From an uncultured Alphaproteobacteria bacterium (lineage in GTDB: Bacteria > Pseudomonadota > Alphaproteobacteria > Caulobacterales > Hyphomonadaceae), in assembly GCA_903842595.1 (NCBI GenBank), contig CAIMMO010000223.1, positions 1-64,000 of the forward strand: DNA of 64,000 nucleotides, read 5' to 3'. Positions 1 to 64,000 of the stretch are shown here, one piece after another. A program made the position numbers and the translations under genes. Every line of letters begins with the position of its first letter. The stretch's first letter is position 1. The notes under the pieces are model-generated. The model was not told the DNA's origin, made no database searches, and saw only the letters and a program-made list of their open reading frames with translations.

Positions 1-75
1 CGGCACAAACTCGTGCAGCGACGGCGGCAACATCCACTGCTGATCCACGTCCCACGGTCGAAATGTCTTGGCCAT
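1..75 (-). CDS. IS1182-type transposase, N-terminus only (cut by window edge)
   Basis: Reading the complement leftwards from the ATG at 73-75 gives an open frame of 25 codons to the window edge. It begins MAKTFRPWDVDQ and continues with LLP-like text (MLPPSLHEFVP). This matches my memory of the conserved N-terminus of IS1182-family DDE transposases (MAKTFRP-D-DQ--LLPPSL--). The rest of the gene lies outside the window, so integrity and catalytic residues cannot be judged. One inverted-repeat end of the element should lie within roughly 76-200, but I could not identify it without the other end. Too short for the ORF track. Confidence 0.7.
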   Translation of the reverse strand, partial: MAKTFRPWDVDQQWMLPPSLHEFVP

Positions 76-351
76 GAACCGAAAGAATCAGCCTTCGGCT
101 CAAAACTCAACAGATCGACGATTACGGAGACGGGCTCCTAGCCGGCTGTTCGCCCCGCCGACCGCACACAGCAGCGTGAACCTCTGCGCAAGGGGCGCCG
201 CGGCCATCATTGTTCCTCAATTTCGTCGCTGATTTATGCTCGGATGACCTGTTCCTGGCGGGCGGGTCGCCTTGCAGACGCGGAGCTTTGGGGCCAGTGT
301 CCGCAGCGGAACCAGCCCCCGTGCGGGCTGCTGACTGGGAGTCCTGAACTC

Positions 352-1857
352 ATGCCGGGCACGTCGTCCAAGCGCTCGCTTCTCATCAAAGTCGGCATTC
401 CCGTGCTCGGCGTTGCGGCCATCGCGGGCGCCTTCTTCGCCCCGGCGCTTCTGAAAATGGAAGCCCCGCCCCAGGCGATCGCCCAGCCCGGCGCACCCTT
501 GTCCCCTGTATCTGCGGCGGCGGTCATGGGCGACGACTTCTCTGCGCTGGCGAAAAGCCTGATGCCGGCCGTGGTCAACATCGCAACACGGCAGACCGTG
601 TCGCGTGGCGATGGCCTGCCGGCCTTCGGCCCCAATTCCCCGCTTAACGAGTTCAACGACCTGCTCGGCCGTGGGCAGGGCGGCGCGCGCCGCCAGTCGT
701 CACTGGGCTCGGGATTCATCGTGGACCCCGCCGGCTATGTGGTGACCAACAACCACGTCATCGAAGGCGCAGACGAGATCGATGTCGTGCTGTCGGACGG
801 CTCCGTGCTGGCCGCCAAGCTGGTCGGCGCGGACGAGGATGTGGACCTTGCTCTGCTGAAGGTCGAACCGCGCACGCCGCTGACAGCCGTTCCATGGGGC
901 AATTCGGATTCGGCCGATGTCGGCCAGTGGGTGGTCGCGATCGGCAACCCGTTCGGCCTCGGCGGCACGGTGACGGCCGGCATCATCTCCGCCCGGAACC
1001 GCGACATCAGCGCGGGCTCCTATGACGACTTCATCCAGACCGACGCTGCGATCAACAAGGGGAACTCCGGCGGGCCGCTGTTCAACCTGCGCGGCGAAGT
1101 GATCGGCGTGAACACCGCCATCATCTCGCCGGGCGAGGCGGGCGGTTCGGTCGGTGTCGGCTTCTCCGTGCCTGCGAACTTCGCCAAGGTCGTCACCCAG
1201 CAGCTGCGCGAGTTCGGCCAGACGCGCCGCGGCACGATGGGTCTTACGGCCCGTTCCGTCGATCAGGCGATCGCCGAATCCTATGGCCTGCAGAAGCCCG
1301 AAGGCGCCATCGTCACCTCTGTCGAGGCGGGCGGCGCGGCTGAAGTTGCGGGTCTCAAACAGGGCGACCTGATCACGGCGATCAACAACCAGCAGATCCG
1401 CGAAAGCCGGGACCTGTTCCGCATCATGGGTGTGACGCAGGTCGGCACGCAGGTGTCTGTACGCTATCTCCGCAACGGGCGTCAGGCGACCGCGACGTTC
1501 AAGCTTGCTTCGGCCAGCGCGGCTGCAGCCGCCGCCAAGCCCGAGGAGAAAGACGTCGCCACCGCTCTGTCCAACATTCTCGGCATCCAGTTCAAGGTGA
1601 TCGAGGATGCCGATCGCCGCCGCCGCGGCATACCGGCGTCCGTGCGAGGCGTGCTGGTGCAGTCGATCGAGACCGGCTCCGACGCGCTCGGCAAGATCCC
1701 GATAGGCGCCGTCGTCACCGAGGTGCACTTCCAGCCTGTGTCGTCGCCCGAACAGGCGATCGCCGCCGCAGAAGCCGCCAAGGCTGCAGGAAAGCCAGTT
1801 CTGCTTCAGGTCTGGGGCGAGGACGAGGTGAGCTATGTGGCGGTTCGGGCGCGGTAG
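352..1857 (+). CDS. degP: DegP/HtrA-type periplasmic serine protease
   Basis: S1C trypsin-like protease that degrades or refolds damaged envelope proteins. From the chosen start the protein is 501 aa: an N-terminal membrane/signal segment (about residues 11-31), the protease domain with His135 (TNNHVIEGA), Asp165 (DVDLALLKV) and Ser239 (GNSGGPLF), then a PDZ domain (about 270-375) and a second, divergent PDZ region to the C-terminus. The track start at 244 adds 36 residues with no signal-like character. The ATG at 352 has GGGAG about 10 bases upstream and directly precedes the hydrophobic segment. It runs divergently from the IS fragment and may be monocistronic. Family assignment is secure; the choice between DegP and DegQ names is not. 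Confidence 0.93.
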   Translation: MPGTSSKRSLLIKVGIPVLGVAAIAGAFFAPALLKMEAPPQAIAQPGAPLSPVSAAAVMGDDFSALAKSLMPAVVNIATRQTVSRGDGLPAFGPNSPLNEFNDLLGRGQGGARRQSSLGSGFIVDPAGYVVTNNHVIEGADEIDVVLSDGSVLAAKLVGADEDVDLALLKVEPRTPLTAVPWGNSDSADVGQWVVAIGNPFGLGGTVTAGIISARNRDISAGSYDDFIQTDAAINKGNSGGPLFNLRGEVIGVNTAIISPGEAGGSVGVGFSVPANFAKVVTQQLREFGQTRRGTMGLTARSVDQAIAESYGLQKPEGAIVTSVEAGGAAEVAGLKQGDLITAINNQQIRESRDLFRIMGVTQVGTQVSVRYLRNGRQATATFKLASASAAAAAAKPEEKDVATALSNILGIQFKVIEDADRRRRGIPASVRGVLVQSIETGSDALGKIPIGAVVTEVHFQPVSSPEQAIAAAEAAKAAGKPVLLQVWGEDEVSYVAVRAR

Positions 1858-1908
1858 GTGTGACGTCCCGGAGATGGCAGCCAGCGATGCATCCTGCGTA
1901 ACCACAGG

Positions 1909-2763
1909 ATGCTGACCGTTCGCCGGGTGCCGGCATCGCACCACCTTCGACCGATCGTGAGCGGGTTTACGGAGCGCAGGGGCCATTTCCGCGAGATGTC
2001 GCTGCTCCGGCCTCTGCCGGCGAGGCCGGAGCAGATTCTCGAGATCTACCTCGCTGAATGCTACCAGGTGAAGCGGACTGACGGGGGGTTCGGCCCCAGT
2101 CCAGATGCGGCTGTCGTAGGGCCCATGACCGAGCCCCGGGTTGAACTTGGCTTCGCCGGCGAGATCGAGACCTTCACCATCCACTTCCAGCCCACAGGTC
2201 TCGCGCGCCTGTTCGGCATTTCGATGCATACGCTGGCGGACGATGCCGCCTCCGTATCCGACGTGCTGGGCGGATCCGGACGGAAGCTGGTGGATGACGT
2301 GCGCCGCTCGCGCGTGTTCGCGCAGAGGGTGGAGATCGCCGAGACCTGGACGCGGCAATTGCTGGCGGATGCTCGCGCCATAACCGTCATCGATCATGTT
2401 GCATCGCTGCTTGCCGTCGAACATGGAAGCCACACTGTACGAACGCTCGCGCGGCAGGCGGATCTCAGCCCGCGGCAACTCCAGCGCAGGTTCCTCGATC
2501 AGGTTGGGGTGGCGCCGAAGCTCTATGCACGGCTTTGCCGCATCGCCGGCGTTATCCGGGCCAGGAACGCGGCTCCATCACGCACGATGACCGACCTGGC
2601 CCACGATTTCGGCTATGCAGACCAAGCGCACCTCACGCGTGAGTTTCGTGCACTGTCGGGGCGTAATCCCGTGGACTTTTTCCTGGCCGCATCCGCCGTA
2701 CCGGAGACAGAAACGCCGTCCAGTGTCCGATTTGTTCAAGCGCCGCGGTTCACGAGGCTCTAA
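1909..2763 (+). CDS. AraC-family transcriptional regulator
   Basis: 284 aa. The N-terminal half (about 20-150) looks like the ligand-sensing AraC-type domain. The C-terminal part (about 175-275) carries two helix-turn-helix segments, RTLARQADLSPRQLQRRF and MTDLAHDFGYADQAHLTREF, followed by the usual G-NP--FF ending (SGRNPVDFF). It acts as a cytoplasmic DNA-binding regulator; the ligand is unknown. The next gene (a small secreted NTF2-like protein) begins 30 bases downstream on the same strand and is the most likely co-transcribed partner or target. Confidence 0.9.
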   Translation: MLTVRRVPASHHLRPIVSGFTERRGHFREMSLLRPLPARPEQILEIYLAECYQVKRTDGGFGPSPDAAVVGPMTEPRVELGFAGEIETFTIHFQPTGLARLFGISMHTLADDAASVSDVLGGSGRKLVDDVRRSRVFAQRVEIAETWTRQLLADARAITVIDHVASLLAVEHGSHTVRTLARQADLSPRQLQRRFLDQVGVAPKLYARLCRIAGVIRARNAAPSRTMTDLAHDFGYADQAHLTREFRALSGRNPVDFFLAASAVPETETPSSVRFVQAPRFTRL

Positions 2764-2793
2764 CCCGGGGTGAACCAGCTTCGGGAGACATTC

Positions 2794-3321
2794 ATGAACC
2801 GCCGCACCATCCTGACGCTTCTCGGCATAGGAGCCGCCGCCATGGCCGCAACCCCTTCTTCCCAAGCTCAATCGCTCGATGGAGCTGACTTGGCGGCGAT
2901 CCGCAACCTTATCAAGACCTATGAGACCACGTGGAACACCAGTGATCTCGACGGCATGGGCCGGCTCTACCGGCGGGACATTCACTGGGTGAATGTGAAG
3001 GGAATGCACTGGCGCGGGTTCGAGGAAGTTGATCAGGCCCATCGCGCTTTCTTCGATATCATGTTCCGCGGCACGCGGCAGGATCTCGAGGAGATCGAAA
3101 GCATAACGCCAACGGCGCCCGGCGTTGCGATCGCCGTCGTGCGGTGGCTTCATGGCGCGTACACGACGCCATCCGGCAATCAGGTTCAGTCACAGAACAC
3201 ACGCATGACGCTGGTTCTGGCGAAGGGTGAAGGCGGGTGGAAGATCGTTCAGGGCTGTAATATCGAAGTCGATGCGCAGGCCGCGCGGTTCGATCCGATC
3301 CGTGGCCAGAAACCAGGCTGA
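2794..3321 (+). CDS. Secreted SnoaL/NTF2-like (DUF4440/SgcJ-type) protein
   Basis: 175 aa from the ATG at 2794, which has CGGGAGA five bases upstream; the track start is a GTG at 2770 that adds 8 residues in front of a clear signal peptide. The N-terminus MNRRTILTLLGIGAAAMAA ends in an Ala-rich cleavage region and has two Arg, so Tat export is possible. The mature part (about 35-165) has the NTF2-fold pattern of SgcJ/DUF4440 proteins: IRNLIKTYETTWNTSDLDGMGRLY, then W-NV-G. Such domains bind small molecules or act as isomerase-like enzymes; the substrate is unknown. Probably in one transcript with the AraC regulator. Confidence 0.75.
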   Translation: MNRRTILTLLGIGAAAMAATPSSQAQSLDGADLAAIRNLIKTYETTWNTSDLDGMGRLYRRDIHWVNVKGMHWRGFEEVDQAHRAFFDIMFRGTRQDLEEIESITPTAPGVAIAVVRWLHGAYTTPSGNQVQSQNTRMTLVLAKGEGGWKIVQGCNIEVDAQAARFDPIRGQKPG

Positions 3322-3337
3322 ACGCTGTCCTGAATCG

Positions 3338-4219
3338 CTAGCCGACGACCTCGTCAACGCCATAACCCTGGAAGAACAGCGCGGCGCGCAGGTCCGTGTG
3401 TCCGATGCGCGCGCGCGTCTCCGCGGCGACGATCGGCTTTGCCTTGTAGGCGATGCCGAGGCCCGCAGCACGGATCATGTCGAGATCGTTCGCACCATCG
3501 CCCAGCGCGAGTGCATCGTCTGCCGTCAGACCGAGAGCAGCCGTCTCTTCGACTAGCGCCGTGAGCTTTGCCTCACGGCCGAGGATGGGCTGACCAACGG
3601 CGCCTGTCAGGAGAGCGCCATCGTCAATCAGCGTGTTGGCGCGATCAGCGTCGAAACCGGCCATCGCAGCGACCCGAGAGGTGAAATAGCCAAAGCCGCC
3701 CGACACCAGAACGGCGCGTGCGCCATGCGCCTTCATCGTGGCGACCAACTCGCGCGCACCGGGGTTCAGCCGCACGCGCTCGGCATGGCATGCGTCCAGC
3801 GCCGAGAGGCTGAGCCCCTTCAGCATCGCCACCCGCTGGGTCAGCGCGCCCGCGAAATCCAGCTCGCCCCGCATCGCGCGCTCCGTGATTGCAGACACCT
3901 CCGCCTTCAGGCCGGCAAAATCCGCGAGCTCGTCGAGGCATTCCTGTCCGATTATGGTGGAATCCATGTCCGAGATGAGCAGGCGCTTGCGCCGGTTCGC
4001 CGCGGGGGTGATCGCCCAGTCGGCGCCCCGCGCCGGCGTTTCCGCCTCCAGCCAGGCAACGAGGTCCGGCCCCCCGGCAACGCCGGTTTCCGCGACGCTC
4101 CAGCCCGCGGCGGAACGATCCTTGACGCCGCCAGTTCGCCCGAGAGCTGCGCTGGCCAGACCCGATACGCCGCCATCGCGGGACACGAGCGTCAGGACAA
4201 GGTCCAAAGGATGGGTCAT
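3338..4219 (-). CDS. serB: Phosphoserine phosphatase
   Basis: Last step of L-serine biosynthesis, hydrolysing O-phosphoserine in the cytoplasm. 293 aa, a typical length for SerB with an N-terminal extension. HAD motifs are visible: DMDSTIIGQECLDELA (motif I, nucleophile and acid/base Asp), VSGGFGYF (motif II), and LALGDGANDLDMI (motif IV with GDGANDxxM). The N-terminal roughly 80 residues are the weakly conserved ACT-like part. Divergently transcribed from miaA with about 117 bases between the starts. Tail-to-tail with the NTF2-like gene, 16 bases apart. Confidence 0.95.
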   Translation of the reverse strand: MTHPLDLVLTLVSRDGGVSGLASAALGRTGGVKDRSAAGWSVAETGVAGGPDLVAWLEAETPARGADWAITPAANRRKRLLISDMDSTIIGQECLDELADFAGLKAEVSAITERAMRGELDFAGALTQRVAMLKGLSLSALDACHAERVRLNPGARELVATMKAHGARAVLVSGGFGYFTSRVAAMAGFDADRANTLIDDGALLTGAVGQPILGREAKLTALVEETAALGLTADDALALGDGANDLDMIRAAGLGIAYKAKPIVAAETRARIGHTDLRAALFFQGYGVDEVVG

Positions 4220-4336
4220 AGACGTGGCTGCCGGGTCGCGTTAGGGCGAGCCACGCGCTGTATCAGGGGTCGCGGTCACGCGTAAACAGCGAAGCTGGGG
4301 ACGCGGGTCTGGAGACGGGGGGAAACGACGAAGGCA

Positions 4337-5254
4337 ATGCGTCCCGCGATTCTCATTCACGGACCCACAGCCAGTGGCAAGACGAAGCTGGCGATCGCGC
4401 TCGCCCGCAGGCACGGCGGCGAGATCATCAATGCCGATGCGATGCAGTGCTATGCCGATCTCAACATACTGACAGCCCGTCCCGACGCCGAGGAACTGGC
4501 CAGCTCGGTCCACCACCTGTTCGGTCATGTCGATGCAGCTGCCCGCTATTCCGTCGGCGCCTGGAGCAAGGACGCCACGGCGAAGATCGCCGAACTACGC
4601 GATGCCGACAAAACCCCCATTATCGTCGGCGGCACCGGCCTCTATCTCATGGCGCTGACGGATGGCCTGTCGGACATCCCGGCGGTGTCCGACCAGCATC
4701 GCGAGAAGGCCCGCGCCATGGTCGAGCGCGACCAGGCCAGCGCCCGCGCGCTCCTGCTGGAAAAAGACCCTGCCACTGCCGATCGCATCGAAGCCAACGA
4801 TCGCCAGCGCACCTCGCGCGCGCTGGAAGTGCTGTTTGCAACGGGCAAGCCGCTGTCGAGTTTTCATGGCCAGGCTGCGCCGGTCCTGTCGCCAGGGACA
4901 TGGGCTGGAGTGACGCTCATGCCGCCGCGCGAGACGCTTTATGCGCGCATCAACGCTCGTGTGGATACGATGATGCGGGCCAATGCACTCGAGGAGGCGC
5001 GGGCGCTGTGGCAGCGCCGCCTGGATTTGGCGCTTCCCGTGATGCGGGCACATGGCATGCCGGGCTTCTGCGACCATTTCGAAGGCCGCGCCTCGCTGGC
5101 GGACGCGGTCGAGCGCTGCAAGCGCGACACCCGCCGCTACGCCAAGCGCCAGATGACCTGGATCGCCCACCAGTTCACCCTCTGGCCCCGCATCCCATCG
5201 GAGGATCTGTCCGTTCGCGTTCGCGTGATTTCCGATATTGCGGCTGAGGGATAG
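4337..5254 (+). CDS. miaA: tRNA dimethylallyltransferase
   Basis: Adds the dimethylallyl group to A37 of tRNAs reading codons that start with U. 305 aa, usual family length. P-loop GPTASGKTKLA lies at residues about 9-19, followed by the substrate region INADAMQCYADLNILTARP and the motif GGTGLYL. The C-terminal part ends with the conserved RRYAKRQMTW stretch. Its 3' end is followed by the ilvB leader region. The pairing of serB and miaA on opposite strands immediately before ilvBN is a gene order I associate with alphaproteobacteria. Confidence 0.96.
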   Translation: MRPAILIHGPTASGKTKLAIALARRHGGEIINADAMQCYADLNILTARPDAEELASSVHHLFGHVDAAARYSVGAWSKDATAKIAELRDADKTPIIVGGTGLYLMALTDGLSDIPAVSDQHREKARAMVERDQASARALLLEKDPATADRIEANDRQRTSRALEVLFATGKPLSSFHGQAAPVLSPGTWAGVTLMPPRETLYARINARVDTMMRANALEEARALWQRRLDLALPVMRAHGMPGFCDHFEGRASLADAVERCKRDTRRYAKRQMTWIAHQFTLWPRIPSEDLSVRVRVISDIAAEG

Positions 5255-5404
5255 GCCGGGCGTGCTGGACGAGCGAGGCCCTGGATGGTGTAGAAACGCT
5301 CCGTTCCATCAAGGCGGGGTCAAATCTTGCCCTGTAACCCCTGTTGACGCTGCGCTGTTGAAACGGTAACTCCTGTTTTGATAGCGTTCGAGGGAGAAAA
5401 CGCC

Positions 5405-5461
5405 ATGCGCGAGAGGTCAAAGACCCTCGTAAACGTAATCGGATCGCCGCGGCCCCGCTGA
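5405..5461 (+). CDS. ilvL: ilvB leader peptide (attenuation)
   Basis: An 18-codon ORF, too short for the track: MRERSKTLVNVIGSPRPR. It has a strong Shine-Dalgarno (CGAGGGAG) about 9 bases before the ATG. Codons 8-12 are Leu-Val-Asn-Val-Ile, placing four branched-chain amino acid codons in five positions, which are the end products of the ilv operon. It stops 32 bases before a textbook intrinsic terminator that precedes ilvB. GGCCC at 5451-5455 can pair with GGGCC at 5497-5501 of the terminator 5' arm. A ribosome stalled on the control codons would leave this pairing free; one reaching the stop codon would mask it. That is the expected attenuator logic. Confidence 0.85.
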   Translation: MRERSKTLVNVIGSPRPR

Positions 5462-5493
5462 TACGACGGGACCGAACGGCGAGCGACGACATC

Positions 5494-5522
5494 AAAGGGC
5501 CCGAGTGGCCCTTTTTCTTTTC
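5494..5522 (+). terminator. Intrinsic terminator of the ilvB attenuator
   Basis: AAAGGGCC (5494-5501), loop CGAGT, GGCCCTTT (5507-5514), continuing into TTTCTTTT. An 8-bp perfect stem plus T-run is rare in this GC-rich window. It sits 51 bases before the ilvB start and downstream of the leader peptide, so it would block ilvB unless antitermination occurs. An upstream stem (CGGCCCCG with CGGGACCG, one mismatch) could act as the pause/anti-antiterminator hairpin. Confidence 0.88.
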
Positions 5523-5572
5523 CCAAAACCTGCAGAACAATCCGAAACCTGAGAAGACTGGCGAGCGGCGAG

Positions 5573-7360
5573 ATGGACGGAAACAGCAAGATGGATGCGG
5601 CGAGCCAGAAGCAGGGCGGGGAGCAGCTGACCGGCGCGGAGATCGTGCTTCGGGCGCTCGCCGATCAGGGCGTCGATACGATTTTCGGCTATCCGGGCGG
5701 GGCCGTCCTGCCGATCTACGACGCGATCTACGCACAGCAGCAGGTGCGCCACATCCTCGTGCGCCACGAGCAGGGCGCGGGCCACATGGCCGAAGGCTAT
5801 GCGCGCTCGACCGGCCGTTGCGGTGTGGCGCTCGCCACGTCGGGTCCCGGCGCGACCAACATGGTCACGCCGCTGGCCGATGCGCTGATGGATTCGATCC
5901 CGATGGTCTGCTTCACCGGGCAGGTGCCGACACACCTGATCGGTTCAGACGCGTTCCAGGAAGCGGATACGGTCGGCATCACGCGTGCCTGCACCAAGCA
6001 CAACTATCTGGTGCGCGACGTGAACGATCTCGCGCGCATCATCCACGAAGCCTTCTATGTCGCAACGCACGGCCGCCCCGGCCCGGTGCTCGTCGACATT
6101 CCGAAGAGCGTGCAGTTCGCCAAGGGAACCTATGTCGGCCCCGAGGCGATCGAGCATCGCACCTATCATCCCCGCACCGAGCCGCAGGACAAGCGCATCG
6201 AGGAAGCCGTCGCCCTGATGGCGACTGCGCAGCGTCCGATCATCTATTCCGGCGGCGGCGTCATCAATTCGGGCCCCGCTGCGTCCGAAGCGTTGCGTGC
6301 AATGGCGAAAGCGACCGGCTGGCCTGTCACCTCCACCCTGTTGGGCCTTGGCGCCTATCCCGCGTCGGGCGAGCAGTGGCTGGGTATGGTCGGGATGCAC
6401 GGATCGTTCGAGTCGAACAACGCCATGCACGACTGCGACGTGATGCTCTGCGTCGGCGCGCGTTTTGACGACCGCGTCACGGGACGCCTCGATGCCTTCT
6501 CGCCGAACTCGAAGAAGATACACATCGATATCGATCCATCCTCGATCAACAAGAATGTCCGCGCGGACGTGCCGATCGTGGCCGATTGCGGCAAGGCGCT
6601 GAAGGCGATTACAACGGAATGGAATCGCAAGGTCAGCCGCAAGCCGGATATCTCGGCATGGTGGAAGCAGATCGACGCGTGGCGCGCCCGCCAGGGCTTC
6701 GCTTATCCGAACTCCAAGACGCTCATCAAACCGCAATACGCCATCGAGCGCCTCTTTGAGCTGACCAAGGACCGCGACGTCTACATCACCACCGAAGTGG
6801 GCCAGCACCAGATGTGGGCCGCGCAGTTCTTCCACTTCGACAAGCCGAACCGCTGGATGACGTCAGGCGGGCTTGGCACGATGGGGTACGGCCTGCCGGC
6901 CGCTATCGGCGTGCAGGCGGCGCATCCCGATGCGCTGGTCATCGACATCGCAGGCGACGCCTCGGTGCAGATGACGATGCAGGAGATGTCCACCGCCATC
7001 CAGCACAACCTGCCGGTCAAGATCTTCATCCTCAACAATGAATGGATGGGCATGGTGCGCCAGTGGCAGCAGCTGCTGCACGGCGAGCGCTACTCGCACT
7101 CCTACTCCGAAAGCCTGCCCGACTTCGTGAAGCTGGCCGAGGCTTATGGCTGCCATGGCATACGCTGCGAGGACCCGGCGAACCTCGACGAGGCGATCCT
7201 CGACATGATCAACACGCCGAAGCCCGTCCTGTTCGACTGCCGGGTGGAAAAGGCCGAGAACTGCTTCCCGATGATCCCGTCGGGCGCGGCCCACAACGAG
7301 ATGATCCTCGGCAAGATCACGGGCGATGAAATCGGCGAAGCTGGAAAGATGCTGGTCTGA
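5573..7360 (+). CDS. ilvB: Acetolactate synthase, large (catalytic) subunit
   Basis: ThDP-dependent enzyme condensing two pyruvates, or pyruvate and 2-oxobutyrate: the first common step of Val, Leu and Ile synthesis. 595 aa. The N-terminal ThDP-binding Pyr domain shows FGYPGGAVLPIYDA and RHEQGAGHMAEGYARSTG (activating Glu). The FAD/central domain spans about 200-340. The C-terminal PP domain has GDASVQMTMQEMSTA through NNEWMGMVRQWQ, the GDG/GDA-x(26)-NN ThDP/Mg signature. First structural gene of an operon controlled by the leader/attenuator just upstream. An in-frame ATG at 5591 is an alternative start. Confidence 0.97.
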   Translation: MDGNSKMDAASQKQGGEQLTGAEIVLRALADQGVDTIFGYPGGAVLPIYDAIYAQQQVRHILVRHEQGAGHMAEGYARSTGRCGVALATSGPGATNMVTPLADALMDSIPMVCFTGQVPTHLIGSDAFQEADTVGITRACTKHNYLVRDVNDLARIIHEAFYVATHGRPGPVLVDIPKSVQFAKGTYVGPEAIEHRTYHPRTEPQDKRIEEAVALMATAQRPIIYSGGGVINSGPAASEALRAMAKATGWPVTSTLLGLGAYPASGEQWLGMVGMHGSFESNNAMHDCDVMLCVGARFDDRVTGRLDAFSPNSKKIHIDIDPSSINKNVRADVPIVADCGKALKAITTEWNRKVSRKPDISAWWKQIDAWRARQGFAYPNSKTLIKPQYAIERLFELTKDRDVYITTEVGQHQMWAAQFFHFDKPNRWMTSGGLGTMGYGLPAAIGVQAAHPDALVIDIAGDASVQMTMQEMSTAIQHNLPVKIFILNNEWMGMVRQWQQLLHGERYSHSYSESLPDFVKLAEAYGCHGIRCEDPANLDEAILDMINTPKPVLFDCRVEKAENCFPMIPSGAAHNEMILGKITGDEIGEAGKMLV

Positions 7361-7361
7361 G

Positions 7362-7931
7362 ATGAAACGCGCTGCGCACATCATCGCAGCCCTGTCGCTC
7401 GCCGCGGCCTGCCAGCCGGCGGCGTCTGAACGCGACGACGCGCCTGCGCCGGCCGCCGTGGGTGCGACAGCGCCCGGGGAACTGGCCGGCGGCGCCTCGC
7501 CCGCGCAGCAGATCATCCTGCCGGGCGTGATGAACATCGCGGCGCCGATCGATGCGGTCGTCGTGAACAGCTGCGAGAAGGTCGTCGCGGCCGATTATGA
7601 TCAGCCGCCGGCCATGGCCTGCGTGATCTTCGTTCGCGATGGTGAGCCAGCTGAGTCCGACGCCGCGTTCGATCGCGTGCTCGACGACCAGCTCGTCACC
7701 GCCGGATGGACGCTCGTCCGCTCCGCCGGAGCCCAGCACTATTTCGAACACGCCAAGCCCGGCATGGACTGCGCTGACCTGTCAGTCTTCACCGCGCTCG
7801 ACGCCGCGCAACTCGACCGCCTGGTGAAAGGGTCCAAGGCGGCCGCAGCGCCTGCCGGAACGTCGTGGCGCGGCTACTCCATTCCAGCGACCATTCGCGA
7901 GACATGCGGCGCCGACCGCATGCGACCATAG
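7362..7931 (+). CDS. Hypothetical lipoprotein in the ilv operon
   Basis: 189 aa from an ATG one base after the ilvB stop; the track extends it upstream into ilvB artificially. The N-terminus MKRAAHIIAALSLAAACQ is a short signal peptide ending in a lipobox-like AAAC, so it is probably a lipoprotein although position -3 is Ala. An Ala/Pro-rich linker (about 20-55) is followed by a compact domain (about 60-185). I do not recognise a family. Tight spacing means it is translated with ilvB and ilvN, yet nothing in it suggests a role in branched-chain amino acid synthesis. Confidence 0.7.
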   Translation: MKRAAHIIAALSLAAACQPAASERDDAPAPAAVGATAPGELAGGASPAQQIILPGVMNIAAPIDAVVVNSCEKVVAADYDQPPAMACVIFVRDGEPAESDAAFDRVLDDQLVTAGWTLVRSAGAQHYFEHAKPGMDCADLSVFTALDAAQLDRLVKGSKAAAAPAGTSWRGYSIPATIRETCGADRMRP

Positions 7932-7940
7932 GGGAGGGTG

Positions 7941-8492
7941 ATGCAGGAATTCTTCGAGAGCTTCGGCGTTGAACAGTGGCTGACACTGGTGTCGGCTGCC
8001 CTGGCGATCTTCTCCTTCTTCCTCAACCTCCGCCTCGTCGCGCGCCAGGAAAAGCGCAACCGCGTGTCGATGAAGATGGCGCACGACAGTGATGTCATCG
8101 GCTGGTCCGACGAGGTCGTGACGCTCCTGGCGCACGCACAGGAAATGCTGGTCGAGAAAGGCGTCTCCTACAACGAAGACGATTTCCGCGCGCGCCGTTC
8201 TGACGTCCGCGCGCGCCTGTCTGCCTTGATCGACCGCGGCCGGCTGTTCTTCCCCAACCGCAAGGATGGCGACTACGGCAAGGACAAGGAAGCCGGCTTC
8301 CAGGGCCGCAGGCACCCGGCGCTCCACGTGCTGGTGGATGCCTACGGCATCATCGATGGCGCAGGCGCTGCTCCTGGCCCCGACCGCGAGACCAGCGACA
8401 AGCTTACCGCACACCGCCGCAAATTCATGGCCGAGATATTCACGTCCGTTGATCCCGTCCGCCGCGGCGAGAACATGAAGGAACTTACCTGA
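7941..8492 (+). CDS. Hypothetical single-pass membrane protein in the ilv operon
   Basis: 183 aa. The ATG at 7941 follows GGGGAGGG; the track uses a GTG one codon earlier. One N-terminal transmembrane helix (about 12-32, WLTLVSAALAIFSFFLNLRL) is followed by a basic, charged cytoplasmic-type domain (RQEKRNR, then about 40-180). The soluble part includes a VVTLLAHAQEML helix and an RARLSALIDRGRLFFPN segment. I do not recognise a named family. Its stop codon overlaps the ilvN start (TGATG), so translation is coupled to ilvN. Confidence 0.7.
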   Translation: MQEFFESFGVEQWLTLVSAALAIFSFFLNLRLVARQEKRNRVSMKMAHDSDVIGWSDEVVTLLAHAQEMLVEKGVSYNEDDFRARRSDVRARLSALIDRGRLFFPNRKDGDYGKDKEAGFQGRRHPALHVLVDAYGIIDGAGAAPGPDRETSDKLTAHRRKFMAEIFTSVDPVRRGENMKELT

Positions 8493-9082
8493 TGGCCCGC
8501 GCCGCCCGCACCCGCACGCCCGCAAAGAATGGCGTCCGCGACGATCCCGCCTCCGCCTATGACATGACGCACGCCGACGAGGGCGAGGAACAGCGCACGC
8601 TGGCCTGCATCGTCGACAACGAGCCCGGCGTGCTGGCGCGCGTCGTCGGCCTGTTCGCTGCGCGTGGCTACAACATCGAGTCGCTCACCGTCGCCGAGAT
8701 CGATCGCAACGCGCACCAGTCGCGCATCACCATCGTGACCTCGGGCACCAATCACGTGCTCGAACAGATCGAGCAGCAGCTGCTCCGCCTTGTGCCCGTC
8801 ATCAAAGTGATCGACGTCACCAACTCCACCGGTGGCATCGAGCGCGAGCTTGCGCTGGTCAAGGTTGCAGCCACGGGCGAGAAGCGCGTCGAGAGCTTGC
8901 GCATCTCGGAGATCTTCCGCGCCCACGTCATCGACACCACGAATGAGAGCTTCATCTTCGAGGTCACTGGCGCAAGCCAGAAGATCGACCAGTTCGTCGA
9001 ACTCATGCGCCCGCTCGGTCTCGTCGAGGTTTCGCGCACCGGCGTGCTCAGCATTCAACGGGGGAAGGAGAAGGCAGGATGA
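8492..9082 (+). CDS. ilvN: Acetolactate synthase, small (regulatory) subunit
   Basis: Binds and activates IlvB and confers feedback inhibition by valine. 196 aa. The N-terminal ACT domain begins after about 35 extra residues: TLACIVDNEPGVLARVVGLF, then ARGYNIESLTVAEIDRN. The second ACT-like half follows ERELALVKVAA (about 115-190) and ends with EVSRTGVLSIQRG. Homologues usually start near residue 33, so the Arg/Ala-rich N-terminal extension is a small oddity. It overlaps the genes on both sides by one to four bases, showing a tightly packed operon. Confidence 0.95.
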   Translation: MARAARTRTPAKNGVRDDPASAYDMTHADEGEEQRTLACIVDNEPGVLARVVGLFAARGYNIESLTVAEIDRNAHQSRITIVTSGTNHVLEQIEQQLLRLVPVIKVIDVTNSTGGIERELALVKVAATGEKRVESLRISEIFRAHVIDTTNESFIFEVTGASQKIDQFVELMRPLGLVEVSRTGVLSIQRGKEKAG

Positions 9083-9618
9083 CGGCCGCAATCAAGAGAC
9101 ACCCGTACCGCGCGGCGTTTGTGGCCATGCTCGTCGCGCTGGCTGTTGCGTGCTCAGCCTCCACGGACGTTGGCCTCACTTTCGATGCCGGCGCCACGCC
9201 CGAGAAGACGCTTGAAGCCGCGATGCAGGCCGACCGCGATTTCGCGGCGATGGCCAGGGCCGAGGGTCCGAAAGCCGCCTTCCTCAATTACATGCACCCG
9301 ACCGACGCGAAATTCCTGCAGCCGGGCGCCGTCGTGCAGGGCGCGGAAGCGATCGCGGCGGTCTTCGCCCAGTCGCCGCCCGATTTCTCAATCGCCTGGG
9401 AGCCTGATGGCGGGCACGGCTCGGCCTCGGGCGATCTCGCCGTCACGACGGGCCTCTACACCATCAGCACAGGCGCGAGGCCAATCGAAAAGGGTCGCTA
9501 TGTGATGGTCTGGAGCAAGGACGCGGCCGGCGAGCTGAAGGTGACGATGGAGATGAGCGTGCCCGATCCGGCCGTCCAGCCAAGCGCGGCGCCCGATCCG
9601 GAAGGCCGGCCCGGCTGA
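9079..9618 (+). CDS. NTF2-like (DUF4440-type) lipoprotein
   Basis: 179 aa; its ATG overlaps the ilvN stop (ATGA). The signal peptide YRAAFVAMLVALAVACSA ends in a lipobox-like AVAC. The mature domain (about 45-155) has the NTF2-like layout: EAAMQADRDFAAMARAEGPKAAFLNYM, a G-AV-GAEAIAAVF helix-turn, a beta-strand with W-PDGG, and ending in KGRYVMVWSKD. The function is not known. It is the third gene of unknown role embedded between the ilv enzymes, and is likely co-expressed with them. Confidence 0.75.
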   Translation: MTAAIKRHPYRAAFVAMLVALAVACSASTDVGLTFDAGATPEKTLEAAMQADRDFAAMARAEGPKAAFLNYMHPTDAKFLQPGAVVQGAEAIAAVFAQSPPDFSIAWEPDGGHGSASGDLAVTTGLYTISTGARPIEKGRYVMVWSKDAAGELKVTMEMSVPDPAVQPSAAPDPEGRPG

Positions 9619-9696
9619 GGATGGCGTGCTAAACCGCGAAATCAGTTTCCGAATACCTGCCGTTCGCGTATTGGGGCGGCCAAATTGCCAAGGTGA

Positions 9697-10722
<1,026 letters not shown>

Positions 10723-10752
10723 CGCGCCGGTCGAACGGGCAGAGGGGCGGGC

Positions 10753-11148
10753 ATGCACAGGCTCTTCATCGTCCTCCCAGTCTATGCCGCGGTGGTCATT
10801 TTCCTGCCGCGGCAGGACTGGTTCAGGCCGTTCGCGGACCAGGTCGCCAGCATTCATCCGGATACATCATTCTGGGTATCGATGTGTCTTGGCGCGGCGG
10901 CGGGGCTGGCCTTCTGGGTCATCCGCAACCGCCCGTTCAAATGGATGTTCGCAAAGCCCCGCGTCACCGAGGTGATCGGCATGGGCCTGCTGGGCGTCAT
11001 CATCGCTGCGGTGTTCGATATCTTCGAGCGACTCGCCGAAATGCCCACCAGCCTCGTCAACATGATACTTCTGCCGATAGGCTTCATGGTGTCGGAAGCC
11101 GTCTTTCTCTCCCTGCAATGGCGCATGCAGAAACGCGACGATGACTAG
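10753..11148 (+). CDS. Small membrane protein, unknown function
   Basis: 131 aa with about four predicted transmembrane segments (roughly residues 3-20, 42-60, 75-93 and 100-120), typical of an inner-membrane protein. GAGGGGCG precedes the ATG. The C-terminus overlaps the next gene's start. No motif I recognise. It follows ilvC by 30 bases and could be the distal part of the same transcript. Confidence 0.65.
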   Translation: MHRLFIVLPVYAAVVIFLPRQDWFRPFADQVASIHPDTSFWVSMCLGAAAGLAFWVIRNRPFKWMFAKPRVTEVIGMGLLGVIIAAVFDIFERLAEMPTSLVNMILLPIGFMVSEAVFLSLQWRMQKRDDD

Positions 11149-11680
11149 GATGTTCACTCACCGCCTCGCCACCGAAGACGATCTCTCCGCCATCCGCGCG
11201 CTGATGGATGTCGCCATCGCGGAACACCTGAAGGCCTTTCTCGATCCTGCCCAGGTCGAATTGTCCAAATCCATCATGGGCCTCGACACCCAGCTGATCG
11301 CCGACCGCACCTACTTCCTCGTTGAGGAGGAGGGCAGGCTTGCCGGATGCGGCGGCTGGTCCCGCCGTGCGACGCTCTATGGCGGAGATCATTCCACGTC
11401 ACAGCGCAATGCAGCCCTGCTCGACATCGCCAAGGACGCCGCACGCGTCCGCGCCATGTACACGCATCCGGACTTTGCCCGCCGCGGCGTGGGTCGCCTC
11501 ATTCTCGAGATCTGCGAGAACGCCGCCCGGGAAGCCGGCTTCAAGGCTGTCGAGCTGATGGCCACCATGTCCGGCGAGCCGCTCTACCGGGCATGTGGCT
11601 ACAAGGACATCCAGCGCATCGTCGCCGCCTCGAAGGACGGCGTCGATGTTCCCGGCGTCCGCATGGGAAAAGCGCTTTAG
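11141..11680 (+). CDS. GNAT-family N-acetyltransferase
   Basis: 179 aa. The acetyl-CoA-binding motif A is visible as VRAMYTHPDFARRGVGRLILEICENAARE (about residues 102-130; R-x-x-G-x-G/A). The N-terminus FTHRLATEDDLSAIRALMD is the usual GNAT start. A second start, ATG at 11150, would skip three residues that overlap the upstream gene. The substrate cannot be told from the sequence. Confidence 0.88.
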   Translation: MTRMFTHRLATEDDLSAIRALMDVAIAEHLKAFLDPAQVELSKSIMGLDTQLIADRTYFLVEEEGRLAGCGGWSRRATLYGGDHSTSQRNAALLDIAKDAARVRAMYTHPDFARRGVGRLILEICENAAREAGFKAVELMATMSGEPLYRACGYKDIQRIVAASKDGVDVPGVRMGKAL

Positions 11681-11719
11681 CGCGTTGCCTAGGCCGCCTG
11701 CAGCCTCCATCCTGCTGCG

Positions 11720-12415
11720 ATGACTGAAGCTGCAGCACGAACCATTCCCGCCACTCCGCCAGGCGTCACGGTGATCTGGCTGGTCTACGCCATGGCCGCG
11801 CTGCTCCTCGCGCTGCATCTTGGTTTCACGCTGGCGCCGTTCAACCAGCAGGACGAGCTGACCTGGAACTTCGCGTTGATGCCAATGCGCTTCTGGGCGC
11901 CTGCAGGGTCTGCGGATGTCTACCCCGACTATCTCTCCGGCCTGCTGACGCTTCTCTCCAGCGGTCTCCTGCATGGCGACTGGATCCACGTTGTCGTCAA
12001 CGCGGCCATGCTGGTCTGGTTCGGTGTGCCGGTTGCGCGCGCGCTCGGACCTGGAGCTGCAGCGTGGGGTTATTGGATGCTGGTGTTCGCGGGCTCTGTC
12101 ATCGCCGGCTGCGCCGTCTATCTCGCACTGGCAGACAGTTCCGGCCCCTATCTCGTAGGAGCTTCCGGCGGTACGTCCGGGCTTATCGCGGCGGCGCTCA
12201 TGCTTGGCGACAATGGCCGCAAGCACGCGCTCTGGTCGCCGGGCTTTCTTGTGCCCACGGCGATTTTCGCGGTGATGAACGTGCTGCTGGTTCTGTCCGC
12301 GCCTTACGCGTTGGGCATGGCGGTCAGCTGGGAGGCCCACACGGGAGGTTACATTTTCGGCGCGCTTCTGATGTTGGTCCTGCCGCTGCGTGGCTATGGC
12401 TGGGCCAGATCGTGA
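11720..12415 (+). CDS. Rhomboid-family intramembrane serine protease
   Basis: 231 aa with six to seven predicted membrane helices. The family features are present: HVVVN (His90, Asn94) in helix 2, the nucleophile Ser149 in GASGGTSG, and His207 in EAHTGGYIFGALL forming the Ser-His dyad. Such enzymes cut membrane protein substrates within or near the bilayer. All key residues are intact, so it should be active. The gene stands 39 bases after the acetyltransferase. Confidence 0.9.
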   Translation: MTEAAARTIPATPPGVTVIWLVYAMAALLLALHLGFTLAPFNQQDELTWNFALMPMRFWAPAGSADVYPDYLSGLLTLLSSGLLHGDWIHVVVNAAMLVWFGVPVARALGPGAAAWGYWMLVFAGSVIAGCAVYLALADSSGPYLVGASGGTSGLIAAALMLGDNGRKHALWSPGFLVPTAIFAVMNVLLVLSAPYALGMAVSWEAHTGGYIFGALLMLVLPLRGYGWARS

Positions 12416-12494
12416 CGGACCAGATCATGACCAAAAAGAGGCAGCCTCATTCGGGCCTCGTTCATATGAAAGCAGACTATATCGCATGCGAAGG

Positions 12495-12513
12495 GCAGGC
12501 GTCTTTCGCCTGC
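12495..12513 (+). other. Hairpin in the 5' region of the DUF3617 gene
   Basis: GCAGGCG, loop TCTTT, CGCCTGC: a perfect 7-bp stem about 20 bases before the start codon and just ahead of the Shine-Dalgarno AGGAG. It has no T-run, so it is not a terminator; an mRNA stability or translation element is possible. Confidence 0.45.
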
Positions 12514-12533
12514 GGGGTTCTAGGAGATGTGAG

Positions 12534-13031
12534 ATGAAGAAGCTTCTGGTCATGGTTGGCATCGCGACATTCGCGATCTGCGCCGCCACCGCTGATACGG
12601 TGAAGGATGGCGCTGTTTCCGTGAAACCTGGCCGCTGGCTGTGGAAACAGGAGACCAACATCCTGGCGATCCCGCTCAAGGAAGAAAACATCGAGTGTCT
12701 CATCCCGGAGGAAGCCCGGATCACGCTGTCCAAGCTGGCGACCGACCTCGAAGAGGGCTGCACGGTGGACAATGTCCGATCCATCCAGAACGGCTACCTG
12801 TTCAAGCTGAAATGTTCCGGCAAGACCAAGGGCGAGGCCGACGCCACGATCACGCACACCGCAACGTCGATGAAGATCAATGCAAAGGGATCGGCTACGG
12901 TTGGCTTCATCCCGGCCGGCTTCTCGATGAAGGCTGACGCCACCTACCAGGGTGACTGCTCGGCCACGGAAGTCGCGAAGGCGAAGGAACGCTACATCCG
13001 CGAAAACCCCGGCGCCGCAGCTCCGCAATAG
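12534..13031 (+). CDS. DUF3617-family secreted protein
   Basis: 165 aa from the ATG at 12534 (AGGAG 8 bases upstream). The track starts far earlier inside the rhomboid gene. The signal peptide MKKLLVMVGIATFAICAATA is followed by the DUF3617 pattern: VKPGRWLWKQET near the start, ECLIPEEA with the first Cys, a C-terminal GDCS and a central FKLKCSG. The family is periplasmic and its function is unknown. A strong bidirectional terminator follows. Confidence 0.8.
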   Translation: MKKLLVMVGIATFAICAATADTVKDGAVSVKPGRWLWKQETNILAIPLKEENIECLIPEEARITLSKLATDLEEGCTVDNVRSIQNGYLFKLKCSGKTKGEADATITHTATSMKINAKGSATVGFIPAGFSMKADATYQGDCSATEVAKAKERYIRENPGAAAPQ

Positions 13032-13053
13032 CGCTCGTCCACCGAACGCAAAA

Positions 13054-13083
13054 AAACGCCCCGCAGGAAACTGCGGGGCGTTT
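13054..13083. terminator. Bidirectional intrinsic terminator
   Basis: AAACGCCCCGCAG, loop GAAA, CTGCGGGGCGTTT: a 13-bp perfect stem with an A-run on one side and T-run on the other. It lies between two convergent genes (DUF3617 on + and the outer-membrane protein on -) and can serve both. Confidence 0.92.
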
Positions 13084-13105
13084 GTCGTTCGTGTTGTCTG
13101 CAATC

Positions 13106-13765
13106 TCAGAACGAAAATGTCAGTCCCGCCTGCACGACGGGATAGACCTCGTAGTCGTTGATCTCGTCCTGGAGATTCAGTTCTTCCTGCGCGAGTTGCG
13201 TCTGGAAAGCCGGGTCATTCGCCAGCGTGCCGCCCCTCGCCGTCAGGTTCACCTGCGGCGATCCGGTGAACATGGCGCCGGCGATGAACTTGAAGGCGAT
13301 GCCCGGGTTTTCGAATGTCGAATCCCAGCCAATGCCGACGAATGGCGCGGTGTCTTCAAGGTCCGCCGCCATGCCCAGCGTGCCGACCTGTGCTGGCGTG
13401 TAGGTCTGGTTGCCGATCTGCACGCTGTTCGCCGGCGTCGCCAGCAGGTCCAGTGTCTTCTCGCCGAAATAGGCGCCGCCCGTGATCAGGAAACCGTTGC
13501 CGAACGGATGGAAGTCCACGAACGCCCCAATCGAGTTGAGGTCGAGATCGCCGGTGTAGTTGATGCCGTCATACGTGTCGTCCGCTTCGTACTGGAAGTA
13601 GTTGTACCCACCACGCAGCTGCAGCCCCGGGAGAACCTGAATCTGCGCCTCCACCGCTGCGCCCGTCGTGCCGATGCTTCCTCCGACGGCGACCTGCGCG
13701 TGCGCTGCGCCCGCTCCGCTCACGCCAGCGGCCATCAGCGCCGCAAGTTTGACTGCCCGATTCAT
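13106..13765 (-). CDS. Outer-membrane beta-barrel protein
   Basis: 219 aa from MNRAVKLAALMAAGVSG, preceded on the coding strand by GGGAGACAGGGA. The track start 43 codons upstream is unsupported. The signal peptide ends in AHAQ. The mature part is rich in alternating hydrophobic/Gly strands (GLQLRGGYNYFQYEAD, GAFVDFHPFGNGFLITGGAYFG) and ends QAGLTFSF with a terminal Phe, the usual BAM recognition ending. About eight strands are likely. No specific channel family is recognised. Confidence 0.8.
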   Translation of the reverse strand: MNRAVKLAALMAAGVSGAGAAHAQVAVGGSIGTTGAAVEAQIQVLPGLQLRGGYNYFQYEADDTYDGINYTGDLDLNSIGAFVDFHPFGNGFLITGGAYFGEKTLDLLATPANSVQIGNQTYTPAQVGTLGMAADLEDTAPFVGIGWDSTFENPGIAFKFIAGAMFTGSPQVNLTARGGTLANDPAFQTQLAQEELNLQDEINDYEVYPVVQAGLTFSF

Positions 13766-13856
13766 TCCCTGTCTCCCCTGACCAGATGCTGCGAGACTGT
13801 ATGCATTCGCTTTGCACAGCAAGCAGACGGGACCCTTGCGGCCCGACTGCCCGGTA

Positions 13857-14768
13857 TCAGTCTGCCAGACCGCGCGTCTTGCGCTGGCGAGCATCCCACG
13901 CCGACATGATCACCGCTGCTACGACAACCGCAGCGCCCGCCCAAACCTGCCAGCGCGGAATCTCGGCAAAGAAAAAGTAGCCCAGCATCGCGCTCCAGAT
14001 CAGCCCCGTGTACTCAGCCGCTGCTATGCTTTGCGCCTGCGCGCGCGAATAGGCTGATGTCAGCATGAACCACATGGCGAAACCCGCGGCCCCCGTCAGC
14101 GCAAAGAGCGGAAGGTCGCCAGGCATCGGGGCCGATCCCATCACGATGGCTACGGGGAGAAGATAGATCATCGGAAACAGATTGCTGAGGAAAGCGACCG
14201 CCACCGCATCATCCTTGCGCGACAACTGCCGCAGCAACACCATGGACAGCGCGTAGAGTGCCGCTGCGCCTACGCCCGAAACGATCCCCTCCACGCGCCG
14301 CGCATTGTCGGCCGCGCCTTCCGCGCCCTGCACCGTGACAAGCACGCCCACGAACCCCACCACGAGCGCCGCCGTCGCCGCCGGCCGCATCGCCTCGCCC
14401 AGCAGCCATCGCGCCAGCGGCGAGATCATCAGCGGCGCGCAGAACACCAGCACCGTCGCTTCAGCAATTGGCAGGATGGTGAGGCAGTTGAAGAACAGAA
14501 GCGAGCACGCGGTGATCACCACCGCCCGCAGGGCATGCCGCCTCAAGCCAGCCGCATCAGGCAGGCGCGCGCGCAGCGCCAGCACGGTCGCCCCCGCGAA
14601 AATCGTGCCGAACACGTACCGCGCAGTCGCAATCAGGATGACGCCGTAGGTAAAGCCCAGCTGCTTCACCATGGCATCCATCACGCAGCCCAGCAGCACC
14701 CCCGCCAGGGCCAGCGCGAGGGGAGGGGTATTCGCCAGGAAAGGGGGAGCGGCCCGCATCCCCCCCAT
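13857..14768 (-). CDS. DMT-superfamily (EamA) transporter
   Basis: 303 aa with about ten membrane helices arranged as two EamA repeats (about 15-145 and 160-290). Visible landmarks are the first helix PPLALALAGVLLGCVMDAMVKQL, the repeat-end motif APLMISPLARWLLGE and the final EIPRWQVWAGAAVVVAAVIMS. The substrate is unknown; relatives export amino acids or metabolites. The outer-membrane protein gene starts 92 bases after its stop, on the same strand. Confidence 0.88.
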   Translation of the reverse strand: MGGMRAAPPFLANTPPLALALAGVLLGCVMDAMVKQLGFTYGVILIATARYVFGTIFAGATVLALRARLPDAAGLRRHALRAVVITACSLLFFNCLTILPIAEATVLVFCAPLMISPLARWLLGEAMRPAATAALVVGFVGVLVTVQGAEGAADNARRVEGIVSGVGAAALYALSMVLLRQLSRKDDAVAVAFLSNLFPMIYLLPVAIVMGSAPMPGDLPLFALTGAAGFAMWFMLTSAYSRAQAQSIAAAEYTGLIWSAMLGYFFFAEIPRWQVWAGAAVVVAAVIMSAWDARQRKTRGLAD

Positions 14769-14914
14769 CCATCATGAAGCGCAGGCGATCTCAATCTGCC
14801 ACCGGAGCGTGCCGAAACACCACTTTCCCTTACGTCATATATACGGCCTTCAACAAAACTTGCGCGGCCGGATCAATTTGGGCATGTTCCGCGCCATCCT
14901 GCGGGCGGGCCAAC

Positions 14915-14937
14915 CGCGATTCCTCAGCTGAATCGCG
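14915..14937 (+). promoter_or_regulatory. Hairpin with paired GANTC sites before hppA
   Basis: CGCGATTC, loop CTCAGCT, GAATCGCG: an 8-bp perfect inverted repeat 40 bases before hppA. Both arms contain a GANTC site (GATTC and GAATC), the CcrM methyltransferase target in alphaproteobacteria. It may be an mRNA hairpin or a protein site; its role is not shown by sequence alone. Confidence 0.45.
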
Positions 14938-14976
14938 TGGGAAGTCGTCCAATTTCAACATCGTAGAGGACGACAG

Positions 14977-17169
14977 ATGAGCGATTTATCGCTTTGGCTG
15001 CCCATCATCGCAGGCGTAATTGCTGTGGCGTATGGCGTTTTCACCACCCAGCGTCTCATGGCGCTGCCCACCGGCAGCGCAAAGATGCAGGAGATCGCAA
15101 AGGCCATTCAGGAAGGCGCCAATGCCTATCTCAATCGCCAGTACCGTACGATCGCCATCATCGGCGCCGTCGTAGCCGTCCTGGTCGCCATCTTCTTCAT
15201 GAACTGGCAGGCCCCGGTCGGCTTCCTGATCGGCGCGATCCTGTCGGGCGCGGCCGGTTATATCGGCATGAAAATCTCTGTGCAGGCCAACGTCCGCACC
15301 ACTGAGGCGTCGTCCAAGGGCCTTGCCCAGGGCCTCAGCGTCGCCTTCCAGTCGGGCGCCGTCACCGGCATGCTCGTCGTCGGTCTCGCGATCCTCGGCC
15401 TCGGCGGCTACTACGCACTCCTCACGGTCGGCCTCGGCCTTCCGCCGGGTGATCGCACGGTGGTCAACGCCATGGTCGCCCTCGGCCTTGGCGCATCGCT
15501 CATCTCAATCTTCGCCCGTCTCGGCGGCGGCATCTTCACCAAGGGCGCCGACGTTGGGGGCGACATGGTGGGCAAGGTCGAAGCCGGCATTCCCGAAGAC
15601 GATCCGCGCAACCCTGCCACCATCGCTGACAACGTCGGCGATAACGTCGGCGACTGCGCCGGGATGGCGGCCGACCTCTTCGAAACCTACGCGGTGACCA
15701 TCGTCGCCACCATGGTTCTCGCCTCGATCTCGTTCGCAGGCGTCGCCCAGGCCGGCATGATGATCCTGCCGCTCACCATCGCGGGCGTGTGCATCGTCAC
15801 CTCGATCATCGGCACCTACTTCGTTCGTCTCTCGTCGGGCTCGCGCAACGTGATGGGCGCGCTCTACAAGGGCTTCATTGCCTCGGCGGTGCTCTCCGTC
15901 CCGGCGCTGTACGGCGCCATCTTCATCGCGCTTGGCGACCCGATGACCACCACGGTCACGATGTCGGACACGCTCGGCACCGCGATTCCCGCCATGAACC
16001 TGTTCTGGTGCGGCGTCGCTGGTCTGGTCGTCACCGGCCTGATCATCTGGATCACCGAATACTACACCGGCGTCGGTTATCGCCCGGTGAAGTCGATCGC
16101 CCAGGCATCGGTCTCCGGCCACGGCACGAACGTGATCCAGGGTCTCGCCGTCTCGCTTGAAGCCTGCGCGGTTCCGGCCCTGATCATCATCGCCGGCATC
16201 ATCTTCACCTACTCGATGGGAGGCCTGATCGGCATCGGCATCGCCGTCACCACGATGCTCGCGCTCGCCGGCATGGTCGTGGCGCTCGACGCCTTCGGCC
16301 CGGTCACCGACAACGCCGGCGGCATCGCCGAAATGGCGGGCCTCGATGACTCGGTTCGCGAAACCACCGACACGCTCGACGCCGTCGGCAACACCACCAA
16401 AGCCGTCACCAAAGGCTACGCTATCGGCTCGGCCGGTCTGGGCGCGCTGGTCCTGTTCGCCGCCTTCACGGCGGATCTTGACCACTTCGCCTCTGCGGCG
16501 GTCGAAGGCTCGCTGCTCTATGGCGTCGTCGCCGACTTCTCGCTCTCGAACCCCTATGTGGTCGTCGGCCTGCTGTTCGGCGGCCTGCTGCCCTTCCTGT
16601 TCGGCGGCATGTCGATGATGGCCGTCGGCCGCGCCGCGCAAGCGGTGGTGGAAGAGGTCCGTCGCCAGTTCCGCGAGATCAAGGGCATCATGGACTACTC
16701 GGCCAAGCCCGATTACGGCCGCGCCGTCGACATGCTGACCAAGGCAGCGATCAAGGAAATGATCGTGCCATCGCTCCTGCCAGTCCTGTCGCCGATCGTG
16801 CTGTTCTTCGTCATCTGGGGCATCGGCGCGGCGCAAGGCCTCGAGCAGGCCGCAGCAATCAGCCAGGCGCTCTCGGCGGTTGGTGCGATGCTGATGGGCG
16901 TCATCATCACGGGTCTCTACGTGGCCATTTCGATGACCTCGGGCGGCGGCGCGTGGGACAACGCCAAGAAGTCGTTCGAAGACGGCTTCCGCGACAAGGA
17001 TGGCGTCGTTCACAAGAAGGGTTCGGACGCCCACAAGGCCTCCGTCACCGGCGACACCGTCGGCGACCCCTACAAGGACACGGCGGGCCCCGCCGTGAAC
17101 CCGATGATCAAGATCACCAACATCGTCGCCCTGCTCATGCTGGCGGCCATGGCGGGTAACGCCGCCTGA
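14977..17169 (+). CDS. hppA: K+-independent H+-translocating inorganic pyrophosphatase
   Basis: Integral membrane enzyme (730 aa, about 16 helices) that couples PPi hydrolysis to proton pumping across the inner membrane. The catalytic loop is intact: [20 protein letters not shown], then [32 protein letters not shown]. The segment [15 protein letters not shown] has Lys where K+-dependent enzymes have Ala, the established marker for the K+-independent class. The C-terminal loop [13 protein letters not shown] and [22 protein letters not shown] is also complete. GAGGA lies 6 bases before the ATG, and a strong terminator follows. Probably monocistronic. Confidence 0.96.
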
Positions 17170-17193
17170 GGCGCCTGATCTTCTGAAATGCAG

Positions 17194-17229
17194 CGGGCCG
17201 CGGATCACTCCGCGGCCCGTCTGTTTTTC
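17194..17229 (+). terminator. Intrinsic terminator of hppA
   Basis: CGGGCCGCGG, loop ATCACT, CCGCGGCCCG, then TCTGTTTTT. A 10-bp GC stem with T-rich tail 25 bases after the hppA stop codon. Confidence 0.92.
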
Positions 17230-17355
17230 GGATCAGGGCTGGGCAGGTAGAGAGCCCCGAAGCACCGGAGGCGTATTGACCGGCGGGTGCGCGGTTGGGT
17301 CTTTCGTATCAAGCTCCTTGGAGGGAGCCACGCCGGTTGCGGCGCTCTCGCTGTC

Positions 17356-18393
17356 CTATTCGACCCCGTACCTGACATTGTTCCTGACACGATAGCCGGT
17401 GATTGGCTGATCAGTGAAGAAGCCATCAAGGCCGAGCGACAGGGCCTGCGTCAGGAATGCATCGATCGTCATTCCCTTGGGCGGCGTCTCGTCACGGAAG
17501 GTCCAGGCGTGCACGGGAATGCCCTTGGCGTGGCTTGCCTCGATCACCCCGGTTGACTTGCCAGCGCTGTCCATGATCAGGCCGGTGTTCGCGCCCAGCC
17601 CCTGCCAGAACGGCGCGCCGGGCATGGCCATCGCCGCATCAAGCGCGGCCTTGTCCGACACCAGCATCACCACGGGCAGGTCGGTCATCGCATCGATCGC
17701 CTTCACGAAGTCCGGTTCGAACGACTGGATGAACACCGGCGAGCCGGCTGCCGCCATGCCATGCCTGCCAAGCGCTGCCAGAATGGCGCCCGCCATGTCC
17801 CGCGTGCCGATAGCGGCGTGATAGGCTGGCGACTTCGCTTCCGGATAGACGCACACCGGCTCGCCCGCCGCCGTCACGCGCGACTTCGCCAGCTGCAACA
17901 CCTCCTCGAATGTCGGGATCTGGTAGAGCCCGTCATACGCCTTCGAACGCCCAGGGAAGGACTGCACAGCGCGCAGCGTCTTCAGCTCCGCCATCGTGAA
18001 GTCGGCGACCCACCAGTCCATGCGGCCTTCATACTCCGCATCGGTCGAGCGCCGCTTGCGGCTTGCGAACTCCGGCTTCGAGGCGACGTTGGTGGTGGTC
18101 GACAGGTAAGTGTCGTGGCGGACCGCCAACTGGTTGTCCTTTGTGATCACCAGATCCGGCTCGATGCAGTCGGCCCCGTCATTGAGCGCGCGCTGGTAGG
18201 CTTCCAGCGTGTGCTCGGGCAGGGCGCCGGACGCCCCGCGATGCCCGATCAGCAGCGGCTCTGCCCGCCCCAGCGTCGGGTAGACCCATCTGCCCTCCGC
18301 CCCGCCGCCAGACGACCCGGCCGTCGTGCCGCACCCGGTCAGCGCAAACGTCGCGGCAACCGCCAAAGTCGAGAGAAATCGCAAACCTGTCAT
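17356..18393 (-). CDS. Glycerophosphodiester phosphodiesterase, lipoprotein
   Basis: Hydrolyses glycerophosphodiesters to glycerol-3-phosphate and an alcohol. 345 aa from MTGLRFLSTLAV; the track start 10 codons upstream lacks a ribosome site. The signal peptide ends in a good lipobox, LTGC. The GDPD core is visible: LIGHRGASGALPEHTLEAYQRAL (catalytic His and the RGxxxxxPENT-like motif, here PEHT) and GADCIEPDLVITKDNQLAVRHD (metal-binding E-x-D and second His). Similar in layout to periplasmic GlpQ. Confidence 0.9.
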   Translation of the reverse strand: MTGLRFLSTLAVAATFALTGCGTTAGSSGGGAEGRWVYPTLGRAEPLLIGHRGASGALPEHTLEAYQRALNDGADCIEPDLVITKDNQLAVRHDTYLSTTTNVASKPEFASRKRRSTDAEYEGRMDWWVADFTMAELKTLRAVQSFPGRSKAYDGLYQIPTFEEVLQLAKSRVTAAGEPVCVYPEAKSPAYHAAIGTRDMAGAILAALGRHGMAAAGSPVFIQSFEPDFVKAIDAMTDLPVVMLVSDKAALDAAMAMPGAPFWQGLGANTGLIMDSAGKSTGVIEASHAKGIPVHAWTFRDETPPKGMTIDAFLTQALSLGLDGFFTDQPITGYRVRNNVRYGVE

Positions 18394-18508
18394 TGCGGAA
18401 CCTTGCTCAAGCTGCGCCCTCATGTCGAGCGTGTTGTCGCGGAAGTATAGTCCGGCGACAACGACCGATTATTGACGGCGCTCACCCGAGGGCGCAAACG
18501 GGCCGCTC

Positions 18509-19249
18509 ATGAGCAAGCTTGGCGCCTTTCTCAACAACATGGATGCCCGTGCCTGGCGCACCATCTGGGTGTCCCTGGCGCTGCTGGGCGCCGTGGTTGT
18601 CGTGGCCGTCATCGGCGCGGTGACCGGGATTGGCGATCATCTGGACCAGCAGCTCATGGGCCTGCGCAACGGTCCGTGGGGCCTGCCCATGACGGTCCTG
18701 CTGTTCATCGTCACCAGCTTCCTGGCCGCCCCGCAATTTGTGCTGTTTGCGGCCGCTGTTGTCGCCTTCGGGCCCTGGCTTGGCTGCACCTATGCGATGA
18801 TCGGCACCATCGTTGCGGCCTGGATCCATTTCATTATCGGCCGTTTCGGCGGCGCCAGGCTGGTCGAGCGCTATGGCGGCAACACCATCAACCGGCTGTC
18901 GCGCTTCATCGGCCGCAATGATTTCCTGGCCAGCCTGATTGTCCGCTCCGTGCCAACCGCTCCAGCCGTTATCGTCAACATGGCCTTCGGCGCCAGCCAG
19001 GCGAATTTCTGGCGCTATACGGCTGGCGTCATCGTCGGCTCGATCCCGAAAATCCTGATTGTCGCCCTGCTGGGCCAGTCCGTACTCTCCGCCATGGGCG
19101 GCGGCATCGCGCTCGCCGTCGGCGGCGTGATCACCGTCGTCGCGATCTGGATCTCGGTAGCGCTGGCCGCCCGCCGCGCCGTCAACGACGAGCCCGCCCT
19201 GCAGAAGCCCTCAGAGGCCCAGCCGGGGTCTGATCCGGTCGTGGACTAG
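18509..19249 (+). CDS. TVP38/TMEM64-like (VTT/DedA-related) membrane protein
   Basis: 246 aa with about five to six hydrophobic segments. The VTT/SNARE-associated core (about 55-195) shows FIVTSFLAAPQFVLFAAAVVAFGPWLG, the GRFGGARLVERYG loop and SVPTAPAVIVNMAFGAS. The superfamily is implicated in lipid carrier transport or membrane homeostasis; the substrate here is unknown. Divergent from the glycerophosphodiesterase gene. leuA and its leader follow on the same strand. Confidence 0.82.
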   Translation: MSKLGAFLNNMDARAWRTIWVSLALLGAVVVVAVIGAVTGIGDHLDQQLMGLRNGPWGLPMTVLLFIVTSFLAAPQFVLFAAAVVAFGPWLGCTYAMIGTIVAAWIHFIIGRFGGARLVERYGGNTINRLSRFIGRNDFLASLIVRSVPTAPAVIVNMAFGASQANFWRYTAGVIVGSIPKILIVALLGQSVLSAMGGGIALAVGGVITVVAIWISVALAARRAVNDEPALQKPSEAQPGSDPVVD

Positions 19250-19308
19250 GCGCTTTGAGGGCTGTCCTGCCCCAATCTGGCATCAGGCAGGGGGCCAATT
19301 TCCAATAC

Positions 19309-19337
19309 TTGACGTCAATCGCGCGCGCGACCATAGA
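19309..19337 (+). promoter_or_regulatory. Putative sigma-70-type promoter of the leuA leader
   Basis: TTGACG (19309-19314), 17-base spacer, CATAGA (19332-19337). The -35 is good and the -10 is poor. The expected transcription start, about 7 bases further on, coincides with the ATG of the leader peptide at 19344, so the leader mRNA may be leaderless. Confidence 0.45.
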
Positions 19338-19343
19338 ACGATC

Positions 19344-19415
19344 ATGCGCGAACAGGGTCTCACCCTCCTTCTTTCCCTGCCGGGGCTGCTTAGCAGCCCC
19401 TGGGCGCGTTTGTGA
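19344..19415 (+). CDS. leuL: Leucine-rich leader peptide of leuA
   Basis: A 23-codon ORF, absent as such from the track. It starts MREQGLTLLLSLPGLLSS and ends WARL. Eight of 23 codons are Leu, including L-T-L-L-L-S-L and L-L, as expected for a leucine-sensing attenuation peptide. No Shine-Dalgarno precedes it; the putative promoter would start transcription at or next to the ATG. Hairpins follow: GGGGCTGC-TTA-GCAGCCCC inside the ORF (19382-19400) and GACCGGC-n7-GCCGGTC overlapping its stop (19414-19434). Confidence 0.8.
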   Translation: MREQGLTLLLSLPGLLSSPWARL

Positions 19416-19436
19416 CCGGCTGAGCCTGCCGGTCGC

Positions 19437-19489
19437 GCGTCCAGGGGTGACAAGCCAAGCAAAACCCCAAGACAGCCCTGACAGGACGC
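19437..19489 (+). promoter_or_regulatory. Possible Shine-Dalgarno-sequestering stem before leuA
   Basis: GCGTCC (19437-19442) can pair with GGACGC (19484-19489), enclosing GGGGT (19444-19448) paired with ACCCC (19464-19468). The distal arm includes the likely leuA ribosome site AGGA (19483-19486). No T-run follows any hairpin in this leader, unlike ilvB. This favours control at translation rather than an intrinsic terminator, but that is inference. Confidence 0.45.
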
Positions 19490-19494
19490 CCAAG

Positions 19495-21054
19495 ATGACC
19501 ACCCCCTCCACGAACAGCGCCGGCAAAGACCGCGTCTTCATCTTCGACACCACGATGCGCGATGGCGAACAATCGCCCGGCGCCTCGATGACCCTGCGCG
19601 AAAAGCTCGAGCTGGCCGAACTCCTGCAGGAGATGAAGGTCGACGTCTGCGAAGCCGGTTTCGCGGCCTCGTCCGAAGGCGACTTCCAGTGCGTCAGCCA
19701 GATCGCCGAACTCGCGAAGGACATGGCGATCTGCACGCTCGCCCGCTCCACGCTCACCGACATCGACCGGGCAGGGGAAGCGCTGCGCAAGGCGAAGGCC
19801 CCGCGCATCCACACCTTCATCTCCACCAGCCCCGTGCACATGAAGCACAAGCTGAAGATGGGTCCCAACGCCGTGCTCGAAGCCATCGGCGCATCGGTCA
19901 CTCACTCCCGCAAGTACGCGGGCGATGTGGAATGGTCGGCAGAGGACGCAACCCGCACCGAGTTCGACTTCCTGTGCAAGGCGATCGATGTCGCCATTTC
20001 GTCCGGCGCCACCGTCATCAACGTGCCTGACACGGTTGGCTATTCGCACCCCGCCGAATACGGCGCGCTGATCCGCCGCCTGATCGAGAATATCCCGAAT
20101 TCGGACAAGGTGATCTGGTCCACCCACTGCCACAACGACCTGGGCCTTGCCGTCGCCAACTCGCTGGCCGGCGTGATCAACGGCGCACGCCAGATCGAAT
20201 GCGCCATCAACGGCATGGGCGAGCGCGCCGGCAATGCCGCGCTGGAAGAATGCGTCATGGCGCTGAAAGTGCGCGGCGATTCGATGCCGTACTACACAGA
20301 GGTGGTAACGCCGAAACTCTCGCGCGCTTCCAAGATGGTCTCCTCCATCACCGGCTTCCCGGTGCAGTACAACAAGGCGATCGTCGGCAAGAACGCCTTC
20401 GCGCATGAAAGCGGCATCCACCAGGATGGCATGCTGAAGAACCGCGAGACATACGAGATCATGCAGCCGGAAGATGTCGGCGTGCCCTCCACTTCGCTGA
20501 TCATGGGCAAACTCTCTGGCCGCAACGCCTTCCGCGACAAGCTGGAGGCGCTCGGCTACGTCCTCGAACCCACCGCCCTGAACGACGCCTTCAAGCGCTT
20601 CAAGGATCTCGCCGACAAGAAGAAGCACGTCTTCGACGAAGACATCATCGCCCTCGTCGACGAACAGATGTCCGGCAAGCAGGAGCGGATCACGCTGAAG
20701 CGCCTGAAGGTGGTCGCCGGCACGGACGGTCCGCAGACCTCGGAGATCGAACTCATCATCGATGGCGAGCCGCGCGCGACAACCGCCACAGGCAACGGCC
20801 CCGTTGACGCCGTCTTCAACGGCATCCGCCAGCTCTGCCCGCACACCGCCGTGCTCGAACTCTACCAGGTCAGCGCCGTCACAGAGGGCACCGACGCCCA
20901 AGCCACCGTCTCCGTTCGCCTTTCCGAACAAGGCCTCGTCGCCACCGGCAAGGCGAGCGACCCGGACACGCTGGTTGCGTCAGCGCGCGCCTATGTGCAC
21001 GCGCTGAACAAGCTGGATGTGCGCAGGGCGAAGGCGACGGGCGCAGCGGCCTGA
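19495..21054 (+). CDS. leuA: 2-isopropylmalate synthase
   Basis: First committed step of leucine synthesis: acetyl-CoA plus 2-oxoisovalerate. 519 aa from MTTPSTNSAGKD; the track start at 19255 reads through the leader. The N-terminal TIM barrel begins VFIFDTTMRDGEQSPGASM (metal-binding Asp and catalytic Arg). Conserved STHCHNDLGLAVANSLAG and NGMGERAGNAALEE (HxH metal and signature 2) follow. The C-terminal regulatory LeuA dimer domain covers about 385-515. AGGA lies 8 bases before the ATG. Preceded by the Leu-rich leader peptide, so leucine supply probably controls expression. Confidence 0.96.
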   Translation: MTTPSTNSAGKDRVFIFDTTMRDGEQSPGASMTLREKLELAELLQEMKVDVCEAGFAASSEGDFQCVSQIAELAKDMAICTLARSTLTDIDRAGEALRKAKAPRIHTFISTSPVHMKHKLKMGPNAVLEAIGASVTHSRKYAGDVEWSAEDATRTEFDFLCKAIDVAISSGATVINVPDTVGYSHPAEYGALIRRLIENIPNSDKVIWSTHCHNDLGLAVANSLAGVINGARQIECAINGMGERAGNAALEECVMALKVRGDSMPYYTEVVTPKLSRASKMVSSITGFPVQYNKAIVGKNAFAHESGIHQDGMLKNRETYEIMQPEDVGVPSTSLIMGKLSGRNAFRDKLEALGYVLEPTALNDAFKRFKDLADKKKHVFDEDIIALVDEQMSGKQERITLKRLKVVAGTDGPQTSEIELIIDGEPRATTATGNGPVDAVFNGIRQLCPHTAVLELYQVSAVTEGTDAQATVSVRLSEQGLVATGKASDPDTLVASARAYVHALNKLDVRRAKATGAAA

Positions 21055-21067
21055 GTCAGTCACTGGG

Positions 21068-21089
21068 CCGACGGGCAAAGCCCCGTCGG
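21068..21089 (+). terminator. Stem-loop after leuA
   Basis: CCGACGGG, loop CAAAGC, CCCGTCGG, 13 bases after the leuA stop. An 8-bp perfect stem but without a T-run (TCCAGGG follows), so it may be a weak or Rho-assisted terminator or a 3'-end stabiliser. Confidence 0.5.
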
Positions 21090-21162
21090 TCCAGGGACCC
21101 CCGCAACATTGACATCTACCCGCGCCTGAACCAGATACCGCCCGCTCTTGGAGGCTACACAC

Positions 21163-21186
21163 ATGAAGCTCGCGAAACCCGCCTGA
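21163..21186 (+). CDS. Seven-codon mini-ORF before the ABC-F gene
   Basis: ATG followed by six sense codons and TGA (MKLAKPA). It has the best Shine-Dalgarno in this stretch, TTGGAGG, at 8-base spacing. It ends 37 bases before the ABC-F ATG, which itself has no visible ribosome site. Upstream peptides of this kind control several antibiotic-resistance ABC-F genes in other bacteria. GAAGCT at its start can pair with AGCTTC just before the ABC-F start. The biological role is inference. Confidence 0.45.
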   Translation: MKLAKPA

Positions 21187-21223
21187 TCCCGCGCGTCGTT
21201 TCCACTCCAGCTTCCGTGTCCCC

Positions 21224-22804
21224 ATGTTTCCCTCAATCACGTTCGACCGCGTCGCCGCCAAAACGCCCGGCGATCGCACGCTGTTCGAAGACCTCACCCT
21301 CGCCATCGGTCCTGAACGGGTCGGGCTCGTCGGCCGCAACGGTTCGGGCAAGTCCACGCTCCTGTCGCTGATTGCCGGTCGGGGCGAGCCTGCGTCGGGG
21401 TCCATCACGATCGCCGGCCGTGTTGGCGAACTTGCCCAGCGCTGGCCCGACGACGCGGTCACGCTCGCCCAAGCCCTCGGCGTAGCTTCCGGCCTTGCGC
21501 GTCTTGAGCGCCTCGCCCGCGGCGAGGGCACGGAAGACGACATGGCCGACGCCGACTGGACGCTGGAGCATCGCATCGCCGAAACGCTGGCGAAGGTCGA
21601 CCTTCCCGAGGGCGATCTCACCCGCACGATCAGCGGCTTCAGCGGTGGCGAGCGCACGCGCATCGCTGTCGCTCGCCTGTGGCTGGAGGCGCCAGACATC
21701 CTCCTGCTCGACGAGCCGACCAACAATCTCGACGGGCCGGGCCGGGCGGCCATCCTCGCCCTGATCGATGAGTGGCGCGGCGCGGCCCTCGTCGCCAGCC
21801 ACGACCGCGACCTCCTCGAGCATGTCGATCGCATCGTCGAACTGACGCCAATCGGAATCACCGTTTTCGGCGGCGGCTGGTCGGCCTTTGCCGAAGCACG
21901 CGAGGCGCGTCGGGCCGCAGCGGCAGGCGCGCTCGACAGGGCGGAAGGCGACCTGAGGCGCGTGAAGGATCAGGTGCAGTTGCAGCGTGAGATGAAGGCG
22001 CGCAAGGACGCCGCGGGCAAGGCCGGGCGCGCCAAGGCGGGACAGAGCAAGATGATGCTCGACTTCAAGCAGGATCGCGCCGAAGCCTCGCAAGGCGCTG
22101 CCAATCGCCTGGCCGACCGCCAGCTCTCGGAAGCGACCGAGGCGCTGGACGAGGCCAAGGCCAGGTTCGAAGTCCTCGTCCCCCTCAACGTCATCGCGCC
22201 GAGCGTGAACCTGCCCTCGCAGAAGCTCGTTCTCCATGCCGAGGATGTGACAGCCGAAGCGGGCGGCCGCGTGTTGTTCGGTCCGCTCAACTTCAAGGTC
22301 ACTGGCCCCGAGCGCATTCACGTCGCCGGCGGAAACGGAGCCGGAAAATCCACGCTCCTGAAACTCATCACGGGCGAGCGTGCCCCTGCGTCGGGGTCTA
22401 TCCGCCGTCTCGACGGTCGCATCGCCATGCTCGATCAGCACGCCGACACGCTGGATGATTCTCGCACGCTTCTCGAAAACATGCGCGCCGCAAACCCGGA
22501 GCTCGACGACAACACGGCCTACGCCGCGCTCGCACGCTTTGCTTTCCGCAACAAGAAGGCGCACCAGGTCGTCGGCACGCTCTCCGGCGGCGAACGCCTT
22601 CGCCTCTCGATGTCCATCCTGCTCGCGAGCGCGACCCCGCCGCAACTGCTGCTGCTGGACGAGCCCACAAACCACCTCGACATCGATTCCATCGAGGTGA
22701 TCGAAAAGGCGCTCATCGCCTATGATGGCGCGATGATCGTGGTGAGCCACGATCCGATCTTCGTTCAGGCGATAGGGTGCAGCAGGGAGATCAGGCTTGG
22801 CTAG
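21224..22804 (+). CDS. ABC-F family ATPase (ribosome-associated)
   Basis: 526 aa, soluble, with two ATP-binding cassettes and no membrane helices. Cassette 1 (about 1-235): Walker A GRNGSGKSTLLSL, signature FSGGERTRIAVARL, Walker B ILLLDEPTNNLD. A charged Ala/Lys/Arg-rich linker follows (about 235-310). Cassette 2: GGNGAGKSTLLKL, LSGGERLRLS, LLLLDEPTNHLD. ABC-F proteins bind the ribosomal E-site and either tune translation or protect against antibiotics; the sequence does not decide between these roles. The 3' end overlaps, tail to tail, the end of a broken gene on the other strand. Confidence 0.92.
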   Translation: MFPSITFDRVAAKTPGDRTLFEDLTLAIGPERVGLVGRNGSGKSTLLSLIAGRGEPASGSITIAGRVGELAQRWPDDAVTLAQALGVASGLARLERLARGEGTEDDMADADWTLEHRIAETLAKVDLPEGDLTRTISGFSGGERTRIAVARLWLEAPDILLLDEPTNNLDGPGRAAILALIDEWRGAALVASHDRDLLEHVDRIVELTPIGITVFGGGWSAFAEAREARRAAAAGALDRAEGDLRRVKDQVQLQREMKARKDAAGKAGRAKAGQSKMMLDFKQDRAEASQGAANRLADRQLSEATEALDEAKARFEVLVPLNVIAPSVNLPSQKLVLHAEDVTAEAGGRVLFGPLNFKVTGPERIHVAGGNGAGKSTLLKLITGERAPASGSIRRLDGRIAMLDQHADTLDDSRTLLENMRAANPELDDNTAYAALARFAFRNKKAHQVVGTLSGGERLRLSMSILLASATPPQLLLLDEPTNHLDIDSIEVIEKALIAYDGAMIVVSHDPIFVQAIGCSREIRLG

Positions 22805-23207
22805 ACCATGTCCCGCGCCTCTTTCCGTGCTGCCTGCGCCTCTGCCGCCTGCCTCCCTCATTGTCATCCGGCGCCAAACGACGCTTGACGATATTCAGGA
22901 ACTGCCTGCTGCCGTTCATGGTTTTGCTGATCACGAAACCGGTCCCGTCGCGGAAGTTGATCCGTACGTGCGGCGGCTAGGCGTTTTCCTGCAGCCCGAT
23001 GATGTCGTCCCACACCAACCTGCAGTCGCTGTTCCGTTTGCGAAACCGCACCTCCATGCCGCTCCAGTCGCTGCGCCGGAAAAAAGCGACAAAACTCCCG
23101 AGACCAAGCCAGATCGCGATGGCGCCGAAAAGACATGCAGCGATCGAGGCGCCATCAATAGGCCTGCCGACGAGGATGCTTGACCATACGGGTGCGGCGA
23201 GGGGGCG
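22791..23207 (-). pseudogene. Broken gene: membrane segment plus C-terminal domain, with in-frame amber stop
   Basis: One reading frame on the minus strand encodes plausible protein on both sides of a TAG at 22977-22979. Before it: a hydrophobic helix (SIAACLFGAIAIWLGLGSF) and FRRSDWSGMEVRFRKRNSD through VWDDIIGLQENA. After it, with no frame change: PPHVRINFRDGTGFVISKTMNGSRQFLNIV, then a basic tail ending at a TGA at 22791. The text reads smoothly through the amber codon, as if Tyr were replaced (TAC/TAT to TAG). Upstream, two TGA codons (23208, 23220) and no start codon show the 5' end is also lost; a frame-matched MDFLRWLIGSIF piece at 23381 may be the old N-terminus. The family is not identified. 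Confidence 0.65.
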
Positions 23208-23386
23208 TCACCATCGCGCTCACCACTGGCCCTGCCATCTTCGTGAGCCTGCCGGTTTGCACAACAGTTGGCGGCGGTCGGCAGGCTTCCGGCGGTTGGC
23301 GTGCGCTTCTTGGCTGCGCCACGCCCAGGGCGTCACCGTCTCAGTGAAGATGCTGCCGATGAGCCATCTGAGGAAGTCCATTGCAA

Positions 23387-23806
23387 CTATGCCTTGACCC
23401 CACCCAGCTTGCAGATGTGCTTCCACTCACCTTCTGACACGGGCTGCACAGACAGGCGCGTGTTGTTGACCAGCACCATGTCCTTCAGCGCCGGATCTGA
23501 TTTTGCGGCGGCGAGCGTTACAGGGGTCTTCAATGGCTCAATCGCGCGAATGTCGGGCGACACCCACGGACCGCTTTCCGCGGTGGGGTCGGGGTAAGCC
23601 GCCTTCACGATTTCGCCGATGCCGACCACGGCCTTGTCGGCGTTCGAGTGGTAGTAGAACACCCGCTCGCCTGGCTTCATCGCCATCAGGTGCAGCTTGG
23701 CCCCGTGATTGCGAACGCCAGTCCACGAGGTCCCTTTCTGTCCAGCCTTCACCAGATCGTCCCACGAGAAGACGTCAGGTTCGGACTTCACCAGCCAATA
23801 GGCCAT
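23387..23806 (-). CDS. EVE-domain protein
   Basis: 139 aa, essentially the whole EVE (PUA-like) domain: MAYWLVKSEPDVFSWDDLVK at the start, the WTGVRNHGAKLHLMAMKPGERVFYYHS core, VGIGEIVKAAYPDPT and a final RLSVQPVSEGEW. EVE domains bind modified bases in DNA or RNA. This stand-alone form resembles the bacterial thymocyte nuclear protein 1 homologues. It lies 11 bases downstream of the MFS gene on the same strand, so co-transcription is likely. Confidence 0.92.
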   Translation of the reverse strand: MAYWLVKSEPDVFSWDDLVKAGQKGTSWTGVRNHGAKLHLMAMKPGERVFYYHSNADKAVVGIGEIVKAAYPDPTAESGPWVSPDIRAIEPLKTPVTLAAAKSDPALKDMVLVNNTRLSVQPVSEGEWKHICKLGGVKA

Positions 23807-23817
23807 CGCGATCTCCT

Positions 23818-25176
23818 TCAGGTCGGATGCTCAACGTCCTTGCCGTCCAGCCTCCGCGCCTCTCGCAAGCCGGGGAACATCCAGGCCCACGCTCCGGCGA
23901 CGAAGACAGCACCAACCCCGCCAATCACCACGGCTGGTACAGCGCCAACGGCGCCCACGCCAATTGTGTGCGCCATCATGCCAGCGCGGAATTCGCCAAG
24001 CTCGTTCGAGGCCGAGACAAAAACGGAGTTCACGGCGTTGACCCGTCCTCGTACCTCGTCCGGCGTCCACAGCTGCAGCAGGGTCTCGCGGATAACCACG
24101 CTTACCATGTCGACGGCGCCCAGGAGGATGAGGGCCAGGATCGAAAGCCAGGCCACGGTCGAGAGCCCGAATACGATCGTGAATGCACCAAAGAGCGCGA
24201 CACAGACGAACATGATCCGGCCGGCATGGTCGCGGATCGGGAAGGCGGCCAGCATGGCGGCTGTTGCGATCGCCCCGATCCCCGGGGCGGCGCGAAGCCA
24301 GCCAAGCCCCTCGGGCCCAAGCTTCAGAATCTCCTCCGCGTAGATCGGCAGCAGGGCGATCACGCCGCCCATCAGCACGGCAAACAGATCGAGCGAGATC
24401 GCGCCGAGAATGATCTTCTGCTTCCAGATGAAACGGAAGCCATCGAGCATGTTGGATAGCGTCGGCCGTTCCTTCGGCGGCGCCTTTGGAGGTTTCGGAA
24501 TCGCAAAGACCAGCAGCGCCCCGATGATCATGAACACAAAGGCGATCGTGTAGGCGATCTCGGGCCCATGCCCGTTCAGGAAAGCACCGAACTCCGCCTG
24601 CCCATTGCCGGCCAGCCAGCTTGCGAAGGCAGGCTCGCCCAGTCCGAGCAGCAATCCGCCTGCCGCCGGCCCGACAATCGTCGCCGCCTGCCAGGCGGAC
24701 GAGTTCCAGGTCACCGCATTGGCAAAGTCCTGGGCGGGAACGAGCGAGACGACAAGCGAAGAGGAGGCGGGACCCAGAAAGGCGCGGGCGATCCCGAAGA
24801 CGACCAGAACGCTGAGCATCAGAAAAGCAGTGATCATTCCGCTCCCGGTCAGAAGCGCCATCGCTGCAGCACAGGCGGCTGCCAGCAGGACCGAAAGCCC
24901 CATGATCATCCTGCGGCCGAACTGGTCGGCGGCCGTGCCGGTGACAAGAACGAGCAGGGCAAGCGGCAGGAACTGAACGAGACCGACGAGACCTGTATAG
25001 AGGGCTGACTTGGTCAGGGCATAGATATGCCAGATGACGGCGACGGAGAGGATCTGGGCGCCGAAGGTCGTGAAGACCCGGGCCAGGAAATACAGCACAA
25101 AGGACCGGTGCCGGAAGGCGGCGAACCTTCCTTCCGGGGGGCTGTCTGCGGCGCCATCGGCAGCTGTTTCGGTCAT
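23818..25176 (-). CDS. MFS transporter (EntS-like)
   Basis: 452 aa from MTETAADGAADSPPEG; the track start uses a TTG 24 codons earlier that I see no support for. About 11-12 membrane helices. The first half has FRHRSFVLYFLARVFTTFGAQILSVAVIWHIY and the loop GTAADQFGRRMIM, the MFS motif A equivalent (G-x-x-x-D-x-x-G-R-R). A large central loop IPKPPKAPPKERPTLSNMLDGFRFIWK separates the halves. This layout is typical of the MFS_3/EntS group of exporters. The substrate is unknown. Confidence 0.87.
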   Translation of the reverse strand: MTETAADGAADSPPEGRFAAFRHRSFVLYFLARVFTTFGAQILSVAVIWHIYALTKSALYTGLVGLVQFLPLALLVLVTGTAADQFGRRMIMGLSVLLAAACAAAMALLTGSGMITAFLMLSVLVVFGIARAFLGPASSSLVVSLVPAQDFANAVTWNSSAWQAATIVGPAAGGLLLGLGEPAFASWLAGNGQAEFGAFLNGHGPEIAYTIAFVFMIIGALLVFAIPKPPKAPPKERPTLSNMLDGFRFIWKQKIILGAISLDLFAVLMGGVIALLPIYAEEILKLGPEGLGWLRAAPGIGAIATAAMLAAFPIRDHAGRIMFVCVALFGAFTIVFGLSTVAWLSILALILLGAVDMVSVVIRETLLQLWTPDEVRGRVNAVNSVFVSASNELGEFRAGMMAHTIGVGAVGAVPAVVIGGVGAVFVAGAWAWMFPGLREARRLDGKDVEHPT

Positions 25177-25199
25177 CTGGGTGAGGGAAGGCGTTGAGG

Positions 25200-26562
<1,363 letters not shown>

Positions 26563-26624
26563 GCCTCACGGGCTGAGATGCGGGACATCGGTGTCCCGGA
26601 GACGCCGGGGCCTCGGGAGCCAAG

Positions 26625-27614
26625 ATGGCCTGGTATGGCAACAGACGATCCGGTCAGCCGCGCCCCGGCGCGCGTGCGATCGTCGTTGGCCTTGGCCTGT
26701 CGATGGTTGGCGCGCTGGCGATTCAGACCTCGACCGCCGTTCGCTCCGGCATCGAAACGTCACGCAAATCGATGGACGGTACAACGGCGAACCTGGCTGG
26801 CGTTGCTTCCGGACTTGCCGGCTGGTCGTTGGGCTTTGGCAGTCAGGAAGACCAGGCCCGCATCGCTGAACTCGAATTGCAGGTCCGCGACCTTCACCGC
26901 TGGAAGGAACTTGCCGAGACCATGGCGCTTCGCATGGAGCGCTATGAAAAGCTGCTCGATCTCGTCGGCGAGACACAGGGCCAGTCGGTGACGGCGCGCG
27001 TCGTGGCCGAAGAGAACGGTCCGTTTGCCGCCTCGCGCATCGCAAACGCTGGCGCCGCCAATGGCGTGCGCGAGGGATTTGCGGCCATCAACGAGTACGG
27101 CCTTGTCGGCCGCGTCGTGCGGGTGGGCGAATACACCTCACGCATCCTGATGCTGACAGACTTCGCGAGCCGCATCCCCGTGATGGGTACCCAGTCGGGC
27201 GACCGCGCCCTGCTGGTCGGCGACAATGGCGCCAGCGCGCGCCTGCTTGAGCCCGAGACGCCCGACAAGATCATTCCAGGCGAGGTCTGGGTGACATCGG
27301 GCGACGACGGCAAGATGCCGCTCGGCGTGCGCGTCGGGGTCGCGCGGAAAGTCGGCGAGGAGTGGGTGCTTGATCTTGCGCTGCAGGCCCGGCCAATCGA
27401 TTTCGTCCGCCTTGTCCCACCGCCAGATTTTGCCGATCCTGACCTCGTGCCGCCGCTGGGCGGCGTGCAGCGAAACACCGACTCGACCCTGCGCACTGTC
27501 AGCGCCGCGCCCATCTCGCCTGGTACGTCTCCGGCGTCCGGCAGCGCTGCACCTGCTCCGCCGCCGGCACGTCCGCCCAGCGCAGCTGCGGCCGGGCAGG
27601 GAGGAGCGCAGTGA
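26625..27614 (+). CDS. mreC: Rod shape-determining protein MreC
   Basis: 329 aa, bitopic inner-membrane protein linking MreB to PBP2 and RodA in the periplasm. A membrane helix lies near residues 18-40, then a coiled coil (about 75-110, QARIAELELQVRDLHRWKELAE). The MreC beta domains follow (VTARVVAEENGPF, GLVGRVVRVGEYTSRILMLTDFASRIPV). The C-terminus is a long Pro/Ala-rich tail (about 285-329), likely disordered. It follows mreB by 62 bases and overlaps mreD by 4 bases. Confidence 0.94.
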   Translation: MAWYGNRRSGQPRPGARAIVVGLGLSMVGALAIQTSTAVRSGIETSRKSMDGTTANLAGVASGLAGWSLGFGSQEDQARIAELELQVRDLHRWKELAETMALRMERYEKLLDLVGETQGQSVTARVVAEENGPFAASRIANAGAANGVREGFAAINEYGLVGRVVRVGEYTSRILMLTDFASRIPVMGTQSGDRALLVGDNGASARLLEPETPDKIIPGEVWVTSGDDGKMPLGVRVGVARKVGEEWVLDLALQARPIDFVRLVPPPDFADPDLVPPLGGVQRNTDSTLRTVSAAPISPGTSPASGSAAPAPPPARPPSAAAAGQGGAQ

Positions 27615-28099
27615 CGACTGCGTGGCGTCTGTGGGTTCTGATCCTTGTGGTGCTGGCGGCGCTTGCAACCGCTTTCGGCATGCGCGTCGGCCTCGGCGCG
27701 GTGTGGTGGCCGATTGCCGGACTCTGGCTCGCAGCAGGCTTTGCCGCCTTCGGACTTTCGGTCTGGGTCGCCGGCTGCCTGATCATGCTCGGCCTCGTCA
27801 TGGATTACATGGGTGAGGCGCCGATCGGCTCCTGGCCGCTTGCCCTCCTGTGCGCCTATGGCGTCGCGTTGATCGCCTGGGATCGCCAGCCGCCCATACC
27901 GGTGGTTGGGGCAGAGGCGATCGCGCTGATCGGAGGCTTCATCGCGGCCAGCCTCGCGCTCGGCGTTGCGGGCAGCATTGCCGGCCATCCCGGCTTTGCG
28001 CGCGGCGCCCTGACGGGTGATTTAATCATGACCGCGATCCTGTATCCTCTCGCACGCTTCGTGATCCTGCCTGCGAGCATCAGGGTAGCCAGACGATGA
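27611..28099 (+). CDS. mreD: Rod shape-determining protein MreD
   Basis: 162 aa, nearly all hydrophobic with about five membrane helices. It is identified mainly by position between mreC and the PBP2 gene and by the size and topology expected of MreD; MreD sequences are poorly conserved. The ATGA overlap with mreC indicates translational coupling. The track calls GTG as the start. Confidence 0.85.
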   Translation: MTTAWRLWVLILVVLAALATAFGMRVGLGAVWWPIAGLWLAAGFAAFGLSVWVAGCLIMLGLVMDYMGEAPIGSWPLALLCAYGVALIAWDRQPPIPVVGAEAIALIGGFIAASLALGVAGSIAGHPGFARGALTGDLIMTAILYPLARFVILPASIRVARR

Positions 28100-28109
28100 G
28101 CCCCAGCAA

Positions 28110-30134
28110 ATGAGCAGAGACTGGAAAAACCTTTTCCCCTCGCGGCGGATGATCTTTCTCACCAGCGGCGGTGTGGTGTTCCTGGGCCTTACGGCGCGGC
28201 TGGCCGAGCTGCAGCTTTTCCGCCAGCAGGAGTTCGAGACCAAGGCGCGCGAAGTTCGTATCAAGCTTGAACCTGCGCCGCCTCACCGCGGCACGATCTA
28301 TGACCGCAACGGGCGCGAACTGGCCAGCTCGAAGCGCAACTTCTACGTCACCCTGCGTCCCGAGGTCGCCAGCATCGCGCGTGACAAGCAGACCCGGCAG
28401 GCCGAGATCGGCGACGTCATCGAACGCATCGGCAAGCTTTTGCGTCTGAGCGACGCCAAGAAGCGCTCGCTGCTCCAGGACGCGACCACGCCGCCAGCGC
28501 ACCGCGATGTGCTCGTGGCGGACGACCTGACATGGGAGGAGTTCGCGCAGATCAACGTGATGGCGCCCGAACTCAACGGCATCAGTGCGGAAGTGGGCGA
28601 GCTTCGCTCCTATCCGCTGCAGGCGGCCTTCTACCACACCATCGGCTATGTCCAGAAAGCCAACGAGGCCGACATCTCGCGTATGGTGGATGCAGAGCTG
28701 GCTGCGGCTGGCGAGACACTCGATTCACCCGAAGGCAAGAAGCGCGCGGCGGCAGTCCGGCGTCTCTACAAGCATCCAGCGATGCGCGTCGGAAAGCAGG
28801 GCATCGAGGCCTATGGCGAGATGGCGCTCAAGGGTGAGCCCGGCAACGAACGTCTGCTGCAGAACGCCACCGGCCGCGTGATCGATCGCCTGCCAAGCGA
28901 GGATCTCGCCGGCAAGCCGGGCGCTGATGTCGTCCTCTCGATCGATGCCGAGCTTCAGGCCATTGCAATCCGGCGATTCGGCATCGAAGCCGGCAGCGCC
29001 GTCATGATCGACATCGCAACCGGCGAAGTCGTCTGCATGATGTCGACGCCGTCGCCCGATCCGAACCTGTTTGTCAGCGGCATTGCATCGGGGCCGTACA
29101 AGGCCCTGCGCGAAGACGAGCGCAACCCCCTCTACCACAAGGCTTATGACGGCGTTTATCCGCCGGGATCGACCTTCAAGATGGTGGTTGCCGCCGCCGC
29201 GCTTGAAACGGGCGCGATGAAGCCGGAGGATCAGGTCAGCTGCCCCGGCAAGGCGTGGTACTACACGCGCTTCTACAACTGTTGGCGGCCCGAGGGGCAT
29301 GGGGTGGTGAACCTCCACACCGGTCTGCAGAAATCGTGCGACTGCTATTTCTATCGTGCGGCGCAGAGGACCGGCATCGAGGAGATCGCCAAGGTCGCGA
29401 AGCGTTTCGGCCTGGGTCATCGCTATGAACTGGGTATCACGGGCGGCAAGTCCGGCGTGGTTCCGAACAACGAATGGAAGCTGACGAACCCGCGCATCAA
29501 TGAAAAGTGGTACGATGGCGACACGATCAGCGCGGGCATCGGGCAGGGCTATGTGACGGCGACCCCGTTCGAACTGGCCGTCATGGTTGCGCGCATTGCG
29601 GGTGGACCGCAGATGCCGGATCCGCACATGATCGTCGGCGGCATTCGCGTGCCCGACAATACGATCACCCCGATGGGAGAGTTCAAGCCGGGCGTGCTTG
29701 AGGCCGTGCGTGCCGGCATGTTCGCGGTGACGTCCGAAGGCGGCGGCACAGCCGTGCGTTCGGGGGAACTCGACCCTGAAGGAAAGTTGCCGGCGCCTTA
29801 TACGAATGCGCGTATGGCCGGGAAGTCGGGATCTGCGCAGGTACGCGTCATCACCGCGGCCGAGCGTGACTCGCGCGGACGCGCCATCGCGAACGAAAAG
29901 CTGCCGTGGAAGCTGCGCGACCATGCGCTGTTTGTGGCCTTCGCGCCCGCGGAAAACCCGCGTTATGCAGTCTCGGTCATCGTCGAGCATGGTGGCTCGG
30001 GCTCCAGCGTCGCGGCGCCGATCGCGCGCGACCTGCTTGCCGAAGCGTTGAGGATCGACCCAGGTGCGAAGAAGGCGTTCGTGCCGCGCCCGCGTGACGT
30101 CGCCGCCGCTGAAAGCGGGAAGCGGCCGACATGA
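28110..30134 (+). CDS. mrdA: Penicillin-binding protein 2 (elongation transpeptidase)
   Basis: Class B PBP that cross-links peptidoglycan during cell elongation. 674 aa. One N-terminal membrane helix (about 12-35), then a dimerisation domain beginning RIKLEPAPPHRGTIYDRNGRELA. The transpeptidase domain has active-site Ser354 in YPPGSTFK (SxxK), KSCDCYFY (SxD variant typical of PBP2) and AGKSGSAQV (KSG motif). Its stop overlaps the rodA start. All catalytic motifs are intact. Confidence 0.96.
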   Translation: MSRDWKNLFPSRRMIFLTSGGVVFLGLTARLAELQLFRQQEFETKAREVRIKLEPAPPHRGTIYDRNGRELASSKRNFYVTLRPEVASIARDKQTRQAEIGDVIERIGKLLRLSDAKKRSLLQDATTPPAHRDVLVADDLTWEEFAQINVMAPELNGISAEVGELRSYPLQAAFYHTIGYVQKANEADISRMVDAELAAAGETLDSPEGKKRAAAVRRLYKHPAMRVGKQGIEAYGEMALKGEPGNERLLQNATGRVIDRLPSEDLAGKPGADVVLSIDAELQAIAIRRFGIEAGSAVMIDIATGEVVCMMSTPSPDPNLFVSGIASGPYKALREDERNPLYHKAYDGVYPPGSTFKMVVAAAALETGAMKPEDQVSCPGKAWYYTRFYNCWRPEGHGVVNLHTGLQKSCDCYFYRAAQRTGIEEIAKVAKRFGLGHRYELGITGGKSGVVPNNEWKLTNPRINEKWYDGDTISAGIGQGYVTATPFELAVMVARIAGGPQMPDPHMIVGGIRVPDNTITPMGEFKPGVLEAVRAGMFAVTSEGGGTAVRSGELDPEGKLPAPYTNARMAGKSGSAQVRVITAAERDSRGRAIANEKLPWKLRDHALFVAFAPAENPRYAVSVIVEHGGSGSSVAAPIARDLLAEALRIDPGAKKAFVPRPRDVAAAESGKRPT

Positions 30135-31288
30135 TGATCCGCAAGGACACGCTGCTCTACAAGATCACGCAGCTGCACTGGTTTCTGCTGCTGACCATTA
30201 TCGCGATGGCGATGTTCGGCTCGCTCATCCTGTTCTCGGCCGGTTCCAGTGCGCACGATCTGGAAACCGGCCTACTGAAGATCGACGCGCGCTATGCGAT
30301 GGATCATATCTTCCGCTTCACCATCATGCTGGGCGTCGCGTTGTTCGTGGCCCTGCTGCCGCTGAGACTGTGGGCGTCGCTGGCCTATCCGGGCTATGCG
30401 CTTGGCGTCGTTCTGCTGTTTGGCGTCGAGGTCGCGGGCAACATCGTCAACGGATCGCAGCGCTGGCTGACGATCGGGCCGCTCACGCTGCAGCCCTCTG
30501 AGTTGATGAAGATCGCCGTGCCGCTGGCGGTGGCGCGATACTATCATCAGGTGTTTGCCTCGGGCCGCACCAGTCTCTGGATTCACATCGTTGCCCTGAT
30601 CATGGTGCTGATCCCCGTCGGCTTCGTGCTGAAACAGCCCGACCTTGGAACCGCACTGATGATTCTCGGCGCGGGTTGTTCCGTGATCTTCTTCGCCGGC
30701 ATCAGCCTGCGTATCGTCGGCGGGATTCTTGTGTTGCTCGTGGCGTTGACGCCGGTGGTCTATTTCTTCGGCCTGCATGACTACCAGCGTGAGCGCATTC
30801 ACACGATGTGGGATCCGGCGGCCGATCCGCTAGGCGCCGGCTATCAGCTCCAGCAGGGCATGATCGCGATCGGCTCGGGCGGGCTTGCCGGCAAGGGCTT
30901 CATGGAAGGCGCCCAGAAGGAACTGGAATACATCCCCGAGCAGCACACCGACTTCATCTTCACCATCGTGGCCGAGGAGTTCGGCTTCGCCGGGTCGATG
31001 GTTATGCTGGCGGCGTGGGCGATCGCGATCGTTCAGGGAATGGCGATTGCGGGCAGTTCGCGAAGTTCGTTCGGGGCTCTGGCCGCGTCAGGCTTCGTGT
31101 CCACCCTGCTGCTCTATGTGGGAATCAACATCGGCATGGTGATCGGCCTGCTTCCTGTCGTGGGCATACCCTTGCCCCTGATCTCGTATGGAGGCACGGC
31201 TATTGTCACGGTCATGGTCGGATTCGGGTTGTTGATGGCTGTACACCTCAACCGCGCGAACGATATGACCCTTCGCGGCCTGCTCTAG
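30131..31288 (+). CDS. rodA: Peptidoglycan glycosyltransferase RodA
   Basis: SEDS-family polymerase working with PBP2. 385 aa with about ten membrane helices. Conserved stretches include NGSQRWLTIGPLTLQPSELMKIA, KQPDLGTALMILGAGC, the loop EYIPEQHTDFIFTIVAEEFGFAGS and the C-terminal GIPLPLISYGGTAIVTVM. Last gene of the mre-mrd operon; no clear T-tailed terminator follows. Confidence 0.96.
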   Translation: MMIRKDTLLYKITQLHWFLLLTIIAMAMFGSLILFSAGSSAHDLETGLLKIDARYAMDHIFRFTIMLGVALFVALLPLRLWASLAYPGYALGVVLLFGVEVAGNIVNGSQRWLTIGPLTLQPSELMKIAVPLAVARYYHQVFASGRTSLWIHIVALIMVLIPVGFVLKQPDLGTALMILGAGCSVIFFAGISLRIVGGILVLLVALTPVVYFFGLHDYQRERIHTMWDPAADPLGAGYQLQQGMIAIGSGGLAGKGFMEGAQKELEYIPEQHTDFIFTIVAEEFGFAGSMVMLAAWAIAIVQGMAIAGSSRSSFGALAASGFVSTLLLYVGINIGMVIGLLPVVGIPLPLISYGGTAIVTVMVGFGLLMAVHLNRANDMTLRGLL

Positions 31289-31348
31289 GTCCGGCGTCCT
31301 GCCGGCCCCCGATCGGGCGCGGTTTCGGGCTGAACAGGGCGGGACATC

Positions 31349-32737
31349 ATGACGATTGCCGGGCGGGTCGACCGCAAGAGCGAAACCTGGTCGTCCCGGT
31401 TCGGGTTCGTCATGGCGGCCGTCGGCTCGTCCATCGGTCTCGGCAACCTGTGGCGCTTCACTTACACCACGGGCGAGAACGGCGGCGGCGCCTTCGTCCT
31501 CGCCTACCTTCTCTGCCTCGCGCTGATTGCGTTTCCGCTACTCGCTGCCGAGTATGCAGTCGGTCGCCGTTCCGGGCATTCAGCTGTCGAGAGCGTTCAG
31601 GCTCTGGCGCGAGCGTCCGGCAAGAGCGAACTGTGGGGCGGCGTCGCATGGCTCGGCATGCTGTCGGCGTTTTTCATCCTCACATTCTACTGCGTCGTCT
31701 CGGCCTGGTTCATGGCCTACATCCCCTACGCCGTGTCCGGCGTGTTTGCTCTTGATGGCGGATCGATCGAGGCGTCCGCCGCGCGGTTCGAGGATGTGAC
31801 CGGAAGGGCGAACCTTCCGCTGCTGCTGGTCTACCTTGCCATCTTCATCGGTGCGGCCGTGGTCGTCGTGGGGCGCGGTGTGAAGCGCGGGATCGAGCGT
31901 GCGTCGACGATCCTGATGCCGGTGTTCATTCTCGTGCTGCTGATCCTGCTGGGCTTCGGCATCGCCGAGGGCGCATTTGGCGAGGCCCTTGCGTTCCTCA
32001 CGCGGGTGAGGGTGGAGGATTTCTCCTTCTCCATGCTGCTGGATGCGTTGGCGCAATCCTTCTTTGCCACCGGCGTCGGCGCGGCCGTGATGATTACCTA
32101 CGGCGCCTACCTCAAGACAGACGCCGATCTGCCGCGTTCGTCCGCAATTGTCGCGCTCGCAGACACGGCGGTCGCGCTGGTAGCGGCGTTTGTGGTGTTT
32201 TCACTGGTCTTCGCCGTTGGAAGCGAGCCGAACTCCGGTTTCAGCCTGCTGTTCGTGAACCTGCCCATCGGCCTCGCGCAGATGCCCTTCGGCGCAGTCA
32301 TCGGCGGCGCATTCTTTCTCCTGGCGCTGTTCGCAGCGCTCGCCTCGTCGATATCCCTGCTTGAGGTTGCGGTGTCGTGGCTGGATGAGCGCACAGGCGT
32401 CACGCGCTGGGGCGCATCGATGGGCGTGGGCTTTGCGGTATTCGTGATTGGCGCGGGTTACGTGTACAGCCGCGAATACATTGGCTTCGTCGACTTCGTC
32501 GCGTCGTCGCTGCTGATGCCGGTTGGCGGATTTCTCATGGCCATATTTGCGGGCTGGGTCATCGAGAAGAAGATGATGCAGGCCGAATTCGGCATGCCGT
32601 TCTTCCGCGTCTGGAGTGTGCTGGTCCGCTGGGTTATTCCAGTCGCGATCGGCGTGATCCTCGTGCTCGGCATCCGCGAGAAGCTTGATGCAGCGGGCGC
32701 TGCGATGGTCGTCGATACGATGTTGTCGGACGGCTGA
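31349..32737 (+). CDS. Sodium-dependent transporter (NSS/SNF family)
   Basis: 462 aa, about 11-12 membrane helices. The Na+/substrate-binding start is clear: WSSRFGFVMAAVGSSIGLGNLWRFTYTTGENGGGAFVLAYLLCL (helix 1 with the GSSIGLGN unwound region). Helix 6-8 features include FFATGVGAAVMITYGAYL. Bacterial relatives carry amino acids with sodium; the exact substrate is not deducible. It stands 60 bases after rodA and probably has its own promoter. Confidence 0.9.
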   Translation: MTIAGRVDRKSETWSSRFGFVMAAVGSSIGLGNLWRFTYTTGENGGGAFVLAYLLCLALIAFPLLAAEYAVGRRSGHSAVESVQALARASGKSELWGGVAWLGMLSAFFILTFYCVVSAWFMAYIPYAVSGVFALDGGSIEASAARFEDVTGRANLPLLLVYLAIFIGAAVVVVGRGVKRGIERASTILMPVFILVLLILLGFGIAEGAFGEALAFLTRVRVEDFSFSMLLDALAQSFFATGVGAAVMITYGAYLKTDADLPRSSAIVALADTAVALVAAFVVFSLVFAVGSEPNSGFSLLFVNLPIGLAQMPFGAVIGGAFFLLALFAALASSISLLEVAVSWLDERTGVTRWGASMGVGFAVFVIGAGYVYSREYIGFVDFVASSLLMPVGGFLMAIFAGWVIEKKMMQAEFGMPFFRVWSVLVRWVIPVAIGVILVLGIREKLDAAGAAMVVDTMLSDG

Positions 32738-32743
32738 TCCGGG

Positions 32744-33463
32744 CTAATGCACCACATACGCGCCGCTGGTAATGTTGATGGCGGGTGGATTTCGTGTGGC
32801 CTCGAATGTGTCGTAGGCGGGCTGCAACATCCGCCAGAACGTCCCCCACTGTGAAGCCCCATGCAGCGCCCACGCCTCGGGCGTCATGCGAAACGGAAAG
32901 ACATGCACGTCGATCGCTTGCTGGCTGCGGGAAAGGGCGGCCTCGACGATGAGATAGATTTCCTCAATTCCCTGGTCTGTCATCGCATAGCAGCCGATCG
33001 AGACGCATGCCCCATGAACCATCAGGAAGCTGCCTGTACGTCCCTGCGCGCGGTCATAGGCGTTGGGAAAGCCGAGGTTGAAGGACAGGTGATAACTGCT
33101 TCGCGGGTTCAGCTGCACTCGCGATACGCTGTAGAAACCTTCCGGGCTCTGGCCATCTCCTTCGCGCAGTTTGGGACCAAGCGCGCCTGACCAGGTGCAG
33201 ATCGGGAAGGTCTTGAAGAGCGCAAACGCGTCGCCGCGCTTGACCCAGAGTTCGAGTTCGCTCGACTGCTTGAATACACGGATGAAGACAGGTTCGCCCA
33301 GTGGGGCTCCAAAGGACAACATCTCGGCAGTTATCCCGCCGAGCCGCCTCTGCTTGACGTCTTCGAGCCGACTTGCCGCCGGTCGATGTGGTAGGATCAT
33401 TGCCGTGAAGGCGACAGCGAGCGCCAATCCGATCAGTATACCGACGATGGTCCTGCGCTTCAC
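32744..33463 (-). CDS. L,D-transpeptidase-fold (YkuD/YafK-type) protein
   Basis: 239 aa with an N-terminal signal/anchor (MKRRTIVGILIGLALAVAF). The YkuD catalytic motif is present as VHGACVSIGCYAMTD (H-G-x-x-x-S-x-G-C-x-x-M), with Cys as nucleophile. A preceding GDGQSPEGFYSVSRVQLNPRS-type segment is typical of the YafK/ErfK group. YafK-like enzymes cut or form links to peptidoglycan stem peptides. Its position near the elongasome genes fits a role in the cell wall. Confidence 0.88.
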   Translation of the reverse strand: MKRRTIVGILIGLALAVAFTAMILPHRPAASRLEDVKQRRLGGITAEMLSFGAPLGEPVFIRVFKQSSELELWVKRGDAFALFKTFPICTWSGALGPKLREGDGQSPEGFYSVSRVQLNPRSSYHLSFNLGFPNAYDRAQGRTGSFLMVHGACVSIGCYAMTDQGIEEIYLIVEAALSRSQQAIDVHVFPFRMTPEAWALHGASQWGTFWRMLQPAYDTFEATRNPPAINITSGAYVVH

Positions 33464-33489
33464 GCGGCCGCTCCGCCCGGCATGCGATG

Positions 33490-34461
33490 CTAGCCCACTT
33501 TCTCCGCGAGCCAGTCGCTTGCCTTGACCAGTTCGCTTATGATGCCGGGCTCAAGCGAAGAGTGTCCTGCATCCGGCACGATCTTCAGTTGAGACTTCGG
33601 CCAGGCCTTGTGCAGCTTCCATGCTGAATCGAGCGGCGTCACAACATCGTAGCGGCCATGCACGATCACGCCGGGCAGGTCGCCGAACTTCGCAGCCTGC
33701 TCCAGCAGCCAGCCATCCTTCTCGAAGAATCCCTTGTTGACGAAGTAATGACACTCGATGCGCGCGAAGGCGTCGAGGAAATCCGCCTCGTCGAAACGGG
33801 GAGGACGTTGCTTCGGCCCCTGGATCGAGAGCGTCTCGCCTTCCCAGCGCGCCCAGGCGGCGGCTGCTTCGGCGCGCTGCTGCGCGTTCTTGCCGGTCAG
33901 ACGCTTGTGGAACGCCTTCAGCAGGTCGTCGCGCTCGTTCTCGGGTATGGGAGCGAGATAGCGGTCGAATGCATCTGGGAAAATGTTGCTCGCGCCTTCC
34001 TGGTAGAACCAGCGGATCTCGTGCTCCGTCAGCAGGAAAATCCCGCGCAGCAGGAGACCCAGAACCTGCTTGCGGTGCATTGCCGTGTAGGCGAGGGCGA
34101 GGGTCGATCCCCATGATCCGCCGAACACCAGCCACTTCTTGACGCCGAGGTGCGCCCGCAGCGTCTCGATGTCGCGGACAAGATCCCACGTGGTGTTGTC
34201 GCGCAGTTCCGAATGCGGGCTGGAGCGGCCGCAGCCGCGCTGATCGAACAGGATGATGCGATAGCGCCGAGGGTCGAAGAACCGGCGCATTTCCGGGCTG
34301 GAGCCGCCACCTGGTCCGCCATGCAGGGCGACAACGGGAATTCCGTCCGGGTGCCCGCTCTCCTCCCAGTAGAGTTCGTGCATACCGTTGACTGCCAGCC
34401 GCCCGGTGCGCCGGGGTTCGACAGACGGATAGAGACTGCGGCGTGGGCGATCATCGTTCAT
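33490..34461 (-). CDS. pip: Prolyl aminopeptidase
   Basis: Removes N-terminal proline from peptides; alpha/beta hydrolase, peptidase S33. 323 aa from MNDDRPRRSLYPSVEP; the track start adds 15 residues. Oxyanion motif LHGGPGGGSSPEM, then FDQRGCGRSSPH, nucleophile elbow FGGSWGSTLALAY, and near the C-terminus GRYDVVTP (acid) and DAGHSS (His). The helical cap follows the nucleophile region. All catalytic parts intact. Expected in the cytoplasm (no signal peptide). Confidence 0.94.
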   Translation of the reverse strand: MNDDRPRRSLYPSVEPRRTGRLAVNGMHELYWEESGHPDGIPVVALHGGPGGGSSPEMRRFFDPRRYRIILFDQRGCGRSSPHSELRDNTTWDLVRDIETLRAHLGVKKWLVFGGSWGSTLALAYTAMHRKQVLGLLLRGIFLLTEHEIRWFYQEGASNIFPDAFDRYLAPIPENERDDLLKAFHKRLTGKNAQQRAEAAAAWARWEGETLSIQGPKQRPPRFDEADFLDAFARIECHYFVNKGFFEKDGWLLEQAAKFGDLPGVIVHGRYDVVTPLDSAWKLHKAWPKSQLKIVPDAGHSSLEPGIISELVKASDWLAEKVG

Positions 34462-34588
34462 CGTTGTTTCATCTACCGGCAGCCATCCTTGCGTCAACCA
34501 ATACATCTTCTATTGCTGTCGCGTTTGTTTTCTGGTGCGACCCATCTATAAGGGTCAGAGAATTCACGAACTTTTGGGGTCAGGCTCG

Positions 34589-35191
34589 GTGCAGCCACTT
34601 CGTACGGTCGTCTTCTGCGTGGCGCTTTCGGTCACGCTCGCTGGTTGCGCGACGGTCTCGGTTTACGAACCTGTCACTGCTGAGGTGTCGCTCACCGAAG
34701 AGCAGTCGCAGTTGCACAAGGCGTGCGAGGCCTACAGCAAGGATGCACGTACCAGGAAGCTGGCGACCGGAGAGGCCAGCCTCTCATCCCTGGCAGGCAT
34801 GCTCAGCGGCAACCGGTCGGACGAGGGCGCCTATTGGCGGACGATCGGCGCAGACAAGTCCTCGCCAGCCGCCGTCGTCGCCCGGGTCCGGGATGACATG
34901 AACAATGCTGCGCGGGGCCTGTCCCGGCTGGACGGCATGGCGCGCGGTCTCATCGTGTCGGGCGACCTGGTTCGCGACGATGTCTCGGCGTTCGAAGGCG
35001 CCCTTATCCACGCGCGACAGGCGCGGGACTCATTCTCCGACGCGCTGGCGCAGGCGAACAAGCGGGTCGAGGCCGAGTACCAGATTGGGCTCGAACTGGC
35101 CCCGCTCGACGAAGCGCTTATGAAGGCCCGCGAAACCGCTGACGACCTTGCCGCCGCACGTGTGCAATCAGGCGAACCCGCTGGAAGCTGA
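34589..35191 (+). CDS. Hypothetical lipoprotein
   Basis: 200 aa from a GTG at 34589. This start places the signal peptide QPLRTVVFCVALSVTLAGC at the N-terminus with a consensus lipobox LAGC; the track start at 34535 would put 18 extra residues in front. The mature part is mostly alpha-helical and charged (LTEEQSQLHKACEAYSKDART, ARQARDSFSDALAQANKRVEAEY), suggesting a helical bundle. No family recognised. Confidence 0.7.
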   Translation: MQPLRTVVFCVALSVTLAGCATVSVYEPVTAEVSLTEEQSQLHKACEAYSKDARTRKLATGEASLSSLAGMLSGNRSDEGAYWRTIGADKSSPAAVVARVRDDMNNAARGLSRLDGMARGLIVSGDLVRDDVSAFEGALIHARQARDSFSDALAQANKRVEAEYQIGLELAPLDEALMKARETADDLAAARVQSGEPAGS

Positions 35192-35197
35192 TCTCAG

Positions 35198-35584
35198 CTA
35201 GTCCTGTTTCTGTGCGAATGCAGCCGAAAGGCCCAGCAGGAGCCAGCCGGCGATGAACGCCACCCCTCCAATCGGCACCAGGAAGCTCACGGCGTCCAGC
35301 GGTGTTGGCGTCATGGCGATCCCGCCAAGCATGATCTTCGCGATCTGCACCCCGGAGAACATCGGTACGCTCAGCACAAAGGCCCAGCCGGCTGCATATT
35401 GCAGCAGGTTCCTGAACGGCAGGATTGCCGCGATCACCGCAGCGAGCGTGTGGGCAAACCCGTAGAGAAAGGCGCTGTGCCACCGGACCGTCGCTTCCGA
35501 CGGTACCAGCGCGTGTCCACCCGCAGCGCCCGCCGCAACGAGCAGCAGGCCAAGTAGCGCGGCTGCAACGATCAGTGCACGCAT
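35198..35584 (-). CDS. DUF423-family membrane protein
   Basis: 128 aa from MRALIVAAALLGLL, preceded on the coding strand by GGAG at 6-base spacing. Four membrane helices; the family pattern is AAGAAGGHAL near the start, then FLYGFAHTLAAV, a central WAFVLSVPMFSG and GGIAMTPTPLDAVSFLVPIGGVAFIAGWL. DUF423 proteins are small inner-membrane proteins of unknown function. Convergent with the upstream lipoprotein gene. Confidence 0.88.
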   Translation of the reverse strand: MRALIVAAALLGLLLVAAGAAGGHALVPSEATVRWHSAFLYGFAHTLAAVIAAILPFRNLLQYAAGWAFVLSVPMFSGVQIAKIMLGGIAMTPTPLDAVSFLVPIGGVAFIAGWLLLGLSAAFAQKQD

Positions 35585-35757
35585 CAAGTCTCCGTTGGAA
35601 CGACCGCCTTTCGAGCTGGTAAACAACACCACACGCCGGAATTTTAAGCGAGGGCCAAGGCGAGAGCTGCCTTTACATGGCCGCAACCCCCGCGCGAACC
35701 GCGTCGCGCGTGTCCCAGTTTGGTGTTTCCTACATGTTTGTATCGTAAGTCTGCAGT

Positions 35758-36888
35758 ATGGCGATCAATTCGACACGATTTCAGGTGGAAGTCGCGCCGG
35801 ACGGAAGGCAGGTCCTTCTCGTCGCGGGCGACTGGACCGTGTGGACGGTCGCCTCGGTGGAAGAGGGACTGCGGAACACCAGGATTTCCCCAGAAGCTGT
35901 CCTGGACGTCAGCGGGCTGCAGCGTATCGACACGTCGGGAGCCTACCTGATCGACCGGGCCTTCGGCGCGCTCGATGGCGTGGACGACCCCATCGAAATG
36001 CGCGGCGACCATCCGACGATCGAGCGCCTGATGGGCAAGGTGCGCAAGGCGAGCCCGGCGGCGCCGCCGGACCCGATCCGCCAGCCGGGACTGATCGCGC
36101 TGCTGGACCGTGCCGGTCGCGGGGCGGTCAACGCCTGGGAGGAGTTTCTGGGACTGCTCTCCTTCATCGGCGAGACAATGGCGACGCTGGGCCGGCTGGC
36201 CGTGAACCCACGCCGTATCCGCATTCGCTCCGTCGTGGCGATCATGGAAGAGGTCGGACTCGACGCCTTGCCGATCGTCTGTTTTCTGTCCTTCTTCATC
36301 GGGCTCGTGATTGCCTTCATCGGGGCGAACCTGCTCGCGATGTTCAACGCGTCGGTCTTCACCGTCGAACTGGTCGGCATCGGCATGATGCGCGAGTTCG
36401 GCGCCGTGCTGACCGCCATCCTGCTCGCTGGCCGCACCGACAGCGCATTCACAGCACAGATTGGCGCAATGAAGATGCGTCAGGAAATCGACGCCATGCG
36501 GACGATCGGCCTGGATCCGATGGAGGCGCTGGTGGCGCCGCGCCTGATCGCGCTGCTGATCATGACGCCTTTGCTGACCTTCGCTGCGACGATCGCCGGG
36601 ATAGGTGGCGGCATGATGGCGGCGTGGGGAGCGATGGATATCTCGCCCGCGATGTTCATCACGCGCTTCCAGGAAGTGATCGTGCCGATGAACTTCTGGG
36701 TTGGCATGATCAAGGCGCCTGTGTTCGCACTTGTGATTGCAATGGTTGGATGCCGGCAGGGGATGCTGGTCGAAGAAGACGTCGTCTCGCTTGGCCGCCG
36801 CACGACGTCCGCCGTGGTGCAGGCAATTTTCCTGGTCATCGCGATCGATGCGATGTTTGCCATCCTCTATTACCAGCTGAACATATGA
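35758..36888 (+). CDS. mlaE: MlaE-type ABC permease with N-terminal STAS domain
   Basis: 376 aa. Residues about 1-100 form a STAS-like domain (VAPDGRQVLLVAGDWTVWTV, LDVSGLQRIDTSGAYLID). Residues about 125-376 are the MlaE permease with five helices: FLSFFIGLVIAFIGANLL, then the EFGAVLTAILLAGRTDSAFTAQIG coupling region and NFWVGMIKAPVFALVIAMVGC. The permease forms the inner-membrane core of a phospholipid transporter. In E. coli the STAS protein (MlaB) is separate; here it is fused. Its stop overlaps the mlaF start. Confidence 0.93.
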   Translation: MAINSTRFQVEVAPDGRQVLLVAGDWTVWTVASVEEGLRNTRISPEAVLDVSGLQRIDTSGAYLIDRAFGALDGVDDPIEMRGDHPTIERLMGKVRKASPAAPPDPIRQPGLIALLDRAGRGAVNAWEEFLGLLSFIGETMATLGRLAVNPRRIRIRSVVAIMEEVGLDALPIVCFLSFFIGLVIAFIGANLLAMFNASVFTVELVGIGMMREFGAVLTAILLAGRTDSAFTAQIGAMKMRQEIDAMRTIGLDPMEALVAPRLIALLIMTPLLTFAATIAGIGGGMMAAWGAMDISPAMFITRFQEVIVPMNFWVGMIKAPVFALVIAMVGCRQGMLVEEDVVSLGRRTTSAVVQAIFLVIAIDAMFAILYYQLNI

Positions 36889-37691
36889 CCGGACAGGCAG
36901 ACATCGCGCGCACGGGGAGCGCACCGGCAGGCGAGGGTGATGTCGCCGTGCGCGTGCGCGGCCTGGTCAATCGCTTCGGCTCCAAGACGGTGCATGAGGG
37001 CCTCGATCTCGATCTGCGCAAGGGCGAGATTCTTGGTGTCATTGGCGGATCGGGCACTGGCAAGTCGGTGCTGCTGCGTTCCATCGTTGGCCTGCACACG
37101 CCCAACGCCGGCGAGATCGAGGTGTTCGGCCAGACGCTGAACACCCTTTCGCGGGCCGAGCGAGTGAAGGTCGAGCGCCGCTGGGGCGTGATGTTCCAGG
37201 ATGGCGCGCTGTTCTCGACAATGACTGTCCGCGAGAACGTGATGGCGCCCATGGTGGAGCACACCAGGATACCGGAAGCGCTGATGCGCGAACTCGCCGA
37301 TCTCAAGATTCGCCTGGCGGGGCTTGAGCTGGAGGCGGCGCCCAAGCGTCCTGCCGATCTTTCCGGCGGCATGCGCAAGCGCGCGGCGCTTGCACGCGCC
37401 CTCTCGCTCGACCCCGAGCTCTTGTTCCTCGACGAACCCACAGCCGGACTGGACCCGATCGGCGCGGCCAAGTTCGATGAACTGGTTCGCTCGCTTAGCC
37501 AGTCGCTTGGCTTAACTATATTCCTTGTGACACACGACCTCGACACGCTGGCCGCCACTTGCGACCGCGTCGCGGTTCTGAGTGACGGCAAGGTGCTTGC
37601 AATTGGTCCACTTGATGAGGTTCGCAAGAATCCGAACCCGTGGATCCAGGAATACTTTTCAGGCCCGCGTGGCCGGGCTGCGGTGAGATAG
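36885..37691 (+). CDS. mlaF: MlaF-type ABC ATPase
   Basis: 268 aa from the ATG at 36885 that overlaps the mlaE stop. The track merges it into a longer frame from 35595 that shadows mlaE. Walker A GGSGTGKSVLLRSI, Q-loop FQDGALFSTMTV, signature LSGGMRKRAALARAL, Walker B LLFLDEPTAGLDP and H-loop VTHDLDTL are all present. It powers the lipid transporter with MlaE and MlaD. Confidence 0.95.
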   Translation: MTGQADIARTGSAPAGEGDVAVRVRGLVNRFGSKTVHEGLDLDLRKGEILGVIGGSGTGKSVLLRSIVGLHTPNAGEIEVFGQTLNTLSRAERVKVERRWGVMFQDGALFSTMTVRENVMAPMVEHTRIPEALMRELADLKIRLAGLELEAAPKRPADLSGGMRKRAALARALSLDPELLFLDEPTAGLDPIGAAKFDELVRSLSQSLGLTIFLVTHDLDTLAATCDRVAVLSDGKVLAIGPLDEVRKNPNPWIQEYFSGPRGRAAVR

Positions 37692-37694
37692 GCC

Positions 37695-38648
37695 ATGGAA
37701 ACGAAGGCCAACTACGTGCTGATCGGTGCGTTCGTGCTGCTTGCAGCCGGCGCAATGGCGCTGTTCACCCTGTGGATCGCGGGTAACCCGTTCAGCCGCA
37801 GCTACAAGGACTACGACGTCATTTTCAGCGGCCCCGTGAACGGACTTTCGGAGGGCGGCGAGGTCCGCTTCAACGGCATCAAGGTGGGCGAGGTGACGAC
37901 GCTGCGGCTTGATCGCCTGGACCCAAACCGAGTGATTGCGCACATCCGCGTCGAGGAGCAGACGCCGGTCCGCACCGACAGCGTTGCGCAGCTCAATTTT
38001 CAGGGCATTACGGGCGTCACCTTCATCCAGATTCTCGCCGGCGATCCGGCGACGCCGCTGCTTGCCTCCGTGAAGGGAGAAACGCCGCAGATCCCCACGA
38101 GCCGGACGCTTGTGGACGAGCTGTTCTCGGGCGGGCAGGATCTGCTCAGCGTCTCGGGCGATACGATCAAGAAGGTCAACGAGGCGCTGTCGGAAGAAAA
38201 CCTGCTGCACCTGACCTCGACGCTCGCCAACATCGACACGGCGCTGGCCAAGATCGCGCGCGACGATGGCATCATCGATGAAGCCGCCAAGGCGATGAAG
38301 AACATCAACACGGCGGCACTGGCGCTCGAATCCGCCGCCAAGGCGTTCGACGTGGCGGCGGTCTCCGTGACCAATGACGTGTCGGGCCTTTCCGCCGAAG
38401 CCTCGACGGTGCTTCGCAAACTCGATCCGGTGCTTGATGATGCGCGCACCGCCATGGCCAGTGTCAACGAGACGGTCGGCGCGATCAACACGCAGATCAC
38501 GCCCGCTGCAGCCCGCGCCTTCAGACAGGTCGGCAATACGGCGACAGACTTCCAGGCCGTGATGGGCCGCTTCCAGCAGTTGCTCGCACAGATCGAGCAG
38601 GATCCCAGCCGTTTCGTCTACCAACAGCCCTCGCCGGTGGAGCGCTAG
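37695..38648 (+). CDS. mlaD: MCE/MlaD-type lipid-binding protein
   Basis: 317 aa. One N-terminal membrane anchor (ANYVLIGAFVLLAAGAMALF) is followed by the single MCE domain (about 40-120): YDVIFSGPVNGLSEGGEVRFNGIKVGEV. A long helical C-terminal region (about 140-300, Ala-rich, SALALESAAKAFDVAA-like) probably spans the periplasm. It is expected to form the hexameric lipid ring on MlaE. Longer than E. coli MlaD (183 aa), as is usual for alphaproteobacterial forms. Confidence 0.93.
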   Translation: METKANYVLIGAFVLLAAGAMALFTLWIAGNPFSRSYKDYDVIFSGPVNGLSEGGEVRFNGIKVGEVTTLRLDRLDPNRVIAHIRVEEQTPVRTDSVAQLNFQGITGVTFIQILAGDPATPLLASVKGETPQIPTSRTLVDELFSGGQDLLSVSGDTIKKVNEALSEENLLHLTSTLANIDTALAKIARDDGIIDEAAKAMKNINTAALALESAAKAFDVAAVSVTNDVSGLSAEASTVLRKLDPVLDDARTAMASVNETVGAINTQITPAAARAFRQVGNTATDFQAVMGRFQQLLAQIEQDPSRFVYQQPSPVER

Positions 38649-39257
38649 ATGATCAAGCCCGTCCTGTTCGCAGTCGCTCTGGCGTCAACCTCTGCTCTCG
38701 CAGGTTGCCTGTCGGTGCTGCCTGAGCCCTTCATTCCCTCTGCCCTCATTGCGCTTCCGGCGGAGCGCGCGACGGCGCCGTCATCGCCGTTGCTGGCCGA
38801 CGTCGCGGTTTATCCGCCGGAGGCCTCACGCGCCTTCGCCGGCGCCGACATCGCGGTGCGGCAGGACCAGGAGATGGTCTTTCTCGATGATGTTCGCTGG
38901 TCCGACAATGCGCCATCGCTGCTGCAGGGCGCATTGGTCAATGCGCTCACCAAGGCGGCCGGGCCGGGCCGCGCAGCTCCAGCAGCGCTCGGCGCCGATG
39001 TCGACTATGATGTGCGCTGGCGAATCGTTGATCTTTCGGCCGGCCGCGAGACGGCGCCAGTGCGGGTTGAAGTTCAGGTGAGCCTTGTCGATTCATCCAA
39101 TCGCCGAATGGTGGCGCAGGAGTCCTTCAGGGCTGAAGGCTCGCCCTCTGATCGCGCCCCGCGCGCGCGCGCTGCGGCGCTGGCCCTCGCTGCGCAGCAG
39201 GTAGCGGATGAGGTCGCAGCCTTCGTCGCCAGCAATGTGCAGGCCCGGCCGCAATAG
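38649..39257 (+). CDS. ABC-type transport auxiliary lipoprotein (PqiC-like)
   Basis: 202 aa, starting directly after the mlaD stop. Signal peptide with lipobox LAGC (MIKPVLFAVALASTSALAGC). The ABC_trans_aux domain is recognisable from VAVYPPEASRAFAGADIAVRQDQEMVFLDDVRWSDNAPSLLQGALVNAL, which is the family pattern (Y-R-W---P--ll---l). Probably outer-membrane anchored, giving the Mla system its outer-membrane partner. Confidence 0.88.
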   Translation: MIKPVLFAVALASTSALAGCLSVLPEPFIPSALIALPAERATAPSSPLLADVAVYPPEASRAFAGADIAVRQDQEMVFLDDVRWSDNAPSLLQGALVNALTKAAGPGRAAPAALGADVDYDVRWRIVDLSAGRETAPVRVEVQVSLVDSSNRRMVAQESFRAEGSPSDRAPRARAAALALAAQQVADEVAAFVASNVQARPQ

Positions 39258-39272
39258 ATCGCGATTCCTGCT

Positions 39273-41162
39273 TCAGATCTGCGTGCCGAGCGCTGCGTCG
39301 AGCAGGAGATATGCCGACAGACGCGGGGCTGCATCCTCGCGCGCACGCTCCGCCATCGACAGGACACGCAGCGCGTCCGGCTCTTCTGCGGCGACGAAGC
39401 TTCGCGCGGCGTGCTGCAGGTCATGGTCGGCTTCCAGCATGCGCGTCACGCGCTGGATCTCGCTCGGCGCGGTGTCGCGGATGGCGCGGCGGCGCTGGCG
39501 TTCGCCCTGGTGAGCAGCATTGGCAATGCGCCGAAGGTCCGACGCCTTGACCACATGCAGCCGCACGCCACCCCGATCCAGCCGGTCGATGATGGCGCCG
39601 GCCGATGTCTCCTTGACTTGACCCGAGGCGTCTTCCACGCCGCTCAGGAGGCCACGCCAGCTCGTGGTGGGCTTGGCTTCATTCACCGAGAACGGGTCAT
39701 AGAGGGGAGCCGGTCGCGCTGATACCGGGCGATCGAGCACCAACTCCCTGTCGGCTGCTGGATCGGGTCTCGGCGGCGCCTGAGCAGGCCGCGGTTCGTG
39801 GTTGAACCAGGCGGCGTCCGACGCTGCGGTCGGCTTGGCGAAGAGAGGCGTCGGCGCTGGCGCTGGCGGGAGCTGCAGGATTGGCTCCGGGGCAGGGTGC
39901 GGGGCGGGCGCGATGGGTTCGAGGATCAGGTCATCGACTGAAGATGTCTCGCTGTCTTCCTTCATGCGGCCGATCAGGAGCGACGCCTTCTCGATCCGTG
40001 CGCGTGCGCGTTCGAGACCGCTTTCTGCAGCGTTTGTGGCCTTTGTCGCCGTCTTGAACAGGGTGTCCGACAGCTGGTTGATGCGCCTTTCCGTTTCGTC
40101 TGCATGAGCGCGGGCGGCGTGGGTCGCCGCGCGTGTCGTCGCTTCCGCCTGCAGCCCGGCCTCCTTCAGCAGCGCCATGGCCTGGCGGGCATCGTCGGAC
40201 GCCTGCGCCGATTTGGTATTGATGGTTTCCGTCGCCTTGAGCGCGGAGCCGATCGCGTCGGAAACGGTATCGCGCAGGCTCTCTGCGGTTGACTTGGTGG
40301 CGGCGGCGGCAAGCTCCCCAGCCTTGGTGGCGGCTTCGACCATGCGGGTCGACTGCACCAGCTGTTCGTCGAGCCGCATCAGCACGGAGGCAAGATTCTG
40401 GGCGCGCTTGCGGCTTTCGGCGCCCATCGTATCGAGCTGCGAAATGCGCTGTGCAAGGTGGCCGGCGGTCTCGTTCATGTCGCGCAGCCGCTGGTCGAGC
40501 GTGGCGTCGGCCTGCCGAACCTGCTCCTGAGCGGCCCGGGTGGCGTCCGCCATCAGCTGGGCGTGGCGCGGAATGGCCTTTGCCAGCGTGTCTGACTGGT
40601 GGCGGAGGTTCTCGGCCAGCTGGGCCAGACCCTGCCTTTCCGATCCCATCTTGTGGACCAGCACTTCGCTGTCGGCTCGGACGATTTCAGCGGCCTTGAG
40701 GGCGGCGGTCACGCTGACCTCGATATCGCCCTTCAGCCCATCAAGCCGGGAGCGGGTTTCGCCGAGCGCGCGATTGATCGCCTGGGTTTCGCGGGTGATG
40801 GCCTCGGCAAGGCTGGAGACTTCCTCGCGCGAAGATTCGGCCGGCTCAAGCAGGAGCCGGGCAGAGGTGAGGACAATTGCGTTGGCCTGCGAGGAGCGGG
40901 CCCCTTCGCGGGCCATCACGCCTGCGCAGATCAGTGTCAGCCCGGTTGCGAGCAGAACGCCAGCGCCACCCGCCACCACGGCCGGCGGCTGTTTCATTAA
41001 CCCGTCGATCCCAAGCGTGGCGATGAGCCAAACCGCAATTGCGCCCCACAGCATGACCGCGATGGCGGCGCCGGCCCATGGCATCCAGGCTCCGGCGGTG
41101 CGCGCCGTTTCCAGCTGCGCCTTGATCCGGTTGGTCGCACGACGATCGAGAGGGTCCATCAT
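39273..41162 (-). CDS. Membrane-anchored coiled-coil protein, possibly a polarity factor
   Basis: 629 aa. Two adjacent membrane helices near the N-terminus (about 27-50 and 60-84), then a long coiled coil (about 105-400, rich in A, E, Q, R with SSLAEAITRETQAINRALGE). A Pro-rich linker follows (about 405-490, APHPAPEPILQLPPAP), then a C-terminal helical domain (about 500-629) ending RLSAYLLLDAALGTQI. The two-helix plus coiled-coil layout resembles Caulobacter TipN, the new-pole landmark, but TipN is larger and I cannot confirm homology. A chemoreceptor is unlikely: no HAMP or signalling hairpin. Confidence 0.75.
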   Translation of the reverse strand: MMDPLDRRATNRIKAQLETARTAGAWMPWAGAAIAVMLWGAIAVWLIATLGIDGLMKQPPAVVAGGAGVLLATGLTLICAGVMAREGARSSQANAIVLTSARLLLEPAESSREEVSSLAEAITRETQAINRALGETRSRLDGLKGDIEVSVTAALKAAEIVRADSEVLVHKMGSERQGLAQLAENLRHQSDTLAKAIPRHAQLMADATRAAQEQVRQADATLDQRLRDMNETAGHLAQRISQLDTMGAESRKRAQNLASVLMRLDEQLVQSTRMVEAATKAGELAAAATKSTAESLRDTVSDAIGSALKATETINTKSAQASDDARQAMALLKEAGLQAEATTRAATHAARAHADETERRINQLSDTLFKTATKATNAAESGLERARARIEKASLLIGRMKEDSETSSVDDLILEPIAPAPHPAPEPILQLPPAPAPTPLFAKPTAASDAAWFNHEPRPAQAPPRPDPAADRELVLDRPVSARPAPLYDPFSVNEAKPTTSWRGLLSGVEDASGQVKETSAGAIIDRLDRGGVRLHVVKASDLRRIANAAHQGERQRRRAIRDTAPSEIQRVTRMLEADHDLQHAARSFVAAEEPDALRVLSMAERAREDAAPRLSAYLLLDAALGTQI

Positions 41163-41356
41163 GGAGGTCAGCTTTGCCTAATCACTATGGCGAACTCACG
41201 CCATCAAGCAGGCGCGGCGCGGGCTCCGGCAATAATTTCGCCAAGCACAATCCGGCCGGCCCACACAGCAAAGAGAGTGTGCAGGTGCGGCGCCAGATTG
41301 GAAAGGGGTGTGAGTCAGGCGGGCAGCTGTATCCGCGCAATCCGCCAAAACTTCGC

Positions 41357-41524
41357 CTAGTAGACCTTCGGCGCTTGTTGCTGAACGGGTTTTTCGATGG
41401 AGGCCGGCTGTCCGCGGGACAGCTGGTCCTTTTGCAGCTTGGGGGGGTCGGCGTCGCCGACGCCAGTCCACGCGACCAAAGCAGCGAAAACCGCATCCCT
41501 GACGTTCACGATAACTTCGATCAT
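41357..41524 (-). CDS. Small membrane-type protein upstream of the coiled-coil gene
   Basis: 55 aa: MIEVIVNVRDAVFAALVAW followed by a polar tail rich in Gln, Lys and Pro. The ATG has GGGTGAG at 6-base spacing on the coding strand, and codon use matches the neighbours (GC-rich third positions). The track lists a longer version from 41575. One short hydrophobic stretch may be a membrane or amphipathic anchor. It lies 194 bases upstream of the coiled-coil gene on the same strand. No family recognised. Confidence 0.5.
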   Translation of the reverse strand: MIEVIVNVRDAVFAALVAWTGVGDADPPKLQKDQLSRGQPASIEKPVQQQAPKVY

Positions 41525-41719
41525 CAGGCTCACCCCTGTCCCGGAGGTACTGCGGACAAGCTGGCGCCGCTTCAAGGCGAAAATTCGGCAAGCGTCCCAG
41601 AATTAACGCGCTCGGGCCTTGCCGGAGACACTCGGGGATAGTCGTGCTTAACAGAATGTTTCAGGGCCGAGGCGATACTTACGGGCCGGGGGAAGCCTCG
41701 ACGGAGAGGCCAGACAGCC

Positions 41720-42097
41720 ATGATGCACGCGATCGACATCTCCCAACTCGAAATGATGACCAGCGGCGACGCGGCGCTGGCGGTCGAGGCGCTTGGGATA
41801 TTCCGCCAGTCGGCGGAACTCTGGTCGCGCCTGCTCGACCCCCTGGCCGACGCAGAACAGTGGGCTGATGCCGCCCATGGCATCAAAGGCGCTGCCCGCT
41901 CCATTGGGGCAATGGCCCTCGGCGATGCCTGCGAGTCGGCCGAGAAGCTTGGCCGGAGCGGCATGGCTTCACGGGTTGAAGCGGCTGTGGCGATCTCTGC
42001 GGTGAAGGACGAGTTGGGTCAGGCGCTCGAGGCGATGGCGCACGTCGAGCATCAGCTGGTCATGCGGCGGACGTTCGACGGGGTCCTAGCCGGCTAG
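41720..42097 (+). CDS. HPt (histidine phosphotransfer) domain protein
   Basis: 125 aa, a stand-alone four-helix HPt domain. The phospho-acceptor is probably His53 in AAHGIKGAARSIGA, matching the H-x-[LI]-K-G-x-[AS]-x-x-[IL]-G-A pattern. It would shuttle phosphoryl groups between response regulators in a phosphorelay. No kinase or receiver gene is near, so its partners are unknown. Convergent with the porin gene, overlapping it by four bases. Confidence 0.82.
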   Translation: MMHAIDISQLEMMTSGDAALAVEALGIFRQSAELWSRLLDPLADAEQWADAAHGIKGAARSIGAMALGDACESAEKLGRSGMASRVEAAVAISAVKDELGQALEAMAHVEHQLVMRRTFDGVLAG

Positions 42098-43500
42098 AAC
42101 GTCCAGGTCAGTTCGGTATAGCCATAGAGCGGATGGCCCTGGCGCGTGGCGTTGGGGGCGTCTTCCAGAAAGCTCCCCGTCAGAACGGTGGCTGCACCTA
42201 CGCTCAGCCGCAGGGCGTCCTGCACGAGCCAATGCCGATAGCGGCCCTCGATCTGAAGCCCGGCATGGTCACCTGAAAGTCCTGCCGGATCCCGCACGCT
42301 CGAATTGGCCAGGCTGTCAGTCGCCGAGTCGAGCCTGATATCGCGCAGCATGACGTAGCCGTCATTCCCGCCGTCCGGGCGGACTTCAAGACGTATGCCA
42401 GGCGACGAGAGATTGGTGCGGGAAATGAACCCGTAGATGCTGGTTGGTCCGAACTCGAAGGCCCTGTCGCCAAAGAGCGGGTCGAAGCGCTGGTTGTCGC
42501 CGTCGGTCGGCGAATGGTCACCAGATGCGAAATCATACTCCAGCGCAAGCCGCGGCGACCATGGCGCACCAAAGCTGAACCCGAGTTCCGCGTGCGCCAT
42601 CTCCGCATCGTGGTCGAGCGGCGTGACGCCAGGCGCGCGTTCTGTTGCGCGCACCGATCCTGACTGGCGCGCGTATTCAAAGTCGAAGTCGAATTGGCTC
42701 TCATCGGGCGACCGAAGCAGGCGCACCCCGGCTGTGATGAGATCCCGGTCGCGCGTGGCGATCCCGCCGCCGTCTGCTTCGTCGAGGTCCAAAAGGTACG
42801 CTTCGCCCCTCATGTCGAAGGGCAGGGGCGAAGCGAGGTGAGCGAGGGAGAAGCGCGTGTGGGCCAGCGTGCGGTTCAGAGTGACCTCATTGGCCAGCGC
42901 GGAGTCTGCGTCAGAGGGCTGGCGCGCCACCGGCGCCGCGTAGGCAAGCGTGACCATCAGACTGTCCGGCGACGTCCAGACTGCACGGACGCCGTCGAAC
43001 GAGGTCAGGATGCTGCGAAAGTTGGCGTGTGAGACCAGCCGCCGGGATCCGATGTCCATTGTGAAACGGCCGGCGGTCAGATTGAGCCTGGCGCCATGCG
43101 CCAGGAAGTCGTCTGGCCGCCATGACAGGTAGAGTTGCACCGGCTCCAGTGCGTCGATTTCCGTCGCCGCGCCGCCGGTCTCATTCCCCGCAATGAACCG
43201 GGAGTCGAGCAGTTCGCCGCCGATCGTCAGCGTCGGGGCGGCATCGAACTCGAGGCGAAGCCCGGTCTGCAGGCCAAGAAACTCATCGTCTTCGCTCCGG
43301 CCCGCGACGAAGGGGTTGCCCAGCGCCTCGTAGCGCGGCCGCATCGATCCTTCGATCCGTATGCTGTCGGGCAGGCCCAGCGCCTGATGCAGGGTCGGAG
43401 CTGCCTCGCCAGCGCCTCCCTGGGCGAACACGGCGGGAGCGGCCAGCAGGGCAAGCGCCGCCATCGGCGGAAAGGCCAGGAAACGATGCAAATCATCCAT
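42094..43500 (-). CDS. Alginate-export-type outer-membrane porin
   Basis: 468 aa. Signal peptide FPPMAALALLAAPAVFAQ, then a beta-barrel of the Alginate_exp (AlgE-like) family. Visible signs are RPRYEALGNPF near the N-terminus, YLSWRPDDFLAHGARLNLTAGRFTMDIGSRRLVSHANFR and FDFASGD-like text (LEYDFASGDHSPTDGDNQRFDPLFGDRAFEFG), and a final aromatic strand YGYTELTWTF. It probably forms a channel; no alginate genes are near, so the substrate is open. Confidence 0.82.
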   Translation of the reverse strand: MDDLHRFLAFPPMAALALLAAPAVFAQGGAGEAAPTLHQALGLPDSIRIEGSMRPRYEALGNPFVAGRSEDDEFLGLQTGLRLEFDAAPTLTIGGELLDSRFIAGNETGGAATEIDALEPVQLYLSWRPDDFLAHGARLNLTAGRFTMDIGSRRLVSHANFRSILTSFDGVRAVWTSPDSLMVTLAYAAPVARQPSDADSALANEVTLNRTLAHTRFSLAHLASPLPFDMRGEAYLLDLDEADGGGIATRDRDLITAGVRLLRSPDESQFDFDFEYARQSGSVRATERAPGVTPLDHDAEMAHAELGFSFGAPWSPRLALEYDFASGDHSPTDGDNQRFDPLFGDRAFEFGPTSIYGFISRTNLSSPGIRLEVRPDGGNDGYVMLRDIRLDSATDSLANSSVRDPAGLSGDHAGLQIEGRYRHWLVQDALRLSVGAATVLTGSFLEDAPNATRQGHPLYGYTELTWTF

Positions 43501-43676
43501 CCGGAAGGTGGCCGGCCGGTAGGCCGGGCATAACTCAGGCGCCCGTCTTATACATGAGCCCCTGGCTTTCGCAGGGATGGGTGTAGGTTTACTTACTCTA
43601 CAGAGCCAATATAGTTTCGCGATGAGTCGCCCCGGCCCCCGGGGCGGATGTCTCGGTGAAGGCTCAGCGTTCAGGC

Positions 43677-44123
43677 ATGATTTCCCAGAAGGCCAAGTAT
43701 GCCCTCCGGGCCCTGGTGGCCTTGGCGAAGAAGCCCTCCGGACACCCTGTCTTCATCGGCGACATAGCCGAGAGCGAGAACATTCCGAAGAAATTCCTCG
43801 AGCAGATCCTGCTCGACCTGAAGCATCACGGGCTGGTCGCTTCCCGGCGCGGAAAAGCCGGCGGATATGGGCTTTTGCGGCCTGCGGACACGATTTCCTT
43901 CGGCGAAGTGTTGCGGATCGTCGATGGCCCGATCGCTCCGCTGCCGTGCCTTTCCAAGATCGCCTACCGGCGCTGTGACGATTGCGCCGAGGAGGCCAGC
44001 TGCGAGGTGCGGCGGGTATTTGCCCAGGTCGCGGATGCGACGCGCGCCGTCCTGGACCGGACCACCATTGCCGATGCCATTGCGGCCGATCTGCCGATCC
44101 GGCTGCGTGAACTGGTTGCCTGA
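43677..44123 (+). CDS. Rrf2-family transcriptional regulator
   Basis: 148 aa from MISQKAKYALRALVAL, the usual Rrf2 N-terminus; the track uses a GTG seven codons earlier. Winged helix: IGDIAESENIPKKFLEQILLDLKHHGLVASRRGKAGGYGLLR. Downstream are four cysteines spaced C-x8-C-x2-C-x5-C (CLSKIAYRRCDDCAEEASC), so an Fe-S cluster or thiol sensor is plausible. It lies directly upstream of the sulfate importer operon, like CymR-type regulators of sulfur metabolism. It may bind the palindrome at 44139-44153. Confidence 0.88.
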   Translation: MISQKAKYALRALVALAKKPSGHPVFIGDIAESENIPKKFLEQILLDLKHHGLVASRRGKAGGYGLLRPADTISFGEVLRIVDGPIAPLPCLSKIAYRRCDDCAEEASCEVRRVFAQVADATRAVLDRTTIADAIAADLPIRLRELVA

Positions 44124-44138
44124 CTTCCATGCTTAGGT

Positions 44139-44153
44139 GGGTTTGACAAACCC
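44139..44153 (+). promoter_or_regulatory. Palindromic operator over the -35 of the sulfate importer promoter
   Basis: GGGTTTG-A-CAAACCC: a perfect 7-1-7 inverted repeat. It contains the consensus -35 TTGACA (44143-44148); a possible -10 TAGCGT follows at 16 bases. A protein bound here would block RNA polymerase. The right half plus flank (ACAAACCCGA, 44146-44155) recurs upstream of the siroheme/sulfite reductase operon at 52613-52622. Rrf2 is the obvious candidate binder; that is inference. Confidence 0.65.
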
Positions 44154-44192
44154 GACCAAGCAACTAGCGTAAAGCTGGACGGAGGAAGTCAC

Positions 44193-45206
44193 ATGCGCGG
44201 TGGATTTATCGTCTTGGCCGCGGCGCTCGCGCTTGGCGCTTGCGGAGGCGCAGCTTCCAATGAAGTCACCCTGCTGAACGTATCTTACGATCCGACGCGT
44301 GAACTCTATGAGGAGTTCAACGCAGCCTTTACGGCCAGCTACAAGACGCCGGACGGCAAGACCGTGAAGATAAGCATGTCGCATGGCGGCTCGGGCAAGC
44401 AGGCCAGGACCGTCATCGACGGCATCGACGCGCAGGTGGTTACGCTGGCGCTGCAGAACGACATCGACGTTATCGCCAGGGAGTCGGGCAAGATCCCGGC
44501 CGACTGGCGCACGAAGCTTCCCGACAATTCCTCGCCCTACACCTCGACCATCGTGTTCATGGTGCGCAAGGGAAATCCGAAGGCGATCCTGGACTGGAGC
44601 GACCTTGCCAGGCCGGGGGTTTCCGTCGTCACGCCCAACCCCAAGACGTCGGGCGGCGCGCGCTGGAACTATCTCGCAGCGTGGGGCTATGCTGCGCGTC
44701 AGTTCGGCGGTGACGAAGCGAAGATCCGGGAGTTCGTGGCGTCGATCTACAGGAACGTGGCCAAACTCGACTCCGGGGCTCGCGGCGCGACCACGACATT
44801 CACCAACCAGGGCACCGGCGACGTGCTGATCACGTGGGAGAACGAGGCCTACTACACGCTCACCGAGCTGGAGCAGGGCGCATTCGAACTGATCTATCCC
44901 TCACTCTCGATCAAGGCGGAGCCGCCGGTCGCGGTGGTGCCGGGCAACGCCAGGAAGGATGGTCAGTTGCAGGCGGCCGAGGACTATCTCAGATATCTCT
45001 ACGCGCCGGAGGGCCAGCGTATCGTCGCCAAGCATTTCTACCGGCCGATCGATCCGTCCGCTGCTGATCCTGCCGATATCGCGCGCTTCCGGGAGATCGA
45101 GATGCTGAGCATCGACGATCCGGTCTTCGGCGGCTGGGATCAGGCGCAGCCGAAGCATTTCGACGCCGGCGGCCTGTTCGACCAGATCTACCAGCCTGCG
45201 AGATAG
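44193..45206 (+). CDS. sbp: Sulfate ABC transporter, substrate-binding lipoprotein
   Basis: 337 aa; GGAGGAAG precedes the ATG. The signal peptide MRGGFIVLAAALALGAC ends in a lipobox-like LGAC, so it is probably membrane-tethered rather than free in the periplasm. The family pattern is clear: LLNVSYDPTRELYEEFN, SHGGSGKQARTVIDGIDAQVVTLAL, PNPKTSGGARWNYLAAWGYA and a late VTWENE-like ITWENEAY. It binds sulfate (or thiosulfate). First gene of the binding protein-cysT-cysW-cysA operon. Confidence 0.93.
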   Translation: MRGGFIVLAAALALGACGGAASNEVTLLNVSYDPTRELYEEFNAAFTASYKTPDGKTVKISMSHGGSGKQARTVIDGIDAQVVTLALQNDIDVIARESGKIPADWRTKLPDNSSPYTSTIVFMVRKGNPKAILDWSDLARPGVSVVTPNPKTSGGARWNYLAAWGYAARQFGGDEAKIREFVASIYRNVAKLDSGARGATTTFTNQGTGDVLITWENEAYYTLTELEQGAFELIYPSLSIKAEPPVAVVPGNARKDGQLQAAEDYLRYLYAPEGQRIVAKHFYRPIDPSAADPADIARFREIEMLSIDDPVFGGWDQAQPKHFDAGGLFDQIYQPAR

Positions 45207-45209
45207 CGC

Positions 45210-46076
45210 ATGACGGCAGCGGCGCCGGATGGGGCGCGAAGGACAAGCTGGAGGCGGCGAAGCGTACTGCCCGGGTTCAACCTGACCCTGGGCTATACAC
45301 TTGCTTACCTGTCGCTCATCGTCCTTATCCCGCTTGCAGCGCTGGCCATCCGGTCGGCTTCGCTGGGCTGGACCGAGTTCTGGGCCATTGCCACCGATCC
45401 GCGGATCGTTGCTTCATTGCAGTTGTCGTTCGGAGCGGCGATCCTGGCGGCCCTCGTGAATACGGTGTTCGGGGTCATCGTCGCCTGGGTGCTGGTTCGC
45501 TATCGTTTTCCGGGACGGCGCTGGCTCGACGCCGCCGTCGATCTGCCGTTTGCGTTGCCAACCGCCGTAGCCGGCATTGCGCTCGCAACGCTCTATGCGC
45601 CCAACGGCCCGTTCGGCGCATTTCTCGAAGGCGTCTTTGGCGTGAAAGTGGGCTTCACCTCGCTGGGTGTCGTTGTCGCGCTGATCTTCGTCGGGCTGCC
45701 TTTCGTCGTGCGGACGGTCCAGCCGGTACTCGAGGAGATCGACCGCGAGACCGAAGAAGTCTCGGCGACGCTTGGAGCAGGGCGGCTGCGCACCGTTACA
45801 CGCGTGATCATGCCGGGGCTTCTGCCTGCGATTCTCACCGGCTTTGCGCTTTCGTTTGCGCGGGGCGTGGGCGAATATGGCTCGGTCATCTTCATTGCCA
45901 ACAACCTGCCTTTTCAGTCCGAGATCGCGCCGCTGCTGATCGTCATCAAGCTTGAAGAGCACAACTATGCCGGCGCGACTGCGATCGCGACGATCATGCT
46001 GGTGATCTCGTTTGCCATGCTGTTCGTGATCAACCTGCTGCAGGCCTGGAGCCGGAAGTGGTTCGGCCATGACTGA
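45210..46076 (+). CDS. cysT: Sulfate ABC transporter permease CysT
   Basis: 288 aa with about six membrane helices. Starts 4 bases after the binding-protein stop. The permease coupling motif is EVSATLGAGRLRTVTRVIMPGLLPAILTG (E-A-A---G-------P). Helical landmarks are LPFALPTAVAGIALATLY and FARGVGEYGSVIFIANNLP. Pairs with CysW in the inner membrane; its last codons overlap the cysW start. Confidence 0.95.
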   Translation: MTAAAPDGARRTSWRRRSVLPGFNLTLGYTLAYLSLIVLIPLAALAIRSASLGWTEFWAIATDPRIVASLQLSFGAAILAALVNTVFGVIVAWVLVRYRFPGRRWLDAAVDLPFALPTAVAGIALATLYAPNGPFGAFLEGVFGVKVGFTSLGVVVALIFVGLPFVVRTVQPVLEEIDRETEEVSATLGAGRLRTVTRVIMPGLLPAILTGFALSFARGVGEYGSVIFIANNLPFQSEIAPLLIVIKLEEHNYAGATAIATIMLVISFAMLFVINLLQAWSRKWFGHD

Positions 46077-46947
46077 GGCGACGGCAAACACGATCAGGAT
46101 CAACAAACCGCGCCAGGCGATCGGCGAGGGGCCGCGTACGCGATTTGCCCTGATCGCAATCGCGCTGGTGTTTCTGGCGCTGATGCTGATCGCGCCGCTC
46201 GTCGTCGTTTTTTTCGAGGCGTTCAGCCGCGGCCTTGGCGTTTACATCGATGCGCTGGCCATGCCTGACACGATGTCGGCGCTTCAGCTTACCTTGCTGG
46301 TTGCCGCAATTGCCGTGCCTGCAAACCTTGTGTTCGGGGTTGCCGCCTCATGGGCGATCGCCAAGTTCGACTTCAAGGGCAAGTCGTTCCTGCTGACGCT
46401 TATCGACCTGCCGTTCGCCGTCTCGCCCGTTGTCTCGGGTCTCGTCTTCGTTCTGCTGTTCGGCGCAAACAGCGTGCTTGGTCCATGGCTCGCCGACATG
46501 GGGATACAGGTGCTCTTTGCCGTCCCCGGCATTGTCATCGCCACCATCTTCATCACCTTCCCGTTCGTGGCGCGCGAGCTGATCCCTCTGATGCAGCAGC
46601 AGGGCTCATCGGAAGAAGAGGCGGCTGTCTCGCTGGGCGCGGGCGGCTGGCGGACATTCTTTCTTGTCACGCTCCCCAATGTGAAGTGGGGGCTGCTCTA
46701 CGGCGTCCTGCTCTGCAATGCGCGTGCGATGGGCGAGTTCGGCGCGGTGTCCGTCGTCTCGGGTCACATCCGCGGACAGACGAACACGCTGCCCTTGCAC
46801 ATCGAGATCCTCTACAACGACAACAAGGCCGCGGCGGCCTTTGCTGTTGCGTCCCTGCTTGCGATGCTTGCGCTCGTCACCCTCGCGGTGAAGACGATGC
46901 TCGAGGCGCGGTTCGCCGGTTCACTTGCCGCACAGCGGCGTCACTGA
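46069..46947 (+). CDS. cysW: Sulfate ABC transporter permease CysW
   Basis: 292 aa, about six helices. Signature stretches are DLPFAVSPVVSGLVFVLLFG, the loop EEEAAVSLGAGGWRTFFLVTLPNVKWGLLYG (EAA coupling motif) and ARAMGEFGAVSVVSGHIRGQTNTLPLHIEILYNDN. The last stretch is typical of CysW. It overlaps cysT by eight bases. Confidence 0.95.
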   Translation: MTEATANTIRINKPRQAIGEGPRTRFALIAIALVFLALMLIAPLVVVFFEAFSRGLGVYIDALAMPDTMSALQLTLLVAAIAVPANLVFGVAASWAIAKFDFKGKSFLLTLIDLPFAVSPVVSGLVFVLLFGANSVLGPWLADMGIQVLFAVPGIVIATIFITFPFVARELIPLMQQQGSSEEEAAVSLGAGGWRTFFLVTLPNVKWGLLYGVLLCNARAMGEFGAVSVVSGHIRGQTNTLPLHIEILYNDNKAAAAFAVASLLAMLALVTLAVKTMLEARFAGSLAAQRRH

Positions 46948-46955
46948 GTCAGTAC

Positions 46956-48077
46956 ATGCAGGTCCGGGCCGAAAACATCAGCAAGCGCTACGCCAGCATG
47001 GCAGCCCTCGACGACGTCTCGCTGACGGTCGGTTCGGGCGAGCTTGTGGCGCTGCTTGGTCCGTCGGGGTCGGGCAAGACGACGCTGCTGCGCACGATCG
47101 CCGGGCTCGAAGTGCCGGATTCAGGGACGGTGTTTTACAACGACCGCGACACCTCGCAGATGCGGATACAGGATCGCGGGGTCGGCTTCGTGTTCCAGCA
47201 TTATGCTCTCTTCAAGCACATGAAGGTGATGGACAACATCGCGTTCGGCCTGCGCGCCCGGAAGAAGAACAAGCCGAAGGAAGCCGAGATCAGACGCCGT
47301 GTGTTGGAGCTGCTCGACCTCGTTCAACTGTCAGGACTCGAAGGCCGGTTCCCGTCGCAGCTGTCTGGCGGACAACGTCAGCGCGTTGCGCTTGCACGCG
47401 CGCTGGCGATCGAGCCGAGCGTGCTGCTGCTCGACGAACCGTTCGGCGCGCTCGATGCGCGGGTGCGGAAGGATCTGCGGCGCTGGCTACGTGAAATCCA
47501 CGAACGCACCGGACACACGACGCTGTTCGTCACGCACGACCAGGAAGAGGCGCTTGAGCTGGCCGATCGCGTGGTTGTCATGAGCAAGGGCAGGATCGAG
47601 CAGTCTGCCACCCCGGACGAAATTTACGACACGCCGGCCACGCCTTTCGTGTTCTCCTTCATTGGCGAGTCGAGCGTGATTCCGGTCGCTGTCGGCAACG
47701 GTCGGGCGACATTGGACGAGCGCGTGATCGACCTCGATGTCGGCACGCTGCCCGATGGGCCTGCGCAACTTTACCTGCGGCCGGAAGACGTTGCGATGGT
47801 CACTGATGGCGGGCCCGGGATTCCGGGTCTCGTCGTCTCGACCCGGCGCATTGGGGGCATGCGGCGCGTGACGATCGAGTGCGGGCTTGCGAGGCACCGT
47901 ATCGAGTTCGACGCGCCCGCCGAAATACCTATCGCAAACTCCCAGCGCCTTCAGGTGCGCGTCATCGGGGGCCGCGTCTATGGCGCGGGCTCCGAAGGCT
48001 ATGGGACAGAGAAACTCGCTGCGTCCGCTACGTCCGACTTCAAGTGGGCAAAGGCCGAGGGCTGGCTGGATCGCTAG
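46956..48077 (+). CDS. cysA: Sulfate ABC transporter ATPase CysA
   Basis: 373 aa from the ATG at 46956; the track joins it to a frame inside cysW. ABC domain: Walker A GPSGSGKTTLLRTI, Q-loop FVFQHYALFKHM, signature LSGGQRQRVALARAL, Walker B VLLLDEPFGALD, H-loop VTHDQEEALELAD. The FGLRARK insertion and the C-terminal TOBE-like region (about 240-350, ending GSEGYGTEKLAAS) fit the CysA/MalK-type importers. Last gene of the uptake operon. Confidence 0.95.
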   Translation: MQVRAENISKRYASMAALDDVSLTVGSGELVALLGPSGSGKTTLLRTIAGLEVPDSGTVFYNDRDTSQMRIQDRGVGFVFQHYALFKHMKVMDNIAFGLRARKKNKPKEAEIRRRVLELLDLVQLSGLEGRFPSQLSGGQRQRVALARALAIEPSVLLLDEPFGALDARVRKDLRRWLREIHERTGHTTLFVTHDQEEALELADRVVVMSKGRIEQSATPDEIYDTPATPFVFSFIGESSVIPVAVGNGRATLDERVIDLDVGTLPDGPAQLYLRPEDVAMVTDGGPGIPGLVVSTRRIGGMRRVTIECGLARHRIEFDAPAEIPIANSQRLQVRVIGGRVYGAGSEGYGTEKLAASATSDFKWAKAEGWLDR

Positions 48078-48179
48078 GTCTTCCTTGCTCACGCCGGGCC
48101 CATTTGCGCCGTCGATCCTAAAGTGTAAGTTGTCTCCAATCGGTCGCGAAAAAAGCCGTACCCTCAGGGAGAGACGTTG

Positions 48180-49061
48180 ATGTGTGACGAGCATACCGAA
48201 CAGGACAATGAACAAGGCTTCTCGGCGGGACGGCTGTCGCGCCGTGGGTTTGGCGCGATGTCGATTGCTGCGCTCGCTGCGTGCACGACTGCGCCGCCGA
48301 ACCCCGAAATGGTCACCGAGCGCGAAGTTCAGATCACGACGCCAGATGGCGTGATCGATGCGCACTATGTCGCCCCGGCCGCCGGCAAGTGGCCGGCCGT
48401 GCTGGTGTGGCCGGATATCATGGGACTTCGGCCTGCCTTCCGTCTGATGGCGAACCGGCTCGCCAAGTCGGGCTATGCGGTGCTTACCGTCAATCCGTTC
48501 TACCGTCTGGCCAAGGGCCAGGTGTTCGACGCGACGACGGAAAAGTTCTCCGACCCGCCGGTTCGCACACGCCTTGTTGCGCTGATGGGTCCGACCGTCG
48601 GCAATCCCGAGAACACCAAGAAAGACGCGATAGCTGCTGTCGCCTGGCTCGACCAGCAGGCGGAAGTCGACACGTCCAAAGGCATCGGTACGACCGGCTA
48701 CTGCATGGGTGGTCCGCTGGTGATGCGGACGATGGCGTTCGTGCCCGATCGCGTGAAGGCTGGCGGCAGTTTCCATGGTGGCGGACTTGCGACCGCTGCG
48801 CCGACAAGCCCGCACCTGCTTGTTCCGCAGATGAAGGCGAAAGCGGTTCTGATCGCTGTTGCCCAGAACGACGACAAGCAGGACACCACCGTCAAGGAGA
48901 AGGTGAAGGCTGCCTTCGACGCCAAGAGTATTCCCGCTGAAGTCGAAGTCTATCCGGCCGAGCATGGCTGGTGCCCGCCTGATAGCCAGGTGTTCGACCA
49001 GGTTCAGGCAGATCGTGCGTGGGCGCGGTTGCTTGCGACCTTCGAGAAGGGTCTGGTCTAG
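48180..49061 (+). CDS. Dienelactone hydrolase-family protein with Tat-type signal
   Basis: 293 aa from the ATG at 48180 (the track starts at the TTG just before), with GGGAGAGA upstream. The N-terminus GRLSRRGFGAMSIAALAAC carries a twin-arginine motif (SRRGFG) and a Cys that could be lipidated. The alpha/beta hydrolase fold is of the DLH type: VWPDIMGLRPAF, nucleophile elbow GTTGYCMGG with Cys instead of Ser, and the His in AEHGWCPPD. The natural ester substrate is unknown. Confidence 0.88.
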   Translation: MCDEHTEQDNEQGFSAGRLSRRGFGAMSIAALAACTTAPPNPEMVTEREVQITTPDGVIDAHYVAPAAGKWPAVLVWPDIMGLRPAFRLMANRLAKSGYAVLTVNPFYRLAKGQVFDATTEKFSDPPVRTRLVALMGPTVGNPENTKKDAIAAVAWLDQQAEVDTSKGIGTTGYCMGGPLVMRTMAFVPDRVKAGGSFHGGGLATAAPTSPHLLVPQMKAKAVLIAVAQNDDKQDTTVKEKVKAAFDAKSIPAEVEVYPAEHGWCPPDSQVFDQVQADRAWARLLATFEKGLV

Positions 49062-49131
49062 ACATCGTGGTAAGCTGAACCATGGCCCTGCGCTTCGATG
49101 AAGCGTGGGGCCATTTTCATGCGGGTGCGAG

Positions 49132-49638
49132 ATGCCGGACCACAAGCCATTCTTCCGATTTCATCCGGGCGCATATGAGCGCGGATCGTTCGTCGCGTCC
49201 GAGAAGCCATGCGATGTCTGTCGGCGGCCGAGTGTCTGGCTTTACGGCGGTTTGGTCTATGTCGCCGGACACCCGCCAGCTGTCTGTGCGCGCTGCATTG
49301 CAGATGGCGCGTTGAGCGCTTTCAGCAAGGGTCGGCATGCGATGCACGATGCGGACTTCGGGGACGATGTGGACGGTGCGCTTGCGGATGAAGTGATGCA
49401 GCGCACGCCGGGGTTCTCGACGTTCAACGCTTTCGAATGGCCCGTGCGCGATGGAAAGCCGATGGTCTATGTCGGTCATGGCGACGAAGCGCGCACGTGG
49501 GAGAATCAGGCTGCGGCCAAGTCGATCCGGGACCTCTGCGAGGATGAGGGCGAGCCGACCGATGGAACGACGCCTTGGGCGATTGTTTTTCGTGAGCTCG
49601 ATGGGACGCGGCATGTCGCGATCATGGATCGCGAGTAG
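49132..49638 (+). CDS. CbrC-like (UPF0167) protein
   Basis: 168 aa from MPDHKPFFRFHPGAYERGSF; the track start adds nine residues. The opening FxFHPxxxxxGSFVASEKPCDVC is the UPF0167/CbrC pattern. Two CxxC pairs, CDVC and CARC, may bind zinc. The E. coli homologue is linked to colicin E2 tolerance under CreB control, but the biochemical function is unknown. The C-terminal half is more divergent. Confidence 0.75.
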   Translation: MPDHKPFFRFHPGAYERGSFVASEKPCDVCRRPSVWLYGGLVYVAGHPPAVCARCIADGALSAFSKGRHAMHDADFGDDVDGALADEVMQRTPGFSTFNAFEWPVRDGKPMVYVGHGDEARTWENQAAAKSIRDLCEDEGEPTDGTTPWAIVFRELDGTRHVAIMDRE

Positions 49639-49644
49639 CGCGCT

Positions 49645-49821
49645 TCATCTCTTTTTCTTCGCCGCCACCTGCTTCTTTTTCGCCGCTGCGCGCTCGTCTG
49701 CGATTTCCAGATTCTGCACGATACGGGCCTTCACGATCTTCTTTTCGAGCGCGGCGCGTGGCTCGGGCGCGAGGCGGGAGAGCCAATCATCGGTATCGGT
49801 CGTGCCGGGTGCATCTCTCAT
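49645..49821 (-). CDS. Small basic protein coupled to the PhoPQ-related gene
   Basis: 58 aa, below the track's length cut-off. The ATG overlaps the stop of the upstream gene (ATGA), indicating translational coupling. The sequence starts MRDAPGTTDTDDWLSRLAPE, then a helical Lys-rich part (ALEKKIVKARIVQNLE) and ends AAAKKKQVAAKKKR. The basic tail would suit nucleic-acid or membrane binding, but no family is recognised. Confidence 0.6.
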   Translation of the reverse strand: MRDAPGTTDTDDWLSRLAPEPRAALEKKIVKARIVQNLEIADERAAAKKKQVAAKKKR

Positions 49822-51248
49822 TTTCCATCAGGCGCCGTGATGGGGCGGGCGTCTTCCCAGCGATAGGGATAGATGTCGGGTTTGACGTAGACTTCGGTCG
49901 TTACTTTCAGCGGGAATTTCCCGCCCGTGGGGTAGGTGAGTTCGACGAAGTAGGCGGTGAAGCCGGTTGGCGGCTTTTCGACATTGCCGACATAGCGTCC
50001 GTCCGGCTGCGCCGTCAGGGGCGTTGACGTAAACGCCTTGTCGCCGAGCGTCTGCACGCGGAAATCGCGCGCGTTGGGGTTCGTGCCCTGCCAGAGCAGC
50101 ACAGAGCTTGGCTTCGCGGCGCCCGGGTCGACGACGAGGGCGCCGTCGTCGCGCACCGTCCATGCATACTCGGGCGTGGCGCGGTTGTGGATCAGATTGT
50201 CGTACCAGGCCGTCATGCTTTCGTTGATGTCAGTTCCCGCCGTCGAGTGGCGCGAGTTGGGGAGCATGCGAAGCTGCTTCGAGCCGGGGAGAAGGTTGTA
50301 GGAGAATTTCGTGTTATCAGGTGGGAAGAATTCATCGCCCACCGCGTTGATGATGAATTTCGGCATCTTCATCGCGGGGCGGCCGCGATAGTTGAGCGGG
50401 TCCTCGATCGTGTTGATCTCGACCATCTTGCGTCCGATCTCATCTGGGATGAGCTTGTGCTTCACATAATCGCCGAGGGCGGGCGAGAAATAGCCCATCG
50501 TCTCCCAGTGGTGACGCGTCGTGGCGTCGACATCGAGCACGTTGATGACGATGGGCATCATGCCGATCACGCGAGGGTCGAGCAGGCCGACGAGCCAGCT
50601 GGTCCAGGCGCGCTTGGAGCCGCCCGAAACGACGAAGCCGTCGATTGTCTTTTTCCCGCCTGCGTCGCTGGCGAGGAATTGCTGGATTGCGGTCATCGCA
50701 GTCGTGCCGCTTTTCACCATCGGCAGGCGGGCGAGCGCGAGCGGGTTTTTCTGCCCGTCATAACGGGCCTGCAGGTAGGCGATGATGTCGTCTTCGCTGC
50801 GCGCCTTGTCAGGCGTGTCGGCGAAGCGGATCGGCTGGTTGGGCGTCTGGCCGAGTACAGCAATGACGGAACCGGTGTCGATGGCCATCTGGGCGAAGCG
50901 CGGTGTCGCCGTGGCGGGGGCTGTGGAAGAGGACGAGCCGCCGTCAATGTAGAGGAAGGCTTTCTGGGCGGAGAGCTTGTCGGGGATGGTGACGGTGAGC
51001 CAGTGCTTCCAGACGGGGCGGTCGGATTCGGCGGCGGTCATCCAGGTCTGGGAGGTGAGTTCGAGGACGGCGCCGTGGAAGCCTGCGCCGGTGAAGGTCT
51101 TCTCGACTTTCCAGGCGAAGGTGGGATCGGGCGCCGCGACATAGGCGTCGAGGATGTTGGGCGGGTTCGGCGGGATGCTCGGCGCCGATGCGCACGAGGT
51201 CGCGAGGCCGAAGGCGAGCACGAGGCTCAACGTGTGGACGAAGCGCAT
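49818..51248 (-). CDS. PhoPQ-activated pathogenicity-related (PqaA-type) lipoprotein
   Basis: 476 aa from MRFVHTLSLVLAFG, with GGGAGAG just upstream on the coding strand. The track start 102 codons earlier reads through the non-coding region. The signal peptide ends LATSCAS (lipobox-like). The PhoPQ_related domain has the alpha/beta hydrolase feel: LYIDGGSSSS, FVVSGGSKRAWTSWLVGLLDPRV (nucleophile Ser in GGSKR) and FIINAVGDEFFPPDN. The family name comes from Salmonella pqaA; enzymatic activity is unproven. No PhoPQ is seen here. Confidence 0.87.
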   Translation of the reverse strand: MRFVHTLSLVLAFGLATSCASAPSIPPNPPNILDAYVAAPDPTFAWKVEKTFTGAGFHGAVLELTSQTWMTAAESDRPVWKHWLTVTIPDKLSAQKAFLYIDGGSSSSTAPATATPRFAQMAIDTGSVIAVLGQTPNQPIRFADTPDKARSEDDIIAYLQARYDGQKNPLALARLPMVKSGTTAMTAIQQFLASDAGGKKTIDGFVVSGGSKRAWTSWLVGLLDPRVIGMMPIVINVLDVDATTRHHWETMGYFSPALGDYVKHKLIPDEIGRKMVEINTIEDPLNYRGRPAMKMPKFIINAVGDEFFPPDNTKFSYNLLPGSKQLRMLPNSRHSTAGTDINESMTAWYDNLIHNRATPEYAWTVRDDGALVVDPGAAKPSSVLLWQGTNPNARDFRVQTLGDKAFTSTPLTAQPDGRYVGNVEKPPTGFTAYFVELTYPTGGKFPLKVTTEVYVKPDIYPYRWEDARPITAPDGK

Positions 51249-51499
51249 ATGTCTCTCCCGTGGCCTGTTCCGGCCCTGGCCAGAGTGGAGCTTGGGTTGG
51301 GCGGGGATGCAAGTTGCATCGTCGCGACGAGCCGGACACCTTTTCGCATTCAGGCTGGCGTGAACCGGCTGAGATAGCGGTGATCGGCCGCCTTCCACGC
51401 GGAATGGACGAGAGCCGTATCTCACCGGTCCGGACGCGGGGGACGCACGTGTCGGTAATCGGCTGGTTCTGGCGGGGACGGGACCTGTTGAGAGAGAAC

Positions 51500-51541
51500 C
51501 CCCACCTGTCCGCTCACTTGAAGGGGGGCGGACAGGTGGGG
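51500..51541. repeat. Long intergenic hairpin, repeat-like
   Basis: CCCCACCTGTCCGC (51500-51513), 14-base loop, GCGGACAGGTGGGG (51528-51541). A 14-bp perfect stem with no T-run, inside the 316-base gap between the LysR and PhoPQ-related genes (51249-51564), which otherwise holds nothing I can identify. The look is that of a dispersed palindromic (REP-type) element, but only one copy is in the window. Confidence 0.6.
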
Positions 51542-51564
51542 TCTCTGCCGGCAAGCGCTCGGTC

Positions 51565-52515
51565 TCAGACCCCGATGACTTCGCTCGCCTGCGCTTCGCT
51601 CTTCAGCCAGGCCATGAAGGTGCGGGCGAGTTTTGAGGGAGTGCGCCATTTGGGGTAGACGATCCAGTACGCAAAATCGATGTCGCTGGAGCCGTCGGCG
51701 AAGGGCGAGATGAGGCGGCCGCGTTCGAGGTCGCCCGAGGCGATCGCGAATTTTGCGAGAGCGACGCCGCGGCCGGCAGCCGCTGCTTCGACGACGAGTG
51801 AGGACTGCGTGAAGCGCGGGCCGCGATTGCCGTCCACCGTGGTGACGCCGCGGGCCTTGAGCCAGCTGTTCCAGTCGGGGCGTGAGGGATCGTTCTCGGG
51901 GGACTCGTCGTGGAGCAGGACGTGGTGGGTGAGGTCGGCGGGCGAGCGCAGGGGGTGCGGGCCGGACATGAGATCGGGCGAGCAAACCGGCAGGCAGGAT
52001 TCCGACATGATCTTCTCGGCGCGCAGGCCTTCATAGATGCCTTTGCCATAGCGCAGGGCGAGGTCGATATCGGAGGAGTTGAAGTCGGTCATGGCGAGGT
52101 CGGCCGAGACCCAGACTTCGGCTTCGGGGTTCAGCTCCTGGAATTTCTCGAGCCTTGGGGCCAGCCATTTGGCGGCGAAGGAAGGGGCTGAAGAGATCAT
52201 CAGCCGGTCGCGGCGGGCAGGCGCGCGCATATGGTGGACGGCCTCCGACATCATCTCGAAGGCGTTGGTCAGCAGCGGCAGGGCGGCCTGGCCGGCGTCT
52301 GTCAGGAGAACCTGGCGGCCTGTGCGGCGGAACAGGGGGGCGCCGGCGAACTCTTCAAGCTGTCGGATCTGCTGGGAAATGGCGCCCGGCGTGACGTTCA
52401 GCTCTTCTGCGGCGCGGGTGAAGGATAGGTGACGGGCGGCCGCCTCGAAGGCGCGCAGGGCGTTGAGAGCGGGAAGGCGGTCTTCCTGGGCCATTTTGCT
52501 CGAGGTTTTCTGCAT
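51565..52515 (-). CDS. LysR-family regulator, GcvA-like
   Basis: 316 aa. N-terminal helix-turn-helix: LNALRAFEAAARHLSFTRAAEELNVTPGAISQQIRQLEEFAGAPLFRR, the GcvA-subgroup start. The effector domain (about 100-310) has DIDLALRYGKG and a late SSLVVEAAAAGRGVALAKFAIA. A start at 52494 (MAQEDRLPAL) is possible; neither start has a clear ribosome site. Divergent from the siroheme/sulfite reductase operon with about 160 bases between, so it may regulate that operon. The effector is unknown. Confidence 0.88.
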   Translation of the reverse strand: MQKTSSKMAQEDRLPALNALRAFEAAARHLSFTRAAEELNVTPGAISQQIRQLEEFAGAPLFRRTGRQVLLTDAGQAALPLLTNAFEMMSEAVHHMRAPARRDRLMISSAPSFAAKWLAPRLEKFQELNPEAEVWVSADLAMTDFNSSDIDLALRYGKGIYEGLRAEKIMSESCLPVCSPDLMSGPHPLRSPADLTHHVLLHDESPENDPSRPDWNSWLKARGVTTVDGNRGPRFTQSSLVVEAAAAGRGVALAKFAIASGDLERGRLISPFADGSSDIDFAYWIVYPKWRTPSKLARTFMAWLKSEAQASEVIGV

Positions 52516-52609
52516 CTGGAGGCGGGTAAGGGCGTCTAATGGTTCGGCTTAGCTGGGGTCCATTGCGCTAGCTGCGCCTTCCGGCCATTTGCCGTTGGGG
52601 CTACAGCGG

Positions 52610-52638
52610 GGCACAAACCCGAAGGTGCCTCGTTATAT
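52610..52638 (+). promoter_or_regulatory. Putative promoter and shared sulfur box of the cysG-cysH operon
   Basis: GGCACA (52610-52615), 17-base spacer, TTATAT (52633-52638). The decamer ACAAACCCGA at 52613-52622 is identical to that in the sulfate importer promoter (44146-44155) and overlaps the -35 in the same register. The expected transcript start near 52645 leaves a 29-base leader to the ATG at 52674. Confidence 0.5.
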
Positions 52639-52673
52639 GCGCATGCATGAGAAAAACTAAAGGGCCGAATTCA

Positions 52674-53597
52674 ATGTCGGACGTGCCAGCCTCTCGGACG
52701 GGAGAGCCGGGGACGCATCAACAGGCGACGGGATCCGTCGCGCTGGTGGGTGCTGGCCCGGGCGATCCGGACCTTCTCACCGTGAAAGCCGCGCGCCTGA
52801 TCGGCGCGGCGGACGTGATCTTTGCGGACAGGCTGGTGGGGGATGGCGTGCTGGCGCTGGCGCGCGCGGAGATCGTGTACGTCGGCAAGAGCAAGGGCGA
52901 GCATTCGGTTCCGCAGGGCGAGATCCATGCGCGCATGATCGCGGCGGCGCACACGGGCAAGCGCGTGGTTAGACTCAAGGGCGGCGATCCATTCATCTTC
53001 GGGCGCGGCGGCGAGGAAGTGGAAGCGCTGCGTGCGGCGGGTGTTGAGGTAGACGTGGTGCCTGGGATTTCGGCGGCGCTGGGCGTGGCGGCGTCAGCGC
53101 AGATTCCGCTGACACATCGTGATGTCGCGCAGGCGGTGACGTTCGTGACCGGCCACGCGAAGCTTGGGCAGACGCCGGATCTCGACTGGGATGCGCTGGC
53201 GCGCGGCAACCAGACGGTCGTCGTCTACATGGGCGTTGGCACAGCGGGCACGATTGCGGCGCGCCTGATTGCAGCGGGGCGTGAGCCTGCGACGCCGGTG
53301 GCGGTGATCGAGAACGGGACGCGGGCGCAAGAGATCCGCGCGTTCGGCGTGCTGGGCGAGTTGAGCGAGATCATTGTCCGGGCTGGGATACAGGGGCCGG
53401 CGCTGCTGGTGATTGGTGAGGTGGTGAGGGTCGCGCGGGACGCGCAGGCTATTATCCCGGCCGAGCACGGCAAGAGCCGGGAACCGTCGGATAACGAATC
53501 CGCACGCGGTGAAATGGGCCCCGGGTCTGCGCTTCGCTCCGCCCGGGATGATGCCTCGAGCCCGACGCTGTCCGACCTCTGGAGGATGTTCTCGTGA
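52674..53597 (+). CDS. cysG: Uroporphyrinogen-III C-methyltransferase (siroheme pathway)
   Basis: 307 aa from MSDVPASRTGEP, preceded by AAAGGG at 9 bases; the track start nine codons earlier has no ribosome site. SUMT domain: VALVGAGPGDPDLLTVKAARLI, YVGKSKGEHSVPQGEI, VVRLKGGDPFIFGRGGEEVEALRAAGV, VVPGISAALGVAA and IPLTHRDVAQAVTFVTGH. It makes precorrin-2 for siroheme, the cofactor of the sulfite reductase two genes on. It lacks the CysG dehydrogenase/chelatase half. The last roughly 40 residues (REPSDNESARGEMGPGSALR onwards) are outside the family fold and include a repeat-like palindrome. Confidence 0.92.
   Translation: MSDVPASRTGEPGTHQQATGSVALVGAGPGDPDLLTVKAARLIGAADVIFADRLVGDGVLALARAEIVYVGKSKGEHSVPQGEIHARMIAAAHTGKRVVRLKGGDPFIFGRGGEEVEALRAAGVEVDVVPGISAALGVAASAQIPLTHRDVAQAVTFVTGHAKLGQTPDLDWDALARGNQTVVVYMGVGTAGTIAARLIAAGREPATPVAVIENGTRAQEIRAFGVLGELSEIIVRAGIQGPALLVIGEVVRVARDAQAIIPAEHGKSREPSDNESARGEMGPGSALRSARDDASSPTLSDLWRMFS
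53517..53552. repeat. Palindromic repeat-like element inside the 3' end of cysG
   Basis: CCCCGGG, then TCTGCGCTTCGCTCCG, then CCCGGG followed by ATGATG. The GCGcttCGC core between CCCGGG arms is the style of the intergenic palindromes common in alphaproteobacterial genomes. Here it is read as MGPGSALRSARDDASS in the CysG tail. A single copy is in the window, so repeat status needs genome-wide matching. Confidence 0.5.
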
Positions 53598-53914
53598 GTT
53601 CCGAACGTCCCAAGCTTGGGCCTGATGTTCCGAAAGTGGTGACGGCGTGGCTGTCGGCTTCGGGGCGGGTTGTATATCTCACAAAGGATCGCGCGTGGTC
53701 GGAGGACCTTGGCGATGCCGAGGTGGTGACCGGCGTTGGCGCCAATGATGTGCTGGCGTGGGCGGCGCAGGACCAGACGCGGGTGTCGGACCCCTATTTC
53801 ATGCAGGTGACGGCGGACGGGCAGATCGCGGGGCGAGAGACGATCCGCGAGACGATTCGCGCGAAGGGGCCGACCAATCATCCGATGTTCGGGAAGCAGG
53901 CGGGGAACAACTGA
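53594..53914 (+). CDS. DUF2849-family protein
   Basis: 106 aa, GTG start overlapping the cysG stop. The pattern KVVTAWLSASGRVVYLTKDRAWSEDL and a late DPYFMQVTADGQIAGRETIRETIRAKGPTNHP is the DUF2849 family. The family is found next to sulfite reductase genes in alphaproteobacteria and is presumed to help sulfite reduction, with no proven biochemical role. Confidence 0.9.
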   Translation: MSSERPKLGPDVPKVVTAWLSASGRVVYLTKDRAWSEDLGDAEVVTGVGANDVLAWAAQDQTRVSDPYFMQVTADGQIAGRETIRETIRAKGPTNHPMFGKQAGNN

Positions 53915-54546
53915 TGCCGGATCGCGCGATCAGCCGAATGACGCTCTATGGCGACTCGATTTCGGGCAACTGCCTGAAGACGAAGTGGACGGCGGACTAT
54001 CTTGGCCTCGACTATGACTGGATCGAGGTGAGCGTCGTGGAGGGGGGCACGCGGTCGGACGCGTTCATGGCGATGAACCCGTCGGGGCAGGTTCCCGTGC
54101 TGCGCCTCGCCGATGGGCGTATCCTGCCGCAGTCGAACGCGATCATTCTTTACCTTGCCGAGACCTATGCCAGTGAGGCGCTGATCCCGGTCAATCCGTT
54201 CGAGAAGGCGAAGATGATGAGCTGGCTGTTCTGGGAGCAGTACAGCCACGAGCCCTATATCGCGGTGCGCCGGTTCAGGAAGAAGTTCATGAACATGAGC
54301 GATGACGAGCTTGATCCGCAGCTTCTCGCGCGCGGCCGCCGCGCGCTGGGCGTCATGGAGATGCAGCTGACCTTCTCGAACTACTTCGTGGGCGACAGCC
54401 TGACGCTCGCGGATGTTGCGCTGGTGGCGTATACGCGCGTGGCGGATGAGGGCGGCTTCGACCTCGACGAATTCCCGAACGTGCAGCGCTGGGTGGCGCG
54501 GGTCGAGACCGACCTGGGCATCGGCCATGCGAAGAAGGCTGCCTGA
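53914..54546 (+). CDS. Glutathione S-transferase-family protein
   Basis: 210 aa from the ATG at 53914, overlapping the DUF2849 stop; the track has an extended version. The thioredoxin-like N-terminal domain shows LYGDSISGNCLKTKWTADYLGLDYDWIEV, MNPSGQVPVLRLADGRILPQSNAIILYLA (cis-Pro VPVL and E/QSxAI glutathione contacts). The helical C-terminal domain includes LTLADVALVAYTRVADEGGFDLDEFPNVQRWVARV. Embedded and translationally coupled inside the siroheme/sulfite reductase operon, an unusual partner. The substrate is unknown. Confidence 0.9.
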   Translation: MPDRAISRMTLYGDSISGNCLKTKWTADYLGLDYDWIEVSVVEGGTRSDAFMAMNPSGQVPVLRLADGRILPQSNAIILYLAETYASEALIPVNPFEKAKMMSWLFWEQYSHEPYIAVRRFRKKFMNMSDDELDPQLLARGRRALGVMEMQLTFSNYFVGDSLTLADVALVAYTRVADEGGFDLDEFPNVQRWVARVETDLGIGHAKKAA

Positions 54547-56207
54547 TGTATCGCTACGACCAATTTGACGAGACGCTGGTCCGGGAACGCGCAAAACAGT
54601 TCCGCGGCCAGGTGGAGCGTCGTCTGAAGGGCGAACTGCGGGAAGAGCATTTCAAGCCGCTGCGGCTGCAGAACGGCGTGTATCTTCAGCTGCACGCCTA
54701 CATGCTGCGCGTGGCGATTCCGTATGGGCAGCTCAATGCGGCGAAGCTGCGCCAGCTCGCGATGATCGCGGACAAGTACGACAAGGGCTATGGGCATTTC
54801 ACGACGCGGCAGAACATCCAGTACAACTGGATCAGGCTGGCCGACATGCCGGATGTGCTGGATGACCTGGCGGATGTCGAGATGCATGCGATCCAGACGA
54901 GCGGCAACTGCATCCGCAATGTGACTTCGGACCATCTGGCAGGCGCGAACCTTGATGAGATCGAGGATCCGCGGCCGTGGTGCGAGATCATCCGGCAGTG
55001 GTCAACATTCCATCCGGAGTTTTCGAGCCTGCCACGGAAGTTCAAGATCGCGGTGACGGCGGGGGCTACGGATCGCGCGGCGGTGCGGGTGCACGACATC
55101 GGCCTGCACATGAAGACGAATTCGGAAGGCCGCGTGGGCTTCGAGTTCATCGTCGGCGGTGGGCTCGGACGAACGCCGTATATCGGGCTGACGGTGCGCG
55201 AGTGGGTCGCGAAGGAAGACCTGCTCGACTATCTCGAAGCGAACATGCGCGTCTACAACCGCTATGGACGGCGGGACAACAAGTACAAGGCGCGTATCAA
55301 GATCCTGGTGAACGAGCTGGGGCTTGATGAGTACAGGCGCGAGGTCGAGGAAGAGTTCGCGGCGCAGAATACCTGGGAGAAGGTCGTGCTTCCGCGGGAG
55401 GAAGTGGATCGGATCACGGCGTACTTCGCGCCACCTGCATTCGCGAAGCTGCCGCCGGTGTCTGAAGGCTTCGAGGCGTTCAGGCGGACAAGCCGCGAGC
55501 AGGCGCGCTGGGCGCGGAACAACCTGCGGCCGCATCGCGTGCCGGGCTATGTCTCCGTGCACATAGCCGTGAAGCAGCAGGGCGAGGCGCCGGGAGATGC
55601 GACGTCGGACCAGATGCGCGCCATTGCAGACATTGGCGAGCGTTACGGGTTCGACGATATCCGCGTGGCGCACGAGCAGGACGTGGTGCTGCCGCATGTG
55701 AAGCTGGACGATGTGCCGGCGGTGTATGCGGCGTTGAAGACATCGGGGTTGCATGCGTCGAATGCCGGCATGGGGTCGGACATCATCGCATGCCCGGGGC
55801 TGGATTACTGCAATCTGTCGAATGCGCGCTCGATCTCGGTTGCGAACGAGATCCAGGCGGTGTTTGCCGATCCGGAATTCGAGGATGAGGTTGGCACGCT
55901 GCATGTGAATGTGTCGGGCTGCATCAATGCATGCGGACATCATCACGTTGGCCATATCGGCATTCTTGGCGTCGATAAGAAGGGCGAAGAATTCTATCAG
56001 GTCCTTCTCGGCGGGCGGGCCGACGAGAAGGCGACGATCGCGACGATCCAGGGTCCGGGGCTGAAGCACGAGGAAGTGGCGCCTGCGATCCGCCGCATGG
56101 TGGACACGTATCTCTCGCTCCGTCGCGACCAGACCGAGACGTTCATCGACACGATGGGCCGCGTGGGCCAGGCGCCGTTCAAGGAGGCGCTGTATGCCGC
56201 TGCTTAA
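54546..56207 (+). CDS. cysI: Assimilatory sulfite (nitrite/sulfite) reductase, siroheme 4Fe-4S type
   Basis: 553 aa. Two ferredoxin-like half domains and two siroheme/4Fe-4S domains. The cluster-siroheme cysteines are Cys416 and Cys422 (ACPGLDYCNLSNARS) and Cys459 and Cys463 (VSGCINACGHHHVGHIGILG). An N-terminal YGHFTTRQNIQYNWI stretch and TSGNCIRNVTSDHLAG fit the family. It reduces sulfite to sulfide for cysteine synthesis. No flavoprotein CysJ is nearby, so ferredoxin or another donor is likely. Its end overlaps DUF934 by 14 bases. Confidence 0.94.
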   Translation: MYRYDQFDETLVRERAKQFRGQVERRLKGELREEHFKPLRLQNGVYLQLHAYMLRVAIPYGQLNAAKLRQLAMIADKYDKGYGHFTTRQNIQYNWIRLADMPDVLDDLADVEMHAIQTSGNCIRNVTSDHLAGANLDEIEDPRPWCEIIRQWSTFHPEFSSLPRKFKIAVTAGATDRAAVRVHDIGLHMKTNSEGRVGFEFIVGGGLGRTPYIGLTVREWVAKEDLLDYLEANMRVYNRYGRRDNKYKARIKILVNELGLDEYRREVEEEFAAQNTWEKVVLPREEVDRITAYFAPPAFAKLPPVSEGFEAFRRTSREQARWARNNLRPHRVPGYVSVHIAVKQQGEAPGDATSDQMRAIADIGERYGFDDIRVAHEQDVVLPHVKLDDVPAVYAALKTSGLHASNAGMGSDIIACPGLDYCNLSNARSISVANEIQAVFADPEFEDEVGTLHVNVSGCINACGHHHVGHIGILGVDKKGEEFYQVLLGGRADEKATIATIQGPGLKHEEVAPAIRRMVDTYLSLRRDQTETFIDTMGRVGQAPFKEALYAAA

Positions 56208-56706
56208 GGACGGGAAGGTCGTCGACGATATCTGGGCGTTCTTGGAAGACGGTCATGAGCTGTCGCCGGGCGGATGTATCGTGGTGTCGCTGGGGCGGTT
56301 CATGTCAGAGCATGACCAGCTGCTGGCGCGCAACCAGTCGATCGGTGTGCGGCTGTTGAACAGCGATGATCCAGCGCTTCTTGCGCCCCATCTGGACCGG
56401 CTGCACCTGATCGAAGTGCAGTTTCCGAAGTACACGGATGGGCGCGCGCTGAGCCAGGCTCAGCTTCTGCGCCGGCGGCTTGGCTACAAGGGCGAGATCC
56501 GTGCGACGGGACAGGTGCTGCGTGACCAGCTGCGGCTGATGATCCGCTGCGGCATCGACGCGATGGCGATCGCGGAAGCGGACGCCGAGGGCGTGTACGC
56601 TGCTTCAGCCTCCGAGTTTTCAGAGTTCTATCAGCCTGCCGCCGACACGTCCGAGTCGATCTTCGTGAAGCGGCAGAAGCTGAGACAGTCCAGGGCTGCC
56701 GAATGA
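56194..56706 (+). CDS. DUF934-family protein
   Basis: 170 aa. Family pattern: MPLLKDGKVVDDIWAFLED, LHLIEVQFPKYTDGRALSQAQLLRRRLGYKGEIRATGQVLRDQLRLMIRCGIDAM. DUF934 genes lie between cysI and cysH in many alphaproteobacteria and are thought to aid sulfite reduction, perhaps as an electron-transfer or assembly partner. It overlaps both neighbours. Confidence 0.93.
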   Translation: MPLLKDGKVVDDIWAFLEDGHELSPGGCIVVSLGRFMSEHDQLLARNQSIGVRLLNSDDPALLAPHLDRLHLIEVQFPKYTDGRALSQAQLLRRRLGYKGEIRATGQVLRDQLRLMIRCGIDAMAIAEADAEGVYAASASEFSEFYQPAADTSESIFVKRQKLRQSRAAE

Positions 56707-57434
56707 GCGCGCTTGCCATGAGCATCGAAACACCCGACCAGCTCGTCGAGCGGCTGAACGCCGAGCTGCACGGGAAAGGGCCGCACGAGATCATCCGCGT
56801 GGCGCTGCGCGAGTTCGGACGGAAGCTGACCTATGTGTCGTCCTTCGGCGCGGAGAGTGCGGCGATGCTGGGGCTGATCGCCGACGTCGACCAGGGCATG
56901 CCGATCGTGTTCATCGACACGGGCATGCACTTTCACCAGACGCTGCAGTATCGTGACACGCTGGGCCAGGTGCTGGGCCTCACCGACATCCGCACATTCC
57001 ATCCGGTGAAGGACGAGGTGAAGGCGGTCGATCCCAGGGGCGTGCTGAACAAGACGGACCCCAATGCGTGCTGCGAAGTGCGCAAGGTGCGGCCGTTGGC
57101 GCCAGCGCTGGAAGGGTTCGATGCGTGGATCACGGGGCGCAAGCGCTTCCATGGCGGCGGGCGCACGAAGTTGCCGGTGGTGGAGTATTTCGAGGGGCGG
57201 TACAAGATCAACCCGCTGACGGACCAGACGCCGGAAGACCTCGCCGCCCTGGTTGCCGAGAAGCACTTGCCGCCCCATCCGATGGTGGCGGAGGGCTATC
57301 CCTCGATCGGCTGCTGGCCCTGCACGGCGCGGCCGCTTGATCCGAACGACATCCGGTCCGGGCGCTGGGTGGGCTTCAAGAAAGAAGAGTGCGGGCTGCA
57401 CCTGACCCGGCAGGAACGCCCGCGGGTGTTCTAG
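56703..57434 (+). CDS. cysH: Adenylyl-sulfate (APS/PAPS) reductase
   Basis: 243 aa. It reduces activated sulfate to sulfite using thioredoxin. PP-loop region YVSSFGAESAAMLGLI and VFIDTGMHFHQTLQYRD. The Cys pairs Cys123-Cys124 (NACCEVRKVRPL) and Cys204/Cys207 (GCWPCT) bind a 4Fe-4S cluster, the mark of APS-type rather than E. coli PAPS-type enzymes. The C-terminal EECGLHL supplies the catalytic cysteine. Last gene of the cluster. The sulfate-activating cysDN genes are not in the window. Confidence 0.95.
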   Translation: MSALAMSIETPDQLVERLNAELHGKGPHEIIRVALREFGRKLTYVSSFGAESAAMLGLIADVDQGMPIVFIDTGMHFHQTLQYRDTLGQVLGLTDIRTFHPVKDEVKAVDPRGVLNKTDPNACCEVRKVRPLAPALEGFDAWITGRKRFHGGGRTKLPVVEYFEGRYKINPLTDQTPEDLAALVAEKHLPPHPMVAEGYPSIGCWPCTARPLDPNDIRSGRWVGFKKEECGLHLTRQERPRVF

Positions 57435-57593
57435 GCCCGCTCACGCTTACGCCATCGTAATGACGTTGCGGCGACATGCGCATCCCATGGGTGGGCAGGC
57501 GCTCTGCCATTTGTTAGACAAGCTCTGGGGGAACGGATGGGTTGCTGAGCCCGTTCGCGTCAGGGGCGGTGCAAGCGAGCGCGGAGTGGCGGT

Positions 57594-58436
57594 ATGTCGA
57601 TCTGGTGGCTGATCCCGGCATTCGTGGGCCTTGTGGGCGTGCTGATGCTGGTGGGCGGCTTCGCCAAGCTGTTCAGGGCGAACCTTGGCGGGGGTCTTGT
57701 GCGCGTGCTGTTCGGCGGGCTGACGCTGGCGGGCGCGATGATCGTGGGGCTGATCGGGCTCAATCTGCAGACCTATGCGGCGCTCTCGAAGGAGCGGCTG
57801 GCGGGGCAGGTGGTGCTGAAGAAGAACGGCGATTTCGACTACACGGCGACCATCGATCTGGCGGATGCCGAAGGCAGGCTGCGTGGCCAGCCCAGGGATT
57901 TCCAGATCACTGGCCAGCGCGTGCACATCGAAGGCCCGGTGGTGAAGTTCAAGCCGTGGGCCAACGTCATCGGCATCGACTCGCTGTTCAAGGTGACCGA
58001 GGTCTACGGCACCTATGTGAATCCCAACTGCACCAACAAATACACGCCGCGCCGCGAGACGACCGAGGAATGCAAGACGGGCGACTTCATGGGCTGCCTC
58101 GGGTCGAGCTGGCAGATGCTGGACCTCGCGGATTTCTCGCACACATCGGCGAGCGGACAGCTGATGGACGATGGCGCGATCTACGACATCTATGCGAGCC
58201 AGGATGCGTTCGAGCTGAAGCCGAACGAGAGCAATGCGGTGGCGATGGCGCTGCAGGATCAGGTTGCGCCCCGCGGGCCGGTGGACTGCGATCCGGTGAC
58301 GGGCCCGGTGCAGACGCCGAGCGGGGCGGTCGAGTATCGTCCGCCGGCGGCGACGGTGGCGCCGCAATCGACGCTGCCGCCTGTGCAGGGCACGGTGCAG
58401 CCGCAGGTGATGCCGCCGCAGCCGGCGCCCAACTAG
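57594..58436 (+). CDS. Hypothetical membrane protein
   Basis: 280 aa. Two N-terminal membrane helices (about 3-24 and 38-58). A conserved-looking extracytoplasmic domain (about 70-215) includes GYDYTATIDLADAEGRLRGQ-like text and YVNPNCTNKYTPRRE. The C-terminus is a Pro/Gln-rich tail (about 230-280). Four Cys between about 140 and 165 could form disulfides. I do not recognise the family. It follows cysH by 159 bases with a likely separate promoter. Confidence 0.7.
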   Translation: MSIWWLIPAFVGLVGVLMLVGGFAKLFRANLGGGLVRVLFGGLTLAGAMIVGLIGLNLQTYAALSKERLAGQVVLKKNGDFDYTATIDLADAEGRLRGQPRDFQITGQRVHIEGPVVKFKPWANVIGIDSLFKVTEVYGTYVNPNCTNKYTPRRETTEECKTGDFMGCLGSSWQMLDLADFSHTSASGQLMDDGAIYDIYASQDAFELKPNESNAVAMALQDQVAPRGPVDCDPVTGPVQTPSGAVEYRPPAATVAPQSTLPPVQGTVQPQVMPPQPAPN

Positions 58437-58458
58437 ACGCGCGCGCGATCGACAGGCG

Positions 58459-58983
58459 TCAGCGGCCCTCGCCCATGTCGGCGAGCGCCCAGTCTGCAAA
58501 CGCCGCGAGATCGCCGCCGGTGAACAGGAAGCCGCGGACGCCGGCAGCCTTGGCGGCGTCGAGATCGGCCTGCTTGTCGCCGATCAGGAAGGAGCGCTCC
58601 TTGATGACGGGGAAGTCGGTCATCGCGCGGATCAGCATGCCGGGCTTTGGTTTGCGGTCGTAGCTGTCCCTGGTATAGCGCGGGATCACGCCGTCCTCGT
58701 GGAAGGGGCAGTGGTAGATCCGGTCGATGTGGGCGCCGGTCGCACCGAGCTCGGCCGACATCCAGTCGTGCAGGGCCTGCATCTGCTCTTCGGTGTAGTA
58801 GCCGCGCGCGATGCCGGACTGGTTGGTGACGACGAAGACCCACCAGCCCATGTCGTTGAAGCGGCGGATGACGGCTTTCGCACCGTCGACCCACTCGAAA
58901 CCCTCGCGGCTGAAGACGTAGCTTTGATCGACGTTGATGACGCCGTCGCGGTCGAGGAAGAGGGCGGGGCGGGCGGCTGGCAT
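58459..58983 (-). CDS. gmhB: GmhB/HisB-N-type HAD phosphatase
   Basis: 174 aa from MPAARPALFLDRDG; the track extends it upstream into the MFS gene. HAD-IIIA motifs: FLDRDGVINVDQ (nucleophile), VVTNQSGIARG (Thr motif II), RKPKPGM (Lys) and FLIGDKQADLDAA (motif IV). This matches D-glycero-D-manno-heptose 1,7-bisphosphate 7-phosphatase for LPS core heptose. The zinc loop is incomplete: Cys92 and His95 remain, but the later C-x-C is replaced by Ser107/Asp109, so the zinc site is probably lost. No other heptose genes are in the window, so the exact substrate is uncertain. Confidence 0.82.
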   Translation of the reverse strand: MPAARPALFLDRDGVINVDQSYVFSREGFEWVDGAKAVIRRFNDMGWWVFVVTNQSGIARGYYTEEQMQALHDWMSAELGATGAHIDRIYHCPFHEDGVIPRYTRDSYDRKPKPGMLIRAMTDFPVIKERSFLIGDKQADLDAAKAAGVRGFLFTGGDLAAFADWALADMGEGR

Positions 58984-58985
58984 CT

Positions 58986-60356
58986 CTAGCCGGAATGCGT
59001 GGCTGGCGCTGCGTCGGCTGGCGGATCGGCGGGCTGCTCTTCCACCTTCGGCGCGACGGCGAGGCCACGCATCAGCGGCAGCAGCGAGACCGCGCAGAAC
59101 ACTGCGGCGAGCGCAAAGGCTGCGCCGGGGAAGAAGAAGGACGCGCCTGGGGCGGTGAAGTAGTAAAAGGTCTGCGTCATTGCGAGCGGTGCGACCATGT
59201 TGGAAAGCGAGTTGACGCTGGCGATCGCGCCCTGGAGTTCGCCTTGCGCGTTCTTCGGCGTGCGAACCGACATGATCTGGTTCATCGCGGGGCCAAGTAG
59301 GCCGGCGAGCGCGCCGAAGGGGATGATCAGGTAGACCATCCATCCTTCGGTTGCGGCGGCATAGGCGGCGAAGGTGACGATGCAGATGAGGAAGCCGAAG
59401 ACGGCGGTGTTGGTTGACCCGAAGCGCCTGATGATCGGACCGATCAGTCCGCCTTGCACGACGGCGGAACCGATGCCGACAACCATCAGCGCAATGCCGA
59501 TCAGGCCCTCACCCCAGCCGAAATTGACCGCAGAGTAGTAGCCGAACGTTGCCGGATAGACCCAATAGGAAAACTGGAAGAGGCCAAGCGCCAGCATGAA
59601 CCAGGCAAGATAGGGCACCTTGGCGAGGTGCGCGAACGTGCCGAACGCGTTGGCGCGCTTCCATTCGAAGCGGCGGCGATGCTCGCGTCCAAGCGATTCC
59701 GGCAGCACGAACAGGCCATAGCAGAAGTTGATTGCTGCAAGCGCGGCTGAGGCGAAGAACGGGTAGCGCGGATCGAACTGGCCGAGGAAGCCGCCGATGG
59801 CGGGGCCAAGGATGAAGCCGAGGCCGAACGCTGCGCCGAGCATGCCGAAGGCCTGGGCGCGCTGCTTCGGCTCCGTGACGTCGGCGATGTAGGCAGAGGC
59901 GGTTGAGTGAGTGGCGCCGGAAATCCCTGAAAGTACGCGCCCGAGAAAGAGCAGCCAGATGGTGTGGGCGAAACCCATGATGAGGAAGTCGATCGCCAGC
60001 GTGCCGATCGACAGCAGCAGGACAGGGCGGCGGCCGAACCTGTCCGACAGCCCGCCAAGGATGGGCGCGCTGAGAAAGTTCATCACCGCGTAGACCATGG
60101 TGATGTAGCCCCCCCACGGCGCGGCTTCCGACAGCATCGCTTCGAGCGGGAGCAGGTTGCCTTCGCTCGCCAGCGTGCGGGCGGATTCCAGCGCCGCCTC
60201 GCCGTTCAGCAGCTCGGCCATCAGGTAGGGCATCGAGGGCATCACGACCGCGAAGGCCATCATGTCGATGAACACCGTCACGATGATGAAAAAGAACGCA
60301 TTCTTGCCGAGCCGCGAAGCCCCGGTTGCGGGTGGAGAGGCGTTTGCGGCGGACAT
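58986..60356 (-). CDS. MFS transporter, TetA/TCR-like
   Basis: 456 aa from [12 protein letters not shown], with GGAG at 7 bases; the track start adds 19 residues. About 12 membrane helices. Features: [25 protein letters not shown], motif A loop [17 protein letters not shown], and the motif C-type helix [51 protein letters not shown]. This is the class 1 tetracycline-efflux (TCR/TetA) layout. It may export a drug or metabolite. The GmhB-like gene lies two bases downstream. Confidence 0.9.
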
Positions 60357-60409
60357 GTCCGGCTCCGGGACGTGTGACCAGCGCGGATACGCCGGGCGGG
60401 CTTGTGCAG

Positions 60410-61048
60410 TCAATCAGGGAGGCGTGGAGGAAAGGTTTCTGCAGCGCGTTGTGACAGGCGTTCGAGGCCCGCGCGCCATTGTTCGCCCTGGCGCTGGTTG
60501 GTGAGCTGCAGGGGTAAGCCGTGGCGGGCGACATGGTCCTGCGGCACGGATTCCCGGCCGCGGTGGTCCACGCTTACACGTGTCGCGGAGCCGACCGGTT
60601 CGAATGTCACCTCGACCTCGGTGGCGCGACCGGGCCCGAAGCTGGCATGGCGCCATCCGACCACCAGACGCTCCCCCGGCCCCCAGGCGCGTACGGGGCC
60701 GATCTCGAAGACTTTGCCGCAGGGGAGGCGTTCGATCAAACGACCGCCCTCGCCAACGGGGCCGGGCGGCTCGAAGGCCAGCGTGCAGGGGCTGCGCGGG
60801 GTAAACTTGAAGAAGCGGCTCTGGGCCCGCCAGGAGCCGATTTACTCCGTGAACAGCGCGAATGCCTCGTCGGGCGAGCAGGGCGCGCGCAGGGAGACCA
60901 CAACGCGGGACGTCATGGCGCTTTCTTCCGGGCTGGCGGAGAGCGCTTCAGGGGCCGCAGCTGTCTCAACGGGAGGCGACGGGCCACCGCAGGCGACCAG
61001 CAGGGAGAGCGAGGCGATGTTGGCGGCAAGCGAAAGGAACGGCTTCAT
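60410..61048 (-). pseudogene. SRPBCC (AHSA1-like) lipoprotein interrupted by a TAA
   Basis: One minus-strand frame encodes a lipoprotein signal (MKPFLSLAANIASLSLLVAC), a linker and the start of an SRPBCC domain (MTSRVVVSLRAPCSPDEAFALFTE). It hits TAA at 60842-60844, then continues in the same frame as IGSWRAQSRFFKFTPRSP, IERLPCGKVFEIGPVRAWGP and VEVTFEPVGSATRVSVDHRG to the true domain end. The halves appear in the track as 60842-61135 and 60410-60739. A single change (CAA or GAA to TAA) explains it. No frameshift is needed. It may be inactive, or the downstream part could start from a TTG. Confidence 0.75.
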
Positions 61049-61160
61049 GACAGGTCCCCGAATGCGGCGTTTTCCCCGCGCCGCATGAAACAGACAGCGC
61101 CAGACCTGGGCGGCGCACCGCGACTTCCTGTTCAACTGGAACGCGACGCGCGAGCAGGCT

Positions 61161-61931
61161 TCACGCCCCGGGCCATTCCGGTTTGCGCCTTTCGAGGAAG
61201 GCGCGGAGGCCCTCCTGCGCGTCGGGTGAGGTCGCGAGTTTGCAGAAATCGTCGACGGCGCGGGCGACGGCGTCGGTGTAGTCGCGGTCGGCTTCGCGGT
61301 GGAAGGCTGCGCGGCTGAAGGCTGTGGCGGCGGGGGATTTCGCGGCGATCAGGCGGGCGGCGTCCATGGCTTCGGGCAGGGCGCGGGGCGCGAGGCGGCT
61401 GGCGAGGCCGAGATCCAGGGCTTCGTGGGCGTCGAATGTGCGTGCCGTGAAGAGGAGGTCGAAGGCGCGGTAGCGGCCGATGATGCGGTGCAGGTGAGCA
61501 AAGTGGATGGCGGGGGGCAGGGCGAGGTTGATCTCGGGATAGCCGAAGCTCGCAGTTTCGCCTGCAATGATCATGTCGCACGAGATGGCGAGTGTCATGC
61601 CGCCGCCGCGTGCTGCGCCATCGACGGCGGCGATGGTCGGTTTGCCCATGTTTCGCTGCACGTCCCACAGCTCGACATAGAGGCGGTTGAGAAAGTCGCG
61701 GATGGTGGCGTCGTCGCTGCCGAGGATGATGTCGAGGTCGAGGCCGGCGCAGAACATCTCCGCGATGCCGCTGGCGAGCACCACCACGCGCACATCGGGA
61801 TCGGCGGCGGCGTCGCGGAGGGCCTTGAGGATCTCGTCGAGAAAGCCGATGGAGAAGGCGTTCAGCGGCGGGCGCGCCAGGGTGATGACCGCGATGTGGT
61901 CGGCGGCGGTGTAGCGGACGTGGTCAGTCAT
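61161..61931 (-). CDS. Enoyl-CoA hydratase/isomerase-family protein
   Basis: 256 aa crotonase fold: DHIAVITLARPPLNAFSIGFLDEIL, oxyanion loop VVLASGIAEMFCAGLDLDIIL and AVDGAARGGGMTLAISCDMIIAGETASFGYPEINLALPP. A catalytic Glu is placed in the PEINL region, but the other active-site Glu of true hydratases (in GGG--LA-CD) is not obvious, so the exact reaction is unclear. Its start overlaps the stop of the SRAP gene by four bases. Confidence 0.88.
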   Translation of the reverse strand: MTDHVRYTAADHIAVITLARPPLNAFSIGFLDEILKALRDAAADPDVRVVVLASGIAEMFCAGLDLDIILGSDDATIRDFLNRLYVELWDVQRNMGKPTIAAVDGAARGGGMTLAISCDMIIAGETASFGYPEINLALPPAIHFAHLHRIIGRYRAFDLLFTARTFDAHEALDLGLASRLAPRALPEAMDAARLIAAKSPAATAFSRAAFHREADRDYTDAVARAVDDFCKLATSPDAQEGLRAFLERRKPEWPGA

Positions 61932-62611
61932 GGGTCACTCTCTCCGAGCAGGTCGGCCCCCTGGTTGCGGACATTGCCGACGGCGGGGTTGGCGGGCCAG
62001 GCGCGCAGCCAGTGGGACGGGCATGGCTTCAGCAGGGCGTGCGGATCGCGGTCATCGAGGTCGAGCCAGCGCGCGTAGTGTTCGGGCGACAGGATCACCG
62101 GCATGGATGTACTGATACCGGCGACGGCGAGGTTGGGCTCGCATGTGATCATGGCGAAGGTGTCGAATTCGGAGCCGTCGATCATGGCGCGGCTCCACAG
62201 GCCGGCGAAGAAGAACCACGCGCCGGTGGGCAGTGCGAAGGCGAAGGGCGTGCCGCTGCTCCATGCGTAGAAGCCCGAGGCGGGGATGAGGCAGCGGCCT
62301 TGCCGGAAGGCGCCCGAGAAGGTGTTGCTGGTGGCGATGTCTTCGGCGCGGGCGTTGAAGGTCTGGAATTTCTTGTCCGAGAGCGGCTGCTTCCACCAGA
62401 TGGGGACGAGGCCCCAGAAGGCGGGGGCGACCTGGATGGTGTGGCGCGGGGCGTATTCGCCATCGGGCGCGCGGCGAAGGATGGGCGCGAAGCTTCCGGG
62501 CGGGATGTTGTCGTCCGCTCCGGGAGGCTCGACGCCCGGTGGGGGGACGAGATCGATGGCGGCGCGGTAGTCGGCCCAGGAAATGGCGCGGCGGAAGAAG
62601 CGGGAGGTCAT
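61928..62611 (-). CDS. SRAP-domain (YedK/HMCES-like) protein lacking catalytic residues
   Basis: 227 aa from MTSRFFRRAISW; the track start adds 35 residues. The fold is clear: NIPPGSFAPILRR, FWGLVPIWWKQP, FNARAED, GRCLIPASGFYAW, FFFAGLWS, MPVILSPEHYARWL. Active SRAP proteins start MCGR with Cys2 forming the thiazolidine link to abasic DNA. Here position 2 is Thr (MTSRF), the catalytic Glu of GFYEW is Ala116 and the His of G-I-H-D-R-MP is Ser167. Only Asn86 of the four is kept. It probably cannot cross-link DNA. Coupled to the downstream enoyl-CoA hydratase gene. Confidence 0.85.
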   Translation of the reverse strand: MTSRFFRRAISWADYRAAIDLVPPPGVEPPGADDNIPPGSFAPILRRAPDGEYAPRHTIQVAPAFWGLVPIWWKQPLSDKKFQTFNARAEDIATSNTFSGAFRQGRCLIPASGFYAWSSGTPFAFALPTGAWFFFAGLWSRAMIDGSEFDTFAMITCEPNLAVAGISTSMPVILSPEHYARWLDLDDRDPHALLKPCPSHWLRAWPANPAVGNVRNQGADLLGESDP

Positions 62612-62722
62612 GCTGGAAGGGTAGGCCCTGTCCGGGACTGGTGAAAGCGGCGTTGACGGCGGCGTGCAGGCGCACTTAGCTGGGTGCCGGGACATCTGCG
62701 TCGCGATAGGGGACATCGGGCA

Positions 62723-63142
62723 ATGAAGATCTGTCTGACGAGTGGCGTGATCCTGCTGGCGGCGGCGTGTTCGCCCGCGCCGGCGAGCGAGACGGCGGCG
62801 ATCGAGGCTGCGCCGCTGGCGCCGATGGCTCCGCCGGAAATTGCGATTCTGACAAATCTTCTCGGCCGCTGGGGCGTCACGATGGAGGCGTGCGCGCCGG
62901 CCAATGCCTCGAAAGATGGCGTGGTCGTGATCACGGCGTCGACCGTCGCCATGGGTCTAGATGCGTGCACGATCAGCAGCACGACGCCCGAGGGTGCCGG
63001 GACGATGATGGTCCTGCAGTGCAAGAGCGGCGAGGGCGCCGCCGACTACGAACGCAATTTCAGCGTCGTCTCTTCAACGCCTGAAACGATGACCTGGGTC
63101 AAAGAGGGCGGCGCGGGCGAGCCTTATGTGCGCTGCCCGTAG
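62723..63142 (+). CDS. Hypothetical lipoprotein
   Basis: 139 aa from MKICLTSGVILLAAACSP; the track start adds 13 residues. The lipobox is AAAC-like. The mature domain (about 40-139) is small with three Cys and a WVKEGG-x-x-EPYVRCP ending. It resembles secreted small-domain proteins seen elsewhere in this genome, but I recognise no family. Divergent from the SRAP gene. Confidence 0.65.
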   Translation: MKICLTSGVILLAAACSPAPASETAAIEAAPLAPMAPPEIAILTNLLGRWGVTMEACAPANASKDGVVVITASTVAMGLDACTISSTTPEGAGTMMVLQCKSGEGAADYERNFSVVSSTPETMTWVKEGGAGEPYVRCP

Positions 63143-63229
63143 GGCGGCTGGCGGCGTGTGCGTTTCCCCGCTTGATGGGGGCGGCGACGGCGCGTTATCT
63201 GCCCCTGGTGGGTACACAGGGAGCAGGTC

Positions 63230-63694
63230 GTGGGACGCCTTACAGTTTCGCTGGTTGCAGCATGCATGACCATCGTGGCGGCGATACCCGCCATCGCCGA
63301 TCCGCTGGATCATGCCGGGCTCAAGACCATGCTGACCGGCATGGGCTATACACCGAAGGAGACCGGTGTGGCGCCGGCGCAGTTGCTGGAAATCAATGTC
63401 ACGACGGCGAGCTTCAACGTTCCGGTCGGGCTTGAGGTCAGCGGCAGCGGCCGCTTTGTCTGGGCGCGGGCGACGCTGGGCGACGTCGGCCTGACGGGCG
63501 AGCAGGCGCTTCAGGCGCTGCAAAGCAATGCGAGCACGCAGCCGGTGATGTTCTGGCTGACATCGAAGAACCAGCTGGTGATCGGCATGGCGATCGACAA
63601 CCGCGATGTCACACCCGAGCAGCTCCGCTTTGCGATCGACAAGATCGCCGTGGATGTGAACAACACGGCGCCGATCTGGAACAAGCCGCAGTAA
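63230..63694 (+). CDS. Secreted protein with a YbjN/CesT-like fold (tentative)
   Basis: 154 aa from a GTG. Signal peptide GRLTVSLVAACMTIVAAIPAIAD. The mature part has the alpha-beta layout of small YbjN/chaperone-like domains: LKTMLTGMGYTPKETG, LEINVTTASFNVPVGLEVS, then GRFVWARATLGDV and TPEQLRFAIDKIAVDV. The assignment rests on fold impression only. Co-directional with the lipoprotein gene 88 bases upstream. Confidence 0.6.
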   Translation: MGRLTVSLVAACMTIVAAIPAIADPLDHAGLKTMLTGMGYTPKETGVAPAQLLEINVTTASFNVPVGLEVSGSGRFVWARATLGDVGLTGEQALQALQSNASTQPVMFWLTSKNQLVIGMAIDNRDVTPEQLRFAIDKIAVDVNNTAPIWNKPQ

Positions 63695-64000
63695 GGCAGG
63701 CATGCATCTGCCCTTCGCTGTCGCTCCGGGCGTCCGTCGTGCGGATTGATCGACTGGACCAATCCGTCCGCTGCGCGGATCACGCTCACTCCCTGAAAGC
63801 ACTCCTTGCGCACGGCGTCGTCGTGGAGGTCGGGCGTTGTCCAGAATTTCTTGAAAACGCCTCCGCGAACCGCAGGGGCAGGTCAGGCGCTTTGCAGTCT
63901 TCAAGGGTTGGCAGAGCTGGCTTTGGCATGGGCGGATTTTGAAATGACTTTAGTCACCTTCGAACAAATCGGCTGTGCCACAACTGTGCTGACCCCGAGC
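63695..64000. other. Right-edge region without a confident gene
   Basis: No convincing gene in these 306 bases. Two short frames were considered: + 63739-63942 and - frames running back into the secreted-protein gene. Neither has domain-like text. An ATG at 63954 opens a 19-frame-codon stretch (MTLVTFEQIGCATTVLTPS) to the window edge and could be the start of a further + gene. TGACTTTAGTCA (63955-63966) is a small palindrome overlapping it. Confidence 0.4.

Follow-up and report, generated by a model that had tools for sequence, protein, structure and literature searches.

A leucine-rich leader of leuA in Hyphomonadaceae: a candidate translational attenuator with predicted leaderless initiation

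What is the role of the short, leucine-rich reading frame that precedes leuA in this alphaproteobacterial genome? The window analysed here (the whole stretch of DNA, 64,000 nt in length) belongs to an assembly of 4.24 Mb in 277 contigs, and its closest named relatives are Hyphomonadaceae MAGs, e.g. UBA7672. Downstream of the short frame, leuA itself (2-isopropylmalate synthase, 519 aa; 19495-21054, plus strand) is recognized by NCBIfam NF002087 with 827.6 bits (cutoff 729) and by TIGR00973 leuA_bact with 673.7 bits (cutoff 598.7). All 4227 Rfam families, leader and T-box models included, yielded no match above the gathering threshold anywhere in the window, and matches at a relaxed threshold were at chance level. 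An earlier note, made from the letters of the window, had suggested attenuation of translation rather than of transcription. Comparative pairing tests and the absence of a terminator support this suggestion, and we consider it likely, based on sequence comparison and modeled folds, that the leuA leader is a ribosome-mediated translational attenuator sensing leucine.

Our sample was built on leuA. Of 105 family genomes, 101 had a match at the strict cut-off, and 80 named loci were also retrieved. After removal of identical upstream stretches, 141 remained, from which we kept those with CCCCT and AGGGG in the expected order: 100 from the family and 34 from alphaproteobacteria outside it.

Leader peptide and promoter geometry

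The leader peptide frame, leuL (19344-19415, plus strand), encodes MREQGLTLLLSLPGLLSSPWARL and ends with a UGA stop codon at 19413-19415; an in-frame Leu-rich ORF is kept in relatives. As the earlier note had it, eight of the 23 codons specify leucine (P ~9e-4 for at least eight Leu in 22 codons, assuming 10% Leu). Nearly every family leader follows the form M-x-K/N-...-L-rich-...(S/G)P(W/C). Leucine codon choice sets the leaders apart: CTT accounts for 162/369 Leu codons in leaders versus 208/2162 in leuA (58 family loci with leuA at hand; odds ratio 7.35), with a P of 5e-52 that is overstated because species are not independent. Within the window, Leu codons other than CTG and CTC make up 4/8 in the leader versus 2/40 in leuA (P 0.005). 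With such uncommon codons, a lack of charged tRNA would be felt more sharply.

Upstream on the same strand, a -35 box (TTGACG, 19309-19314) and a -10 box (CATAGA, 19332-19337) are separated by a 17-nt spacer (promoter span 19309-19337), and the A of the leader ATG (19344) is the seventh base 3′ of CATAGA. The earlier proposal that this promoter starts transcription at the peptide's own ATG agrees with that geometry, and the geometry extends across the family. Among the 98 family leaders with enough upstream DNA for promoter geometry, the distance from the first T of the -35 box to the leader ATG is 36 nt in 72 and 35 nt in 25; it is thus fixed at 35-36 nt in 97 of the 98, the remaining one being without such a box. 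The same 98 leaders have an A/T-rich -10 hexamer at -12 to -7, a C at -1 in 71% and an SD-like word 5′ of the leader ATG in only six cases. Because the spacing is fixed in 97/98 and hardly any leader has an SD, leaderless initiation appears to be a trait of the Hyphomonadaceae: by normal promoter geometry, the +1 would coincide with the A of the ATG and leuL would be translated from a leaderless message. Similarly, in Caulobacteraceae leuA leaders a -35 box, of the TTGC type, lies 35-38 nt before the ATG in 19/19. Leaderless mRNAs are common in C. crescentus, with 375 described (PMC4117421).

Competing pairings between leader and ribosome site

The RNA of the leader comprises four strands. Strand 1 (GGGGCTGC, 19382-19389) pairs with 19393-19400 to give a 1:2 hairpin (GGGGCTGC TTA GCAGCCCC), and 98 of the 100 family leaders possess a hairpin with a dG of -6 kcal/mol or below at this position. 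Strand 2 (GCAGCCCCTGGGCGCG, 19393-19408) lies within leuL, spanning its Ser-Pro-Trp-Ala codons, and contains a CCCCTG that is invariant in 100/100 family leaders. Part of it (CCCCTGGGCGCG, 19397-19408; CCCCTGG..) can pair with strand 3 (CGCGCGTCCAGGGG, 19434-19447; ..CCAGGGG), which has CAGGGG in 99/100 family leaders and TAGGGG in one. This antisequestor helix, 2:3, had been overlooked in the earlier note and is the strongest structure of the leader. Strand 4 (19476-19489) consists of CCCT (19476-19479) and AGGACGC (19483-19489), the latter containing the leuA SD, and is sequestered when strand 3 pairs with it instead. An outer helix joins GGTC (19431-19434) to GACC (19497-19500), i.e., the G of the leuA start codon plus codon 2.

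The predicted folds alternate between the mutually exclusive pairings 2:3 and 3:4. When 19384-19520 was folded, mimicking a ribosome stalled upstream, 2:3 formed and the SD was open in the centroid. Folding 19428-19520, which mimics a ribosome at the stop codon, gave 3:SD pairing together with GGUC/GACC, which takes in the final base of the leuA AUG. None of 200 shuffles folds as stably as the full leader (19344-19520; z -3.25). The SD-sequestering hairpin alone shows no extra stability over shuffled sequence (z +0.08 for 19428-19520; -1.55 for 19434-19497), and support for it is consequently comparative, not energetic. According to partition-function estimates, stalling exposes the SD further in 54 family leaders and has the reverse effect in nine, with a small average difference (0.53 versus 0.42 unpaired); in alphaproteobacteria from outside the family, simulated stalling produced no such opening.

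The comparative support comes from swap tests, in which the duplex energy of a leader's own two strands is set against that of strands exchanged between species. Similar leaders were grouped into 25 clusters, each represented once (10,000 permutations), and a second version of the test had one leader per genus (10 genera, 20,000 permutations); as repeated random draws make the permutations interdependent, the resulting values are approximate. Two leaders in which an upstream in-frame ATG was taken as the leuA start (L093, L094) are absent from the genus-level test and make up one of the 25 clusters in the other. Both pairings fit in a lineage-specific manner. For 2:3, the own value was reached by 0/10,000 permutations at the cluster level and by 3/20,000 at the genus level. 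For strand 3 and the ribosome site, it was reached by 1/10,000 across clusters, and by 0/10,000 when AGGGG was left out and the 5′ part of the strand considered alone; with one leader per genus, the counts were 119/20,000 (P ~0.006) and, for the 5′ part, 699/20,000. Within single genera, the 5′ part gave 36/20,000 in g3 (P ~0.002), and the signal of strand 3 with the ribosome site was weak in g5 and g8 (P ~0.10). Control pairings were not significant at the cluster level, be it strand 3 with leuA codons 2-11 (2128 per 10,000), strand 3 with the linker (4492) or strand 2 with the ribosome site (1194), nor were the genus-level controls (0.32 to 0.71).

An RNAalifold consensus of 12 leaders from the window's genus, computed with no preset structure, returned CGUCC/GGACG, AGGG/CCCU and GGUC/GACC, the last lying over the leuA AUG and present in 12/12 leaders for three of its four pairs and in 10/12 for the fourth. 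Sequestration of the leuA SD through GCGTCC/GGACGC, a central claim of the earlier note, gains support from the swap tests, in which strand 3 and the ribosome site fit their own partners better than swapped ones. Covariation of the stem at 19437-19489, which the note had named as a check, gave a divided picture. The swap tests speak for it, as does genus g8, where the helix changes in step (GGGUCCGCGC/GCGUGAGACC versus GAGCCCGCGC/GCGUGAGCUC; one two-sided change according to RNAalifold); in the window's genus, however, two-sided changes affect 0/13 pairs in an alignment too uniform to show any. The inner GGGGT/ACCCC helix that the note had added does not stand as a conserved element. In the window, it (19444-19448 with 19464-19468) forms alongside GCGTCC/GGACGC (19437-19442 with 19484-19489) in the MFE fold of 19428-19520. 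It is otherwise seen in L004 and, as the unconstrained genus consensus returns other helices, can be considered a local alternative only.

How might these pairings be put to use? With transcription starting at the A of the leader ATG, a ribosome would begin on the leaderless message. Were charged Leu-tRNA scarce, it would stall in the Leu run (codons 8-16) and mask strand 1, whereupon strands 2 and 3 would pair, leaving the leuA SD and start codon open for translation of leuA. With leucine plentiful, the ribosome would reach the UGA and cover strand 2; strand 3 would then pair with the SD and the region of the start codon, shutting off leuA translation. Start site, stalling, direction of the response and effect on leuA translation are what we infer from the arrangement of frame and strands.

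Does strand 3 have a further function? CCCCT and AGGGG (19396-19401 and 19442-19447 in the window) are invariant in 134/134 leaders, which were partly selected by this pattern, and show no compensatory change. AGGGG also resembles an SD with one G-U pair, and a second role is possible. Since AGGGG is more conserved than pairing alone requires, strand 3 may act directly on ribosomes, for instance as a G-U-containing SD-like decoy or standby site, in a leader class of Hyphomonadaceae and Caulobacteraceae whose leaderless uORF would control leuA only at translation. We regard this extended scheme as rather unlikely.

The CCCCT/AGGGG pair persists outside the Hyphomonadaceae. The swap test for strand 3 and the ribosome site was negative over the other alphaproteobacteria, and we therefore do not extend SD sequestration to the class as a whole. 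In Caulobacteraceae (L040, L053 and others), we see by inspection a CUUCGCGG/CCGCGAAG helix 9-20 nt before leuA, for which the sequences make a convincing case next to the leuA start; C. vibrioides, likewise by inspection, shows a UCGUCG/CGACGA pairing. Longer leaders, with LLLLSCP at their end, occur in another group of alphaproteobacteria (L043, L048, L057, L065, L073 and similar). They have CCCCTAGG/TTAGGGG, an AAAGGAG motif follows downstream, and the signal between strand 3 and the ribosome site is absent.

Transcriptional or translational output

Does the leader act on translation or on transcription? On the plus strand, the search for terminator-like sites returned a single weak 5-bp stem inside the leuL ORF (19354), one site where 0.4 are expected by chance, and none between the leuL ORF and leuA in the window. 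That the leader is devoid of a T-run terminator, as noted before, is thus borne out, and almost no family leader has a strong hairpin with a T-run behind it.

The ilvB leader, 14 kb away in the same genome, is built differently. Its peptide (MRERSKTLVNVIGSPRPR, 5405-5461, plus strand) has its own SD (GGGAG before the ATG) and is followed by a Rho-independent terminator (AAAGGGCCCGAGTGGCCCTTTTTCTTTT, 5494-5521; element 5405-5522); like the leuA leader, it is not among the Rfam matches in the window. The window and almost every family locus examined combine the SD with the terminator; of the 30 loci retrieved, all family loci that could be evaluated have a strong hairpin with T-runs behind it at the corresponding position (L195 is truncated). 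The leuA leader has neither SD nor terminator, so the difference in output that the earlier note had suggested for the two leaders holds consistently beyond this genome: family ilvB loci have terminators, nearly all family leuA leaders do not.

Absence of an intrinsic terminator would also suit a leader that acts mainly on transcription by way of Rho. The untranslated leader and early leuA RNA would then be terminated by Rho, with SD sequestration as a step towards termination, and Rho-dependent termination has indeed been proposed for the terminatorless leaders of Actinobacteria (PMC1262725). However, the pairing of strand 3 with the ribosome site is kept across lineages, and a purely Rho-based switch would have no need for it. 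We therefore hold this alternative to be improbable; Rho may nonetheless contribute downstream.

A classical transcription attenuator, whose terminator (a GGGG/CCCC hairpin) is weak or went unrecognized, is very improbable. Four Hyphomonas leaders (L021, L022, L027, L132) do have AGGGG...CCCCCC followed by T-rich sequence, but the window has AAGACAG, not a T-run, behind ACCCC, and four consecutive T are lacking from strand 3 to leuA in 74/100 family leaders. A hairpin with a dG of -8 or below precedes such a run in only 11/100, all of them weak, and the ilvB leaders show what form a real terminator takes in these genomes. As regards the Hyphomonas subclade, its AGGGG and CCCC run with the T-rich sequence behind may be a weak terminator added to the SD-sequestering helix.

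We attach just as little credence to an alphaproteobacterial form of the actinobacterial LEU element, in which the Leu codon run itself would pair with the leuA SD, possibly as a pseudoknot. Points of likeness are the same gene, a Leu-rich leader, no terminator and, in S. lividans, leaderless transcription (PMC1262725, PMC8079986). The swap test between Leu run and ribosome site was marginal (P ~0.058). Against it, the Leu run in the window offers the SD only UCCU/AGGA (by inspection), and it is strand 3, which lies outside the ORF, that the comparisons support as partner of the SD. Finally, that the conserved hairpins serve only mRNA stability or processing, with an incidental short ORF, is scarcely credible: variation across codon positions in family leaders shows no clear coding signature, and is left unused as proof of translation because the third-position excess is not clear, but the ATG stands at a fixed promoter distance in 97/98, the frame is Leu-rich in all, CTT is favored, and the leader occurs, as far as examined, upstream of leuA only.

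Relation to known leaders

Amino-acid leaders of Proteobacteria are usually described as transcription attenuators, and Vitreschak et al. 2004 is reportedly the main comparative study of them. A search of the open literature returned no account of this leuA leader in Alphaproteobacteria, an earlier prediction in that study being possible. The leader represents a candidate RNA family missing from Rfam. Together with the ilvB leader, it allows us to ask within one cell what decides between transcriptional and translational output, and whether leaderless initiation suits the latter.

The leuA leader resembles the leu, ilv and his attenuators of enterobacteria in that a short leader peptide carries the regulatory codons and the 1:2, 2:3 and 3:4 pairings exclude one another; unlike in those attenuators, 3:4 covers the leuA ribosome site and forms no terminator, and the leader has no SD. 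The erm and cat resistance genes are controlled by translational attenuators, in which stalling in a leader ORF frees a sequestered SD and the signal is an antibiotic. Release of the SD by stalling would be alike here, with uncharged Leu-tRNA as the probable signal and a leader that is predicted to be leaderless. Within the Alphaproteobacteria, trpL of S. meliloti (peTrpL, rnTrpL) has a leaderless leader ORF that begins with the AUG of the transcript (PMC10117765), as we predict for leuL. The trpL leader, though, attenuates transcription, releasing the sRNA rnTrpL, whereas the leuA leader has no terminator.

The nearest precedent is provided by the actinobacterial leuA leaders. Their LEU element combines a Leu-rich leader with the lack of a terminator and has its Leu codons paired with the SD (PMC1262725), and LeuL1 of S. 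lividans is transcribed leaderless and terminatorless while IlvL of the same organism has a terminator (PMC8079986). Here, too, a Leu-rich peptide precedes leuA with no Rho-independent terminator, and the ilvB leader of the genome has one. The earlier note had called two leaders of differing output in one genome notable; the outputs do appear to differ, yet a leaderless, terminatorless leuA leader has this precedent in S. lividans (PMC8079986). The switch itself appears to be wired differently. The LEU element uses the Leu run as partner of the leuA SD, with a pseudoknot proposed in addition; in the Hyphomonadaceae leader, the SD would be bound by a separate strand located outside the ORF, and a strand within the ORF would counteract this. 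The parallel with the ilvB/leuA contrast of Streptomyces suggests either convergence or a shared constraint on leuA.
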